Positions 1-36,321 of a DNA stretch of 36,321 bases are shown here, piece after piece (the first letter of the stretch is position 1; each line of letters begins with the position of its first letter). The position numbers were made by a program, and so were the translations under genes. The DNA comes from Oscillospiraceae bacterium (GTDB lineage: Bacteria; Bacillota; Clostridia; Oscillospirales; Ruminococcaceae). The notes beneath the pieces are model-generated. The model saw only the letters and a program-made list of their open reading frames with translations, ran no database searches and was not told the origin of the DNA. The DNA is taken from positions 1 through 36,321 of the forward strand of contig JAIKWY010000058.1 of the NCBI GenBank assembly GCA_024684395.1, in the 5' to 3' direction.

Positions 1-38
1 TTGACTGCCATCCCCTGCAAATCTGCTCTTTAACAGAC

Positions 39-63
39 AAAGAGGAGGCCGGTGCCTCCTCTT
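39..63 (-). terminator. Intrinsic terminator of the GTPase gene
   Basis: A perfect 10-base-pair inverted repeat (AAGAGGAGGC / GCCTCCTCTT) with a 4-base loop lies just past the GTPase stop codon on the minus strand. The tail after the stem is only moderately T-rich (TTTGTCTGTT). Reading it as the 3' end of the minus-strand transcript is inference from position and stem quality. Confidence 0.6.
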
Positions 64-69
64 GCTGTT

Positions 70-1230
70 TTATTCGGTTATGCCCTCGTCCGGGAGCGCC
101 TTTTTCTTCCGCCGGTTCAGCAGCTCCTTGAACTTGCTGGCGCCTGTCTCCGTGGTCAGATCCTCCGCACGCATCGTGCCGAGGTAGATCTGCTCCATCA
201 GCAAGATATATGCCTCGCCGAGCGCTGTCGTCACGATGCCCGCCGTTGCGCCGGAGATCGTGCCCCCGACGGCGATCGTGCCCGGATTCGGCACGAGCTT
301 GAGCAGGTTCGTTGCGATGGTGCGCCCCACGATCGTGGCACCGCCGGAGCCGAGCGCCGAGGAGACAAAGCCCGTCAGCACGCTCTTGTCCACATCCAGT
401 CCGAAGATCGCCGTGATGCTGGCGATCATCGCCACCTGGGTGGGAATGAGCATTGCCGCATCCGCAAAGGGTACCGGTGCAAAGCCCTCACCGAAAGCGG
501 CCGCAACTGCGGCGGCAACGGCTGCATGGGCTCGTTTTTTTTTGGCTCTGAGAGAGACCTTCTGCACGTTCATGAGCGTGTCCTGGAGCTCATCCGGCAG
601 GACCTGTCCCATGACCTCGATGAGCGTATCGAGTCCGTAAGCCTTGGCGACATACTCCTCGTCAAAATCAATATCCTGCGCCAGCACCGGGCAGACCTTG
701 CAGATCTCAAGGTTCTCGCCCTCGATGCAGCGCTTCATCTCCTCCGCCTTCTTCTTCGGGAATGCCTGTGTCAGCACGATGAAGACCGGCACTCTCGTCA
801 GGCGGTTCTCCTCCGTGAAGCTGCGGAGCCATTCGAGCTCGCTCTCGTCAAATGTCCGGTTGGAGCCGACATTGACGCAGTACCACAGCGCATGGATCGC
901 CTTGTTGATGTCATGTCCCGTATTGCCGCTGTGGATGATCTTCAAAACTTCATCCTTGACGGCAGCCTGCTGCTTCTTGCCGAGCTCAAAGCCCGGTGTA
1001 TCGTAGATCGCCAGCGGGAAACCCGGCTTTGTGATGCAGCGGATCGACTGCGTGACCGGACGTCCGATGCCCGTTTCGGCAAGGTTCTCCCGGAATACGG
1101 AGTTGATGAGCGTGCTCTTGCCCACACCGGATTTGCCGACCACCACGATGTTGAGCGTGGTCATGTTCCGGATCCGCTGGCTGATGGCTTCCATCGCCTG
1201 TTTTGCAATATCCTCAGCAAAAATATCCAT
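70..1230 (-). CDS. Era/dynamin-like GTPase with C-terminal DUF697-like region
   Basis: This 386-residue protein has an N-terminal G domain and a hydrophobic C-terminal half. Seen in the sequence: a P-loop GKSGVGKS at about residues 32-39, a G3 motif DTPG at about 77-80, and a degenerate G4 region (VFIVLTQAF) where NKxD would normally stand. After about residue 220 comes an Ala-rich segment with two long hydrophobic stretches, resembling the DUF697/YcjF type that ties GTPases to membranes. I start at the ATG at 1230 because GGAGG lies 8 bases upstream. A GTG at 1239 in the same frame overlaps that ribosome site and is less likely. The gene follows the small membrane gene with only a few bases between, so the two are probably one operon. 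The cellular role is unknown; membrane or stress GTPase is inference. Confidence 0.8.
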   Translation of the reverse strand: MDIFAEDIAKQAMEAISQRIRNMTTLNIVVVGKSGVGKSTLINSVFRENLAETGIGRPVTQSIRCITKPGFPLAIYDTPGFELGKKQQAAVKDEVLKIIHSGNTGHDINKAIHALWYCVNVGSNRTFDESELEWLRSFTEENRLTRVPVFIVLTQAFPKKKAEEMKRCIEGENLEICKVCPVLAQDIDFDEEYVAKAYGLDTLIEVMGQVLPDELQDTLMNVQKVSLRAKKKRAHAAVAAAVAAAFGEGFAPVPFADAAMLIPTQVAMIASITAIFGLDVDKSVLTGFVSSALGSGGATIVGRTIATNLLKLVPNPGTIAVGGTISGATAGIVTTALGEAYILLMEQIYLGTMRAEDLTTETGASKFKELLNRRKKKALPDEGITE

Positions 1231-1235
1231 CTGCG

Positions 1236-1475
1236 TCACCTCCCGGCGTCTTCGCCCTCTGTCTCGATCGTATAGGCATCCTTTTGCAGCACGATCACGT
1301 CCTGATCCTTCGGAGTGATGCGCCCTGATTCAAGGTCGAACTCGAATTTCCCAGCCGCCTTTTTCAGCGCCTTGATGCCCGTTTTCAGCATCAGCGGTGC
1401 CACGGCACAGGTCACGACTGTCAGCACAGCGCCGCCTGCGACCAGATTCCTGGCAAGATGCATCGGTTTTTTCAT
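1236..1475 (-). CDS. Small membrane-anchored protein upstream of GTPase
   Basis: A 79-residue protein of unknown function. Residues about 10-30 form a single hydrophobic helix (AGGAVLTVVTCAVAP), followed by a short basic/amphipathic stretch and an acidic C-terminus. The ATG at 1475 is chosen because GGGAGGG lies 9 bases upstream; a GTG two codons earlier is too close to it. Its stop codon lies 5 bases before the GTPase start and inside that gene's ribosome site, so translation of the two is likely coupled. Context suggests it partners or regulates the GTPase at the membrane; I recognise no family. Confidence 0.65.
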   Translation of the reverse strand: MKKPMHLARNLVAGGAVLTVVTCAVAPLMLKTGIKALKKAAGKFEFDLESGRITPKDQDVIVLQKDAYTIETEGEDAGR

Positions 1476-1509
1476 AGGCACGTCCCTCCCTGTTCTTGAT
1501 TCCTGTTAC

Positions 1510-1538
1510 ATTATAACACGAAGAGCCCCTGTTGTCAA
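1510..1538 (-). promoter_or_regulatory. Sigma-A promoter of the GTPase operon
   Basis: TTGACA at 1533-1538 and TATAAT at 1510-1515 on the minus strand are separated by exactly 17 bases, a perfect housekeeping consensus. The -35 box sits inside the loop of an inverted repeat GCCCCTG (1525-1531) / CAGGGGC (1543-1549), which could be an operator or the end of the upstream tetR-family transcript. Confidence 0.85.
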
Positions 1539-1577
1539 GCATCAGGGGCATTACAAGACGGTAAAAATTATTTACAT

Positions 1578-2198
1578 TCAGGTGGTAGGCTCTTTGTAGA
1601 AGCCCTTCTTCATGAGCTCCATTTTCGACTGGTAGCGTTCGAGCACCTGCTGTTCGGTGTCCTCTGTAATAAAGATGTAGGCAACGTCCTTCAGCGCCGT
1701 GCTGATGAGGATGGAATACAGCGTCCGGATCTCGTCCTCATCGGTGATCGTCATGCAGTCCGTGCTGATGTAGTCCTTGACCAGCTCGAAATTCTGGATG
1801 CGCTCCTGGAGCGAGCCGTCCTGCTGCCATACCGTGTCGAACAGGTGGAGGTTGCAGAACAGATTGAAGCGGAACGTCCGGGGATCCTTGTAGCAGAGCA
1901 TACGCACCGCATGGCGGTATGCCTGCCAGACCGCATCGAAGATGTCGCCGCCGTTGGTCTGGAGCTTCTCGGTGATGATCTTGATGATGAGCTTCTGGTA
2001 ATCCGAGATGAGAAAGAGGTAGATGTCCTCCTTGTTGGCAAAATACTGATAAAAGCTCCCCCGTGAGATGTCGCATTCCTTGATGACGTTCCCCACGGAG
2101 AACTGCTCATATGGTACTCTTGCGATCTCGTCCTTGATCGCCTGTAGGATCCTCTCCTGTTTCGATTCCGGCAACCGGAAAAAAGTCTCTGACGGCAC
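1578..2198 (-). CDS. TetR/AcrR-family transcriptional regulator
   Basis: A 206-residue regulator of normal TetR length. The N-terminal helix-turn-helix is clear: a first helix in SKQERILQAIKDEI, then SVGNVIKECDISRGSFYQYFANKEDIY, the typical TetR recognition helix and FxxKEDL/Y tail. The remainder is an all-helical ligand/dimer domain that I cannot assign to a substrate. The GTG at 2198 is used because GGGGGAG lies 7-8 bases upstream and puts the HTH at the usual distance from the N-terminus; an upstream extension in frame has no ribosome site. It is transcribed away from the AraC regulator and ABC exporter and toward the GTPase operon, so it may control either. Exporter control is common for the family, but here it is inference. 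Confidence 0.88.
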   Translation of the reverse strand: MPSETFFRLPESKQERILQAIKDEIARVPYEQFSVGNVIKECDISRGSFYQYFANKEDIYLFLISDYQKLIIKIITEKLQTNGGDIFDAVWQAYRHAVRMLCYKDPRTFRFNLFCNLHLFDTVWQQDGSLQERIQNFELVKDYISTDCMTITDEDEIRTLYSILISTALKDVAYIFITEDTEQQVLERYQSKMELMKKGFYKEPTT

Positions 2199-2221
2199 GT
2201 CCGTCTCCCCCTTTGTAGATC

Positions 2222-2241
2222 GGCAGAATTGCCATACTGCC
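2222..2241. promoter_or_regulatory. Candidate TetR operator (inverted repeat)
   Basis: A 20-base imperfect palindrome with arms GGCAG and CTGCC and partly symmetric centre lies in the 5' leader of the tetR-like gene, about 60 bases downstream of its -10 box. TetR proteins usually bind such palindromes near their own promoter. It could equally be a weak mRNA hairpin. Confidence 0.35.
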
Positions 2242-2301
2242 AAATTTTACCATAAAGTATCTTAACTTCCTGCATTTTTTCCTGCAATTTATGCTATTTC
2301 T

Positions 2302-2330
2302 ATTTTACACAATTCTTCGTAAAATGTCAA
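2302..2330 (-). promoter_or_regulatory. Sigma-A promoter of the TetR gene
   Basis: Minus-strand TTGACA at 2325-2330 and TAAAAT at 2302-2307 with a 17-base spacer. It faces away from the AraC promoter located about 70 bases further right. Confidence 0.75.
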
Positions 2331-2401
2331 GGGATTCCTGAAAAAAATATTACCTGCCGTAAAACTGCACAAAAGAATCCTGAAAAAAACTTGTAAAAAG
2401 C

Positions 2402-2430
2402 TTGACAAATGTGCCAAAATGTAGTAAGAT
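2402..2430 (+). promoter_or_regulatory. Sigma-A promoter of the AraC-ABC operon
   Basis: TTGACA at 2402-2407 and TAAGAT at 2425-2430 with a 17-base spacer. The resulting leader before the AraC start is about 110 bases. Confidence 0.75.
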
Positions 2431-2476
2431 GATACTATAGCAAAACGACAATCGGTTTGTTGAAAAAGGGATGCCA

Positions 2477-2499
2477 CCTGCTCCCGGGGATAGAGCAGG
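2477..2499 (+). other. Leader hairpin upstream of AraC gene
   Basis: CCTGCTC at 2477-2483 pairs perfectly with GAGCAGG at 2493-2499 in the 5' leader of the AraC gene. No T-run follows, so it is not a typical terminator; it may affect mRNA stability. Confidence 0.4.
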
Positions 2500-2546
2500 G
2501 ACAGCTTCGCACCATTGCCATATTATGTCACGAAAGAAGGGGAGCC

Positions 2547-3362
2547 ATGCTACAGCCTAATGAGATCAGCCTGATCGGATGCGGCGAACAGACGCAGCCC
2601 GAAGCGCTCGTTCTGAACACGACCATGCCGGAGAACGACTTTTTCGTCCTCATGTGCGGTGTCAGATCGACCGTTCGGCTGAATGACAGACAGTACTACA
2701 TGCAGCCATTCACATTCCTGATCCACCCGTTTGAGGAGGGCAGGATCCGCCTTGAACCACAGGGCAATGCCTACAGCAGATACCTGCATCTGCGCCTTTC
2801 GTCCCACTATCTGAAAGAGCTCCGTGACCGTGGGCTCGGGATGAAGGAGCTCCACACGCTCGCAAGACCGCTCGTTGTGGAGGAGGTCTGGAAGCTGCTG
2901 CTCGAATCACAGAACACCGATACAGAATCCTCCCGCGCCATCGGCATCCATGCGCTGAACCTGCTGGTCTGTCTGCTGTGGGAGGCATCGGACGGCACCG
3001 TCGCCCGTGCAGCCGAGGTGCCGCACTATGACAAGCTCTCGGCACTGCGCCACAAGATCTACCAGCACCCCGAGGAGAGCTGGTTCATCCAGGACATCTG
3101 CGAGGAACTGGGCATCAGCAGACCCTATTTCCACAAGATCTATCTTGCGGCATTCGGCACGACCTGCACACAGGATGTCATCGCCAGCCGCATCGCCTGC
3201 TCCAAGCACCTGCTTGAAACGACCGACGACGCCATCGCCGCCGTGTCCCAGCAGAGCGGCTTCGAGACGGATGTCTACTTCATGCGCCAGTTCAAGCGCC
3301 ACGTCGGCATGACCCCGACCGCCTACCGGAGGATCTACCGGCAGACGAAGGTCAGTCCGTAA
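2547..3362 (+). CDS. AraC-family transcriptional regulator
   Basis: A 271-residue regulator. The N-terminal part (about 1-150) looks like the cupin-type effector domain of AraC proteins (MQPFTFLIHPFEEGRIRL and a His-containing YLHLRLSSHYLKEL stretch). The last 100 residues carry the paired HTH: first motif in FIQDICEELGISRPYFHKIY, second in AIAAVSQQSGFETDVYFMRQFKR, closing with the family signature VGMTPTAYRR. The ATG at 2547 follows GAAGGGGAG at good spacing; a longer reading frame from 2457 runs through the leader hairpin and has no ribosome site. It sits 15 bases before the ABC exporter and probably regulates that operon. The effector is unknown. Confidence 0.88.
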   Translation: MLQPNEISLIGCGEQTQPEALVLNTTMPENDFFVLMCGVRSTVRLNDRQYYMQPFTFLIHPFEEGRIRLEPQGNAYSRYLHLRLSSHYLKELRDRGLGMKELHTLARPLVVEEVWKLLLESQNTDTESSRAIGIHALNLLVCLLWEASDGTVARAAEVPHYDKLSALRHKIYQHPEESWFIQDICEELGISRPYFHKIYLAAFGTTCTQDVIASRIACSKHLLETTDDAIAAVSQQSGFETDVYFMRQFKRHVGMTPTAYRRIYRQTKVSP

Positions 3363-3377
3363 CAGCGGGGGATGCAC

Positions 3378-5156
3378 ATGCGTGAAACGATCCTGCGTAT
3401 CCTGCGCTATACCCGGCATTACCGGCAGTATCTGATCCTGACCGTGCTGTGTACGCTCATCGGGGTGTCGCTCTCGCTGACCGTGCCGGTCATGATCGGC
3501 GATGCTGTGGACTATGCCGTAGCGGCGGGACAGGTGGACTACAACGGACTTGCCCGGACGGTGCTGCTGCTTGGCGGCACCGTGCTTGTTTCTGCCGTCT
3601 TCCAGTGGCTGGCAGGGCTCTGCATCAACCGCCTCGCCTTCGGGACGGTCAGGGAGCTCCGCACCGAGGTCATGCAGAAGCTCGGCACCGTGCCCATCTC
3701 CTATATCGACCGGAATGCCCGTGGCGACATCATCACAAGGGTCATCTCCGACATCGAGATCCTCTCGGACGGTCTGTTACAGGGCTTTGCACAGCTCTTC
3801 ACGGGCATCGTCACGATCCTGGGCACGCTCATTTTCATGCTGACGATCAATGTCCGCATCACGGTGCTGGTCGTGCTGCTGACGCCGGTCTCGCTGTTCG
3901 TGGCGGCGAAGATCACCTCCCTCTCCCACAGCGCCTTTGCACGGCAGTCGGAGCTGCGCGGCAGCATTGGCGCCCTGACCGAGGAGCTGGCGGGCAATCC
4001 GGCGCTCGTGCGTGATCTTGCCTACGAGGACAGAGCCGTGGCGCGCTTTACCGCGATCAATTCCGAGCTCGGCACGGCAGGACGGCGGGCGACCTTCTTC
4101 GCCTCGATCAGCAACCCCTCGACACGCTTTGTCAACGGGCTGATCTATGCCGCCGTCGGGCTCGCCGGAGCGCTCGGGGCAGTCGGCGCCGTACCGTGGA
4201 TCGGTGCGATGAGCGTCGGCAGCCTTGCGTCCTTCCTGAGCTTCGCCAACCAGTACACCAAACCGTTCAACGAGATCTCCGGCGTCATTGCGGAGCTCCA
4301 GAACGCCGTCTCCTGCGCCCAGCGGGTGTTCGAGGTGCTCGATGCGGACTCGGAGCCGTCCGATGCGGATGCGCTCGTGCCGGAGAGCTGCAAGGGCAGC
4401 ATCGCCTTCCGGGACGTGAGCTTCTCCTATCTGCCGGAAAAGCCGCTGATACGCCATTTCTCCACCAAAGTCGAGCCCGGGCAGCGCATTGCCATCGTGG
4501 GGCCGACCGGCTGCGGCAAATCGACGATCATCAACCTCCTGCTGCGCTTCTATGAGATACAGAGCGGCAGCATCACCCTTGACGAGACCGAGACCTCGGC
4601 GCTCCGACGGGATGCGCTGCGGGGGCAGTTCGGCATGGTCTTGCAGGAGACATGGATCTTCACCGGGACAGTGGCGGAGAATATCGCCTATGGCAAGCCG
4701 GATGCGACCCGGGAGGAGATCGAAGCCGCCGCAAAGGCAGCCCATGCGCACGGATTCATCCGCCGTCTGCCGCAGGGCTATGACACGCCGATCTCAGACA
4801 GCGCCGGGCTCTCGCAGGGGCAGAAGCAGCTTTTGTGCATCGCCCGCATCATACTGACGGATCCGCCGATGCTGATCCTCGACGAGGCGACCAGCTCCAT
4901 CGACCTGCGCACGGAGCACCGCATACAGCGTGCTTTTGAGAAGCTGATGCAGGGCAAGACGAGCTTCATCATCGCCCACCGGCTCTCGACCATCCGCACG
5001 GCAGACCGGATCCTTGTCATGCGGGACGGCAACATCATCGAGCAGGGCACACACGAGGAGCTGCTCTCGCAGGATGGCTTCTATGCGCAGCTCTATCAGG
5101 CACAGTTCGCCCACGGGGAGCCCCCGCTGGCAGGCGCACGCCGGGTCTCTCATTAG
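3378..5156 (+). CDS. ABC exporter, fused permease and ATPase
   Basis: A 592-residue half-transporter of the ABCB/MsbA type. The first ~310 residues hold six membrane segments, with the coupling-region motif VISDIEILSDG. The ATPase domain shows Walker A GPTGCGKST (about 375-383), a Q-loop (GMVLQETWIFTGT), signature LSQGQ (about 478-482), Walker B LILDEAT with the catalytic Glu, and switch His in IIAHRLST. All catalytic residues are intact, so it should work as a homodimer exporting a drug, lipid or peptide; the substrate cannot be read. ATG 3378 is preferred over ATG 3372 because the GGGGG ribosome site abuts the first. It is co-transcribed with the AraC gene. The last dozen codons (HGEPPLAGARRVSH) are encoded by a dispersed repeat, so the C-terminal tail is probably not ancestral. 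Confidence 0.9.
   Translation: MRETILRILRYTRHYRQYLILTVLCTLIGVSLSLTVPVMIGDAVDYAVAAGQVDYNGLARTVLLLGGTVLVSAVFQWLAGLCINRLAFGTVRELRTEVMQKLGTVPISYIDRNARGDIITRVISDIEILSDGLLQGFAQLFTGIVTILGTLIFMLTINVRITVLVVLLTPVSLFVAAKITSLSHSAFARQSELRGSIGALTEELAGNPALVRDLAYEDRAVARFTAINSELGTAGRRATFFASISNPSTRFVNGLIYAAVGLAGALGAVGAVPWIGAMSVGSLASFLSFANQYTKPFNEISGVIAELQNAVSCAQRVFEVLDADSEPSDADALVPESCKGSIAFRDVSFSYLPEKPLIRHFSTKVEPGQRIAIVGPTGCGKSTIINLLLRFYEIQSGSITLDETETSALRRDALRGQFGMVLQETWIFTGTVAENIAYGKPDATREEIEAAAKAAHAHGFIRRLPQGYDTPISDSAGLSQGQKQLLCIARIILTDPPMLILDEATSSIDLRTEHRIQRAFEKLMQGKTSFIIAHRLSTIRTADRILVMRDGNIIEQGTHEELLSQDGFYAQLYQAQFAHGEPPLAGARRVSH
5113..5143 (+). repeat. 31-base dispersed repeat, copy A
   Basis: This stretch matches 15407-15437 at 30 of 31 bases (key core GGGGAGCCCCCGCTGGCAG). 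Here it forms the 3' end of the ABC exporter coding region. The copies share orientation and both sit at the 3' end of a gene. Confidence 0.75.
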
Positions 5157-5163
5157 CATCATG

Positions 5164-5190
5164 GCGCAGCTCCTGCGCTGCGGCTGTTTT
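5164..5190 (+). terminator. Probable terminator of the AraC-ABC operon
   Basis: GCGCAG / CTGCGC with a three-base loop, eight bases after the ABC stop, followed by a short T-containing tail (CTGTTTTA). The stem is short, so efficiency is uncertain. Confidence 0.5.
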
Positions 5191-5228
5191 ATTGCGCAGA
5201 TTTTCACTGCATTTTTTGAAAAAAAGAC

Positions 5229-5257
5229 TTGACAAACGGTTCCCGCTGTGGTATAAT
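5229..5257 (+). promoter_or_regulatory. Sigma-A promoter of tRNA-Pro
   Basis: TTGACA at 5229-5234 and TATAAT at 5252-5257, perfect consensus with a 17-base spacer, about 38 bases before the tRNA 5' end. Confidence 0.85.
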
Positions 5258-5294
5258 ATTATTCGGTGGGTTGCCACCAGTACCCCATATAGGT

Positions 5295-5367
5295 CTGGGT
5301 GTGGCGCAGTTGGTAGCGCGCTACCTTGGGGTGGTAGAGGCCGTGGGTTCAAGTCCCGTCACTCAGA
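5295..5367 (+). tRNA. tRNA-Pro (anticodon GGG)
   Basis: A 73-base cloverleaf can be folded by eye. The acceptor arms CTGGGTG / CACTCAG pair with one G-U; the D arm is GCGC...GCGC with AGTTGGTAG; the anticodon stem CTACC / GGTAG encloses loop TTGGGGT (anticodon GGG); the T loop is TTCAAGT. The discriminator is A and the CCA end is not encoded, so CCA must be added after transcription. It has its own promoter. It decodes CCC/CCU proline codons. Confidence 0.93.
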
Positions 5368-5391
5368 CTTTGCAGCCAAAAGCTGCATCAG

Positions 5392-5426
5392 ATGCGCTCC
5401 GAGCATAGCTTGGGGCGCATTTCTGT
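5392..5426 (+). terminator. Possible tRNA-Pro terminator
   Basis: ATGCGCTCC (5392-5400) pairs with GGGGCGCAT (5412-5420) with one G-U, followed by TTCTGT. It is the first good stem after the tRNA, but the T tail is weak. A smaller TGCAGC/GCTGCA stem lies between the tRNA and this hairpin. Confidence 0.4.
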
Positions 5427-5599
5427 ATGCATGGGACGCATTGTTCCTAAAAATGTAACGATCCGAAACGCCCCCACGCCCGGTTCGCACCGGCGCAGGC
5501 ATGGGAAAAACAGCAATTTTGCCCCTGTTTTTTCTTCGATGATAGTCTGACTTTCAGGAGGCCCGCAGCATCCGCTCCCAAAAAATCTCACATTGCCTC
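5427..5599. other. Non-coding gap with hairpins between tRNA and CRISPR region
   Basis: I see no convincing gene here. It contains a bulged hairpin (CGCCCGGT / ACCGGCG around 5478-5495) and an A/T-rich inverted repeat GAAAAACAG (5505-5513) / CTGTTTTT (5525-5532) followed by TC, which could terminate transcription in either direction. An 85-residue open frame on the minus strand has no start context or recognisable domain. Confidence 0.4.
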
Positions 5600-5628
5600 T
5601 TGACTTTTTGTATAAACTGTGGTATACT
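5600..5628 (+). promoter_or_regulatory. Sigma-A promoter of the CRISPR mini-array
   Basis: TTGACT at 5600-5605 and TATACT at 5623-5628 with a 17-base spacer. There is no protein-coding gene downstream on this strand before yqfC, so the promoter must serve a non-coding transcript that reads the leader and the CRISPR repeats. Confidence 0.75.
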
Positions 5629-5635
5629 AATAACA

Positions 5636-5708
5636 GTTGCAGCACCTGTCACCGGCAAAGCGCACGAAAGCGCAGCCAGAAAGCGTCCAGGAATGATGCA
5701 CTTTTAGG
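5636..5708 (+). other. Transcribed leader of the CRISPR mini-array, structured
   Basis: About 73 bases between the predicted transcription start and the first repeat. It contains GCGC...GCGC around GAAA (about 5660-5673), a small stable hairpin. Its first six bases, GTTGCA (5636-5641), are complementary to TGCAAC inside the first repeat (5711-5716) and identical to the first six bases of that repeat, so the leader could fold onto the repeat. The leader start could also be a worn ancestral repeat (GTTGCA ... CGCACGAAAGC), but the match is too weak to claim. Confidence 0.45.
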
Positions 5709-5808
5709 GTTGCAACTCACACGCCTCACGGCGATTGAAACGTCTTTGCTTCCGGCTGGTTCTGCATGAACGACAGCTACACGTCACACGCCGCACGGCG
5801 CTCGAAGC
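5709..5808 (+). CRISPR. Orphan one-spacer CRISPR mini-array (repeat-spacer-degenerate repeat)
   Basis: Two 33-base units, 5709-5741 and 5776-5808, flank a 34-base unique spacer (5742-5775). The units agree at 25 of 33 positions. The first ends in ATTGAAAC, the classic 3' handle of type I/III repeats, and begins GTTGCAAC. Both carry the same hairpin CGCC-NCAC-GGCG in the centre. The second is altered mainly at its two ends (handle CTCGAAGC), as expected for a leader-distal terminal repeat. Repeat and spacer lengths fit Cas6- or Cas5-processed class 1 arrays. Orientation agrees with the sigma-A promoter at 5600-5628. No cas gene lies in the window, so any processing would need proteins encoded elsewhere. 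Alternative: two homologous hairpins of a structured non-coding RNA, or the remnant of a decayed array. Confidence 0.62.
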
Positions 5809-5872
5809 AGGACGAGATCCTACGAAATGTCGATGTGCAGCCGATGCAGCACATCCGCATGAAAAAACAAAA

Positions 5873-5912
5873 CGTCCGCTCTTCCGTCCTGTTATGGACA
5901 AAAGAGCGGGCG
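5873..5912. terminator. Bidirectional terminator between CRISPR transcript and YlbJ-like gene
   Basis: CGTCCGCTCTT (5873-5883) pairs with AAGAGCGGGCG (5902-5912) with one G-U. On the minus strand it is followed by TTTTGTTTTTTC, a strong terminator tail for the YlbJ-like gene. On the plus strand the tail is CTCTATTTATATCT, weaker, and would end the CRISPR transcript. Confidence 0.7.
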
Positions 5913-5939
5913 CTCTATTTATATCTATCTGAAAAATGG

Positions 5940-6983
5940 TCATCCCCCGGTACGAGCCGGGGGCTTTCTGCTGTGCGCCGACCGGGAACGCCTGCACGCC
6001 ATCCCCCTGCGCACCTCCTCCCCCCGGTGTATCACCATCACCGACATCACGAGCAGGCACGCCCCCGGGAGCCAGTGTGCTTCACGCTGTATGGGCATCC
6101 CGCCGCCGACCAGCGCCGCCTGCTGCACCTCCCGGCACAGGTAGGGCATCCCGAAGCTGCACAATGCATATGCCATGCCGCTGCACAGCACCCGCACCGC
6201 CCAGAACCTCGCCCACGGAAGCAGACCCCCGCTGACCGATGCCATCTGCATATGCACACAGATGCCGCCGAACGTCAGCAGCGCCGCCGCCATCGGGAGC
6301 GGGCCCTGCCAGTCCGCCAGACAGGTCACTTCGAGCAATGCCCGCAGGAATGCCGGGGCATCCGGATGCAGCCTTGCCGGGAGTGCGAACAGCCCCAGTC
6401 CCTCTGCGACCGCCATGCAGCCTGCCATCGCCAGCACCATGCCGCAGATCCGCAGCATCGCCCCGGCAGCCGCTTCCACGGATCCCGTCAACAGCTGTGT
6501 ACCACGCAGATACGCCGTTTCCTGCATCTTCGGCTCGATCTTCCGCAGCAGCACAGCCGCACACAGCAGATTCGGCAGACTCACCGAGAGCAGCATCCAG
6601 AGCGCAGCCCGTCCCGGCAATCCCCTGCACACCGTCCCGAACAGGAACCCCGGACCGCAGCCCATGCAGACGCAGAGCATCCGCTTTGCCTCGGGCTGCG
6701 TGATGCTCTCGCTCCGGTACAGCCCGTGTACGAGCTGTGCGCCGAGCGGATAGCCGCCGAGCTGCGACATCACCACGACTACCGCAACGCAGGCTTTTCC
6801 GCCCGTATGCAGCACCCCGCTCCGTGTGCAGACCGCCGCTATGATCGAGTAGAGATACAGCGAAGGCACCAGCACCGTCAGACACCGCTCCCCCGCCGCC
6901 AGCATACTGCTGCACACCTGTGCATGAAACAGCGCTGCCGCTGCAAAAAACGCCGCAGCAGCGACCGATCTGCCATACTTCAT
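5940..6983 (-). CDS. ylbJ: Sporulation integral membrane protein, YlbJ-like
   Basis: A 347-residue polytopic membrane protein. Hydrophobic helices run through its length. The N-terminal layout (one helix, then CLTVLVPSLYLYSIIAAVCTRSG) and the GYPLGA motif in the following loop match the YlbJ family, whose members use a GYPxGA sequence and a nucleoside-transporter-like gate fold. In Bacillus, YlbJ is made in the mother cell under sigma-E and is needed for heat-resistant spores. The ATG at 6983 places the first helix as in relatives; another ATG lies two codons upstream (6989), and a still longer frame would run through the predicted promoter. It is slightly shorter than the Bacillus protein. 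It faces yqfC-yqfD, also sigma-E genes in Bacillus, across a shared promoter region. Function beyond spore formation is not readable. Confidence 0.72.
   Translation of the reverse strand: MKYGRSVAAAAFFAAAALFHAQVCSSMLAAGERCLTVLVPSLYLYSIIAAVCTRSGVLHTGGKACVAVVVVMSQLGGYPLGAQLVHGLYRSESITQPEAKRMLCVCMGCGPGFLFGTVCRGLPGRAALWMLLSVSLPNLLCAAVLLRKIEPKMQETAYLRGTQLLTGSVEAAAGAMLRICGMVLAMAGCMAVAEGLGLFALPARLHPDAPAFLRALLEVTCLADWQGPLPMAAALLTFGGICVHMQMASVSGGLLPWARFWAVRVLCSGMAYALCSFGMPYLCREVQQAALVGGGMPIQREAHWLPGACLLVMSVMVIHRGEEVRRGMACRRSRSAHSRKPPARTGG
5944..5967 (+). terminator. Second hairpin, possible plus-strand terminator
   Basis: CCCCCGG / CCGGGGG with loop TACGAG followed by CTTTCTG. It overlaps the last codons of the YlbJ-like gene on the other strand and could act as a backstop for the CRISPR transcript. 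Confidence 0.45.
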
Positions 6984-6998
6984 GTTCATCACCGTTGC

Positions 6999-7027
6999 AG
7001 TATATGCCCGTGTCCCGACGGTTATGC
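6999..7027 (-). promoter_or_regulatory. Sigma-E-like promoter of the YlbJ-like gene
   Basis: Minus-strand CATATACT (6999-7006; sigma-E consensus -10 is CATACANT) lies 14 bases from a GCATAAC -35-like element (7021-7027). The -35 shares the palindrome TATGCGCATA (7023-7032) with the opposite promoter. The expected start point leaves only a 5-10 base leader, which is a point against it. Confidence 0.45.
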
Positions 7028-7056
7028 GCATAGATACAGCCGCCTTCGCATACACT
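7028..7056 (+). promoter_or_regulatory. Sigma-E-like promoter of yqfC-yqfD
   Basis: CATACACT at 7049-7056 fits the sigma-E -10 consensus exactly. GCATAGA at 7028-7034 is a partial -35 match, with a 14-base spacer. The leader before yqfC would be about 11 bases and would contain the GAGGTGA ribosome site. Confidence 0.55.
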
Positions 7057-7073
7057 GCACTGAGGTGAAGCCC

Positions 7074-7328
7074 ATGCGCAAACGGATCCAACGAACAGTC
7101 ATGAACTGGATGTACCTCGACACCTATGTCCACATGCACGGCAACCGTGAGCTCCGTGTGGAAAATGTCCGCCGCATCCTTGCCTATGATGAGATATGCG
7201 TCCGGCTCCGGACACGGGACATGACCGTGACCGTCTGGGGGACAGGGCTGCGGGTCTATGACTATAAAAGCAGTAGTATGCTTGTGACCGGCAGGATCAC
7301 GAGCGTGGAACTGAGCGAAACGAGGTGA
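7074..7328 (+). CDS. yqfC: Sporulation protein YqfC
   Basis: An 84-residue protein of the YabP/YqfC family, matching the usual length. The visible family pattern is a short basic N-terminus (MRKRIQR), then VENVRRILAYDEICVRLRTRDMTVTVWGTGLRVYDY and a C-terminal VTGRITSVEL beta strand. In Bacillus the gene is sigma-E controlled and required for sporulation; the molecular role is not established. GAGGTGA lies six bases before the ATG. The frame stays open far upstream, antisense to the YlbJ-like gene, but that part has no ribosome site and is not believed. It overlaps nothing; yqfD starts 3 bases after its stop, with the yqfD ribosome site embedded in its last codons. Confidence 0.85.
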   Translation: MRKRIQRTVMNWMYLDTYVHMHGNRELRVENVRRILAYDEICVRLRTRDMTVTVWGTGLRVYDYKSSSMLVTGRITSVELSETR

Positions 7329-7331
7329 ACC

Positions 7332-8501
7332 ATGCAGCTATCCGATCTGAGCGAGGTCACGGTCAGCGGCAGGAACCCGTACCCCTTCATCAATGCCGTG
7401 CGCCAGAGCCCCCTCCCCTGCTATGCACAGTACTGCACCGGCGATGTGTTCCGCTGCAAAGTCCGCACCGCCGACCTTCCCGAGCTGCGGGCGCTTGCCG
7501 ATGCCTATCATATGCAGATAGAGAGCCGCCGTGACCGCTCTGTGCAGCGGTTTTTGCGCCGCTACAGGCTCCGTTTCGGCATTCTCATCGGCATAGTTCT
7601 GAGCGCCTGCCTGATCCTCTGGCAGTCCAATACCGTGGAGCATATCGAATTGCAGGGCAACCACACGACCGATGCCGCCACGATCCTGCAAGTGCTCTCC
7701 GCCGAGGGGGTGGACATCGGCAGCTATATCCCCGGCATCGACATGGGTCACTGCGAGTACACGATCCGGCGCCGCATCCCCGGGATCGCCTGGTGCGGCA
7801 TCCGGCACACCGGCAGCCGGCTCATCGTGGAGATCGCCGAGGAAACGCCCCACATCCCGATGCATCACAGCCGCACCCCCTGCAACATCATCGCCGCCCA
7901 GAATGCGCAGATCACGGATGTGGAGGTCTACTGCGGCTGTCTGCACCGGCTCCCGGGGAGCGGCGTGGCAAAGGGCGACCTGATCGTAAGCGGCACCTTC
8001 GAGAATGCCGACGGCATCACGACTTTCCACCATGCCTATGCGAAGATCACGGGCATCTACACGAAAGAAGCCGAGCTGACGGTCTACCGGGAGCAGAATG
8101 CCGCCGTTCCGACCGGACGCATCACCCGGAGGCGCTGGCTGCGGCTGTTCGGCATGAAGCTGCCGCTGTTTTTCCATGCAGACAGCTATGCCGCCGCCCG
8201 CACGGCACAGTCCGAGGTGCCGCTCTCCTTCCTGCAATGGCAGCTGCCCGTCAGCATCGTCACCGTCACAGATAACGAGCTCTCCGAGACTGCCGTGACC
8301 TACACCCCGGAGGAGCTGCGGCTCGCCCTCCAGTCCGAGATCGTGCGCTATGAGCAGAACATCCTGGATGATGTCGAGATCCTGGATCGTTCGATGACAT
8401 TTGAGGAGACCGGGGACGCCCTGACCTGTCATCTGTGCTATACCGTTGAGGGCGAGATCGGCGAGGAGTCGGCGTTTTATGTGAAATTTGCCTCTGAATA
8501 G
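7332..8501 (+). CDS. yqfD: Sporulation protein YqfD
   Basis: A 389-residue protein of the YqfD family (Bacillus YqfD is about the same length). Seen: an N-terminal cytoplasmic region (about 1-75), one membrane helix (FGILIGIVLSACLILW, about 85-102), then the family-typical WQSNTVEHIELQGN...ILQVLSAEGVDIGSYIPGID segment, resembling a POTRA-like fold, and a large extracytoplasmic part ending in CYTVEGEIGEESAFYV. The yqfC-yqfD pair is conserved in spore formers and expressed in the mother cell; the biochemical role is unknown. The ATG at 7332 follows CGAGGTGA, which overlaps the yqfC stop codon, so the pair is translationally linked. A strong terminator follows immediately. Confidence 0.88.
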   Translation: MQLSDLSEVTVSGRNPYPFINAVRQSPLPCYAQYCTGDVFRCKVRTADLPELRALADAYHMQIESRRDRSVQRFLRRYRLRFGILIGIVLSACLILWQSNTVEHIELQGNHTTDAATILQVLSAEGVDIGSYIPGIDMGHCEYTIRRRIPGIAWCGIRHTGSRLIVEIAEETPHIPMHHSRTPCNIIAAQNAQITDVEVYCGCLHRLPGSGVAKGDLIVSGTFENADGITTFHHAYAKITGIYTKEAELTVYREQNAAVPTGRITRRRWLRLFGMKLPLFFHADSYAAARTAQSEVPLSFLQWQLPVSIVTVTDNELSETAVTYTPEELRLALQSEIVRYEQNILDDVEILDRSMTFEETGDALTCHLCYTVEGEIGEESAFYVKFASE

Positions 8502-8502
8502 C

Positions 8503-8536
8503 AAAAAACACGGCAGCTTTCGCTGCCGTGTTTTGT
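8503..8536. terminator. Strong bidirectional terminator between yqfD and GH9 gene
   Basis: AAAACACGGCAG (8505-8516) pairs perfectly with CTGCCGTGTTTT (8523-8534), followed by GTTTGTTTG on the plus strand and preceded by further As, giving a T tail on the minus strand. It closes both convergent transcripts. Confidence 0.85.
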
Positions 8537-8557
8537 TTGTTTGTGAAGCTTTAGTGC

Positions 8558-11500
8558 TTACTTAACCGGGAAGGACTCGAGGATCTCAACAACATACTTC
8601 AGGATGTTGAGGGAGTCGATCTCATCAACGATACTGTTGTCGTCAACGTCAGCGTTGATCTTGCCCTGCGGCTTGAGCTGCTCGCCAACCATGAGGTTCT
8701 TGTTCAGCGTGATAACGTCGATGATGTCAACCTTGCCGTTGCAGTCAACGTCGCCGTATACCTTGTCGCCAGGCTGATCGGTCGGCTCATCAGTCGGCTT
8801 CGGATCAGTCGGGTTCTGAGTGGACTCACCGATGTTCGGAGCCTCGTCCTCAACGAAGGAGGAGATCCAAACGAGCGGAGCGTTCCAGTTGATGGTGATC
8901 TCGTTTACAGACCATGCATCGCAGTTATCATAGTAGCACTTCATCGGAGCCAGTTCGCCGATCTTGTAGCCGGCACCCTGGATCATCGGGTCGTTCATGT
9001 CGGAGTTAGGACCACCGGAGAGGCATCCATCCGGAGCAGACGGCCAATCGGGCTTCATCTGGTGGCACCAGTATCTGTGGTGCGGGTTAGCAGTAGTCGT
9101 ACCCTCGTTACCGTAACCGGTTACATAGGAGTTCTCGATCGCATTTCTACCGAAGATGTAGTCCATAGCGGTGATAACGCCGTTGCAGTACTTCGGATCT
9201 TCGGTCAGGTCATAAGCCATACCGAGGATCATAGCGTTGTTGATAACCATGGAGTTGGAACCCCACTCATAACCGCCCTCGAGGGTGATGGACCTCTCGG
9301 AAGCAGTATCGCCGATGATGTCGGTTACAGAAGTATCATAGGTATGACCCGGATACGGAGAACCGTACATAGACTCGCCCTCGTACTTCAGATAAGTATC
9401 GCCGGCAGCCTGGAACTGGTTAACAACTTCCTTAGCCTCAGCAGCATCGAGCAGATCCTGATGGAGTGCCAGAGATGCGGTACCGAGGGAGGACAGAGTA
9501 CCCCAAGTGAAGGTTGTGGGAGAACCCTTATTCTCACCGCCTACGAGGTCGGTGATTACCTTGAATGCGAAGTCATCGGAGCCCTTCAGGTCATCATAGT
9601 AGCTCTTGTCACCAGTGGTAACATACAGCTCGCAAGCTGCCCAGTAGAACTCGTCAGTTACCTGAGTATCACCGTAGGGGCCGCCGCCCTTGTTCTGATC
9701 CAGAGGAGCGAACTTGGAAGGATCGGTCAGAGGAGTACCCAGATCGGTAGCATCAGAAGCCTGCTTGTAGATGGAACCATACTTCTTCTCATAGTCATCC
9801 TTAGCAGCCTTGTAGGACTTCTCAGCGTACTCGAGGTACTTGGAAGCATCCTTGTCGCCAGCCTTTTCCAGCAGACGGGACAGCTGTGCCAGAGCGGCAG
9901 CAGAGTTCAGGGTAGCTGCATAGGTTACAGGCTTAACGATACGAGTCGGCATAGTAACGTCCTCGTCAGCATCTTCCTCAAGGTACGGCATTACACCAAG
10001 AGCAGTCCACTTGTAGTCATGCATCTTGTGATATACGAAGCCGTCATCACGGGTCATGTTGATGAAGAAGTCAGCCTCCCACTTCAGCTCGTCGAGGATA
10101 TCAGGAGTGCCGTTGCCGGTCTCCGGGAGCTTCTGGGTGGTAGCCTTGCCCTCAGCGAACTTCTCAGGATTACGCTCGTAAGCGTTTGCCAGAGTCCACA
10201 TGGAAACACCGCCGTTTACAACGTACTTACCGTAGTCACCGGCATCGTACCAACCGCCTGTGCAGTCGATCTGCTTGGAATATCTGCCCTTGATCTCGGT
10301 GTTGGTTCTCTCCTCATAGAGGAATACCCACTCATCGGTCACATAAGCCATATCCTTCGGGTGACCAGCGTCACGAGTCAGAGCAGACTTCGACTTGTTC
10401 TTACCGCCGTTAGCGATGTAGGAATCCTCGATCGCAATACCGGAACGGTTCAGGTAGTAGTAGTTGAAGGAGTCTCTCAGCAGGTCGCCGTAAAGATCTT
10501 CCTTGATCTCGAAGTCAACAGACTTGCCGCCGGCAGTCAGGGTGTACTTACCAGGTGTCTTCAGCTCAGAGAAGTCGATGACAGCTGCGCTCTCCCAGGA
10601 ACCAGAGTCCTTCTTCGGGGTGCTGGAGGTACCGGACAGGGTCTCCGGTCCAGTGATCTTCCAGTCAACAGCAGAAGTGGTCTCGATGGTAGCCTGCTTG
10701 ATGGTCTTCGGATAGAAGCCGAGCTGATTGAGCATCAGACCCTTCTTCTCCGGCTTCTCTTCTGCCTTGTAGTCGTTGGAGTCGCCGGACATATCCATGA
10801 GCATCATGTTATCGAACTTCAGGATGGTGCCCTCCGGGAACATTGCCTTGTCAGTGAACTGACCGTCGCCGCCGAAGTGGAATGTCCACTCAACGGTGCC
10901 CTCACCGGTAGGTGTGGTGCCTTCCTGCTTTACGTTCTCCATGTAGGAGTCGTCGATGATGAACTCATAGGAGAAGGTGGTCCACTTCTTAGCCGGGATC
11001 TCGATGTTCTTCCAGGAGTTCCAGCCTTCATAGTAAGGAACATCCCACTGGCTCTGGTTGGAGTCGATGGTCTTGCTCGGGGTAGCAGACTTCAGAGCGC
11101 TTGCGAGCTCATCCATAGACATGTCTTCCTTGTACTCCAGACCGAGCTTGTTACCGTTACCATGCCAGTACTCTGCGTTATCGTTGGTGATATCACCGAT
11201 CTTCGGATACAGCTTACCGGAGTTGGTAGCGTATACGGAGTAGGTGATACGATAGGTGTTGCCATACTTGATGGACATACCTCTGTGACGGAACTGGCAG
11301 TCCCATCTGTCGTCACCGCCGTTGGAAGCACCGCCGGGGTTCTTGATGAGGATGGAATATACGCCGTCATTGATGTTGAACGCCATCTGACCGGTACCGT
11401 TTTCGCAAACGTGCCACGGCAGACCAGCGCCCTCCTCGAAAGTACCCTCACCGGTCATGACGCCAGCATAAGCGGTCAGGGAAGCAAGAGATGCTGCGGA

Positions 11501-11569
11501 AGCAGATGCTGTCATAGCGATTGCAACAGCGGATGCCGCCAGCTTCTTGCCAAGTTTGGATGTAAGCAT
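8558..11569 (-). CDS. Cellulosomal GH9 cellulase with CBM4-like, Ig-like and dockerin modules
   Basis: A 1003-residue secreted enzyme. Modules in order: signal peptide (about 1-35, ending LTAYA); a CBM4/9-like carbohydrate-binding region (about 40-260); an Ig-like CelD_N domain (about 277-357); the GH9 catalytic domain (about 360-905); a Pro/Thr linker; and a type I dockerin (about 936-1003). GH9 signatures are visible: DAGD at 442-445 (nucleophile side), PHHR at 829-832, and catalytic acid Glu 890 in SVNEITINWNAPL. The dockerin has two calcium loops, DVDCNGKVDIID and DVDDNSIVDEID. GH9 enzymes of this layout hydrolyse beta-1,4-glucan; the dockerin should plug it into a scaffoldin cohesin, none of which is in the window. 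ATG 11569 follows GGGAGGG; a longer frame adds 31 residues ahead of the signal peptide and is rejected. It has its own promoter and terminator. Confidence 0.95.
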   Translation of the reverse strand: MLTSKLGKKLAASAVAIAMTASASAASLASLTAYAGVMTGEGTFEEGAGLPWHVCENGTGQMAFNINDGVYSILIKNPGGASNGGDDRWDCQFRHRGMSIKYGNTYRITYSVYATNSGKLYPKIGDITNDNAEYWHGNGNKLGLEYKEDMSMDELASALKSATPSKTIDSNQSQWDVPYYEGWNSWKNIEIPAKKWTTFSYEFIIDDSYMENVKQEGTTPTGEGTVEWTFHFGGDGQFTDKAMFPEGTILKFDNMMLMDMSGDSNDYKAEEKPEKKGLMLNQLGFYPKTIKQATIETTSAVDWKITGPETLSGTSSTPKKDSGSWESAAVIDFSELKTPGKYTLTAGGKSVDFEIKEDLYGDLLRDSFNYYYLNRSGIAIEDSYIANGGKNKSKSALTRDAGHPKDMAYVTDEWVFLYEERTNTEIKGRYSKQIDCTGGWYDAGDYGKYVVNGGVSMWTLANAYERNPEKFAEGKATTQKLPETGNGTPDILDELKWEADFFINMTRDDGFVYHKMHDYKWTALGVMPYLEEDADEDVTMPTRIVKPVTYAATLNSAAALAQLSRLLEKAGDKDASKYLEYAEKSYKAAKDDYEKKYGSIYKQASDATDLGTPLTDPSKFAPLDQNKGGGPYGDTQVTDEFYWAACELYVTTGDKSYYDDLKGSDDFAFKVITDLVGGENKGSPTTFTWGTLSSLGTASLALHQDLLDAAEAKEVVNQFQAAGDTYLKYEGESMYGSPYPGHTYDTSVTDIIGDTASERSITLEGGYEWGSNSMVINNAMILGMAYDLTEDPKYCNGVITAMDYIFGRNAIENSYVTGYGNEGTTTANPHHRYWCHQMKPDWPSAPDGCLSGGPNSDMNDPMIQGAGYKIGELAPMKCYYDNCDAWSVNEITINWNAPLVWISSFVEDEAPNIGESTQNPTDPKPTDEPTDQPGDKVYGDVDCNGKVDIIDVITLNKNLMVGEQLKPQGKINADVDDNSIVDEIDSLNILKYVVEILESFPVK

Positions 11570-11724
11570 TGGTTTTACCCTCCCATTAAAATAAAAGATT
11601 TTGGACATATGCTGCTTCTGCCCAGTGCAAGCATCCGCAGCATTCGAGCCGATGGATTTCATCTGTCAGATTTCATACAGCTCTCACACTGCATTCATCT
11701 GCTCTTAAAAATCCTATCATAATC

Positions 11725-11753
11725 ATTATAGTATATTTGTACAAAAAAGTAAA
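11725..11753 (-). promoter_or_regulatory. Sigma-A promoter of the first GH9 gene
   Basis: Minus-strand TTTACT (11748-11753) and TATAAT (11725-11730) with a 17-base spacer. The mRNA leader would be about 150 bases long, room for regulation, though I see no known riboswitch in it. Confidence 0.7.
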
Positions 11754-11835
11754 GAGCTTTTTGAAAATTTGTCGTTTATTACAAACCGATATTACAGATT
11801 CTGTACATGTTGACGAAGTTATATACATGTAGTAG

Positions 11836-11868
11836 AAAAATGCCCACATATTTGTTGCGGGCATTTTT
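11836..11868 (-). terminator. Terminator of the second GH9 gene
   Basis: AAAAATGCCC (11836-11845) pairs with GGGCATTTTT (11859-11868). On the minus strand the stem ends in TTTTT and is followed by CTACTAC. It separates the two GH9 genes, so they are not one transcript by default. Confidence 0.7.
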
Positions 11869-11904
11869 CCGATTTCATGCAGTTTTTGATAACGTTTTCG
11901 CTGA

Positions 11905-14343
11905 TCAGGCGATCGGCAGAGCCTCAACGATCTCCACGACATACTTGAGGATGTTCAGGCTGTCCACCTCATCCGGTCTTTCCGGATCGCTCAGGTCAAC
12001 GTCAGCAGACAGCTTTGCCTCTGCGCTCAGCGGCTCGCCGATCATCAGCGCCTTGTTGAGCGTGATGACATCGAGGATGGAGACGGTACCGTCCAGATCC
12101 ACGTCGCCGTACAGAATGATCGGCTTGTCATCGCTCGTGGAATCCGTGGTCGGATCGTTCTGCGGATCGTCCGGCTTGGTAGCCTCAGTCGGTGTCGGAT
12201 CGGGATCCGTCTTGGGCTCGGTCGGCTCTTCGCCGGTCGGCTTGGTGCCGTCGGGCTCCTCGCCCCATACAAGAGCGCCGTTGACATACATCGTGAAGTG
12301 CTCGTTGAGCGCCTTCGGATCCTTCAGGCTGTCGGTTGCCGTCAGACCTTCATAGGACCAGTCGTTTTCCGGATCCCAGGCACCCTTGGTGGACTGTCCG
12401 TCAATGGCATCCGGGATGGATACACGGAACTGCACCTCATCACGGTGTTCGCTCTGGCCGGTCGGCTGGATGGCACGGCCGTCCTCGAACTTGATCTCTG
12501 CATAATAGGTATTGCCGGACGGGTCGCCCTCAAACTTATAGGGGCCTGTCACCGTGGCAAAGCCCTGCTCGCCCTCGGAGTACTGCTGCGGCTTGGCCTC
12601 GACCTTGATATCATCCACACTCAGACCCGCCTTGAGCAGCTCCTCGATGTTGAAGTAGTAGTGATAGCTGATGTCCTTGGCAACTCTTGCCGGCCATGCG
12701 GTGTGGTTCATCGCCCATGCCTTGACCTCGGTATAGCTGTCGCCCTTGCCGTTGAGGACGGCTGCGACTTCCCACTCAGCCCACTTAGGCTCTTCCTTCG
12801 GCGGGAAATTCGCAAGCTTGCTGCCGTTGTCATAATCGCCGATCATTGCAGCGAGCGCAGAGGTAAAGCCGGCATTGTAGTCGATGGCTACCTCGGAGAA
12901 CTCGTACTTGCTGACCTGATTGGTGTACTCGCCGCTCTTGTCAGGGCCGCCGACCAGTGCGCCGTACAGCGTATGGGCATACTCTGTCTGCCAGTTGTCG
13001 CCGGAAGTGGAAGCTGTTGCGCTCTTGGGCTGACCGAGGTCATTCCAGTGGTCATCGTGAACGCCGGAAGCGGTTCTGTGGTGGATCGCAGTCGGCTCAA
13101 GCGTTGCATGGCTCATACCGAGCACATAGCACTGGCCGAGATTGTTATCGCCGAAACAATAATCCATCTGGCTCTTTGCCCAGTCCTGGTACTTCTTGGA
13201 CAGTGTTGCATCATCCTTGAAAATCGTGTCACACGCCAGGAAAGCGACCCATGCAGTCGTGGAAGCATGGCGCAGAGAGCCCCAGTTCATGAGGTATGCA
13301 AGGCCGTCCGGGGTGTACTCGATCTTCTTGCCGCCGTAACCGTCGATCCAGTAATCGAGATGGTGAGAAATATGGTCGATCCAGTCCTTTTCGCCGGAGA
13401 TCTGTGCATACAGCAGTGCAGCGCCCTGTGTGGTATCATCCCAGCAGAGGCCCCAGGTGTACTTCCATGCATCGGACTGGCTTTCCTTCGGGAAGTTCGG
13501 GATATAGTCCTTCTTGATCTTGTCCAGATAGCTGTCATCGCCGGTTGCCTTATAGAGCCAGCAGGCTGCATACATGCAGTCATCCACCCAGCTTGAGGTC
13601 GGGTACATGGAGCCCATGCCGCCCTTGTCCTCGGTATCGCGCCATGTATCGGCAAGCTCAAAGAGCTCCTTGGCAGTGGCAAGGTACTTGGCAGCCTTAT
13701 CCGGCTGGCTGTCCTTGAAGATGATATAGCCCTCTGCGAGTGCAGCCGCAGCAAGGCCGGCAACAGTGGAATTCTCGACCGTATCATACGGGCGCTCCCA
13801 GTCGCCGTTGTTCAGGTGATGCTTGCGCAGGTAAACCTCAGCGCTGCACCAGATGTTATGGTCGGTGGATCCGCCGGTGAAGTCGCCGATCGTGCCGACC
13901 AGCTTGCCATTGCCGAGGTAGCAGGCATTGACATAATCCATGCCCCACTCGATCATATTCAGATAATCCTTGTCGAGGCCAGCCTTCTTGAGGTTCTCCT
14001 CATACTCGATGTAGCCCCAGCCCAGCATGGACGCAGAATAGGCATTGGTCAGCGTGAACTTGAAGTGGTCGCCGGCATCGAACCAGCCGCCCTTCACGAC
14101 ATCGGTCTCGTTGCCGTCTTCATCGACCATGGAGTCCGCACGCCACGGCACATTGTTCCACTCCGGGAGCTTGCCGGACTGCTGCACCTCATAGAAGAAC
14201 ATCGACTTCTGGAGGGCCTCGGCGTAGTTGTACTTGCTGTCAGCAGCCTGAACCGGGATCGGTGCAGCCGCCTGCAGCGGAGCCGTGAGTGATGCAGCGC
14301 ACATCACCAGGCCGGCAATTCCTGCCAGGATTTTGCTTTTCAT
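11905..14343 (-). CDS. Cellulosomal GH9-CBM3c cellulase with dockerin
   Basis: An 812-residue secreted enzyme of the endo-processive GH9-CBM3c type. Signal peptide about 1-33 (ending VQAAD); GH9 domain about 36-510, with GGWFDAGD at 85-92, HHR at 421-423 and catalytic Glu 484 in SEVAIDYNAGF; CBM3c about 520-690 (starting WAEWEVAAVLNGKG, typical of modules that feed a glucan chain to the active site); an acidic Pro/Thr linker (about 695-745); and a dockerin (about 748-812). The first dockerin calcium loop is regular (DVDLDGTVSILD). The second reads DVDLSDPERPDEVD, two residues longer than the usual 12, so calcium binding or cohesin choice may differ. ATG 14343 follows GAGAGGGG. It complements the neighbouring CBM4-type GH9, suggesting two modes of cellulose attack from one locus. 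Confidence 0.95.
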   Translation of the reverse strand: MKSKILAGIAGLVMCAASLTAPLQAAAPIPVQAADSKYNYAEALQKSMFFYEVQQSGKLPEWNNVPWRADSMVDEDGNETDVVKGGWFDAGDHFKFTLTNAYSASMLGWGYIEYEENLKKAGLDKDYLNMIEWGMDYVNACYLGNGKLVGTIGDFTGGSTDHNIWCSAEVYLRKHHLNNGDWERPYDTVENSTVAGLAAAALAEGYIIFKDSQPDKAAKYLATAKELFELADTWRDTEDKGGMGSMYPTSSWVDDCMYAACWLYKATGDDSYLDKIKKDYIPNFPKESQSDAWKYTWGLCWDDTTQGAALLYAQISGEKDWIDHISHHLDYWIDGYGGKKIEYTPDGLAYLMNWGSLRHASTTAWVAFLACDTIFKDDATLSKKYQDWAKSQMDYCFGDNNLGQCYVLGMSHATLEPTAIHHRTASGVHDDHWNDLGQPKSATASTSGDNWQTEYAHTLYGALVGGPDKSGEYTNQVSKYEFSEVAIDYNAGFTSALAAMIGDYDNGSKLANFPPKEEPKWAEWEVAAVLNGKGDSYTEVKAWAMNHTAWPARVAKDISYHYYFNIEELLKAGLSVDDIKVEAKPQQYSEGEQGFATVTGPYKFEGDPSGNTYYAEIKFEDGRAIQPTGQSEHRDEVQFRVSIPDAIDGQSTKGAWDPENDWSYEGLTATDSLKDPKALNEHFTMYVNGALVWGEEPDGTKPTGEEPTEPKTDPDPTPTEATKPDDPQNDPTTDSTSDDKPIILYGDVDLDGTVSILDVITLNKALMIGEPLSAEAKLSADVDLSDPERPDEVDSLNILKYVVEIVEALPIA

Positions 14344-14405
14344 TGTAATTACCCCTCTCGTAATTTTTCGCTCCGGGCAGTGCGTGCCGGAACGTATACA
14401 CTTTC

Positions 14406-14434
14406 ATTGTACTATAATTTGGCGGTTTTGTCAA
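14406..14434 (-). promoter_or_regulatory. Sigma-A promoter of the second GH9 gene
   Basis: Minus-strand TTGACA (14429-14434) and TACAAT (14406-14411) with a 17-base spacer. Confidence 0.75.
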
Positions 14435-14490
14435 GTATTTTGTGATGAATTTATAGCAGGCGGCAGGCGCCGCATGACGAACATTCCCTC

Positions 14491-14519
14491 TTTACCTTTC
14501 CCCGAAAATATGCTATAAT
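14491..14519 (+). promoter_or_regulatory. Sigma-A promoter of the unknown protein gene
   Basis: TTTACC (14491-14496) and TATAAT (14514-14519) with a 17-base spacer and a TG two bases before the -10 box (extended -10). It diverges from the GH9 promoter 60 bases away. Confidence 0.7.
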
Positions 14520-14551
14520 AGACCCATCCACTACCACAGGAGGGCAATTCT

Positions 14552-15406
14552 ATGGCGATCTTCAACAAGCACTTCAACGGCTGGCACCTCGAAACGGACG
14601 AGAACCGGATCAGCAGCTTCTCAGAGCGTGACCTGAAAAAGGCGGTACACGGCGTCCATCGCAAGACGCTCTCCTACTGCATCCTGACACCGCCGCAGCC
14701 GGTCAGGGGGTGCAATTTCCTGCAATTCTGCCTCGATGAAAAGGGCAAGTACCGCCTTGAATACAGCTTCACAGACGAGAGCCGTGCCAATGTCCTGCGC
14801 TTCCGGGAGGGCATCTCCGGCGGCGAGCTGGACAATCTGCTCGGCGATCTGCTCGAAAAAGGCTGGATCCCCGATACCTCCCGCTGGCAGACCGTGGGCG
14901 TGTTCCCCGACCGCTATGACCGGACGGTCTATGAAGACATCCTCCGCCGGATCGGCGGCGAACCGGCTGTCGAAGCCTTCCGCTATGCGCTCGATTCCCC
15001 GCAGGGCTGGTATCATGAACATGCAGCAGCCTATGCGGCAAGGGGCATCCCCTTCACCTCCGGTAACGGGCGGCTGCTCTGGGTCGGGCTGGCGGATCAC
15101 CTTATCGCAGGCGGCTGCATGGTAGAGCTGAAACCGGACACCGACCTTGCGAACTTTCTCGGCGCTGTGCGGCATATCTGCGGGACGCTCCCCGTGGAGG
15201 ATGCATGGTTCGATCCGACACATTCCCTCCCCCGCTGGTGCGCCATGCTCGACCGGAAATGGTGGGACACCGGCTGCTGCATGGGTGCCATCGACATCGA
15301 CGCAGGTACGTACATCCTGTTCGTCACCACCCGCACCGAGCTCGGACATCTCAGAGAGCTGGCAAAGTCCCTCGGCGAGTGCATCGACCTTGCCAAACGG
15401 ATATAG
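14552..15406 (+). CDS. Protein of unknown function, possibly DUF6630-like
   Basis: A 284-residue soluble protein with no signal peptide or membrane segment. I do not recognise it with certainty. The C-terminal half, around GRLLWVGLADHLIAGGCMVELKPDTDLANFLGAVRHI, resembles the DUF6630 pattern (an LLW...L.D.L stretch followed by a charged core), but this is weak. The N-terminal part is rich in charged residues and shows no catalytic motif I can name. AGGAGGG lies seven bases before the ATG, and the gene has its own promoter. The 31-base dispersed repeat begins immediately after the TAG stop. No operon partner is evident; the diguanylate cyclase that follows has its own promoter. Confidence 0.7.
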   Translation: MAIFNKHFNGWHLETDENRISSFSERDLKKAVHGVHRKTLSYCILTPPQPVRGCNFLQFCLDEKGKYRLEYSFTDESRANVLRFREGISGGELDNLLGDLLEKGWIPDTSRWQTVGVFPDRYDRTVYEDILRRIGGEPAVEAFRYALDSPQGWYHEHAAAYAARGIPFTSGNGRLLWVGLADHLIAGGCMVELKPDTDLANFLGAVRHICGTLPVEDAWFDPTHSLPRWCAMLDRKWWDTGCCMGAIDIDAGTYILFVTTRTELGHLRELAKSLGECIDLAKRI

Positions 15407-15437
15407 ACGGGGAGCCCCCGCTGGCAGACGCACGCCG
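15407..15437 (+). repeat. 31-base dispersed repeat, copy B
   Basis: It matches 5113-5143 at 30 of 31 bases and starts directly after the TAG of the preceding gene. The rest of the gap to 15610 shows no gene or known RNA motif. Confidence 0.75.
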
Positions 15438-15610
15438 ATTGTAGCATAAAGAACAGACCAGAGCCTGCGTTGATGATGTCCTGTCTCCACAGCGATCATT
15501 TTTGTTAAAGCGGGGCAAGGGGGGCAGTTTGCAGGGCTTTGTCCTGACTTTGACACACTTTGGCAATGTCTTCCAATTAGCAATTTCTATAGAAAATTTC
15601 ACTTTTCCCC

Positions 15611-15639
15611 TTTACATTCCGTGAATACTATGCTATAAT
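15611..15639 (+). promoter_or_regulatory. Sigma-A promoter of the diguanylate cyclase gene
   Basis: TTTACA (15611-15616) and TATAAT (15634-15639) with a 17-base spacer and a TG extension before the -10 box. Confidence 0.8.
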
Positions 15640-15660
15640 CAAAATAGATATGTATGCCTT

Positions 15661-15698
15661 TACATCCCCACAGGGGAAAGCTAACGTAAAAGGATGTA
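15661..15698 (+). promoter_or_regulatory. Leader with two competing hairpins over the ribosome site
   Basis: TACATCC (15661-15667) can pair with GGATGTA (15692-15698), which contains the AAAGGA ribosome site of the diguanylate cyclase. CCCC (15666-15669) can instead pair with GGGG (15673-15676). The two stems share two bases and exclude each other, the layout of a small translational switch. No known riboswitch consensus is apparent. Confidence 0.4.
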
Positions 15699-15703
15699 TT
15701 GCT

Positions 15704-17839
15704 ATGGAAAATCAGAAGCGTGAACCACAGACATTTGCCAACCTTGCACTGGCGCTTGCCAATGACTATGACCGCCTGTTCGTCATCGATTCGACCGACG
15801 ACAGCTATGTGGACTATTCCACGTCCGGCACCGAAAAGGAGCTCGTTGCCTCCGCACGGGGTACCAACTTCTTCGAGGATGTCCACCGGGACTGCCGTGA
15901 GCAGGTCTGGTGGGAGGATCAGGAGATGTTCCTCGCCGCCTTCCGGAAGGAGACCGTGACACAGGCGCTGAAAGACGGCAAGTCGTTTTCGCTGACCTAC
16001 CGCCTGAACATCGACGGCGCCCCGAAGTACTTCTTCTTAAAGACGATCCGTGGCAATGACCGCAGCATCATCATCGGTGTGCAGGACATTGACGCCCAGA
16101 AGCGGCAGGAGATCGAAGCCGAGGCGGCAAGCCGTACCTATTCCGAGATCGCCGGCTCCCTTGCGAGCCTTTTCGAGGTCATCTATCATGTGGATACCGA
16201 TACGGGACACTTCACGGTCTATGTCGGTGCCAGCGACTCCGAGGATCTTGCCAAGGGCATCAAGGGCGAGGATTTCTTCGAGCGCACAGCCGAGGATCTG
16301 AAACATGTCGTCCATCCCGATGATCTGGAGCGTGTGCTGCAGGAGCTCGACCGGGAAACGCTGCTCCGCCACCTCGAAGAGAGCGGCACGGTCTCCGTGA
16401 CCTACCGGCAGACCTACCAGGGACAGACCCAGTACATGAACCTGCTGGCATTCCGGCAGAAGAACGGTCCCCAGCGTGTCGTGATCGGTGTGCGTAACAT
16501 CGACGCCCAGATGAAGCGGGAATCCGAGAGCCGCACCTATTCGCTCATCGCCGGTGCGCTCGCCAGCCGCTATGAGGCGATCTATTATATTGACGCATTT
16601 TCCTATGAATATACCATCTACAGCGCCAGTGAGCGGTACTCCAGGCTCGGCACCACACGGCACGGCAAGAATTTCTTCGCCGATGCCGCATCCGACATCA
16701 AGAAGCTCATCCATCCGCATGACAAGCAGCGGATCCTCACGGAGCTGCGGCCCGAGAACCTTATGAGCCATCTGGCAGAGTCCGGTTCGCTCTCACTGGT
16801 CTATCGCCAGCTGCTCGACGGCAGACAGCAGTATGTGAACCTGATGGTCGTGCGCCCGAAGAACGACCCGGGACACATCGTCATGGGCGTGTTCAATACC
16901 GATGCACAGGTGCGCCGGGAAAAGGCGATCGAAAGCCAGAGCCAGACGTTCAGCGATATTGCGATGGCGCTTGCACAGCGGTACGAGGTCATCTACCATG
17001 TCAATATCATCACCAATGAATTTACGGAATACAGCGCCAGCGAGAAATATTCCAAGCTCAAGGTCGGCAATCAGGGACAGAACTTCTTTGCCACAACGCA
17101 GGAGAATATGAAGCGGGACATCTACCCGGATGACCTGCCGATGATGGCGCTCTCCATGCAGAAGGAGAACCTGCTCAACAGCCTTTCCACCTTCGGCAAG
17201 ACCATCCTGAACTACCGTCTGATGATGGACGGACGGCCGCAGTATGTGTCGCTCTATGCCGTCCGCCCGAAGGAGGATTCCTCGCACATCATCATCGCCG
17301 TGGCAAATGTGGATGCCGCCAAGCGCATGGAGATCGCCTACCAGAATGCTGTGGATATGGCGAACCGTGATGCCCTGACCGGTGTCAAGAACAAGCGTGC
17401 CTATGTACAGGCGGAGACAGAGCTCGATGAGATGATCGACAAGCAGAACAACCCGCCGTTCGCCATCGTCATCTGCGATGTGAACGGTCTGAAACAGGTC
17501 AATGATACGCAGGGTCACAAGGCGGGCGATGACTTCATCCGCAGCGCCTGCTCGATCATCTGCAACAACTTCAAGCATTCGCCCGTGTTCCGCATCGGCG
17601 GCGATGAATTTGCCGTCATCCTGAAAGGCACCGACTACGAACACCGCACGGAGCTCATGGAGCAGCTTGATCAGGTGCTCCGGGAGAACCCGCATAACGG
17701 CGTTGTGATCATCGCAGCGGGCATCTCGGATTTCGTGCCGGAGCAGGATATGCGTGTGCAGGACGTTTTCGAGCGTGCGGATGATCTGATGTATGACAAC
17801 AAGGAGGTCTGCAAGGCGGGCATCCCGGCGGAACGTTAA
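15704..17839 (+). CDS. Diguanylate cyclase with four tandem PAS-like sensor repeats
   Basis: A 711-residue soluble protein. Residues about 10-540 are four homologous units of about 125-135 residues (roughly 10-132, 145-269, 278-402, 416-538). Each starts near a (S/E)IAxxLAxxYExIYxVD element and ends in an IGVxNIDAQ-type strand, consistent with PAS-like folds. The C-terminal GGDEF domain (about 550-705) has an intact GGDEF at 632-636, preceded by RDALTGVKNKRAY. The expected enzyme makes c-di-GMP from two GTP. The position five residues before GGDEF has no RxxD, so the usual product-inhibition site is missing. No membrane helix or signal peptide is seen, so it should sense a cytoplasmic ligand or partner. 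ATG 15704 is used; an upstream ATG at 15650 lies in the leader hairpins. Confidence 0.9.
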   Translation: MENQKREPQTFANLALALANDYDRLFVIDSTDDSYVDYSTSGTEKELVASARGTNFFEDVHRDCREQVWWEDQEMFLAAFRKETVTQALKDGKSFSLTYRLNIDGAPKYFFLKTIRGNDRSIIIGVQDIDAQKRQEIEAEAASRTYSEIAGSLASLFEVIYHVDTDTGHFTVYVGASDSEDLAKGIKGEDFFERTAEDLKHVVHPDDLERVLQELDRETLLRHLEESGTVSVTYRQTYQGQTQYMNLLAFRQKNGPQRVVIGVRNIDAQMKRESESRTYSLIAGALASRYEAIYYIDAFSYEYTIYSASERYSRLGTTRHGKNFFADAASDIKKLIHPHDKQRILTELRPENLMSHLAESGSLSLVYRQLLDGRQQYVNLMVVRPKNDPGHIVMGVFNTDAQVRREKAIESQSQTFSDIAMALAQRYEVIYHVNIITNEFTEYSASEKYSKLKVGNQGQNFFATTQENMKRDIYPDDLPMMALSMQKENLLNSLSTFGKTILNYRLMMDGRPQYVSLYAVRPKEDSSHIIIAVANVDAAKRMEIAYQNAVDMANRDALTGVKNKRAYVQAETELDEMIDKQNNPPFAIVICDVNGLKQVNDTQGHKAGDDFIRSACSIICNNFKHSPVFRIGGDEFAVILKGTDYEHRTELMEQLDQVLRENPHNGVVIIAAGISDFVPEQDMRVQDVFERADDLMYDNKEVCKAGIPAER

Positions 17840-17854
17840 AAAGGGGGAGCTCAG

Positions 17855-18271
17855 ATGAAGAAAAGGATCATCATAATCGAATGGGTAGAGAGCAGCGGCA
17901 GCTGTATCGCAGGCATTATTGCAGCAGGTGTGGTCGCTGTGATACTTTATGTTGCAGTGGCGATATGGCCGTCAATGTTCATCGAGCTGGCGAACGGAAA
18001 ATCCGGCTACAATACAGTCGCCTATATCGTGCTGATCATCATGGGGCTGATCCCCTCGTTCGTTGTTGAGATCACGAACAAGGACGGAAAATACGGTTCA
18101 AAATACCTGACCAATATCATCGTCATCTCTCTGCTGATGATCGTTCTTTCCATCATCGAAGGCTCCTTCAGCTTCTGGGTATTGCTCGGCTGCATATTTG
18201 TTGCTGCGGTGATCTCCCTGCTGCCGACGACGGTGTTCCACCTGATCGGCAAAGCCATCCGGGGAAGCTGA
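17855..18271 (+). CDS. Small four-helix membrane protein, unknown function
   Basis: A 138-residue protein with four predicted membrane segments (about 18-40, 54-70, 84-102, 106-128) and a basic N-terminus. AAGGGGGAG precedes the ATG at good spacing. It starts 15 bases after the diguanylate cyclase stop, so the two are probably co-transcribed. That suggests a role linked to the signal protein, but I recognise no family. A terminator follows. Confidence 0.7.
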   Translation: MKKRIIIIEWVESSGSCIAGIIAAGVVAVILYVAVAIWPSMFIELANGKSGYNTVAYIVLIIMGLIPSFVVEITNKDGKYGSKYLTNIIVISLLMIVLSIIEGSFSFWVLLGCIFVAAVISLLPTTVFHLIGKAIRGS

Positions 18272-18296
18272 TACAGTCAATAACGAAAGAAGACCT

Positions 18297-18325
18297 GCGC
18301 CGCATGGATCCCTGTGCGGCGCTTT
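18297..18325 (+). terminator. Terminator after the diguanylate cyclase operon
   Basis: GCGCCGCA (18297-18304) pairs with TGCGGCGC (18315-18322), followed by TTTCCC. The T tail is short. It lies directly before the small CXXC gene. Confidence 0.6.
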
Positions 18326-18328
18326 CCC

Positions 18329-18490
18329 ATGAATGGAGGAACTATAAGACCAGACAGGCAAAGGCTCCTGCGCATCGCCGCATGTATCGCAGGGACGGCA
18401 TTTCTCATCATCGGCATCCTGCGGGGCGAACCGGCGGCAGTGTTCCAGAAGGCGGTGAGGATATGTCTCGAATGCATCGGGATCGGATGA
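18329..18490 (+). CDS. Small CXXC-motif protein, CD1871A-like
   Basis: A 53-residue frame with a basic start, one membrane helix (LLRIAACIAGTAFLIIGIL) and the ending RICLECIGIG before TGA. This C-terminal CLECIGIG with its CXXC pair is the hallmark of the small CD1871A family, normally found just upstream of a 4Fe-4S membrane protein, as here. The only in-frame ATG (18329) has no ribosome site before it, whereas GGAGGA sits inside the frame at 18335-18340, followed four bases later by ATA. The original start may therefore have been lost or be non-standard. Redox or metal handling together with its partner is the family inference. Confidence 0.7.
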   Translation: MNGGTIRPDRQRLLRIAACIAGTAFLIIGILRGEPAAVFQKAVRICLECIGIG

Positions 18491-18982
18491 GCCCCGGAAA
18501 GCAGGGGCTGCAACGGCTATGCGGCAGGCTATGGCAGCGGACGCATCTTCACCGGCAGGAGCAAGCTGCTCTGTGTGCCGGTGCTCAACTGCTACTCCTG
18601 CCCGGGTGCGCTCGGCGCCTGTCCCATCGGCGCCATGCAGGCAGTGGCGGGCGGACGGCATAAGTTCTCGTTCTATGTCCTCGGGCTCCTGGCGCTGTTC
18701 GGGACGGTGCTCGGGCGGCTCATCTGCGGCTTTCTCTGCCCGCTCGGGGCGTTCTATGCGCTGTTCAACCGGTTTGCACTCTATCAGATGGACGTGGACA
18801 AGCACAAATGCATCGGCTGCGGGAAATGCGAAGCCGTCTGCCCGATGGCGGTCAAGGTCACGGAGCAGATCAACTGCGGCGAATGCATCCGCTGCGGTAA
18901 GTGCAAGGCGATCTGCCCGGTGGAGGCGATCGGGAGAGGGTTCGGCGGAAAGACAACGAGCACGGACGGAGATACGGGATGA
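18491..18982 (+). pseudogene. 4Fe-4S membrane protein, start lost and middle deleted
   Basis: This frame continues in phase after the stop of the small CXXC gene. It reads CNGYAAGYGSGRIFTG, then LNCYSCPGALGACPIGAMQ, a membrane helix, GRLICGFLCPLGAFYALFN, and two ferredoxin motifs CIGCGKCEAVCP and CIRCGKCKAICP. Full-length relatives are roughly twice as long and contain two separate CGxLCPxG blocks with about 120 residues and more helices between them. Here the first block passes straight into what should follow the second, as if recombination between the repeats removed the middle. No ATG or ribosome site precedes the conserved N-terminus; the first usable start is a GTG at 18575. All eight ferredoxin cysteines remain. 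I judge it a decaying gene, though a short functional form cannot be excluded. Confidence 0.65.
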
Positions 18983-19047
18983 CAAGGGTATTTAGCGAGG
19001 GTCAAGGGGACACCCGAAGCAAGAAACCGGGGTTTCTCAACAAGCTG

Positions 19048-19090
19048 AAACAGCCTCACAGGTCTGAACCTGTGAGGCTGTTTTTTGTAT
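19048..19090 (+). terminator. Strong terminator after the 4Fe-4S remnant
   Basis: A 16-base-pair perfect stem from AAACAGCCTCACAGGT (19048-19063) with loop CTGA, followed by TTTTT and GTATTTTT. It lies between the convergent 4Fe-4S remnant and mrdA. Confidence 0.88.
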
Positions 19091-19141
19091 TTTTGCTCTC
19101 AGATGTGCAAAAATCGGAGATTTTTGGCGTAGGGTGAGAGG

Positions 19142-21133
19142 TCACATGTCGCCGTAGACTTCCTCGTACAGAAGAAGGATGTCACGGATCATATACTTGG
19201 AATACTCACCGCCCTCGACCAGCCCTGCAAAGGCGATCTGCGGGTCATCGGCGGGCGCATAGCCGATGAAGACGGAGTCCTGCACACGGCTTGCCACCTG
19301 CGGCGTACCGGTCTTGATGGCAACGCTGTAGCCGAGGTTCTGGAGGGAATATTTCTTCGGGAAACCGTTGCCGGATGCCTGGATCATACCGGCTTCGACG
19401 AATTTGTAGACACTCGACGATGTCACGTCGATCTCGGACACGACCTCGGGCTCGGTCTTTTGCAGACAGGTCGTCTGGTTGTAGTCCCAGATGCTGTCCA
19501 CAAGATACGGCCGCAGGCGCTTGCCCTCGTTCGCAATGGTGTTTGCCACCACCGCAAGCTGGAGCGGTGTCACCATCGTGTCGCCGTTACCGATACCCGC
19601 CTGCAATACCTGACCAGATGTCCATTCGAGCCCCTGCTCCTGGTAGGTCTCGGGAGTCGCCATCCATCCGGCAGCGTCGGCGGTCTCGATGCCGGTATGC
19701 TGTCCGATGCCGTAGAGATCGGCATACTTGACGATGTTGTCGATGGTCAGCAGTCGGGAGAGCTCGTAGAAATACGAGTTGCACGATACCCGGAGCGCCG
19801 GTGCCACAGCAATGTAGTTGTGGTGTCCGGTGCAGTGGTAGGGGAAGCCGTGGAAGTTGTATGTGCCGGTACACAGGAAAGAGGTGGAGCCCTCCACGAT
19901 GCCTTCATTCAGTCCGGCAGTCGCCGTGATGGTCTTGAAGGTCGAACCGGGACGGTAGAGACCCATTGTGGCACGGTTGAACAGCGGCTTGCCGGGGGTC
20001 TTCGTCAGCTCCTCATAGTTCTCGGAATATTCGGTCAGGTCAAAGGTGGGCGCCGTGACCTCGCCGAGGATGGCGCCGGTCTTGGCATCGAGCACCACGA
20101 GCGCTCCGCTGGCGGCGGCATTGTAGCGCATCGCATAGGAACGGCTGATGGTGTAGTGATTGGCTAAGAAGTTTTCGAGGATGTCCTGCAAGCCCCGCTG
20201 AAATTCGGCATTGACGGTCAGGCGGATGGTATGCCCTGCATCCACGGGCTCGGTGATCTCGTCGGAAACTGCCACGCCGTTTTCATAGGTGATGGTGCGG
20301 ACGCCCGCCTTGCCTTGCAGCTCGTCCTCCATCGCCTTTTCCAGACCGCTGATGCCGACGATGGCATCGAGGTCATAGCCCTTTTCGAGATACTCGGCGG
20401 CATTCTCGGCATAGATGGGACCGGTCGTGCCGATCTCATGCGGGAGGACGTCACCGACCTCGATGCGGCGGGCGGCGGTCTGCTCGATCAGGACGCCTTG
20501 CAGCTGCGGTGCCAGCTCGGAGAGCTTGGTGACAGTGTCCATCGGGAGATTGTGCGCAAGCTGGAAGCGGTTGGAGATGGAGAAGTCATCATCGAGCATC
20601 GTATAGCGGATGCCGACGATGGTGCGCTTCTGTGCCGGTGTGAATTTGTCCGAGATCTCGTACTTTTCACAGAGCACGTCCATGCAGTTCTGGGCGGTGG
20701 CATAGGCATTGACACCGATCTTCTTCTTCATGGAGCGCAGGCGGCTATCCTCCACATCGGAGGAGAAGCTGTAGGGGGTGCGCTTGGAGATATAGAGCGT
20801 GTCCTCCCACTCGACCCCGGCATCCGTCAGGATCTCGGTCAGACGGAGCAGCACGGCGTTGCCGGCGATGTTGTCCGAGGGGAAGTTCTTCTCGTCGATG
20901 ACGACCGCATAGCTGACATGGTTGCTGACGATGGTCAGACCGGCGGCATCCACGATCTCGCCGCGTGTCGGTGCGATCTTCTGGGTATAGGACGAGGTGA
21001 CGACCTCGGTCTTGTGATAGGCGGCGCTGTTGACGACCTGCACCTTCATCAGCCGCAGGACACAAAGCGAGGCGCATGTCAGTACCAGCAGGATGGCAAG
21101 CGCCATTTTGACATAGTCGGAAGCGGTTCGCAT
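19142..21133 (-). CDS. mrdA: Penicillin-binding protein 2 (peptidoglycan transpeptidase)
   Basis: A 663-residue class B PBP. One N-terminal membrane anchor (about 9-28) is followed by the pedestal domain starting at APTRGEIVDAAG and a transpeptidase domain. Active-site motifs are intact: STFK at 397-400, SCN at 450-452 and KTG at 607-609. PBP2 cross-links peptidoglycan in the elongasome together with a SEDS glycosyltransferase. Its place directly after mreB, mreC and mreD on the same strand supports PBP2 rather than division PBP3 or SpoVD; no PASTA domain is present. AAGGAGA precedes the ATG. A 116-base gap with three palindromes separates it from mreD. Confidence 0.92.
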   Translation of the reverse strand: MRTASDYVKMALAILLVLTCASLCVLRLMKVQVVNSAAYHKTEVVTSSYTQKIAPTRGEIVDAAGLTIVSNHVSYAVVIDEKNFPSDNIAGNAVLLRLTEILTDAGVEWEDTLYISKRTPYSFSSDVEDSRLRSMKKKIGVNAYATAQNCMDVLCEKYEISDKFTPAQKRTIVGIRYTMLDDDFSISNRFQLAHNLPMDTVTKLSELAPQLQGVLIEQTAARRIEVGDVLPHEIGTTGPIYAENAAEYLEKGYDLDAIVGISGLEKAMEDELQGKAGVRTITYENGVAVSDEITEPVDAGHTIRLTVNAEFQRGLQDILENFLANHYTISRSYAMRYNAAASGALVVLDAKTGAILGEVTAPTFDLTEYSENYEELTKTPGKPLFNRATMGLYRPGSTFKTITATAGLNEGIVEGSTSFLCTGTYNFHGFPYHCTGHHNYIAVAPALRVSCNSYFYELSRLLTIDNIVKYADLYGIGQHTGIETADAAGWMATPETYQEQGLEWTSGQVLQAGIGNGDTMVTPLQLAVVANTIANEGKRLRPYLVDSIWDYNQTTCLQKTEPEVVSEIDVTSSSVYKFVEAGMIQASGNGFPKKYSLQNLGYSVAIKTGTPQVASRVQDSVFIGYAPADDPQIAFAGLVEGGEYSKYMIRDILLLYEEVYGDM

Positions 21134-21163
21134 GGTGGTCTCCTTATCATAGTGGGGGCTTTT

Positions 21164-21237
21164 GTCGGCTTACGCCGACTTAGGGAGGACTGCTCGTCCT
21201 CCCTAAACCCTCCTCGGCAGGAGGCTGAGCCTCCTGC
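21164..21237. repeat. Three tandem perfect palindromes between mreD and mrdA
   Basis: In a row: GTCGGC/GCCGAC (21164-21179), TTAGGGAGGAC/GTCCTCCCTAA (21180-21206) and GCAGGAGGC/GCCTCCTGC (21217-21237). All are perfect, with loops of 3-5 bases and no T-runs. They look like a REP-type cluster transcribed within the operon, and could stall RNase or polymerase between mreD and mrdA. Confidence 0.75.
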
Positions 21238-21249
21238 ATCTTATTTATA

Positions 21250-21801
21250 TCAATAATTATTTCTGATAACAGTCTTCTCCAGCTCGTTCGTCCGGTGGCT
21301 GCCGCAGCGGCGGTTGATCGCACCGATCAGGAAATACAGCGGGATCGAAGCGATCACGGTCATGATGCCGCTCGGGAGGAGGTAGTGCGTGTAGACAAGT
21401 GCCACATCGTCATGCCCCCAGATGGCATAGTAGAACACGAAGTCAAGATAGCCCTGCAATGCCGTGCAGATGACGGTCAGGATGAGCATACTCAGGAGCT
21501 TTTCCCGCAGGTAGTAGTTATGCAGGAGCGAGACTGCCACACAGCAGATGACGAGCCACACGGCATTGTAGCCGAGGAGCTTCCCGCAGGCGATGTCGAG
21601 CAGCAGACCGCAGACGGTGCCGACCGCTGCCGACTGGATCTCGCCGGTATGGCTGGAAATGCAAAGCGCTGCCGGGATCAGCAGCAGCGGCTTGACATAG
21701 CTGCCGGATGTCTCGGCAAAAAAGCAGACCGCTATCAGCAGCGCATAGGCAAGCCATTTCACGATCTGCAATACAATGTAGCGCTTGGGATCACTGCGCA
21801 T
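21250..21801 (-). CDS. mreD: Rod shape-determining protein MreD
   Basis: A 183-residue membrane protein with about five or six hydrophobic helices, typical of MreD in size and composition (for example SAAVGTVCGLLLDIACGKLLGYNAVWLVI). MreD is part of the elongasome with MreB and MreC. ATG 21801 follows GGAAGGAGG, and the gene overlaps the mreC end by 11 bases, so translation is coupled. A longer frame from 21852 has no ribosome site. Confidence 0.9.
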   Translation of the reverse strand: MRSDPKRYIVLQIVKWLAYALLIAVCFFAETSGSYVKPLLLIPAALCISSHTGEIQSAAVGTVCGLLLDIACGKLLGYNAVWLVICCVAVSLLHNYYLREKLLSMLILTVICTALQGYLDFVFYYAIWGHDDVALVYTHYLLPSGIMTVIASIPLYFLIGAINRRCGSHRTNELEKTVIRNNY

Positions 21802-22678
21802 CGGCTGCCTCCTTCCGGGTGAGGGCATCGTTCTTGATCGCCTTGCCGTCAAAATCCGTCACGACCACGACCTTGTCAAGGTTCGTGAGATCTGCGGCAG
21901 GGGTCAGCACGGCGTAGGCAGTCATGCCGGAATCGTCGTTCTCGATGCTGCGGACATAGCCGATGACATAGCCACGGGGGAACATGCCGTTCTCGCCGGT
22001 GGTGAGGATGACCTTGTTCTCCCGCAGGGCGGTGTTCTGGTCAAGGTACTGCATCCGGGTCAGACCATCCATCGAGAGGGCAACGGTGCCGGAGACGACA
22101 CCTCTGTCCGTGGTGGTGGCGCAGTAGGCGGCAACGGAGATGTCCGGGGAGAGGAGCGTTGTCACGGTGGCGGTATCGGTGCCGACCTCGGTGATGACGC
22201 CGACCAGTCCCTGATCGGTCACGACCGGATCATAGAGGTCGATGCCGTCACGGGTGCCGCCGTTGATCATGAAGGCGTGGAAGGGATCGTTGGTGATATA
22301 GCCGACCACATCGCAGGGGGCAGAGAGCGTGAAGTCCTCGTGCTCCTCCTTGATGCCGACGAAGCCACGGAGCTTCTCGAGCTCCTCCTTGGTCTGCTCA
22401 TAGTCGGCAAGCTCCCGGTTGAGCTCGGCGATCTCCTCCCGGAGCGCCTTGTTCTGCTCATAGTGGATCTCGGCGTTGCGGTAGAGGCGGAGGGTGTATT
22501 CCACCCGCTCGGAGATGGCATTGGAGGCATACTGGAACGGCGCTGCGATGGTCTTGAAGAGCCCGACCGTGCTGATGGTATAGCCGCCGGTCGAGAGCGC
22601 ATAGATCATCACGCCTGTCAGAAGCGCAAGAATGCAGAGGATCACACGGCATTTCGTGCTTTTCCAGAAATTTTCCAT
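21791..22678 (-). CDS. mreC: Rod shape-determining protein MreC
   Basis: A 295-residue protein with one N-terminal membrane helix (about 10-30), a coiled coil (about 65-105: NAEIHYEQNKALREEIAELNREL and on) and a beta-rich extracellular domain containing DVVGYITNDPFHAFMINGGTRDGI and LVGVITEVGTDTATVTTLLSPD, both typical MreC signatures. It links MreB to PBP2 outside the membrane. AAGGAGGAG lies before the ATG. It follows mreB by 27 bases. Confidence 0.93.
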   Translation of the reverse strand: MENFWKSTKCRVILCILALLTGVMIYALSTGGYTISTVGLFKTIAAPFQYASNAISERVEYTLRLYRNAEIHYEQNKALREEIAELNRELADYEQTKEELEKLRGFVGIKEEHEDFTLSAPCDVVGYITNDPFHAFMINGGTRDGIDLYDPVVTDQGLVGVITEVGTDTATVTTLLSPDISVAAYCATTTDRGVVSGTVALSMDGLTRMQYLDQNTALRENKVILTTGENGMFPRGYVIGYVRSIENDDSGMTAYAVLTPAADLTNLDKVVVVTDFDGKAIKNDALTRKEAADAQ

Positions 22679-22705
22679 TTGCCGTTTCTCCTCCTTCCAA
22701 CGAGC

Positions 22706-23731
22706 TTACTTTTCATAGTATTTCAGATATTCTACCAGCGTATCCTGGTACTTATCCATGTTCTCCATGACCTTGCCGGCGCCCTCTGCCACGCAGTCGA
22801 GCGGAAATTCGGCGATATACACGGGCATTCCGGTCTCACGGTTGATGAGCTTATCCATGCCGCGCAGCAGTGCGCCGCCGCCGGCAAGGGTGATGCCCTG
22901 GTCGATGATGTCCGCCGAAAGCTCCGGCGGGGTCTCCTCGAGGGTGGTCTTGATGGCGTCGATGATGCGGGCAAGCGGTTCTGCCATCGCATCCCGGATC
23001 TCGGTCGAGGTCACGGTGACATTCTCCGGCAGACCGTTGAGCAGGTTCCTGCCCTTGATCTCCATCATTTCCTCGGTCTCGCTCGGGAAGGCGGAACCGA
23101 TGGTGAGCTTGATGTTCTCGGCGGAACGCTCACCGATCAGCAGATTATAGCGCTTTTTGATATAGTTCTGGATCGCCTGGTCGAAGGCATCGCCCGCACA
23201 GCGCACCGAACGGGATGTCACGATGCCGCCGAGGGAGATGACTGCCACCTCGCTCGTGCCGCCGCCGATGTCCACGATCATGCTGCCGGTGGGCTCGGTG
23301 GTCGGGAGACCTGCGCCGATCGCCGCTGCCATCGGCTCTTCCACGATGAAGACGGGATGGCGGGCGCCTGCCTTTTCCGCAGCCTCACGGACGGCATTGC
23401 GCTCTACGGGCGTGACGCCGGACGGGATGCAGATGGTCACTCTTGCTTTCGTGAAGATGCGGCCTTTCAGTGCCTTGTGGATGAACTCCTGCAACATCGT
23501 GATGGTCAGGTCAAAATCTGCAATGACACCCTCCTTGAGCGGGCGCACGGCAACGATCGAGCCGGGTGTACGTCCGATGACCTGCTTGGCATCCTTGCCG
23601 ACATAGCGTGCTTTTTCCGTGCGGGTGTTCACCGCCACAACGGACGGTTCCCGCAGCACGATGCCTTTGCCACGCATATAGACCAGTGTATTCGCCGTGC
23701 CAAGGTCAATACCAATGTCTTTTGTAAACAT
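22706..23731 (-). CDS. mreB: Rod shape-determining protein MreB (actin homologue)
   Basis: A 341-residue actin-fold ATPase of normal MreB length. Seen: phosphate loop 1 IGIDLGTANTLVY near the N-terminus, GARHPVFIVEEPMAAAIGAGLP, phosphate loop 2 MIVDIGGGTSEVAVISLGGIV, and the C-terminal ITLAGGGALLRGMDKLI adenosine motif. It polymerises under the membrane to guide the elongasome. GAAGGAGAG precedes the ATG. It heads mreB-mreC-mreD-mrdA with its own promoter. The leader contains a hairpin AAGGGCG/CGCCCTT (about 23769-23787). Confidence 0.97.
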   Translation of the reverse strand: MFTKDIGIDLGTANTLVYMRGKGIVLREPSVVAVNTRTEKARYVGKDAKQVIGRTPGSIVAVRPLKEGVIADFDLTITMLQEFIHKALKGRIFTKARVTICIPSGVTPVERNAVREAAEKAGARHPVFIVEEPMAAAIGAGLPTTEPTGSMIVDIGGGTSEVAVISLGGIVTSRSVRCAGDAFDQAIQNYIKKRYNLLIGERSAENIKLTIGSAFPSETEEMMEIKGRNLLNGLPENVTVTSTEIRDAMAEPLARIIDAIKTTLEETPPELSADIIDQGITLAGGGALLRGMDKLINRETGMPVYIAEFPLDCVAEGAGKVMENMDKYQDTLVEYLKYYEK

Positions 23732-23809
23732 GCTCTCTCTCCTTCGTTCTGCTGTCTGCTATCTTTGAAAGGGCGCAGTTCGCCCTTGGTATGGTTGTGT
23801 TTCTTTACT

Positions 23810-23838
23810 ATTATATCATTTTTTCCGGCTGGAAACAA
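23810..23838 (-). promoter_or_regulatory. Promoter of the mreBCD-mrdA operon
   Basis: Minus-strand TATAAT (23810-23815) with a weak -35 TTGTTT (23833-23838) at a 17-base spacer. Confidence 0.55.
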
Positions 23839-23961
23839 GTTTTTTTCGGAAATTTTATGTATGCCATGAAAAACCGTGCGGAGCGCTGTCAAAATACGTC
23901 AAATCCGCTAAAGCATGCATGATACTGTTCCTCTACATCCCGGCTGGCAAGCAAAGCTTGT

Positions 23962-24005
23962 CCCTCCGCCGCCGTTCGGCGGCACCTTCCCCACTTCGTG
24001 GGGAA
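23962..24005. repeat. REP-like palindrome pair
   Basis: A hairpin GCCGCCG/CGGCGGC (23968-23983) is followed by TTCCCCAC/GTGGGGAA (23987-24005). The first 25 bases (23962-23986) recur exactly at 36259-36283, while the second hairpin differs there, so the module has a shared head and a variable tail. Confidence 0.7.
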
Positions 24006-24016
24006 GAAATGGGTTT

Positions 24017-24102
24017 TTAAGGGGCTGCGATCGAGGATGAGACAGGATGCTGATTGAAGACGAGTAGTGTCGGGATTAGATGTGAACCCGACCGCCCCTT
24101 AA
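24017..24102. repeat. 86-base element bounded by TTAAGGGGC inverted repeats
   Basis: TTAAGGGGC (24017-24025) and GCCCCTTAA (24094-24102) form perfect 9-base terminal inverted repeats. Inside, GTCGGG/CCCGAC (24069-24092) forms another stem. The shape is that of a very small MITE or a structured RNA. It lies in the gap between the DUF4321 gene and the mreB operon. There is no coding frame. Confidence 0.5.
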
Positions 24103-24138
24103 CCTGCTTTATCTATTTACGTTTGACTACTAAGTATC

Positions 24139-24426
24139 TTACTTCTTGTCTCCGCCGCCGCCAGCACCCTTGAAGATGAGCTGGCAGAGCTTCGGATAGC
24201 AGAGCAGTGCGATCAGGAGGAAAATGACCTCGGCGATGCAGAATTTCATTTTCAGACCAAATGTCAGCACGATCAGGTGCAGGTCGAGCTCACAGGTGGA
24301 AAGCCCGATGTCATAGCCTTCGCCGAGCCATTCGAGCCCGGGAAGATCTGCGGTCAGACCTCCGATCATACTGCCGATGAATACGGCGATCATGACGAGT
24401 GAAAACATCAATAAACCTTGTTTCAT
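24139..24426 (-). CDS. DUF4321 membrane protein
   Basis: A 95-residue protein with two hydrophobic segments (about 4-24 and 60-85) separated by a polar loop with the LSTCELDLHLIVLTFGLKMKFC pattern of the DUF4321 family, common in Clostridia near dut/mre genes. The second half resembles a pocket seen in small envelope proteins; function unknown. GAAGGAGAG lies before the ATG. It lies 80 bases after dut on the same strand, probably the last gene of that transcript. Its Gly-rich end (GAGGGGDKK) is unremarkable. Confidence 0.75.
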   Translation of the reverse strand: MKQGLLMFSLVMIAVFIGSMIGGLTADLPGLEWLGEGYDIGLSTCELDLHLIVLTFGLKMKFCIAEVIFLLIALLCYPKLCQLIFKGAGGGGDKK

Positions 24427-24506
24427 TGTTCTCTCCTTCTTTTCTGATTATTTTTTCTTGGGGAATGCAGCGCAAGCCGCCCCCTTTATGCATTCAGGAA
24501 TGCTGT

Positions 24507-24944
24507 TCAGATGCCGCTTGAACCGAAGCCGCCGGTGCCACGTTCGGTCTCGTCCACGGCGTCGGTCTCCTCCATCTCCGGGAAGAGCACGGGGGTCACG
24601 ACGAGCTGGGCGATGCGCATACCATGCTCGATGGTGTACGGCTCGGCGCTGATGTTGTGCAGCGGGACATGCCATTCGCCACGGTAGTCGCTGTCCACGA
24701 CACCGACGGCATTTGCCATCGTGATGCCATGCCTGGACGCAAGCCCGGAGCGTGGGAACACCAGCAGTGCGATGTCCTTGCGGGTGGGCTGACAGGTCAG
24801 TCCGAGGGGGATCATCGCCGTCTCGCCCGGTGCGATCGTCACGGGCGCATCGAGGCAGGCACAGAGGTCTGCACCAGCGCTGTCGGGTGTGGCACGGACG
24901 GGCAGAACGGCGTTATCACGCACTTTATGGAACAGGAGCTTCAT
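24507..24944 (-). CDS. dut: dUTP diphosphatase
   Basis: A 145-residue trimeric-type dUTPase. All five family motifs are visible: DSAGADL (near 21-27), PRSGLASRHGI, GVVDSDYRGEW with the catalytic Asp, RIAQLVV, and the C-terminal RGTGGFGSSG lid. It converts dUTP to dUMP plus pyrophosphate, keeping uracil out of DNA. Its ATG overlaps the stop of the U32 gene as ATGA, so translation is coupled. Confidence 0.95.
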   Translation of the reverse strand: MKLLFHKVRDNAVLPVRATPDSAGADLCACLDAPVTIAPGETAMIPLGLTCQPTRKDIALLVFPRSGLASRHGITMANAVGVVDSDYRGEWHVPLHNISAEPYTIEHGMRIAQLVVTPVLFPEMEETDAVDETERGTGGFGSSGI

Positions 24945-26968
24945 CGGAGCCCTCCTTTCTCATAGAGCCCGCCGGTGCGGTCTTCGGGCGGTGTGCCGGA
25001 ACCGGTGCGATAGGCGTGCAGCACCTCGGCGATGCGGGCTGGCGGTTCGTCTGTGAAATAGAGATCGAGATAGTCCAGACCGGACAGGTCTTTGCCGGAC
25101 AGCCACAGGGTGTTGGCATTGAGCAGCTCCTGGTAGTGAACGCTGCACTGGAGCGGGAATGTCCTGCCGGTGCGGTCGGTCATGGCGCAGTCCCGGTGCT
25201 TGCAGCCGTCCTGCGAACGGATGGGGCAGCAGCGGAAGAGCATCATGGGGAGCCTGCCATAGACAAAGGCAGAAATGCCTGTATCCGGCGCTTTTTCAGG
25301 GCGAAGACGGCAGAGCGAGCGCATCCGCAGCTCGATGGAGCCGGTCACGTCCTGCAAGCCCTGTGCTGCGAGGGTCTGCACGGTCAGACGGTTGGTCACG
25401 TTCAGTCCGAAGCCGCCGTGCAGCATGAAGCCCTCCTCCCTGCCGAGACGGATGTCCGCCTGATTGTGGCAGAGGAGATGCGTATAGCCTTTGGTATGCA
25501 GATCATGCAGCGTCCGGCGGTAGCGTTCTTCATCGGCGATGATGCGGGGCGCTTCGATCCAGCGCTCCGGCAACGGGTCGCAGGTCTCCGCTATATGCAG
25601 CGGGATGCAGCAGATCACGCCATCCGGGACGGCGGCAAGCTGTGCCGCTGTGCGGACATGGACGCGGTAGATGCCTTTTCCCTCGCGCGTCACGGATCCC
25701 GGGAAGTCAGGGAGGTCATTGACCGGGCAGGCGGGGGTGTTCTCCCGGATGCGCAGGGCATCCATCGCCTGTACGGCATCCCGGCGCAGGGCATTGCACT
25801 GGGCTGCGGTCAGGATCAGGCCGTCCGGGTTGCTGAGGGTCGTCTCCCCTGCCGTGTAGATCGTGCCGCCGAGCTTGGACAGGCTGCGGGCAAGGCGATC
25901 TGCGGTCAGCGGGCTTTTCTCCGCCTTCTCCGGGATGTCGCCGGTGACGATCACGGATCTGCCTTGGCTGTCAGACGCAGTGAGGACGGACGGCGTGCCG
26001 CTTTGCAGCTTCGCCGAAAAATCGAGCGTTCCGAGCGGCGGCTGCTTCTCATAGAGGGCGGCAAGCTCGGGCAGAACGGCATTGCCGGCGAGGACATCCT
26101 CCTTGCGCCGGAAGCCGAACATATTCTGTTTTTTCCCCGTGAAATAGCCATCTGTGAAGCCGTTTCTCGAAAAGACGGCTTGCAGGCGTTCGAGGTCGGG
26201 CTGCTCGCCGTTCAGCGCCTGTTTCAGGGCGGTCACGGCGGCTGCGACATATTCGGGGCGCTTCATCCTGCCTTCGATCTTGAAGGAATCCACGCCCATT
26301 TCGCAGAGCTCCGCCATATGCGGCACAAGGCAAAGATCCCGGAGCGAGAGGGCTGCGGGATTCTTGCCGGAGGGCGTTTTCCACGGGAGACGGCACGCCT
26401 GTGCGCACTGTCCCCGGTTGGCACTCCTGCCGCCGATCAGCGCCGAAAAGCTGCACTGCCCGGAGACGGACATGCAGAGGGCGCCGTGTACGAAGACCTC
26501 AACCTCGACCGGTTCCCGGCAGAGGGCTGCAAGGTCATCACGGGACATCTCCCGGGCGGCGACCACTCTCGAACAGCCGAGCGCTGCGGCTTCACGGGCG
26601 CCTGCGGGGGTGTGGATGCTCATCTGGGTGGAGGCGTGGAGGGTCATCTCCGGGAGCACCTGCCGGATCGCCTGCAAAACGCCTGTATCCTGTACGATAC
26701 AGGCATCGACATACCGCCCTGCTTCCGACATGAATCGACAAAAATCGGGCAGCTCGGCATCCGTCAGGAGCGTGTTCACCGCCAAGTGAAGCTTGACACC
26801 GGCACGGCGGCAGATGTCAGACGCTTCCCGGAGGGACGGCAGGTCGAAATTCGCGGCGCTGCTGCGGGCGGAATACATCGTCCCGCCGACATAGACCGCA
26901 TCGGCTCCGCACCGCACGGCGGCGATCAGCGCCTCCATGCTGCCGGCGGGCGCCAGGATCTCAGGCAT
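24941..26968 (-). CDS. U32-family protein with DUF3656 (RlhA-like)
   Basis: A 675-residue soluble protein. The first ~330 residues match the U32 family: PEILAPAGSMEALIAAVRCGADAVYVGG at the start, FVHGALCMSVSGQCSFSALIGGRSANRGQCAQACRLPW with conserved cysteines, and DSFKIEGRMKRPEYV. The rest resembles the DUF3656 extension and ends with a cluster of cysteines (CCPIRSQDGCKHRDC). Members called peptidases are now mostly linked to RNA hydroxylation (RlhA, TrhP); which RNA this one uses is unknown. It overlaps zapA by 8 bases at its start and dut by 4 at its end. ATG 26968. Confidence 0.88.
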   Translation of the reverse strand: MPEILAPAGSMEALIAAVRCGADAVYVGGTMYSARSSAANFDLPSLREASDICRRAGVKLHLAVNTLLTDAELPDFCRFMSEAGRYVDACIVQDTGVLQAIRQVLPEMTLHASTQMSIHTPAGAREAAALGCSRVVAAREMSRDDLAALCREPVEVEVFVHGALCMSVSGQCSFSALIGGRSANRGQCAQACRLPWKTPSGKNPAALSLRDLCLVPHMAELCEMGVDSFKIEGRMKRPEYVAAAVTALKQALNGEQPDLERLQAVFSRNGFTDGYFTGKKQNMFGFRRKEDVLAGNAVLPELAALYEKQPPLGTLDFSAKLQSGTPSVLTASDSQGRSVIVTGDIPEKAEKSPLTADRLARSLSKLGGTIYTAGETTLSNPDGLILTAAQCNALRRDAVQAMDALRIRENTPACPVNDLPDFPGSVTREGKGIYRVHVRTAAQLAAVPDGVICCIPLHIAETCDPLPERWIEAPRIIADEERYRRTLHDLHTKGYTHLLCHNQADIRLGREEGFMLHGGFGLNVTNRLTVQTLAAQGLQDVTGSIELRMRSLCRLRPEKAPDTGISAFVYGRLPMMLFRCCPIRSQDGCKHRDCAMTDRTGRTFPLQCSVHYQELLNANTLWLSGKDLSGLDYLDLYFTDEPPARIAEVLHAYRTGSGTPPEDRTGGLYEKGGLR

Positions 26969-27329
26969 CCAGACCTTCCTTGAGCTTTCTGAGCTTGAGG
27001 GTGTTCTCGAGCTGGGCGATCTTGGACTTGAGCACCTCGTTCTCCTTCAGAGCGGCATCACGCTCGATGCGGATCCTGCCGGCATCGTCCACATAGGACT
27101 TGCTCTCGTCGGCGATGTCGTCGAGCATGGAGCGGGACTTGTTCAGATCGTCGAGGGCGGAGAGGGCTGTCATGATCGCTGCATTATACTGCGATACACC
27201 GCCCTTTTCCATCTTCTCACGAATCTGGGTCTCGAGCGTTCTGGCTAAGCCGTAGACATAGTTCGGCGCTTCCTCGGTCATCAGGGTGTAGTCCTTGCCG
27301 AGGATGACGACCTTGACTTTGTTCATCAT
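26961..27329 (-). CDS. zapA: Cell division protein ZapA
   Basis: A 122-residue protein. The N-terminal ZapA domain (NKVKVVILGKDYTLMTEEAPNYVYGLARTLETQIREK) is followed by a long C-terminal coiled coil (about 70-120). ZapA bundles FtsZ at the division ring. AAGGAAG precedes the first of two adjacent ATGs. In Clostridia zapA often sits beside a U32 gene, as here; it overlaps that gene by 8 bases. Confidence 0.9.
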   Translation of the reverse strand: MMNKVKVVILGKDYTLMTEEAPNYVYGLARTLETQIREKMEKGGVSQYNAAIMTALSALDDLNKSRSMLDDIADESKSYVDDAGRIRIERDAALKENEVLKSKIAQLENTLKLRKLKEGLDA

Positions 27330-27379
27330 GGTGCAGTCTTCCTTTCTGTTCTATATTCGGGCGTTTTGCGTCTTATTGA

Positions 27380-27972
27380 TCAGAAATAGCGGATGAGGGA
27401 GACGACCTTGCCGAGGATCTCGACATCATTCACGATGATGGGATCCATATCGTCGTTCTCGGGCTGGAGGCGATAGTGGCCGTTCTCCTTGTAGAAGGTC
27501 TTGACGGTCGCTTCGCAGCGATCGACCAGAGCGACCACAACATCGCCGTTTTCGGCATAATTGGTCTGCTCGACGATGACGATGTCACCGTCTAAAATGC
27601 CGATGTTGATCATGCTCTCGCCCCGGACACGCAGGGCGAAGAGCTTGCCGTCATAGGATCTCTCCGGGAAGAATCCCACATAATCCGTGATATTCTCCAC
27701 CGCTGTGATCGGGATGCCGGCGGCAACGGTGCCCACCAGCGGGATGCCCTGCTCCTCCAGCTCCTCTTCGCTGTCGGTGATGACGATGGCACGGTTCTTG
27801 CCCGCTGCCATGCGGATGCGTCCTTCGCTTTCGAGGCGGTGCAGATAGCGGTGGACGGTCGAGGTGGAGCGGATGCCCACGCCGTCGCAGATCTCACGGA
27901 CGGACGGGGCTACCTTTTCCTCCTGGATATACTCCTTGATGAAGTCAAAAACTTCGTCACTGCGCTTTTCGC

Positions 27973-27976
<4 letters not shown>
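27380..27976 (-). CDS. lexA: SOS repressor LexA
   Basis: A 198-residue repressor of standard length. An N-terminal winged helix (VAPSVREICDGVGIRSTSTVHRYLHRLE) is followed by the S24 protease domain: cleavage site Ala86-Gly87 in GTVAAGIP, catalytic Ser121 in RGESM, and Lys159 in EATVK. Activated RecA triggers self-cleavage. It starts inside the murC stop (ATGA overlap), so its level is tied to murC translation. I saw no clear CGAAC-N4-GTTCG operator nearby, so autoregulation is not evident from the sequence. Confidence 0.95.
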
Positions 27977-29400
<1,424 letters not shown>

Positions 29401-29420
29401 AAAATACACCTAATTTCTTC

Positions 29421-29452
29421 TTATAATCTACAAATTTTTAGTTTATACTAAA
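29421..29452 (+). promoter_or_regulatory. Possible spoVG promoter with inverted repeat
   Basis: TATACT at 29444-29449 with a weak TTATAA at 29421-29426 and a 17-base spacer. TTTAGT/ACTAAA (29437-29452) forms an inverted repeat over the -10 box, a possible operator. No clear sigma-H sequence, as used by Bacillus spoVG, was found. Confidence 0.35.
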
Positions 29453-29506
29453 GGTACAAGGCTTTCTGGGGGGCTCACCCCTAAAGCAATAGGAGGTTGA
29501 ATAAAC

Positions 29507-29815
29507 ATGGAAATCACAGACATCAAAATCCGCAAAATCATCACAGAAGGACGACTCCGGGCGGTCGTTTCCATCACCATCGACCACATGCTCGCCGTTC
29601 ACGACATCAAGATCGTGCAGGGGGACGAGCGCCTGTTCATTGCGATGCCCAGCCGCAAGGACGAAAACGGCGTGTTCCGTGATATCGTTCACCCCATCCT
29701 GCCGGATGCCCGGAAGATGATCGAGGACAGCATCCTCGATGCCTATCAGAAGCACCTTGCTCTGATCGAGGTCGAAGCGCAGGAAGCCGCAGCGGCAGCA
29801 GACACAGAAGCATAA
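29507..29815 (+). CDS. spoVG: SpoVG, septation/RNA-binding regulator
   Basis: A 102-residue protein matching SpoVG over its conserved ~85 residues: MEITDIKIRKI, LRAVVSITIDHMLAVHDIKIVQGDERLFIAMPSRKDENGVFRDIVHPI. The C-terminus is an Ala/Glu-rich tail. SpoVG binds nucleic acids and affects septation, sporulation and virulence gene expression in other Firmicutes. AGGAGG lies 9 bases before the ATG. It is divergent from murC and followed by a good terminator, so it is monocistronic. Confidence 0.95.
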   Translation: MEITDIKIRKIITEGRLRAVVSITIDHMLAVHDIKIVQGDERLFIAMPSRKDENGVFRDIVHPILPDARKMIEDSILDAYQKHLALIEVEAQEAAAAADTEA

Positions 29816-29834
29816 CGAAAAACGCTTTTACAGG

Positions 29835-29863
29835 AGAGGAACGGGAGAACGTTCCTCTTTTTT
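29835..29863 (+). terminator. spoVG terminator
   Basis: AGAGGAACG (29835-29843) pairs with CGTTCCTCT (29850-29858), directly followed by TTTTT. Confidence 0.9.
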
Positions 29864-29878
29864 GTGTCTCTGCGGGGT

Positions 29879-30418
29879 TTATCTGCTGCGGAGGACGGCA
29901 TAGCGCAGAATGGCGATCTGCGTCTTGGAGTCCGGGATCTCATCATTCAGGACACGGCGCAGCGCTTCCTCGAACGGGACACGCTCCACGTCCAGAAATT
30001 CATCAGCATCGAGGGACTGCTCGGTGAAGTGCAGACCCTTTGCCAGATACATGCGGATGATCTCGTTGGTGTAGGCGGGTGTCGGATAGACCTTGCCGAG
30101 GTAGGTGAAGCTGTCCGGGGTGCAGCCGCACTCCTCGAGCAGCTCACGCCTGCCGCAGGTCTCGGGATCCTCGCCGTATTCGAGCTTGCCGGCGGGGATC
30201 TCGGTCGTTACCTCCTGATAGGGATAGCGCAGCTGGCGCACGAACAGGATCTCCTCCTTGTCCGTCACTGCCAGGACACAGACACCGCCGGGATGCTTGA
30301 CAAACTCCCGGGTCGCCTGTGTGCCGTTTTCGAGCTCGACGGTATCGACCTCCACATGGAGGATCCTGCCGTCAAAAACGGACTTGCCGTCCAGCTTTTT
30401 CTCACTCAGATGTGCCAT
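29879..30418 (-). CDS. Nudix hydrolase, ADP-ribose pyrophosphatase type
   Basis: A 179-residue protein. The Nudix box is complete: GKLEYGEDPETCGRRELLEECG (G-x5-E-x7-REL-x-EE-x-G). Flanking features fit NudF-type ADP-ribose pyrophosphatases: EFVKHPGGVCVLAVTD, FVRQLRYP and a Pro-rich YPTPAYTNE after the box. It would split ADP-ribose to AMP and ribose-5-phosphate. The ATG at 30418 is preferred, with GGGAG 12 bases upstream; the ATG at 30430 touches that site. It overlaps the end of the YfhO gene by 17 bases, implying coupled translation. Confidence 0.88.
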   Translation of the reverse strand: MAHLSEKKLDGKSVFDGRILHVEVDTVELENGTQATREFVKHPGGVCVLAVTDKEEILFVRQLRYPYQEVTTEIPAGKLEYGEDPETCGRRELLEECGCTPDSFTYLGKVYPTPAYTNEIIRMYLAKGLHFTEQSLDADEFLDVERVPFEEALRRVLNDEIPDSKTQIAILRYAVLRSR

Positions 30419-32945
30419 CGGTCTGGTCATCTCCCTTCTCTTCTGTTCCGGGCGCTTCTGTTTCGGGCACCGGGTCGGATGCCTCCGGTTCCACGGGCTG
30501 TGCAGCCTGCTTCGGCCGGTATGTCTGACTCAGATAGTCGGTATAGGCTCTGGCGGCACGGATGCCGGAAACAGGGGCATAGTCATAGAACTTGGTCTGG
30601 GTGCCGAGCTGTTCGGAGAACATCTTCTTGCCGCACAGCATGTAGATCACGAGCAGCACGATGCCGCCGAGCGTGATGAAGAAGCCGAGCTTCAGACCGG
30701 GCAGCTCATAGTTGAAGCGGATCTGGTTCTCGCCTGCCTCGCAGCGGATCGCCATGAAGCCGTAGGAGACCTTCTCGATCTCAACGGGCTTGCCGTTGAC
30801 GGTGGCAGACCAGCCGCTCTCGTAGGGAACGCTGAAGAATACCAGCTTGGGCTGATCGAGGCTGATCCTGGTGGCAAAGTGCTTGCTGTCGAACTCGAAG
30901 CCCTCGCAAGCCTCTGCCTGGTGCTTCTCGCATTCTGCCAGATACTCATCCTTGGTGTTCGGATACGCACCTTCAACATCGGTGATGATGTCCTTGTACT
31001 TGGCAGCCTGCTTTTCATCGAGGACGAGCGACTTGATGAGCGAACGCTCCTTGACCTCGTTCTTCTCATCCTTCAAATCCTCATCGAGGACATACGTATC
31101 ATAGGTGAAGCCCATCGGGATGAAGTACTCGTTGCGGTAGACCTTGTAGCCCACCTCGTCATGGTCATAGACAAATCCGGGGAGGTCGAGATCCTTCATG
31201 CTCTCCTTGATCTCGTCAAAGTAGTACTTGCAGGAGAACAGACCACGCAGTGTGTAGCTGCTCAGCTCCGGACGGGATGCCACGTCACGGGTGATGCCGA
31301 CGCTGGAATAGAAGTCCATGATGGAGGGATCCACGACGCTCTGGAAGCAGCGCATACAGGACAGGCTCCAGAACATCGGGTAGTTGTCGCGGTTCTTGGA
31401 GATGTCGAGACGGAAGTAGTCATCGTCATCATTCTCATAGGAGATGCCGATGTTGTTGATGCCGTTCAGACCCTTCTCGAAGTACTCCTTGCCGTCCTTG
31501 CCGACGTATTTGCCGAAGTAGACCATCGTCATGGTACATGCCACACAGGCAGCAGTCGTCAGCCATACAGCCTGCTTGAAGAGCGGCTTGCCGGCTCTGC
31601 GGCGGGTGAACAGATAGTACAGACCGATCCAGCCGAGCAGCGTCACGCCGAGCTCGATCAGGAAGTACGGGTAGTTGGAAGCGAATTTGAAGAAGACGGT
31701 GTTGTCCTGCTTGTCCTTGGTCGGGAGGAAGGAGATCAGCAGCAGGACGATCAGAACGCCTAAGGATGCCGCCACGCCGGTCTTCCATTTCATTGTCTTG
31801 TCGTCGAGCGCACGGGCGGTCATCATCGCCATGATGAGCAGCGGCATGTAGAACCATCTTGCATAGTAGGAACCGTTGAACATGTAGAACGCACTGTTCA
31901 GGAACGGGATCATCGCACAGGCGACGCAGATCCAGATGAGGATCGTTGCCCAGTGGCGCTTTTTCTGACCCATGAAGGCGATGACGCCTGCCATCGAGAA
32001 CAGCGGGAAATAGCCGCCGATGGACGACCACTTGCCGTAGTCGCTGTCGAAGAGGTTCGGACGGGAGGGCGCATCGGGGATCATGAAGAAGCTCTGGATG
32101 ATGCGGACGATGCGGGTCTTGTCGCCGTAGAGCACCATATCCTTGCCGAAGAGCATCTGGGAGACGCGGCTGTTGGCAAGGACTGCCATCGCTGCGGGCG
32201 CCAGGATCACACCGGCGATCGCTGTGCCGATCACTGCCTCCAGACCGAGGGCACCGAGCTTTTTCATGTCGATGCGGAAGTCACGGCAGTTGACACGAAC
32301 GAAGAAGTAGAGGATCAGGAACACGACCTGTCCGGCGAAGAAGAAGTAGTTGATGGTCGCCATGAGCGCCACGGAGGCGGCGAACCATCCACGGCGGTTG
32401 TTGTTGACGCATTCCTCCATCGCTAACAGCATCAGTGGGAAGAAGGCGGTCACGTCCTGGAAGTGGTTGAAGAAGATGTTGTAGATCTGGAAACCGGAAA
32501 AGGAATAGAGCAGCGCACCGATCACGGCGGCATCCTTGTTCTGCACGAAGCGGCGGATGTACGCATACGCCGTCACAGCGGCAACGGCATGTTTCAGAGC
32601 GAGCAGCCACGGGATGGCGTAGAGCACGAGCGTCTTGGGTAAGAGACAGCTCAGCCAGAAGAACGGGCTGCCGATGAGATAGAAGGCATAGGAGCCGATA
32701 AAGCTGCTGCCGAGGTCGGTGCCCCAGTCCCATCCCAGCAAGCCGCCGTTGTGGACGACCTCATTGGCATGGAAGTAGAACATCAGCTGCTGGGAAACAA
32801 AATCACCGAAGTAGATGAACAGTCCCTTGTCCATGATCATCAGCGGGATGAGCACCACCATGATCACGGCAAAGGATATGCCGAACACAAAGCAGTATCT
32901 CTCGCTGCTTTTGGCAGGATTGGGCAGGACGAACGATTTACTCAT
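30402..32945 (-). CDS. YfhO-family large membrane protein
   Basis: An 847-residue protein with about a dozen membrane helices, a large extracellular C-terminal domain (about 490-715), a last helix (GFFITLGGIVLLVIYMLC) and an acidic cytoplasmic tail. YfhO signatures include the opening FGDFVSQQLMFYFHANEV, SGFQIYNIFFNHFQDVTAFFPL, FYSSVGITR, LFSCKYYFD and VPYESGWSATVNGKPVEIEKV. In Gram-positives this family is linked to glycosylation of wall or lipoteichoic polymers with lipid-carried sugars (GT-C fold); the sugar here is unknown. AGAGGAG precedes the ATG. It is coupled to the Nudix gene. Confidence 0.88.
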   Translation of the reverse strand: MSKSFVLPNPAKSSERYCFVFGISFAVIMVVLIPLMIMDKGLFIYFGDFVSQQLMFYFHANEVVHNGGLLGWDWGTDLGSSFIGSYAFYLIGSPFFWLSCLLPKTLVLYAIPWLLALKHAVAAVTAYAYIRRFVQNKDAAVIGALLYSFSGFQIYNIFFNHFQDVTAFFPLMLLAMEECVNNNRRGWFAASVALMATINYFFFAGQVVFLILYFFVRVNCRDFRIDMKKLGALGLEAVIGTAIAGVILAPAAMAVLANSRVSQMLFGKDMVLYGDKTRIVRIIQSFFMIPDAPSRPNLFDSDYGKWSSIGGYFPLFSMAGVIAFMGQKKRHWATILIWICVACAMIPFLNSAFYMFNGSYYARWFYMPLLIMAMMTARALDDKTMKWKTGVAASLGVLIVLLLISFLPTKDKQDNTVFFKFASNYPYFLIELGVTLLGWIGLYYLFTRRRAGKPLFKQAVWLTTAACVACTMTMVYFGKYVGKDGKEYFEKGLNGINNIGISYENDDDDYFRLDISKNRDNYPMFWSLSCMRCFQSVVDPSIMDFYSSVGITRDVASRPELSSYTLRGLFSCKYYFDEIKESMKDLDLPGFVYDHDEVGYKVYRNEYFIPMGFTYDTYVLDEDLKDEKNEVKERSLIKSLVLDEKQAAKYKDIITDVEGAYPNTKDEYLAECEKHQAEACEGFEFDSKHFATRISLDQPKLVFFSVPYESGWSATVNGKPVEIEKVSYGFMAIRCEAGENQIRFNYELPGLKLGFFITLGGIVLLVIYMLCGKKMFSEQLGTQTKFYDYAPVSGIRAARAYTDYLSQTYRPKQAAQPVEPEASDPVPETEAPGTEEKGDDQTDGTSE

Positions 32946-33009
32946 AACAAAACTCCTCTTGGCGGCAACTTTTCCGGTGCAGCCGCATAGAATAAAACTG
33001 TAGCCCGGG

Positions 33010-33504
33010 TCACAGGCTGACGATATTGGGCAGAACGCCTTTTTCGGAGACGCTCAGAAGCATATAGGACGCAGGATAGCCGTCGATCGGACAGCCGATG
33101 CTGCCGGGGTTGAGGATGTACATCCCGTCCTCGTAGCGATCCTCCGGGATATGGGTATGACCGTAGAGCACGATGTCGCAGTTATTGTGCTTCGCCTCCT
33201 GGATCATGCGTGCCGTGCTGAACTTCACCTGGAACGCATCCCCGTGGGCGGCAAAGATCCGATGCCCATAGGGCAGGGTGTAGATCAGCTGCTCCTGACA
33301 CTGCGGGACACGGGTGCCGGCATCGCAGTTGCCCTTGAGGTAGTAGAGCTTCTCATCCAGCCAGGGATGGTTCTGGAGGATCTGGTTCATCTCCCGCTCG
33401 CCGTCGCCGAGATGGATGAACAGGTCGGCATCTGCGTGCATCACAATGACACGCTGTAAGGCTTGCAGATCGAGGTGTGAATCGGACATGACGATGATCT
33501 TCAC
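33010..33504 (-). CDS. YfcE/MJ0936-type metallophosphoesterase
   Basis: A 164-residue calcineurin-like phosphodiesterase. Metal-binding motifs occur in order: SDSHLD, HLGDGE, KGNCD, AAHGD and YGHTH, followed by LNPGSIGCP. Members hydrolyse phosphodiesters; the natural substrate is unclear. It lies 64 bases upstream of the YfhO gene on the same strand and may share its transcript. GGAGGAA is the ribosome site. Confidence 0.92.
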   Translation of the reverse strand: MKIIVMSDSHLDLQALQRVIVMHADADLFIHLGDGEREMNQILQNHPWLDEKLYYLKGNCDAGTRVPQCQEQLIYTLPYGHRIFAAHGDAFQVKFSTARMIQEAKHNNCDIVLYGHTHIPEDRYEDGMYILNPGSIGCPIDGYPASYMLLSVSEKGVLPNIVSL

Positions 33505-33567
33505 GCTGTGTTCCTCCTTTGAAGCAGACCCGAAAGCATGTTCCGGTCAAAATCGGGCTCATATTTT

Positions 33568-33596
33568 ATTATAGCATAAGCTGCGGAAAAATACAA
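33568..33596 (-). promoter_or_regulatory. Promoter of the phosphodiesterase gene
   Basis: Minus-strand TATAAT (33568-33573), preceded by TGC (extended -10), and TTGTAT (33591-33596) with a 17-base spacer. A weak AAAAAGAG/CTCTTTTT inverted repeat lies between it and the divergent small-protein operon (about 33608-33637). Confidence 0.65.
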
Positions 33597-33683
33597 TAGG
33601 GATTCTGTAAAAAAGAGGGGAAAAAGCGTTCTCTTTTTCGGCACGTATCCGTGTATTTTCACAGTCAGAAAGGGTGTATGCAG

Positions 33684-33944
33684 ATGAACAGCAGTCCGTT
33701 CGCCAACATGGATCAGAAAAAACTCGACAGCCTTTTACAGGCGGTCAGCCAGAAGCTCGGGATGCCGCCGGAGCAGCTCCGGAAGGAACTGTCGGAGGGG
33801 AAATTCGACGCTGCCATGAAGGGCATGAACAGCGCCGAAGCGGCGAAATTCTCGCAGGCGCTCCAGAATCCCCAGATGGTGGAAAAGCTCATGAGCACCC
33901 CGCAGGCACAGGCGCTCTACAGGAAGCTCACGGGCGGCAAGTGA
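33684..33944 (+). CDS. Small helical protein, first in bofA operon
   Basis: An 86-residue soluble protein, predicted all-helical (KKLDSLLQAVSQKLGMPPEQLRKELSEGKFDAAM...EAAKFSQALQNPQMVEKLM). I recognise no named family; similar short proteins occur before BofA in related clostridia. The ATG at 33684 lies 9 bases after AGGG; an ATG two codons earlier is too close to it. Its stop TGA shares one base with the next start (TGATG). Confidence 0.65.
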   Translation: MNSSPFANMDQKKLDSLLQAVSQKLGMPPEQLRKELSEGKFDAAMKGMNSAEAAKFSQALQNPQMVEKLMSTPQAQALYRKLTGGK

Positions 33945-34273
33945 TGGACGGGGAGATGCAGGACAAGATCCGGAGCGTGCTTTCGGATCCGGAAAGTATG
34001 CAGCAGCTCTCGGAGCTGGCGCAGATGCTGCAAGGCGGGGACGCCCCTGCCCCCGCTATGCCGGACGGGATGCCGGATGCGGCGATGCTCATGAAGCTCG
34101 GGGAGCTGCTGAAACAGGATGCGGATGACAAGAATGCGGCGCTCCTCCGGGCGATCCGTCCGCATCTGAGCGAGGAACGGCAGCGCAGGACGGATCAGGC
34201 GCTCCGGCTGCTGCGGCTCTGGGCGGTGTTCCGGACGATGCAGCGCACGGGGATGCTACAGGAATTTTTCTGA
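33944..34273 (+). CDS. Small helical protein, second in bofA operon
   Basis: A 109-residue protein, helical with a short Pro/Ala-rich break (GGDAPAPAMPDGMPD). Its opening IRSVLSDPESMQQLSELAQML resembles repeats seen in the preceding gene (NPQMVEKLM...), so the two may be paralogous. It starts within the previous stop (TGATG), so translation is coupled. Function unknown. Confidence 0.6.
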   Translation: MDGEMQDKIRSVLSDPESMQQLSELAQMLQGGDAPAPAMPDGMPDAAMLMKLGELLKQDADDKNAALLRAIRPHLSEERQRRTDQALRLLRLWAVFRTMQRTGMLQEFF

Positions 34274-34291
34274 TGCAAGGAGGGCGGCAGG

Positions 34292-34570
34292 ATGGCAGAA
34301 CGCAGCTTTGATGCCATGCGGCAGGATGCGATCCGCCGCTCACGGGAGATGCAGCGCCGTGCTGTGCCGCCGGTGCCGGAAACGCCCCCGGTGCCGGACA
34401 TCCCGGAGATCCCCGAAATGCCGCCGAAGCCGGGGCTGGATCTGGGCTTGCAGGGGCTGCTCTCGGACTGGGATGCGGAAAAGCTCGCACTGGCGGGGCT
34501 TTTGTGGGTGCTGTACCGGGAGGGAGCGGATCCGGCGCTGCTGCTGGCGCTGGCGTACATCCTGCTGTGA
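34292..34570 (+). CDS. Small Pro-rich protein, third in bofA operon
   Basis: A 92-residue protein. A basic N-terminus (MRQDAIRRSREMQRRA), a repeated Pro motif (VPPVPETPPVPDIPEIPEMPPKP, about 25-47) and a hydrophobic C-terminal half (LALAGLLWVLYREGADPALLLALAYILL) suggest a membrane-associated adapter. AAGGAGGG precedes the ATG. Family not recognised; the operon suggests sporulation. Confidence 0.65.
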   Translation: MAERSFDAMRQDAIRRSREMQRRAVPPVPETPPVPDIPEIPEMPPKPGLDLGLQGLLSDWDAEKLALAGLLWVLYREGADPALLLALAYILL

Positions 34571-34584
34571 AATGGGAGGAAGCT

Positions 34585-34830
34585 ATGGAAAAGACATATC
34601 TGCTGCTGTGGGGCTTTGCGGGGCTGTGTATGCTGCTGTTCTATCTGCGGCAGCGAAAAAGGATCCGGGCGTTTCTGCTCGGGAGCAGCGCCGGGATCGT
34701 TTCGCTGTTTCTGCTGCATCTGTTCGGCGGGAGCATCGCACCGACGCTGAGCATGGTCAATATCTTACTGGCAGTCCTGCTCGGCGTGCCGGGGACGCTG
34801 CTTTCGGTGCTTGCGGAGATCGTGTTATAG
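34585..34830 (+). CDS. bofA: BofA-like inhibitor of pro-sigma-K processing
   Basis: An 81-residue membrane protein with an N-terminal helix (LLLWGFAGLCMLLFYL), a second helix, and the BofA-typical end LFGGSIAPTLSMVNILLAVLLGVPGTLLSVLAEIVL (relatives read VNPLTALVVGILGVPG). BofA holds the sigma-K protease complex inactive until engulfment is complete. ATG 34585 follows GGGAGGA. It is the last gene of a four-gene operon. Because sigma-K arrangements vary in clostridia, the exact target here is inference. Confidence 0.75.
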   Translation: MEKTYLLLWGFAGLCMLLFYLRQRKRIRAFLLGSSAGIVSLFLLHLFGGSIAPTLSMVNILLAVLLGVPGTLLSVLAEIVL

Positions 34831-34847
34831 GGCTTCTCTGAGACCTC

Positions 34848-34933
34848 CTATATTTCTTTTCTGCGAAAAGAAATATAGTTTCAGTTTTGGGCTCCGCCCC
34901 ATACCCCGCCTCTAAAAACATGTTTTTTAGAGG
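34848..34933. repeat. Palindrome cluster after bofA
   Basis: A perfect 13-base-pair palindrome CTATATTTCTTTT/AAAAGAAATATAG (34848-34878), a small GGGC/GCCC hairpin, and CCTCTAAAAACA paired with TGTTTTTTAGAGG (34909-34933, one bulge). The first and last could act as terminators for bofA; the block resembles the clusters at 21.2 and 24.0 kb in organisation, not in sequence. Confidence 0.65.
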
Positions 34934-34951
34934 TACCCTATTAACACAAAA

Positions 34952-34980
34952 ACCGGAGGGACATGCCCTCCGGTCTTTTG
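34952..34980. terminator. Bidirectional terminator of rplL (and bofA)
   Basis: ACCGGAGGG (34952-34960) pairs with CCCTCCGGT (34966-34974). On the minus strand TTTTTGTG follows, ending the rplJ-rplL transcript; on the plus strand CTTTTG follows. Confidence 0.85.
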
Positions 34981-34998
34981 TTTGGATCAGAATCGAAC

Positions 34999-35370
34999 TT
35001 ACTTGAGCTCGATGGTTGCGCCAGCCTCTTCGAGCTTAGCCTTGAGCTCCTCAGCCTCAGCCTTGGAAGCACCCTCCTTCAGGGTCTTCGGGCAGCCCTC
35101 AACGGCTTCCTTAGCTTCCTTCAGGCCCAGACCCAGAACGTCCTTAACAGCCTTGATAACGCCCATCTTCTTGTCGCCGAAGCCGGTCAGAACTACGTCG
35201 AACTCGGTCTTCTCCTCAGCAGCAGCAGCAGCGCCGCCAGCAGCCGGAGCAGCAGCAACAGCTGCGGTTACGCCAAACTCTTCCTGGATAGCCTCTACCA
35301 GCTCAGCGAGCTCGAGAACGGAGAGAGCCTTGATATCTTCAATGAACTTCATTGTCTTCTCAGATGCCAT
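34999..35370 (-). CDS. rplL: 50S ribosomal protein L7/L12
   Basis: A 123-residue protein with the N-terminal dimer domain, an Ala-rich hinge ([18 protein letters not shown]) and the factor-binding C-terminal domain ([36 protein letters not shown]). It forms the ribosome stalk that recruits elongation factors. AAAGGAG precedes the ATG. Confidence 0.98.
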
Positions 35371-35457
35371 GATAATTAACTCCTTTATAATTTAAATTTT
35401 GTATGCCTTTACGCCGCATACCTCATGCGGGCAGACGGTACTGCCATCGGCGCCTGC

Positions 35458-35961
35458 TTATGCAGCCTCGCCGTTCTTGTCCACGATAGCCTGCAGCAGC
35501 GCTGCGAGCTTCTGGATCGGACCCTGCAGAGAACCAACGAGCTGTGCGAGCAGCACATCCTTGCCCGGGATCTTGGACAGAGCAACGACCTTTGCTTCGT
35601 CGAAGTACTCGCCCTCAACGCAGCCAGCCTTCAGCTTGAAGGTCTCAGACTTCTCAGCAAATTCACCGAGGATTCTTGCCGGAGCAGTCTGATCATCGGT
35701 AGAGATCGCAATTGCGGTGGTACCGTTCAGTACCTCGTCGAACTGGGTCATGCCGATGTTGTTCAGCGCACGGCGGAGCATGGTGTTCTTCTCTACGAAG
35801 TACTCCACGTTAGCCTCACGCAGATTGCGGCGCAGTGCAGTATCGTCTGCTACGGTGATACCCTTGTAGTCCACCAGAACGAAAGATACAGCGCCCTTCA
35901 GCTTCTCTTCGAGCTCAGCGACTCTTGCAGCCTTGGTTGCCAGAACACTTGCACTTGGCAT
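35458..35961 (-). CDS. rplJ: 50S ribosomal protein L10
   Basis: A 167-residue protein with the L10 signature near the N-terminus (FVLVDYKGITVADDTALRRNLREANVEYFVEKNTMLRRAL) and the C-terminal helix that binds L7/L12 dimers. GGAGGTG precedes the ATG. Excess L10-L12 complex normally binds its own leader, which is present upstream. Codon use is typical of a highly expressed gene. Confidence 0.97.
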   Translation of the reverse strand: MPSASVLATKAARVAELEEKLKGAVSFVLVDYKGITVADDTALRRNLREANVEYFVEKNTMLRRALNNIGMTQFDEVLNGTTAIAISTDDQTAPARILGEFAEKSETFKLKAGCVEGEYFDEAKVVALSKIPGKDVLLAQLVGSLQGPIQKLAALLQAIVDKNGEAA

Positions 35962-36040
35962 TTCACATTCACCTCCGATAATTTTTTACGGGCATCCCGG
36001 AAAGTAAACTTTCTGTGATCCCCTCATCGTATCGGGAGAA

Positions 36041-36160
36041 ACAAAAGCTCTCCTTGCTATGAGACATAACAAGGAGAGTGGATATTTCGTGATAAAATAA
36101 CCATCTGCACTCCTCGGCCGGATTTACGGCGTTCGCCACCGGCTGTCTTTAGAATACGAC
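36041..36160 (-). ncRNA. L10 leader with attenuator
   Basis: The minus-strand leader contains the conserved L10-binding region: CCGGTGGCGAACGCC, GTAAATCCGG and CCGAGGAG (about 36100-36145). It then has a 14-base-pair terminator stem CTCTCCTTGTTATG / CATAGCAAGGAGAG (36048-36078, one G-U) followed by CTTTTGTTT. This is the Firmicute L10 leader arrangement, in which protein binding lets the terminator form. Confidence 0.88.
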
Positions 36161-36166
36161 TGTATT

Positions 36167-36195
36167 ATTATAGCACAATGCGGATGGTTTGTCAA
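36167..36195 (-). promoter_or_regulatory. Sigma-A promoter of rplJ-rplL
   Basis: Minus-strand TTGACA (36190-36195) and TATAAT (36167-36172), perfect consensus with a 17-base spacer. Confidence 0.9.
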
Positions 36196-36258
36196 GGGTT
36201 TTTTTCAAATTTTTTCATGAGAATGATTTTTTACCCATAATTCTCTGAAAAGCCGTCC

Positions 36259-36300
36259 CCCTCCGCCGCCGTTCGGCGGCACCCGCCTTACGGGCGGCGA
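36259..36300. repeat. REP-like palindrome, second copy
   Basis: The 25 bases at 36259-36283 equal 23962-23986 exactly (core GCCGCCG/CGGCGGC). They are followed by a different hairpin, CCGCC/GGCGG around TTACG. Confidence 0.7.
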
Positions 36301-36321
36301 GTCCCCTCTGTCCTGTGGACA

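Follow-up and report, generated by a model that had tools for sequence, protein, structure and literature searches.

The window, i.e., the whole stretch of 36,321 nucleotides analyzed here, carries on its forward strand at positions 5709-5808 a short CRISPR array which is most likely a remote source of guide RNA rather than a new kind of element. Its repeat, its leader and the homology of its terminal repeat, together with a cas operon and cas6 elsewhere in the genome, the lack of a cas1 match and a conserved repeat stem, strongly support, on sequence grounds, that the element belongs as a CRISPR array to the type III-D system of its genome. We consider it likely that it is a genuine leader-bearing, one-spacer array of this III-Dv-like system, remote from the cas genes and non-acquiring, whose crRNA would be cut in trans by Cas6 and loaded. 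An earlier note on this DNA had left the choice between a remnant, a remote array served by Cas proteins located elsewhere, and a regulatory mini-array; the second alternative is the one best supported by the data presented below, while the third has gained no positive support.

The array, located on contig C72, consists of two 33-nt repeats (5709-5741 and 5776-5808, + strand) surrounding a single 34-nt spacer (5742-5775, + strand), coordinates which agree exactly with those first proposed. The two repeats are identical at 25 of 33 positions, and a direct-repeat search picks out this pair by itself. As in CRISPR arrays, direct repeats of constant length thus enclose a unique spacer of similar size, and an upstream leader carries a promoter in the right orientation. 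Both repeats contain the hairpin CGCC-NCAC-GGCG, and repeat 1 ends in the class 1-type handle ATTGAAAC (5734-5741), two features already recognized in the earlier note. The leader (5441-5708, + strand), delimited by its homology to copies on contigs C212 and C118, comprises conserved upstream DNA, the promoter and a transcribed 5' part. The sigma-A-type promoter predicted by a site scan, TTGACT-17-TATACT with an extended -10 (5600-5628, + strand), is one of three promoter-like sites in 5200-6000, another of which precedes a tRNA gene, against a mean of 0.5 in shuffles. The promoter and leader postulated ahead of the array were recovered on the right strand. A GC-rich hairpin (5863-5919, no strand assigned) closes the cassette and encompasses a terminator-like site on the opposite (-) strand (5909-5876).

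The second repeat has kept its hairpin, while its distal end reads CTCGAAGC instead of the handle ATTGAAAC of repeat 1. It had been described as worn at the sites where terminal repeats usually are. This repeat and the last repeat of array A, a six-repeat array on C118, indeed both contain the terminal-repeat signature GGCGCTCGAAGC; since ACGGCGCTCGAAGC is also common to these two terminal repeats, the "wear" appears partly inherited and only partly a matter of decay. Under a repeat model trained on 26 repeats, which included the majority of the own-genome repeats, the window terminal repeat obtained the lowest score (37.5 bits) among 12 own-genome repeats, whereas repeat 1, itself used to build the model, was recovered with an E-value of 5.6e-9.

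The genome (G000) is a draft of 4.21 Mb in 225 contigs with a listed contamination of 4.26%. The window leader and first repeat match three other places in it (E 3e-53, 7.6e-54 and 9.7e-111), which a DNA search located on C212 and at two positions of C118. Scanning of these stretches revealed array A with six repeats and array B with three on C118, and one repeat on C212; arrays A and B hold 7 spacers of 30-38 nt. At E-values up to 5, the repeat model retrieved 12 repeats in four arrays, nine on C118, two in the window and one on C212 (150 of 3246 first-look candidates were scored, and very worn repeats could be missed). Window repeat 1 is identical, letter for letter, to repeat A2 of array A, so that the same repeat stands beside cas genes of this genome. 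A chance repeat is ruled out by this identity and by the homology of the leaders.

Positions 5441-5739 of the window are identical to the C212 copy at 267 of 299 positions, and the homology between C72 and C212 runs past the array into the closing hairpin (78% identity). The two C118 copies share 94% identity with each other and 75-76% with the window leader and first repeat. The promoter -10 is kept in both C118 leaders and altered in the C212 copy, which has a single hybrid repeat with a 5' part like repeat 1 and a 3' end like the terminal repeat. Upstream of the C212 leader lies DNA similar to the 3' end of the cas7 gene located before array A and to the sequence following that gene (39 of 50 nt, reached by 0 of 2000 shuffles), from which the C212 cassette probably sat formerly behind a cas7 gene. 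A mixed assembly is an unlikely source of these several arrays, as the composition of C72, C118 and C212 agrees (tetranucleotide correlations of 0.976-0.989; the values are 0.90-0.93 against genome G024 and 0.41-0.74 against five further genomes). In the assembly, C72 and C118 form distinct contigs; should they adjoin, the window array and cas6 could be ~13 kb apart. At a threshold of E 1e-8, the leader was detected in one of 396 family genomes, namely its own (the set was drawn from a larger group, with two candidates scored per genome in the rows shown).

The cas genes of C118 (locus L009) lie on one strand in the order cas6 (17379-18098), array B, cas10 (15140-16672), a gene encoding a 655-aa Cas5_IIId fusion with a Cas7-like N-terminus (13176-15143), a double Cas7 of 412 aa, or Cas7-2x (11941-13179), csx19 (11433-11966), a 617-aa TIGR03986 Cas7, or Cas7-insertion (9575-11428), and array A. 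TIGR03984 and TIGR03986 were matched above cut-off, and PADLOC assigned Cas10d, Cas5_IIId, Cas7_IIId and Csx19; Cas10, which has no NCBIfam match, and Cas6, which falls below the NCBIfam cut-off, were both named by PADLOC. Among PDB chains, those of the III-Dv complex 8s9t came closest (E 6e-13 for Cas7-2x and 1.8e-14 for the Cas10 profile), and no PDB chain was matched by the 655-aa fusion. The operon contains the III-Dv gene set of cas10, fused cas5, cas7-2x, csx19 and cas7-insertion. The genome-wide search for the repeat and cas6 that the earlier note had called for thus led to repeats on C118 and C212 and to cas6 on C118. The absence of cas genes that it had reported holds for the window, in which neither a tblastn search with the six own III-D Cas proteins nor a comparison of 13 window proteins with PADLOC returned a Cas homolog or family, but not for the draft genome. 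It had also held that absence of the repeat from other arrays of the genome or its relatives would speak against a CRISPR array; instead, two arrays flank a III-D operon accompanied by cas6, and relatives possess the repeat too.

Based on these intact parts, a route to a functional guide can be proposed, in which transcription, processing in trans, loading and RNA cleavage are all inferred. The promoter at 5600-5628 would transcribe the array, and Cas6 from C118 would cleave each repeat beneath its CGCC/GGCG hairpin, at a distance of 8 nt from the repeat end. The resulting crRNA, predicted to consist of ATTGAAAC, the 34-nt spacer and a trimmed repeat, would load into a complex of Cas10, the Cas5 fusion, Cas7-2x, Csx19 and Cas7-insertion, and the loaded III-D complex would bind and cut matching RNA.

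Adaptation genes are frequently absent from type III loci and hence not obligatory. No cas1 (PF01867) was found in the draft genome, while 9 of 14 control genomes matched, and this lack together with the diverged repeats suggests that the window array is probably no longer gaining spacers. Similarly, the type VII arrays, which likewise go with no adaptation module and with repeats bearing multiple substitutions, have been read as seldom taking new spacers in the description consulted (PMC12669027); they differ in that the effector here is a Cas10-based III-D complex and not Cas14. The palm motif of Cas10 (L009 15140-16672) is SDGDE instead of the GGDE found in genomes G024 and G001, so that cyclic-nucleotide signaling may be lost in this genome.

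The repeats appear to be constrained in their hairpin. In the 12 own-genome repeats, 46 letters deviate from the consensus and none of them falls in the 8 stem positions of CGCC-NNNN-GGCG, a 4-bp stem. As 17 of the 33 repeat columns are invariant, this sparing has a P of 0.0018 for random columns and is found for 1 of 22 placements, values that serve as a guide only because the repeats are related. Among 26 distinct repeats of the genus, the stem is paired in 98.1% of cells, which 0 of 500 shuffles reach. In G024, one pair of the stem is altered on both sides, giving CACC/GGTG, a version present in 3 of the 26 repeats, all of them from this genome. Of 500 shuffles, 207 yield as many pairs with changes on both sides, and none as many such cells.

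A second symmetry was observed in the first 8 nt of the repeat (e.g., window 5709-5716 and L009 9261-9268), which form a perfect palindrome in 19 of the 26 distinct repeats, as GTTGCAAC in 11 and GATGCATC in 8. Repeat positions 2 and 7 switch together (11:11, 4 unpaired); the covariation score of the palindrome and its number of cells changed on both sides exceed 500 of 500 shuffles, while its number of changed pairs does not. The state of the palindrome seems to track the last bases of the leader, a link which might reflect integration-site specificity. In addition, inspection by eye showed in the leaders of six relatives' arrays (L087, L088, L089, L090, L092 and L093) an inverted repeat near GGTGCGAA...TTCGCAC that precedes the first repeat by some 140-210 nt, and a variant of it in the L091 leader; the own-genome leaders have TTCGCACC only once.

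Within the genus, the repeat family was found by pattern in 6 of 38 genomes (G000, G001, G003, G004, G012 and G015), and the CACC/GGTG version of G024 stands beside its own III-D operon and Cas6. The Cas6 search matched 6 of the 38 genomes, of which G016 (22% identity, E 2.2e-8) was left out as not having this Cas6; the relatives retained, in G001, G012, G015 and G024, are 51-60% identical to the protein of the own genome, counted as 100%. A matching Cas6 thus occurs in 5 of 7 genomes with repeats and 0 of 31 without (Fisher p = 4e-5, with G024 classed post hoc and its variant looked for in none of the others; with G024 counted as lacking the repeats, p = 9.7e-4). The two genomes which have repeats and no Cas6 match, G003 and G004, are 72% and 82% complete. 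The III-D Cas10 was matched well in G000, G001, G022 and G024 and weakly in G016. Since this protein was found in only 3 of the 7 repeat-bearing genomes (G000, G001 and G024), not in G003, G004, G012 or G015 (72-91% complete), and since G022 has it without the repeats, the repeat family does not appear strictly tied to III-D. Matches to Cas1, some of them partial, were obtained in 17 of the 38 genomes, G000, G001, G003 and G004 not among them.

Some arrays of these relatives also seem to lie away from cas genes. At eight array loci (L087-L094, from G001, G003, G004, G012 and G015; two short G015 repeat contigs fall outside this set), no homolog of the own III-D Cas proteins was found, and none of 27 flanking proteins compared with PADLOC was read as Cas, the matches being to ATPases of the ABC type, to a permease profile that bears a CARF name and, for an HtpG-like protein, to TmtA. 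In the G001 draft, the III-D operon (C83), Cas6 (C51) and the arrays (C22 and C44) are on separate contigs. Several array sites are common to species, with 77-89% DNA identity over kilobases, on both sides for L089/L092, downstream for L087/L094 and upstream for L088/L090/L093. No whole spacer is common to any of the 12 arrays compared, which share only 12- and 16-nt matches; the window spacer went into a separate comparison. The genus DNA search also gave matches in relatives outside the repeats; most of them lie in the stretch of the promoter and were not taken as leader homologs. In G015, two oppositely oriented arrays (L091 3712-4216 and 9366-9463) flank a segment with what we take to be greA-like and lysS-like genes, and a 3.1-kb stretch of this segment is inverted between G012 (L090 2220-5351) and G003 (L093 56-3171), as if the arrays had served as inversion sites.

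The neighbor of the array that the earlier note had identified as a tRNA is tRNA-Pro (GGG) at 5295-5368 (+ strand), outside the cassette. Thirty relatives have the neighboring gene, and in the 29 of their loci that were scanned (with flanks of 1.5 kb or less, some of them truncated where a contig ends), there were 0 tRNA-Pro and 2 tRNA-Arg, so that the proximity of tRNA and array looks incidental. Integration linked to the tRNA is without support, the leader homology beginning at 5441, 73 nt past the tRNA. A conserved structured RNA was likewise discarded, as no Rfam match covers the array and a blastn comparison of window 5200-5960 with the 29 relatives' loci gave only matches of 14-17 nt (E 0.83). 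Seven of the eight neighboring proteins scanned match Pfam (ABC transporter, YqfD, GH9 and others), and no phage function is named among them. Elsewhere in the window, a ribosomal protein L10 leader (RF00557) was detected at 36033-36170 on the - strand, and 8558-14343 encodes two large GH9 proteins, of which one carries a dockerin and the other a CBM3; these suggest that the host is a cellulose degrader.

The phage, plasmid and self searches proposed for the spacer have yielded no convincing match in any set searched. The best E-value was 0.4 among phages; the best hit anywhere, 25 nt long (E 0.02), fell on a Rhizobium plasmid, at a spot without a listed gene. No exact match to one 24-mer and two 20-mers of the spacer was found in IMG/VR. 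In its own genome, the 24-nt spacer core matched only itself at up to 3 mismatches; within the window, the best partial match was 21/34, versus 19-22 in 12 shuffles. Besides itself and the Rhizobium stretch, only 12-nt matches were found in the loci compared. For portions of one G003 spacer and of two spacers from array A, IMG/VR gave no exact match either, and array A and the G003 array returned nothing in phages; the lack of a match is therefore not special to the window spacer. Neither the window cassette in the plasmid collection nor, as an exact match, the repeat core pattern in IMG/VR was found.

The remnant proposed in the earlier note remains the main rival of the preferred reading, if a rather unlikely one: the window would hold a dead relic, a duplicated cassette without useful crRNA, drifting like the C212 copy. 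This sister still has its leader, but it is down to a single hybrid repeat and its -10 is altered; with the cas7-end-like DNA ahead of it, it indicates that loss and decay do occur in this genome. That neither a cas1 nor a spacer target was found fits such a fate as well. The window promoter, repeat 1 and both hairpins are nevertheless intact, repeat 1 has an identical counterpart on C118 and the stems are spared in 12 of 12 repeats, which argues against drift. Counted against the preferred reading are also the worn terminal repeat with its CTCGAAGC end, the SDGDE motif, the loose tie to III-D and covariation derived from G024 alone. A broader scenario, which we regard as improbable, extends to the genus: effector operon, Cas6 and leader-array-terminator cassettes would be scattered over separate chromosomal sites, the own cassettes being non-acquiring but selected for Cas6 processing, and the few fixed crRNAs, that of the window included, would fulfill a standing, possibly host-directed role and not adaptive immunity.

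A regulatory mini-array akin to CreA or scaRNA, whose spacer would direct the complex to a transcript or promoter of the host, is very improbable. Its layout would be one spacer between two repeats with its own promoter, no linked cas genes and an apparently frozen state, as seen in the window. Of these traits, the CreA antitoxin RNA of CreTA has the single spacer between two repeats and the promoter of its own, and CreTA modules carry one or two degenerate ectopic repeats (PMC9458426). In CreA, however, psiR1 is more diverged than psiR2, whereas the order is opposite in the window array, with a perfect repeat 1 and a worn repeat 2; CreTA adjoins its cas locus, and no cas operon linked to the window array, no toxin RNA and no self target was found, the 24-nt spacer core being without a self match at up to 3 mismatches and the best partial match of the spacer in the window within the range of shuffles. 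The window leader, moreover, matches the leaders of ordinary arrays. A phage-borne anti-CRISPR repeat RNA of the Racr type, in the definition given by the text drawn on (PMC10651486), hardly merits consideration: it shares with the window a short repeat unit behind a promoter, away from cas genes, but it is a solitary unit in a viral genome, whereas the window has two repeats with a spacer and a leader common to cas-linked arrays. The repeat core without an exact IMG/VR match and the seven Pfam-matched neighbors without a named phage function also speak against it.

The preferred reading, a remote array of the III-D system, has precedents, as far as the cited accounts describe them. Arrays remote from cas genes are already known in Staphylococcus aureus CIG290 and Zymomonas mobilis (PMC5294841) and, as CRISPR2, in Enterococcus faecalis (PMC4580645). 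The orphan array of CIG290 has, as here, a repeat similar to that of two cas-flanking arrays of its genome, and the I-F system of Z. mobilis has scattered arrays away from the cas locus with one common repeat (PMC5294841); compared to both, the window array belongs to III-D and has a single spacer, diverged repeats and a collapsed sister copy, with no cas1 found. CRISPR2 is likewise a stand-alone array without cas genes, but it occurs throughout its species, with spacers that vary (PMC4580645); the window array was analyzed here in one genome. A close effector counterpart is the III-Dv system of Synechocystis PCC 6803, in which cas10, a fused cas7-cas5-cas11, cas7-2x, csx19, cas7-insertion and a nearby cas6 form a set like that of C118, whose fusion is Cas5_IIId with a Cas7-like N-terminus (PMC11026444; PDB 8s9t). 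In contrast to the 56-spacer array of that system (PMC11026444), the arrays here are short and worn (6, 3, 2 and 1 repeats), the palm is SDGDE, and no cas1, an adaptation gene as in Synechocystis, was found with PF01867.

With this apparent orphan, the supply of crRNA in trans to a III-Dv-like complex can be put to the test, in a genome without detectable cas1. Cas-less arrays at sites common to related species also caution against judging, in this group, from its distance to cas genes whether an array is an orphan. Should the worn arrays still provide the complex with guides, a small fixed set of these can sustain a III-D system.
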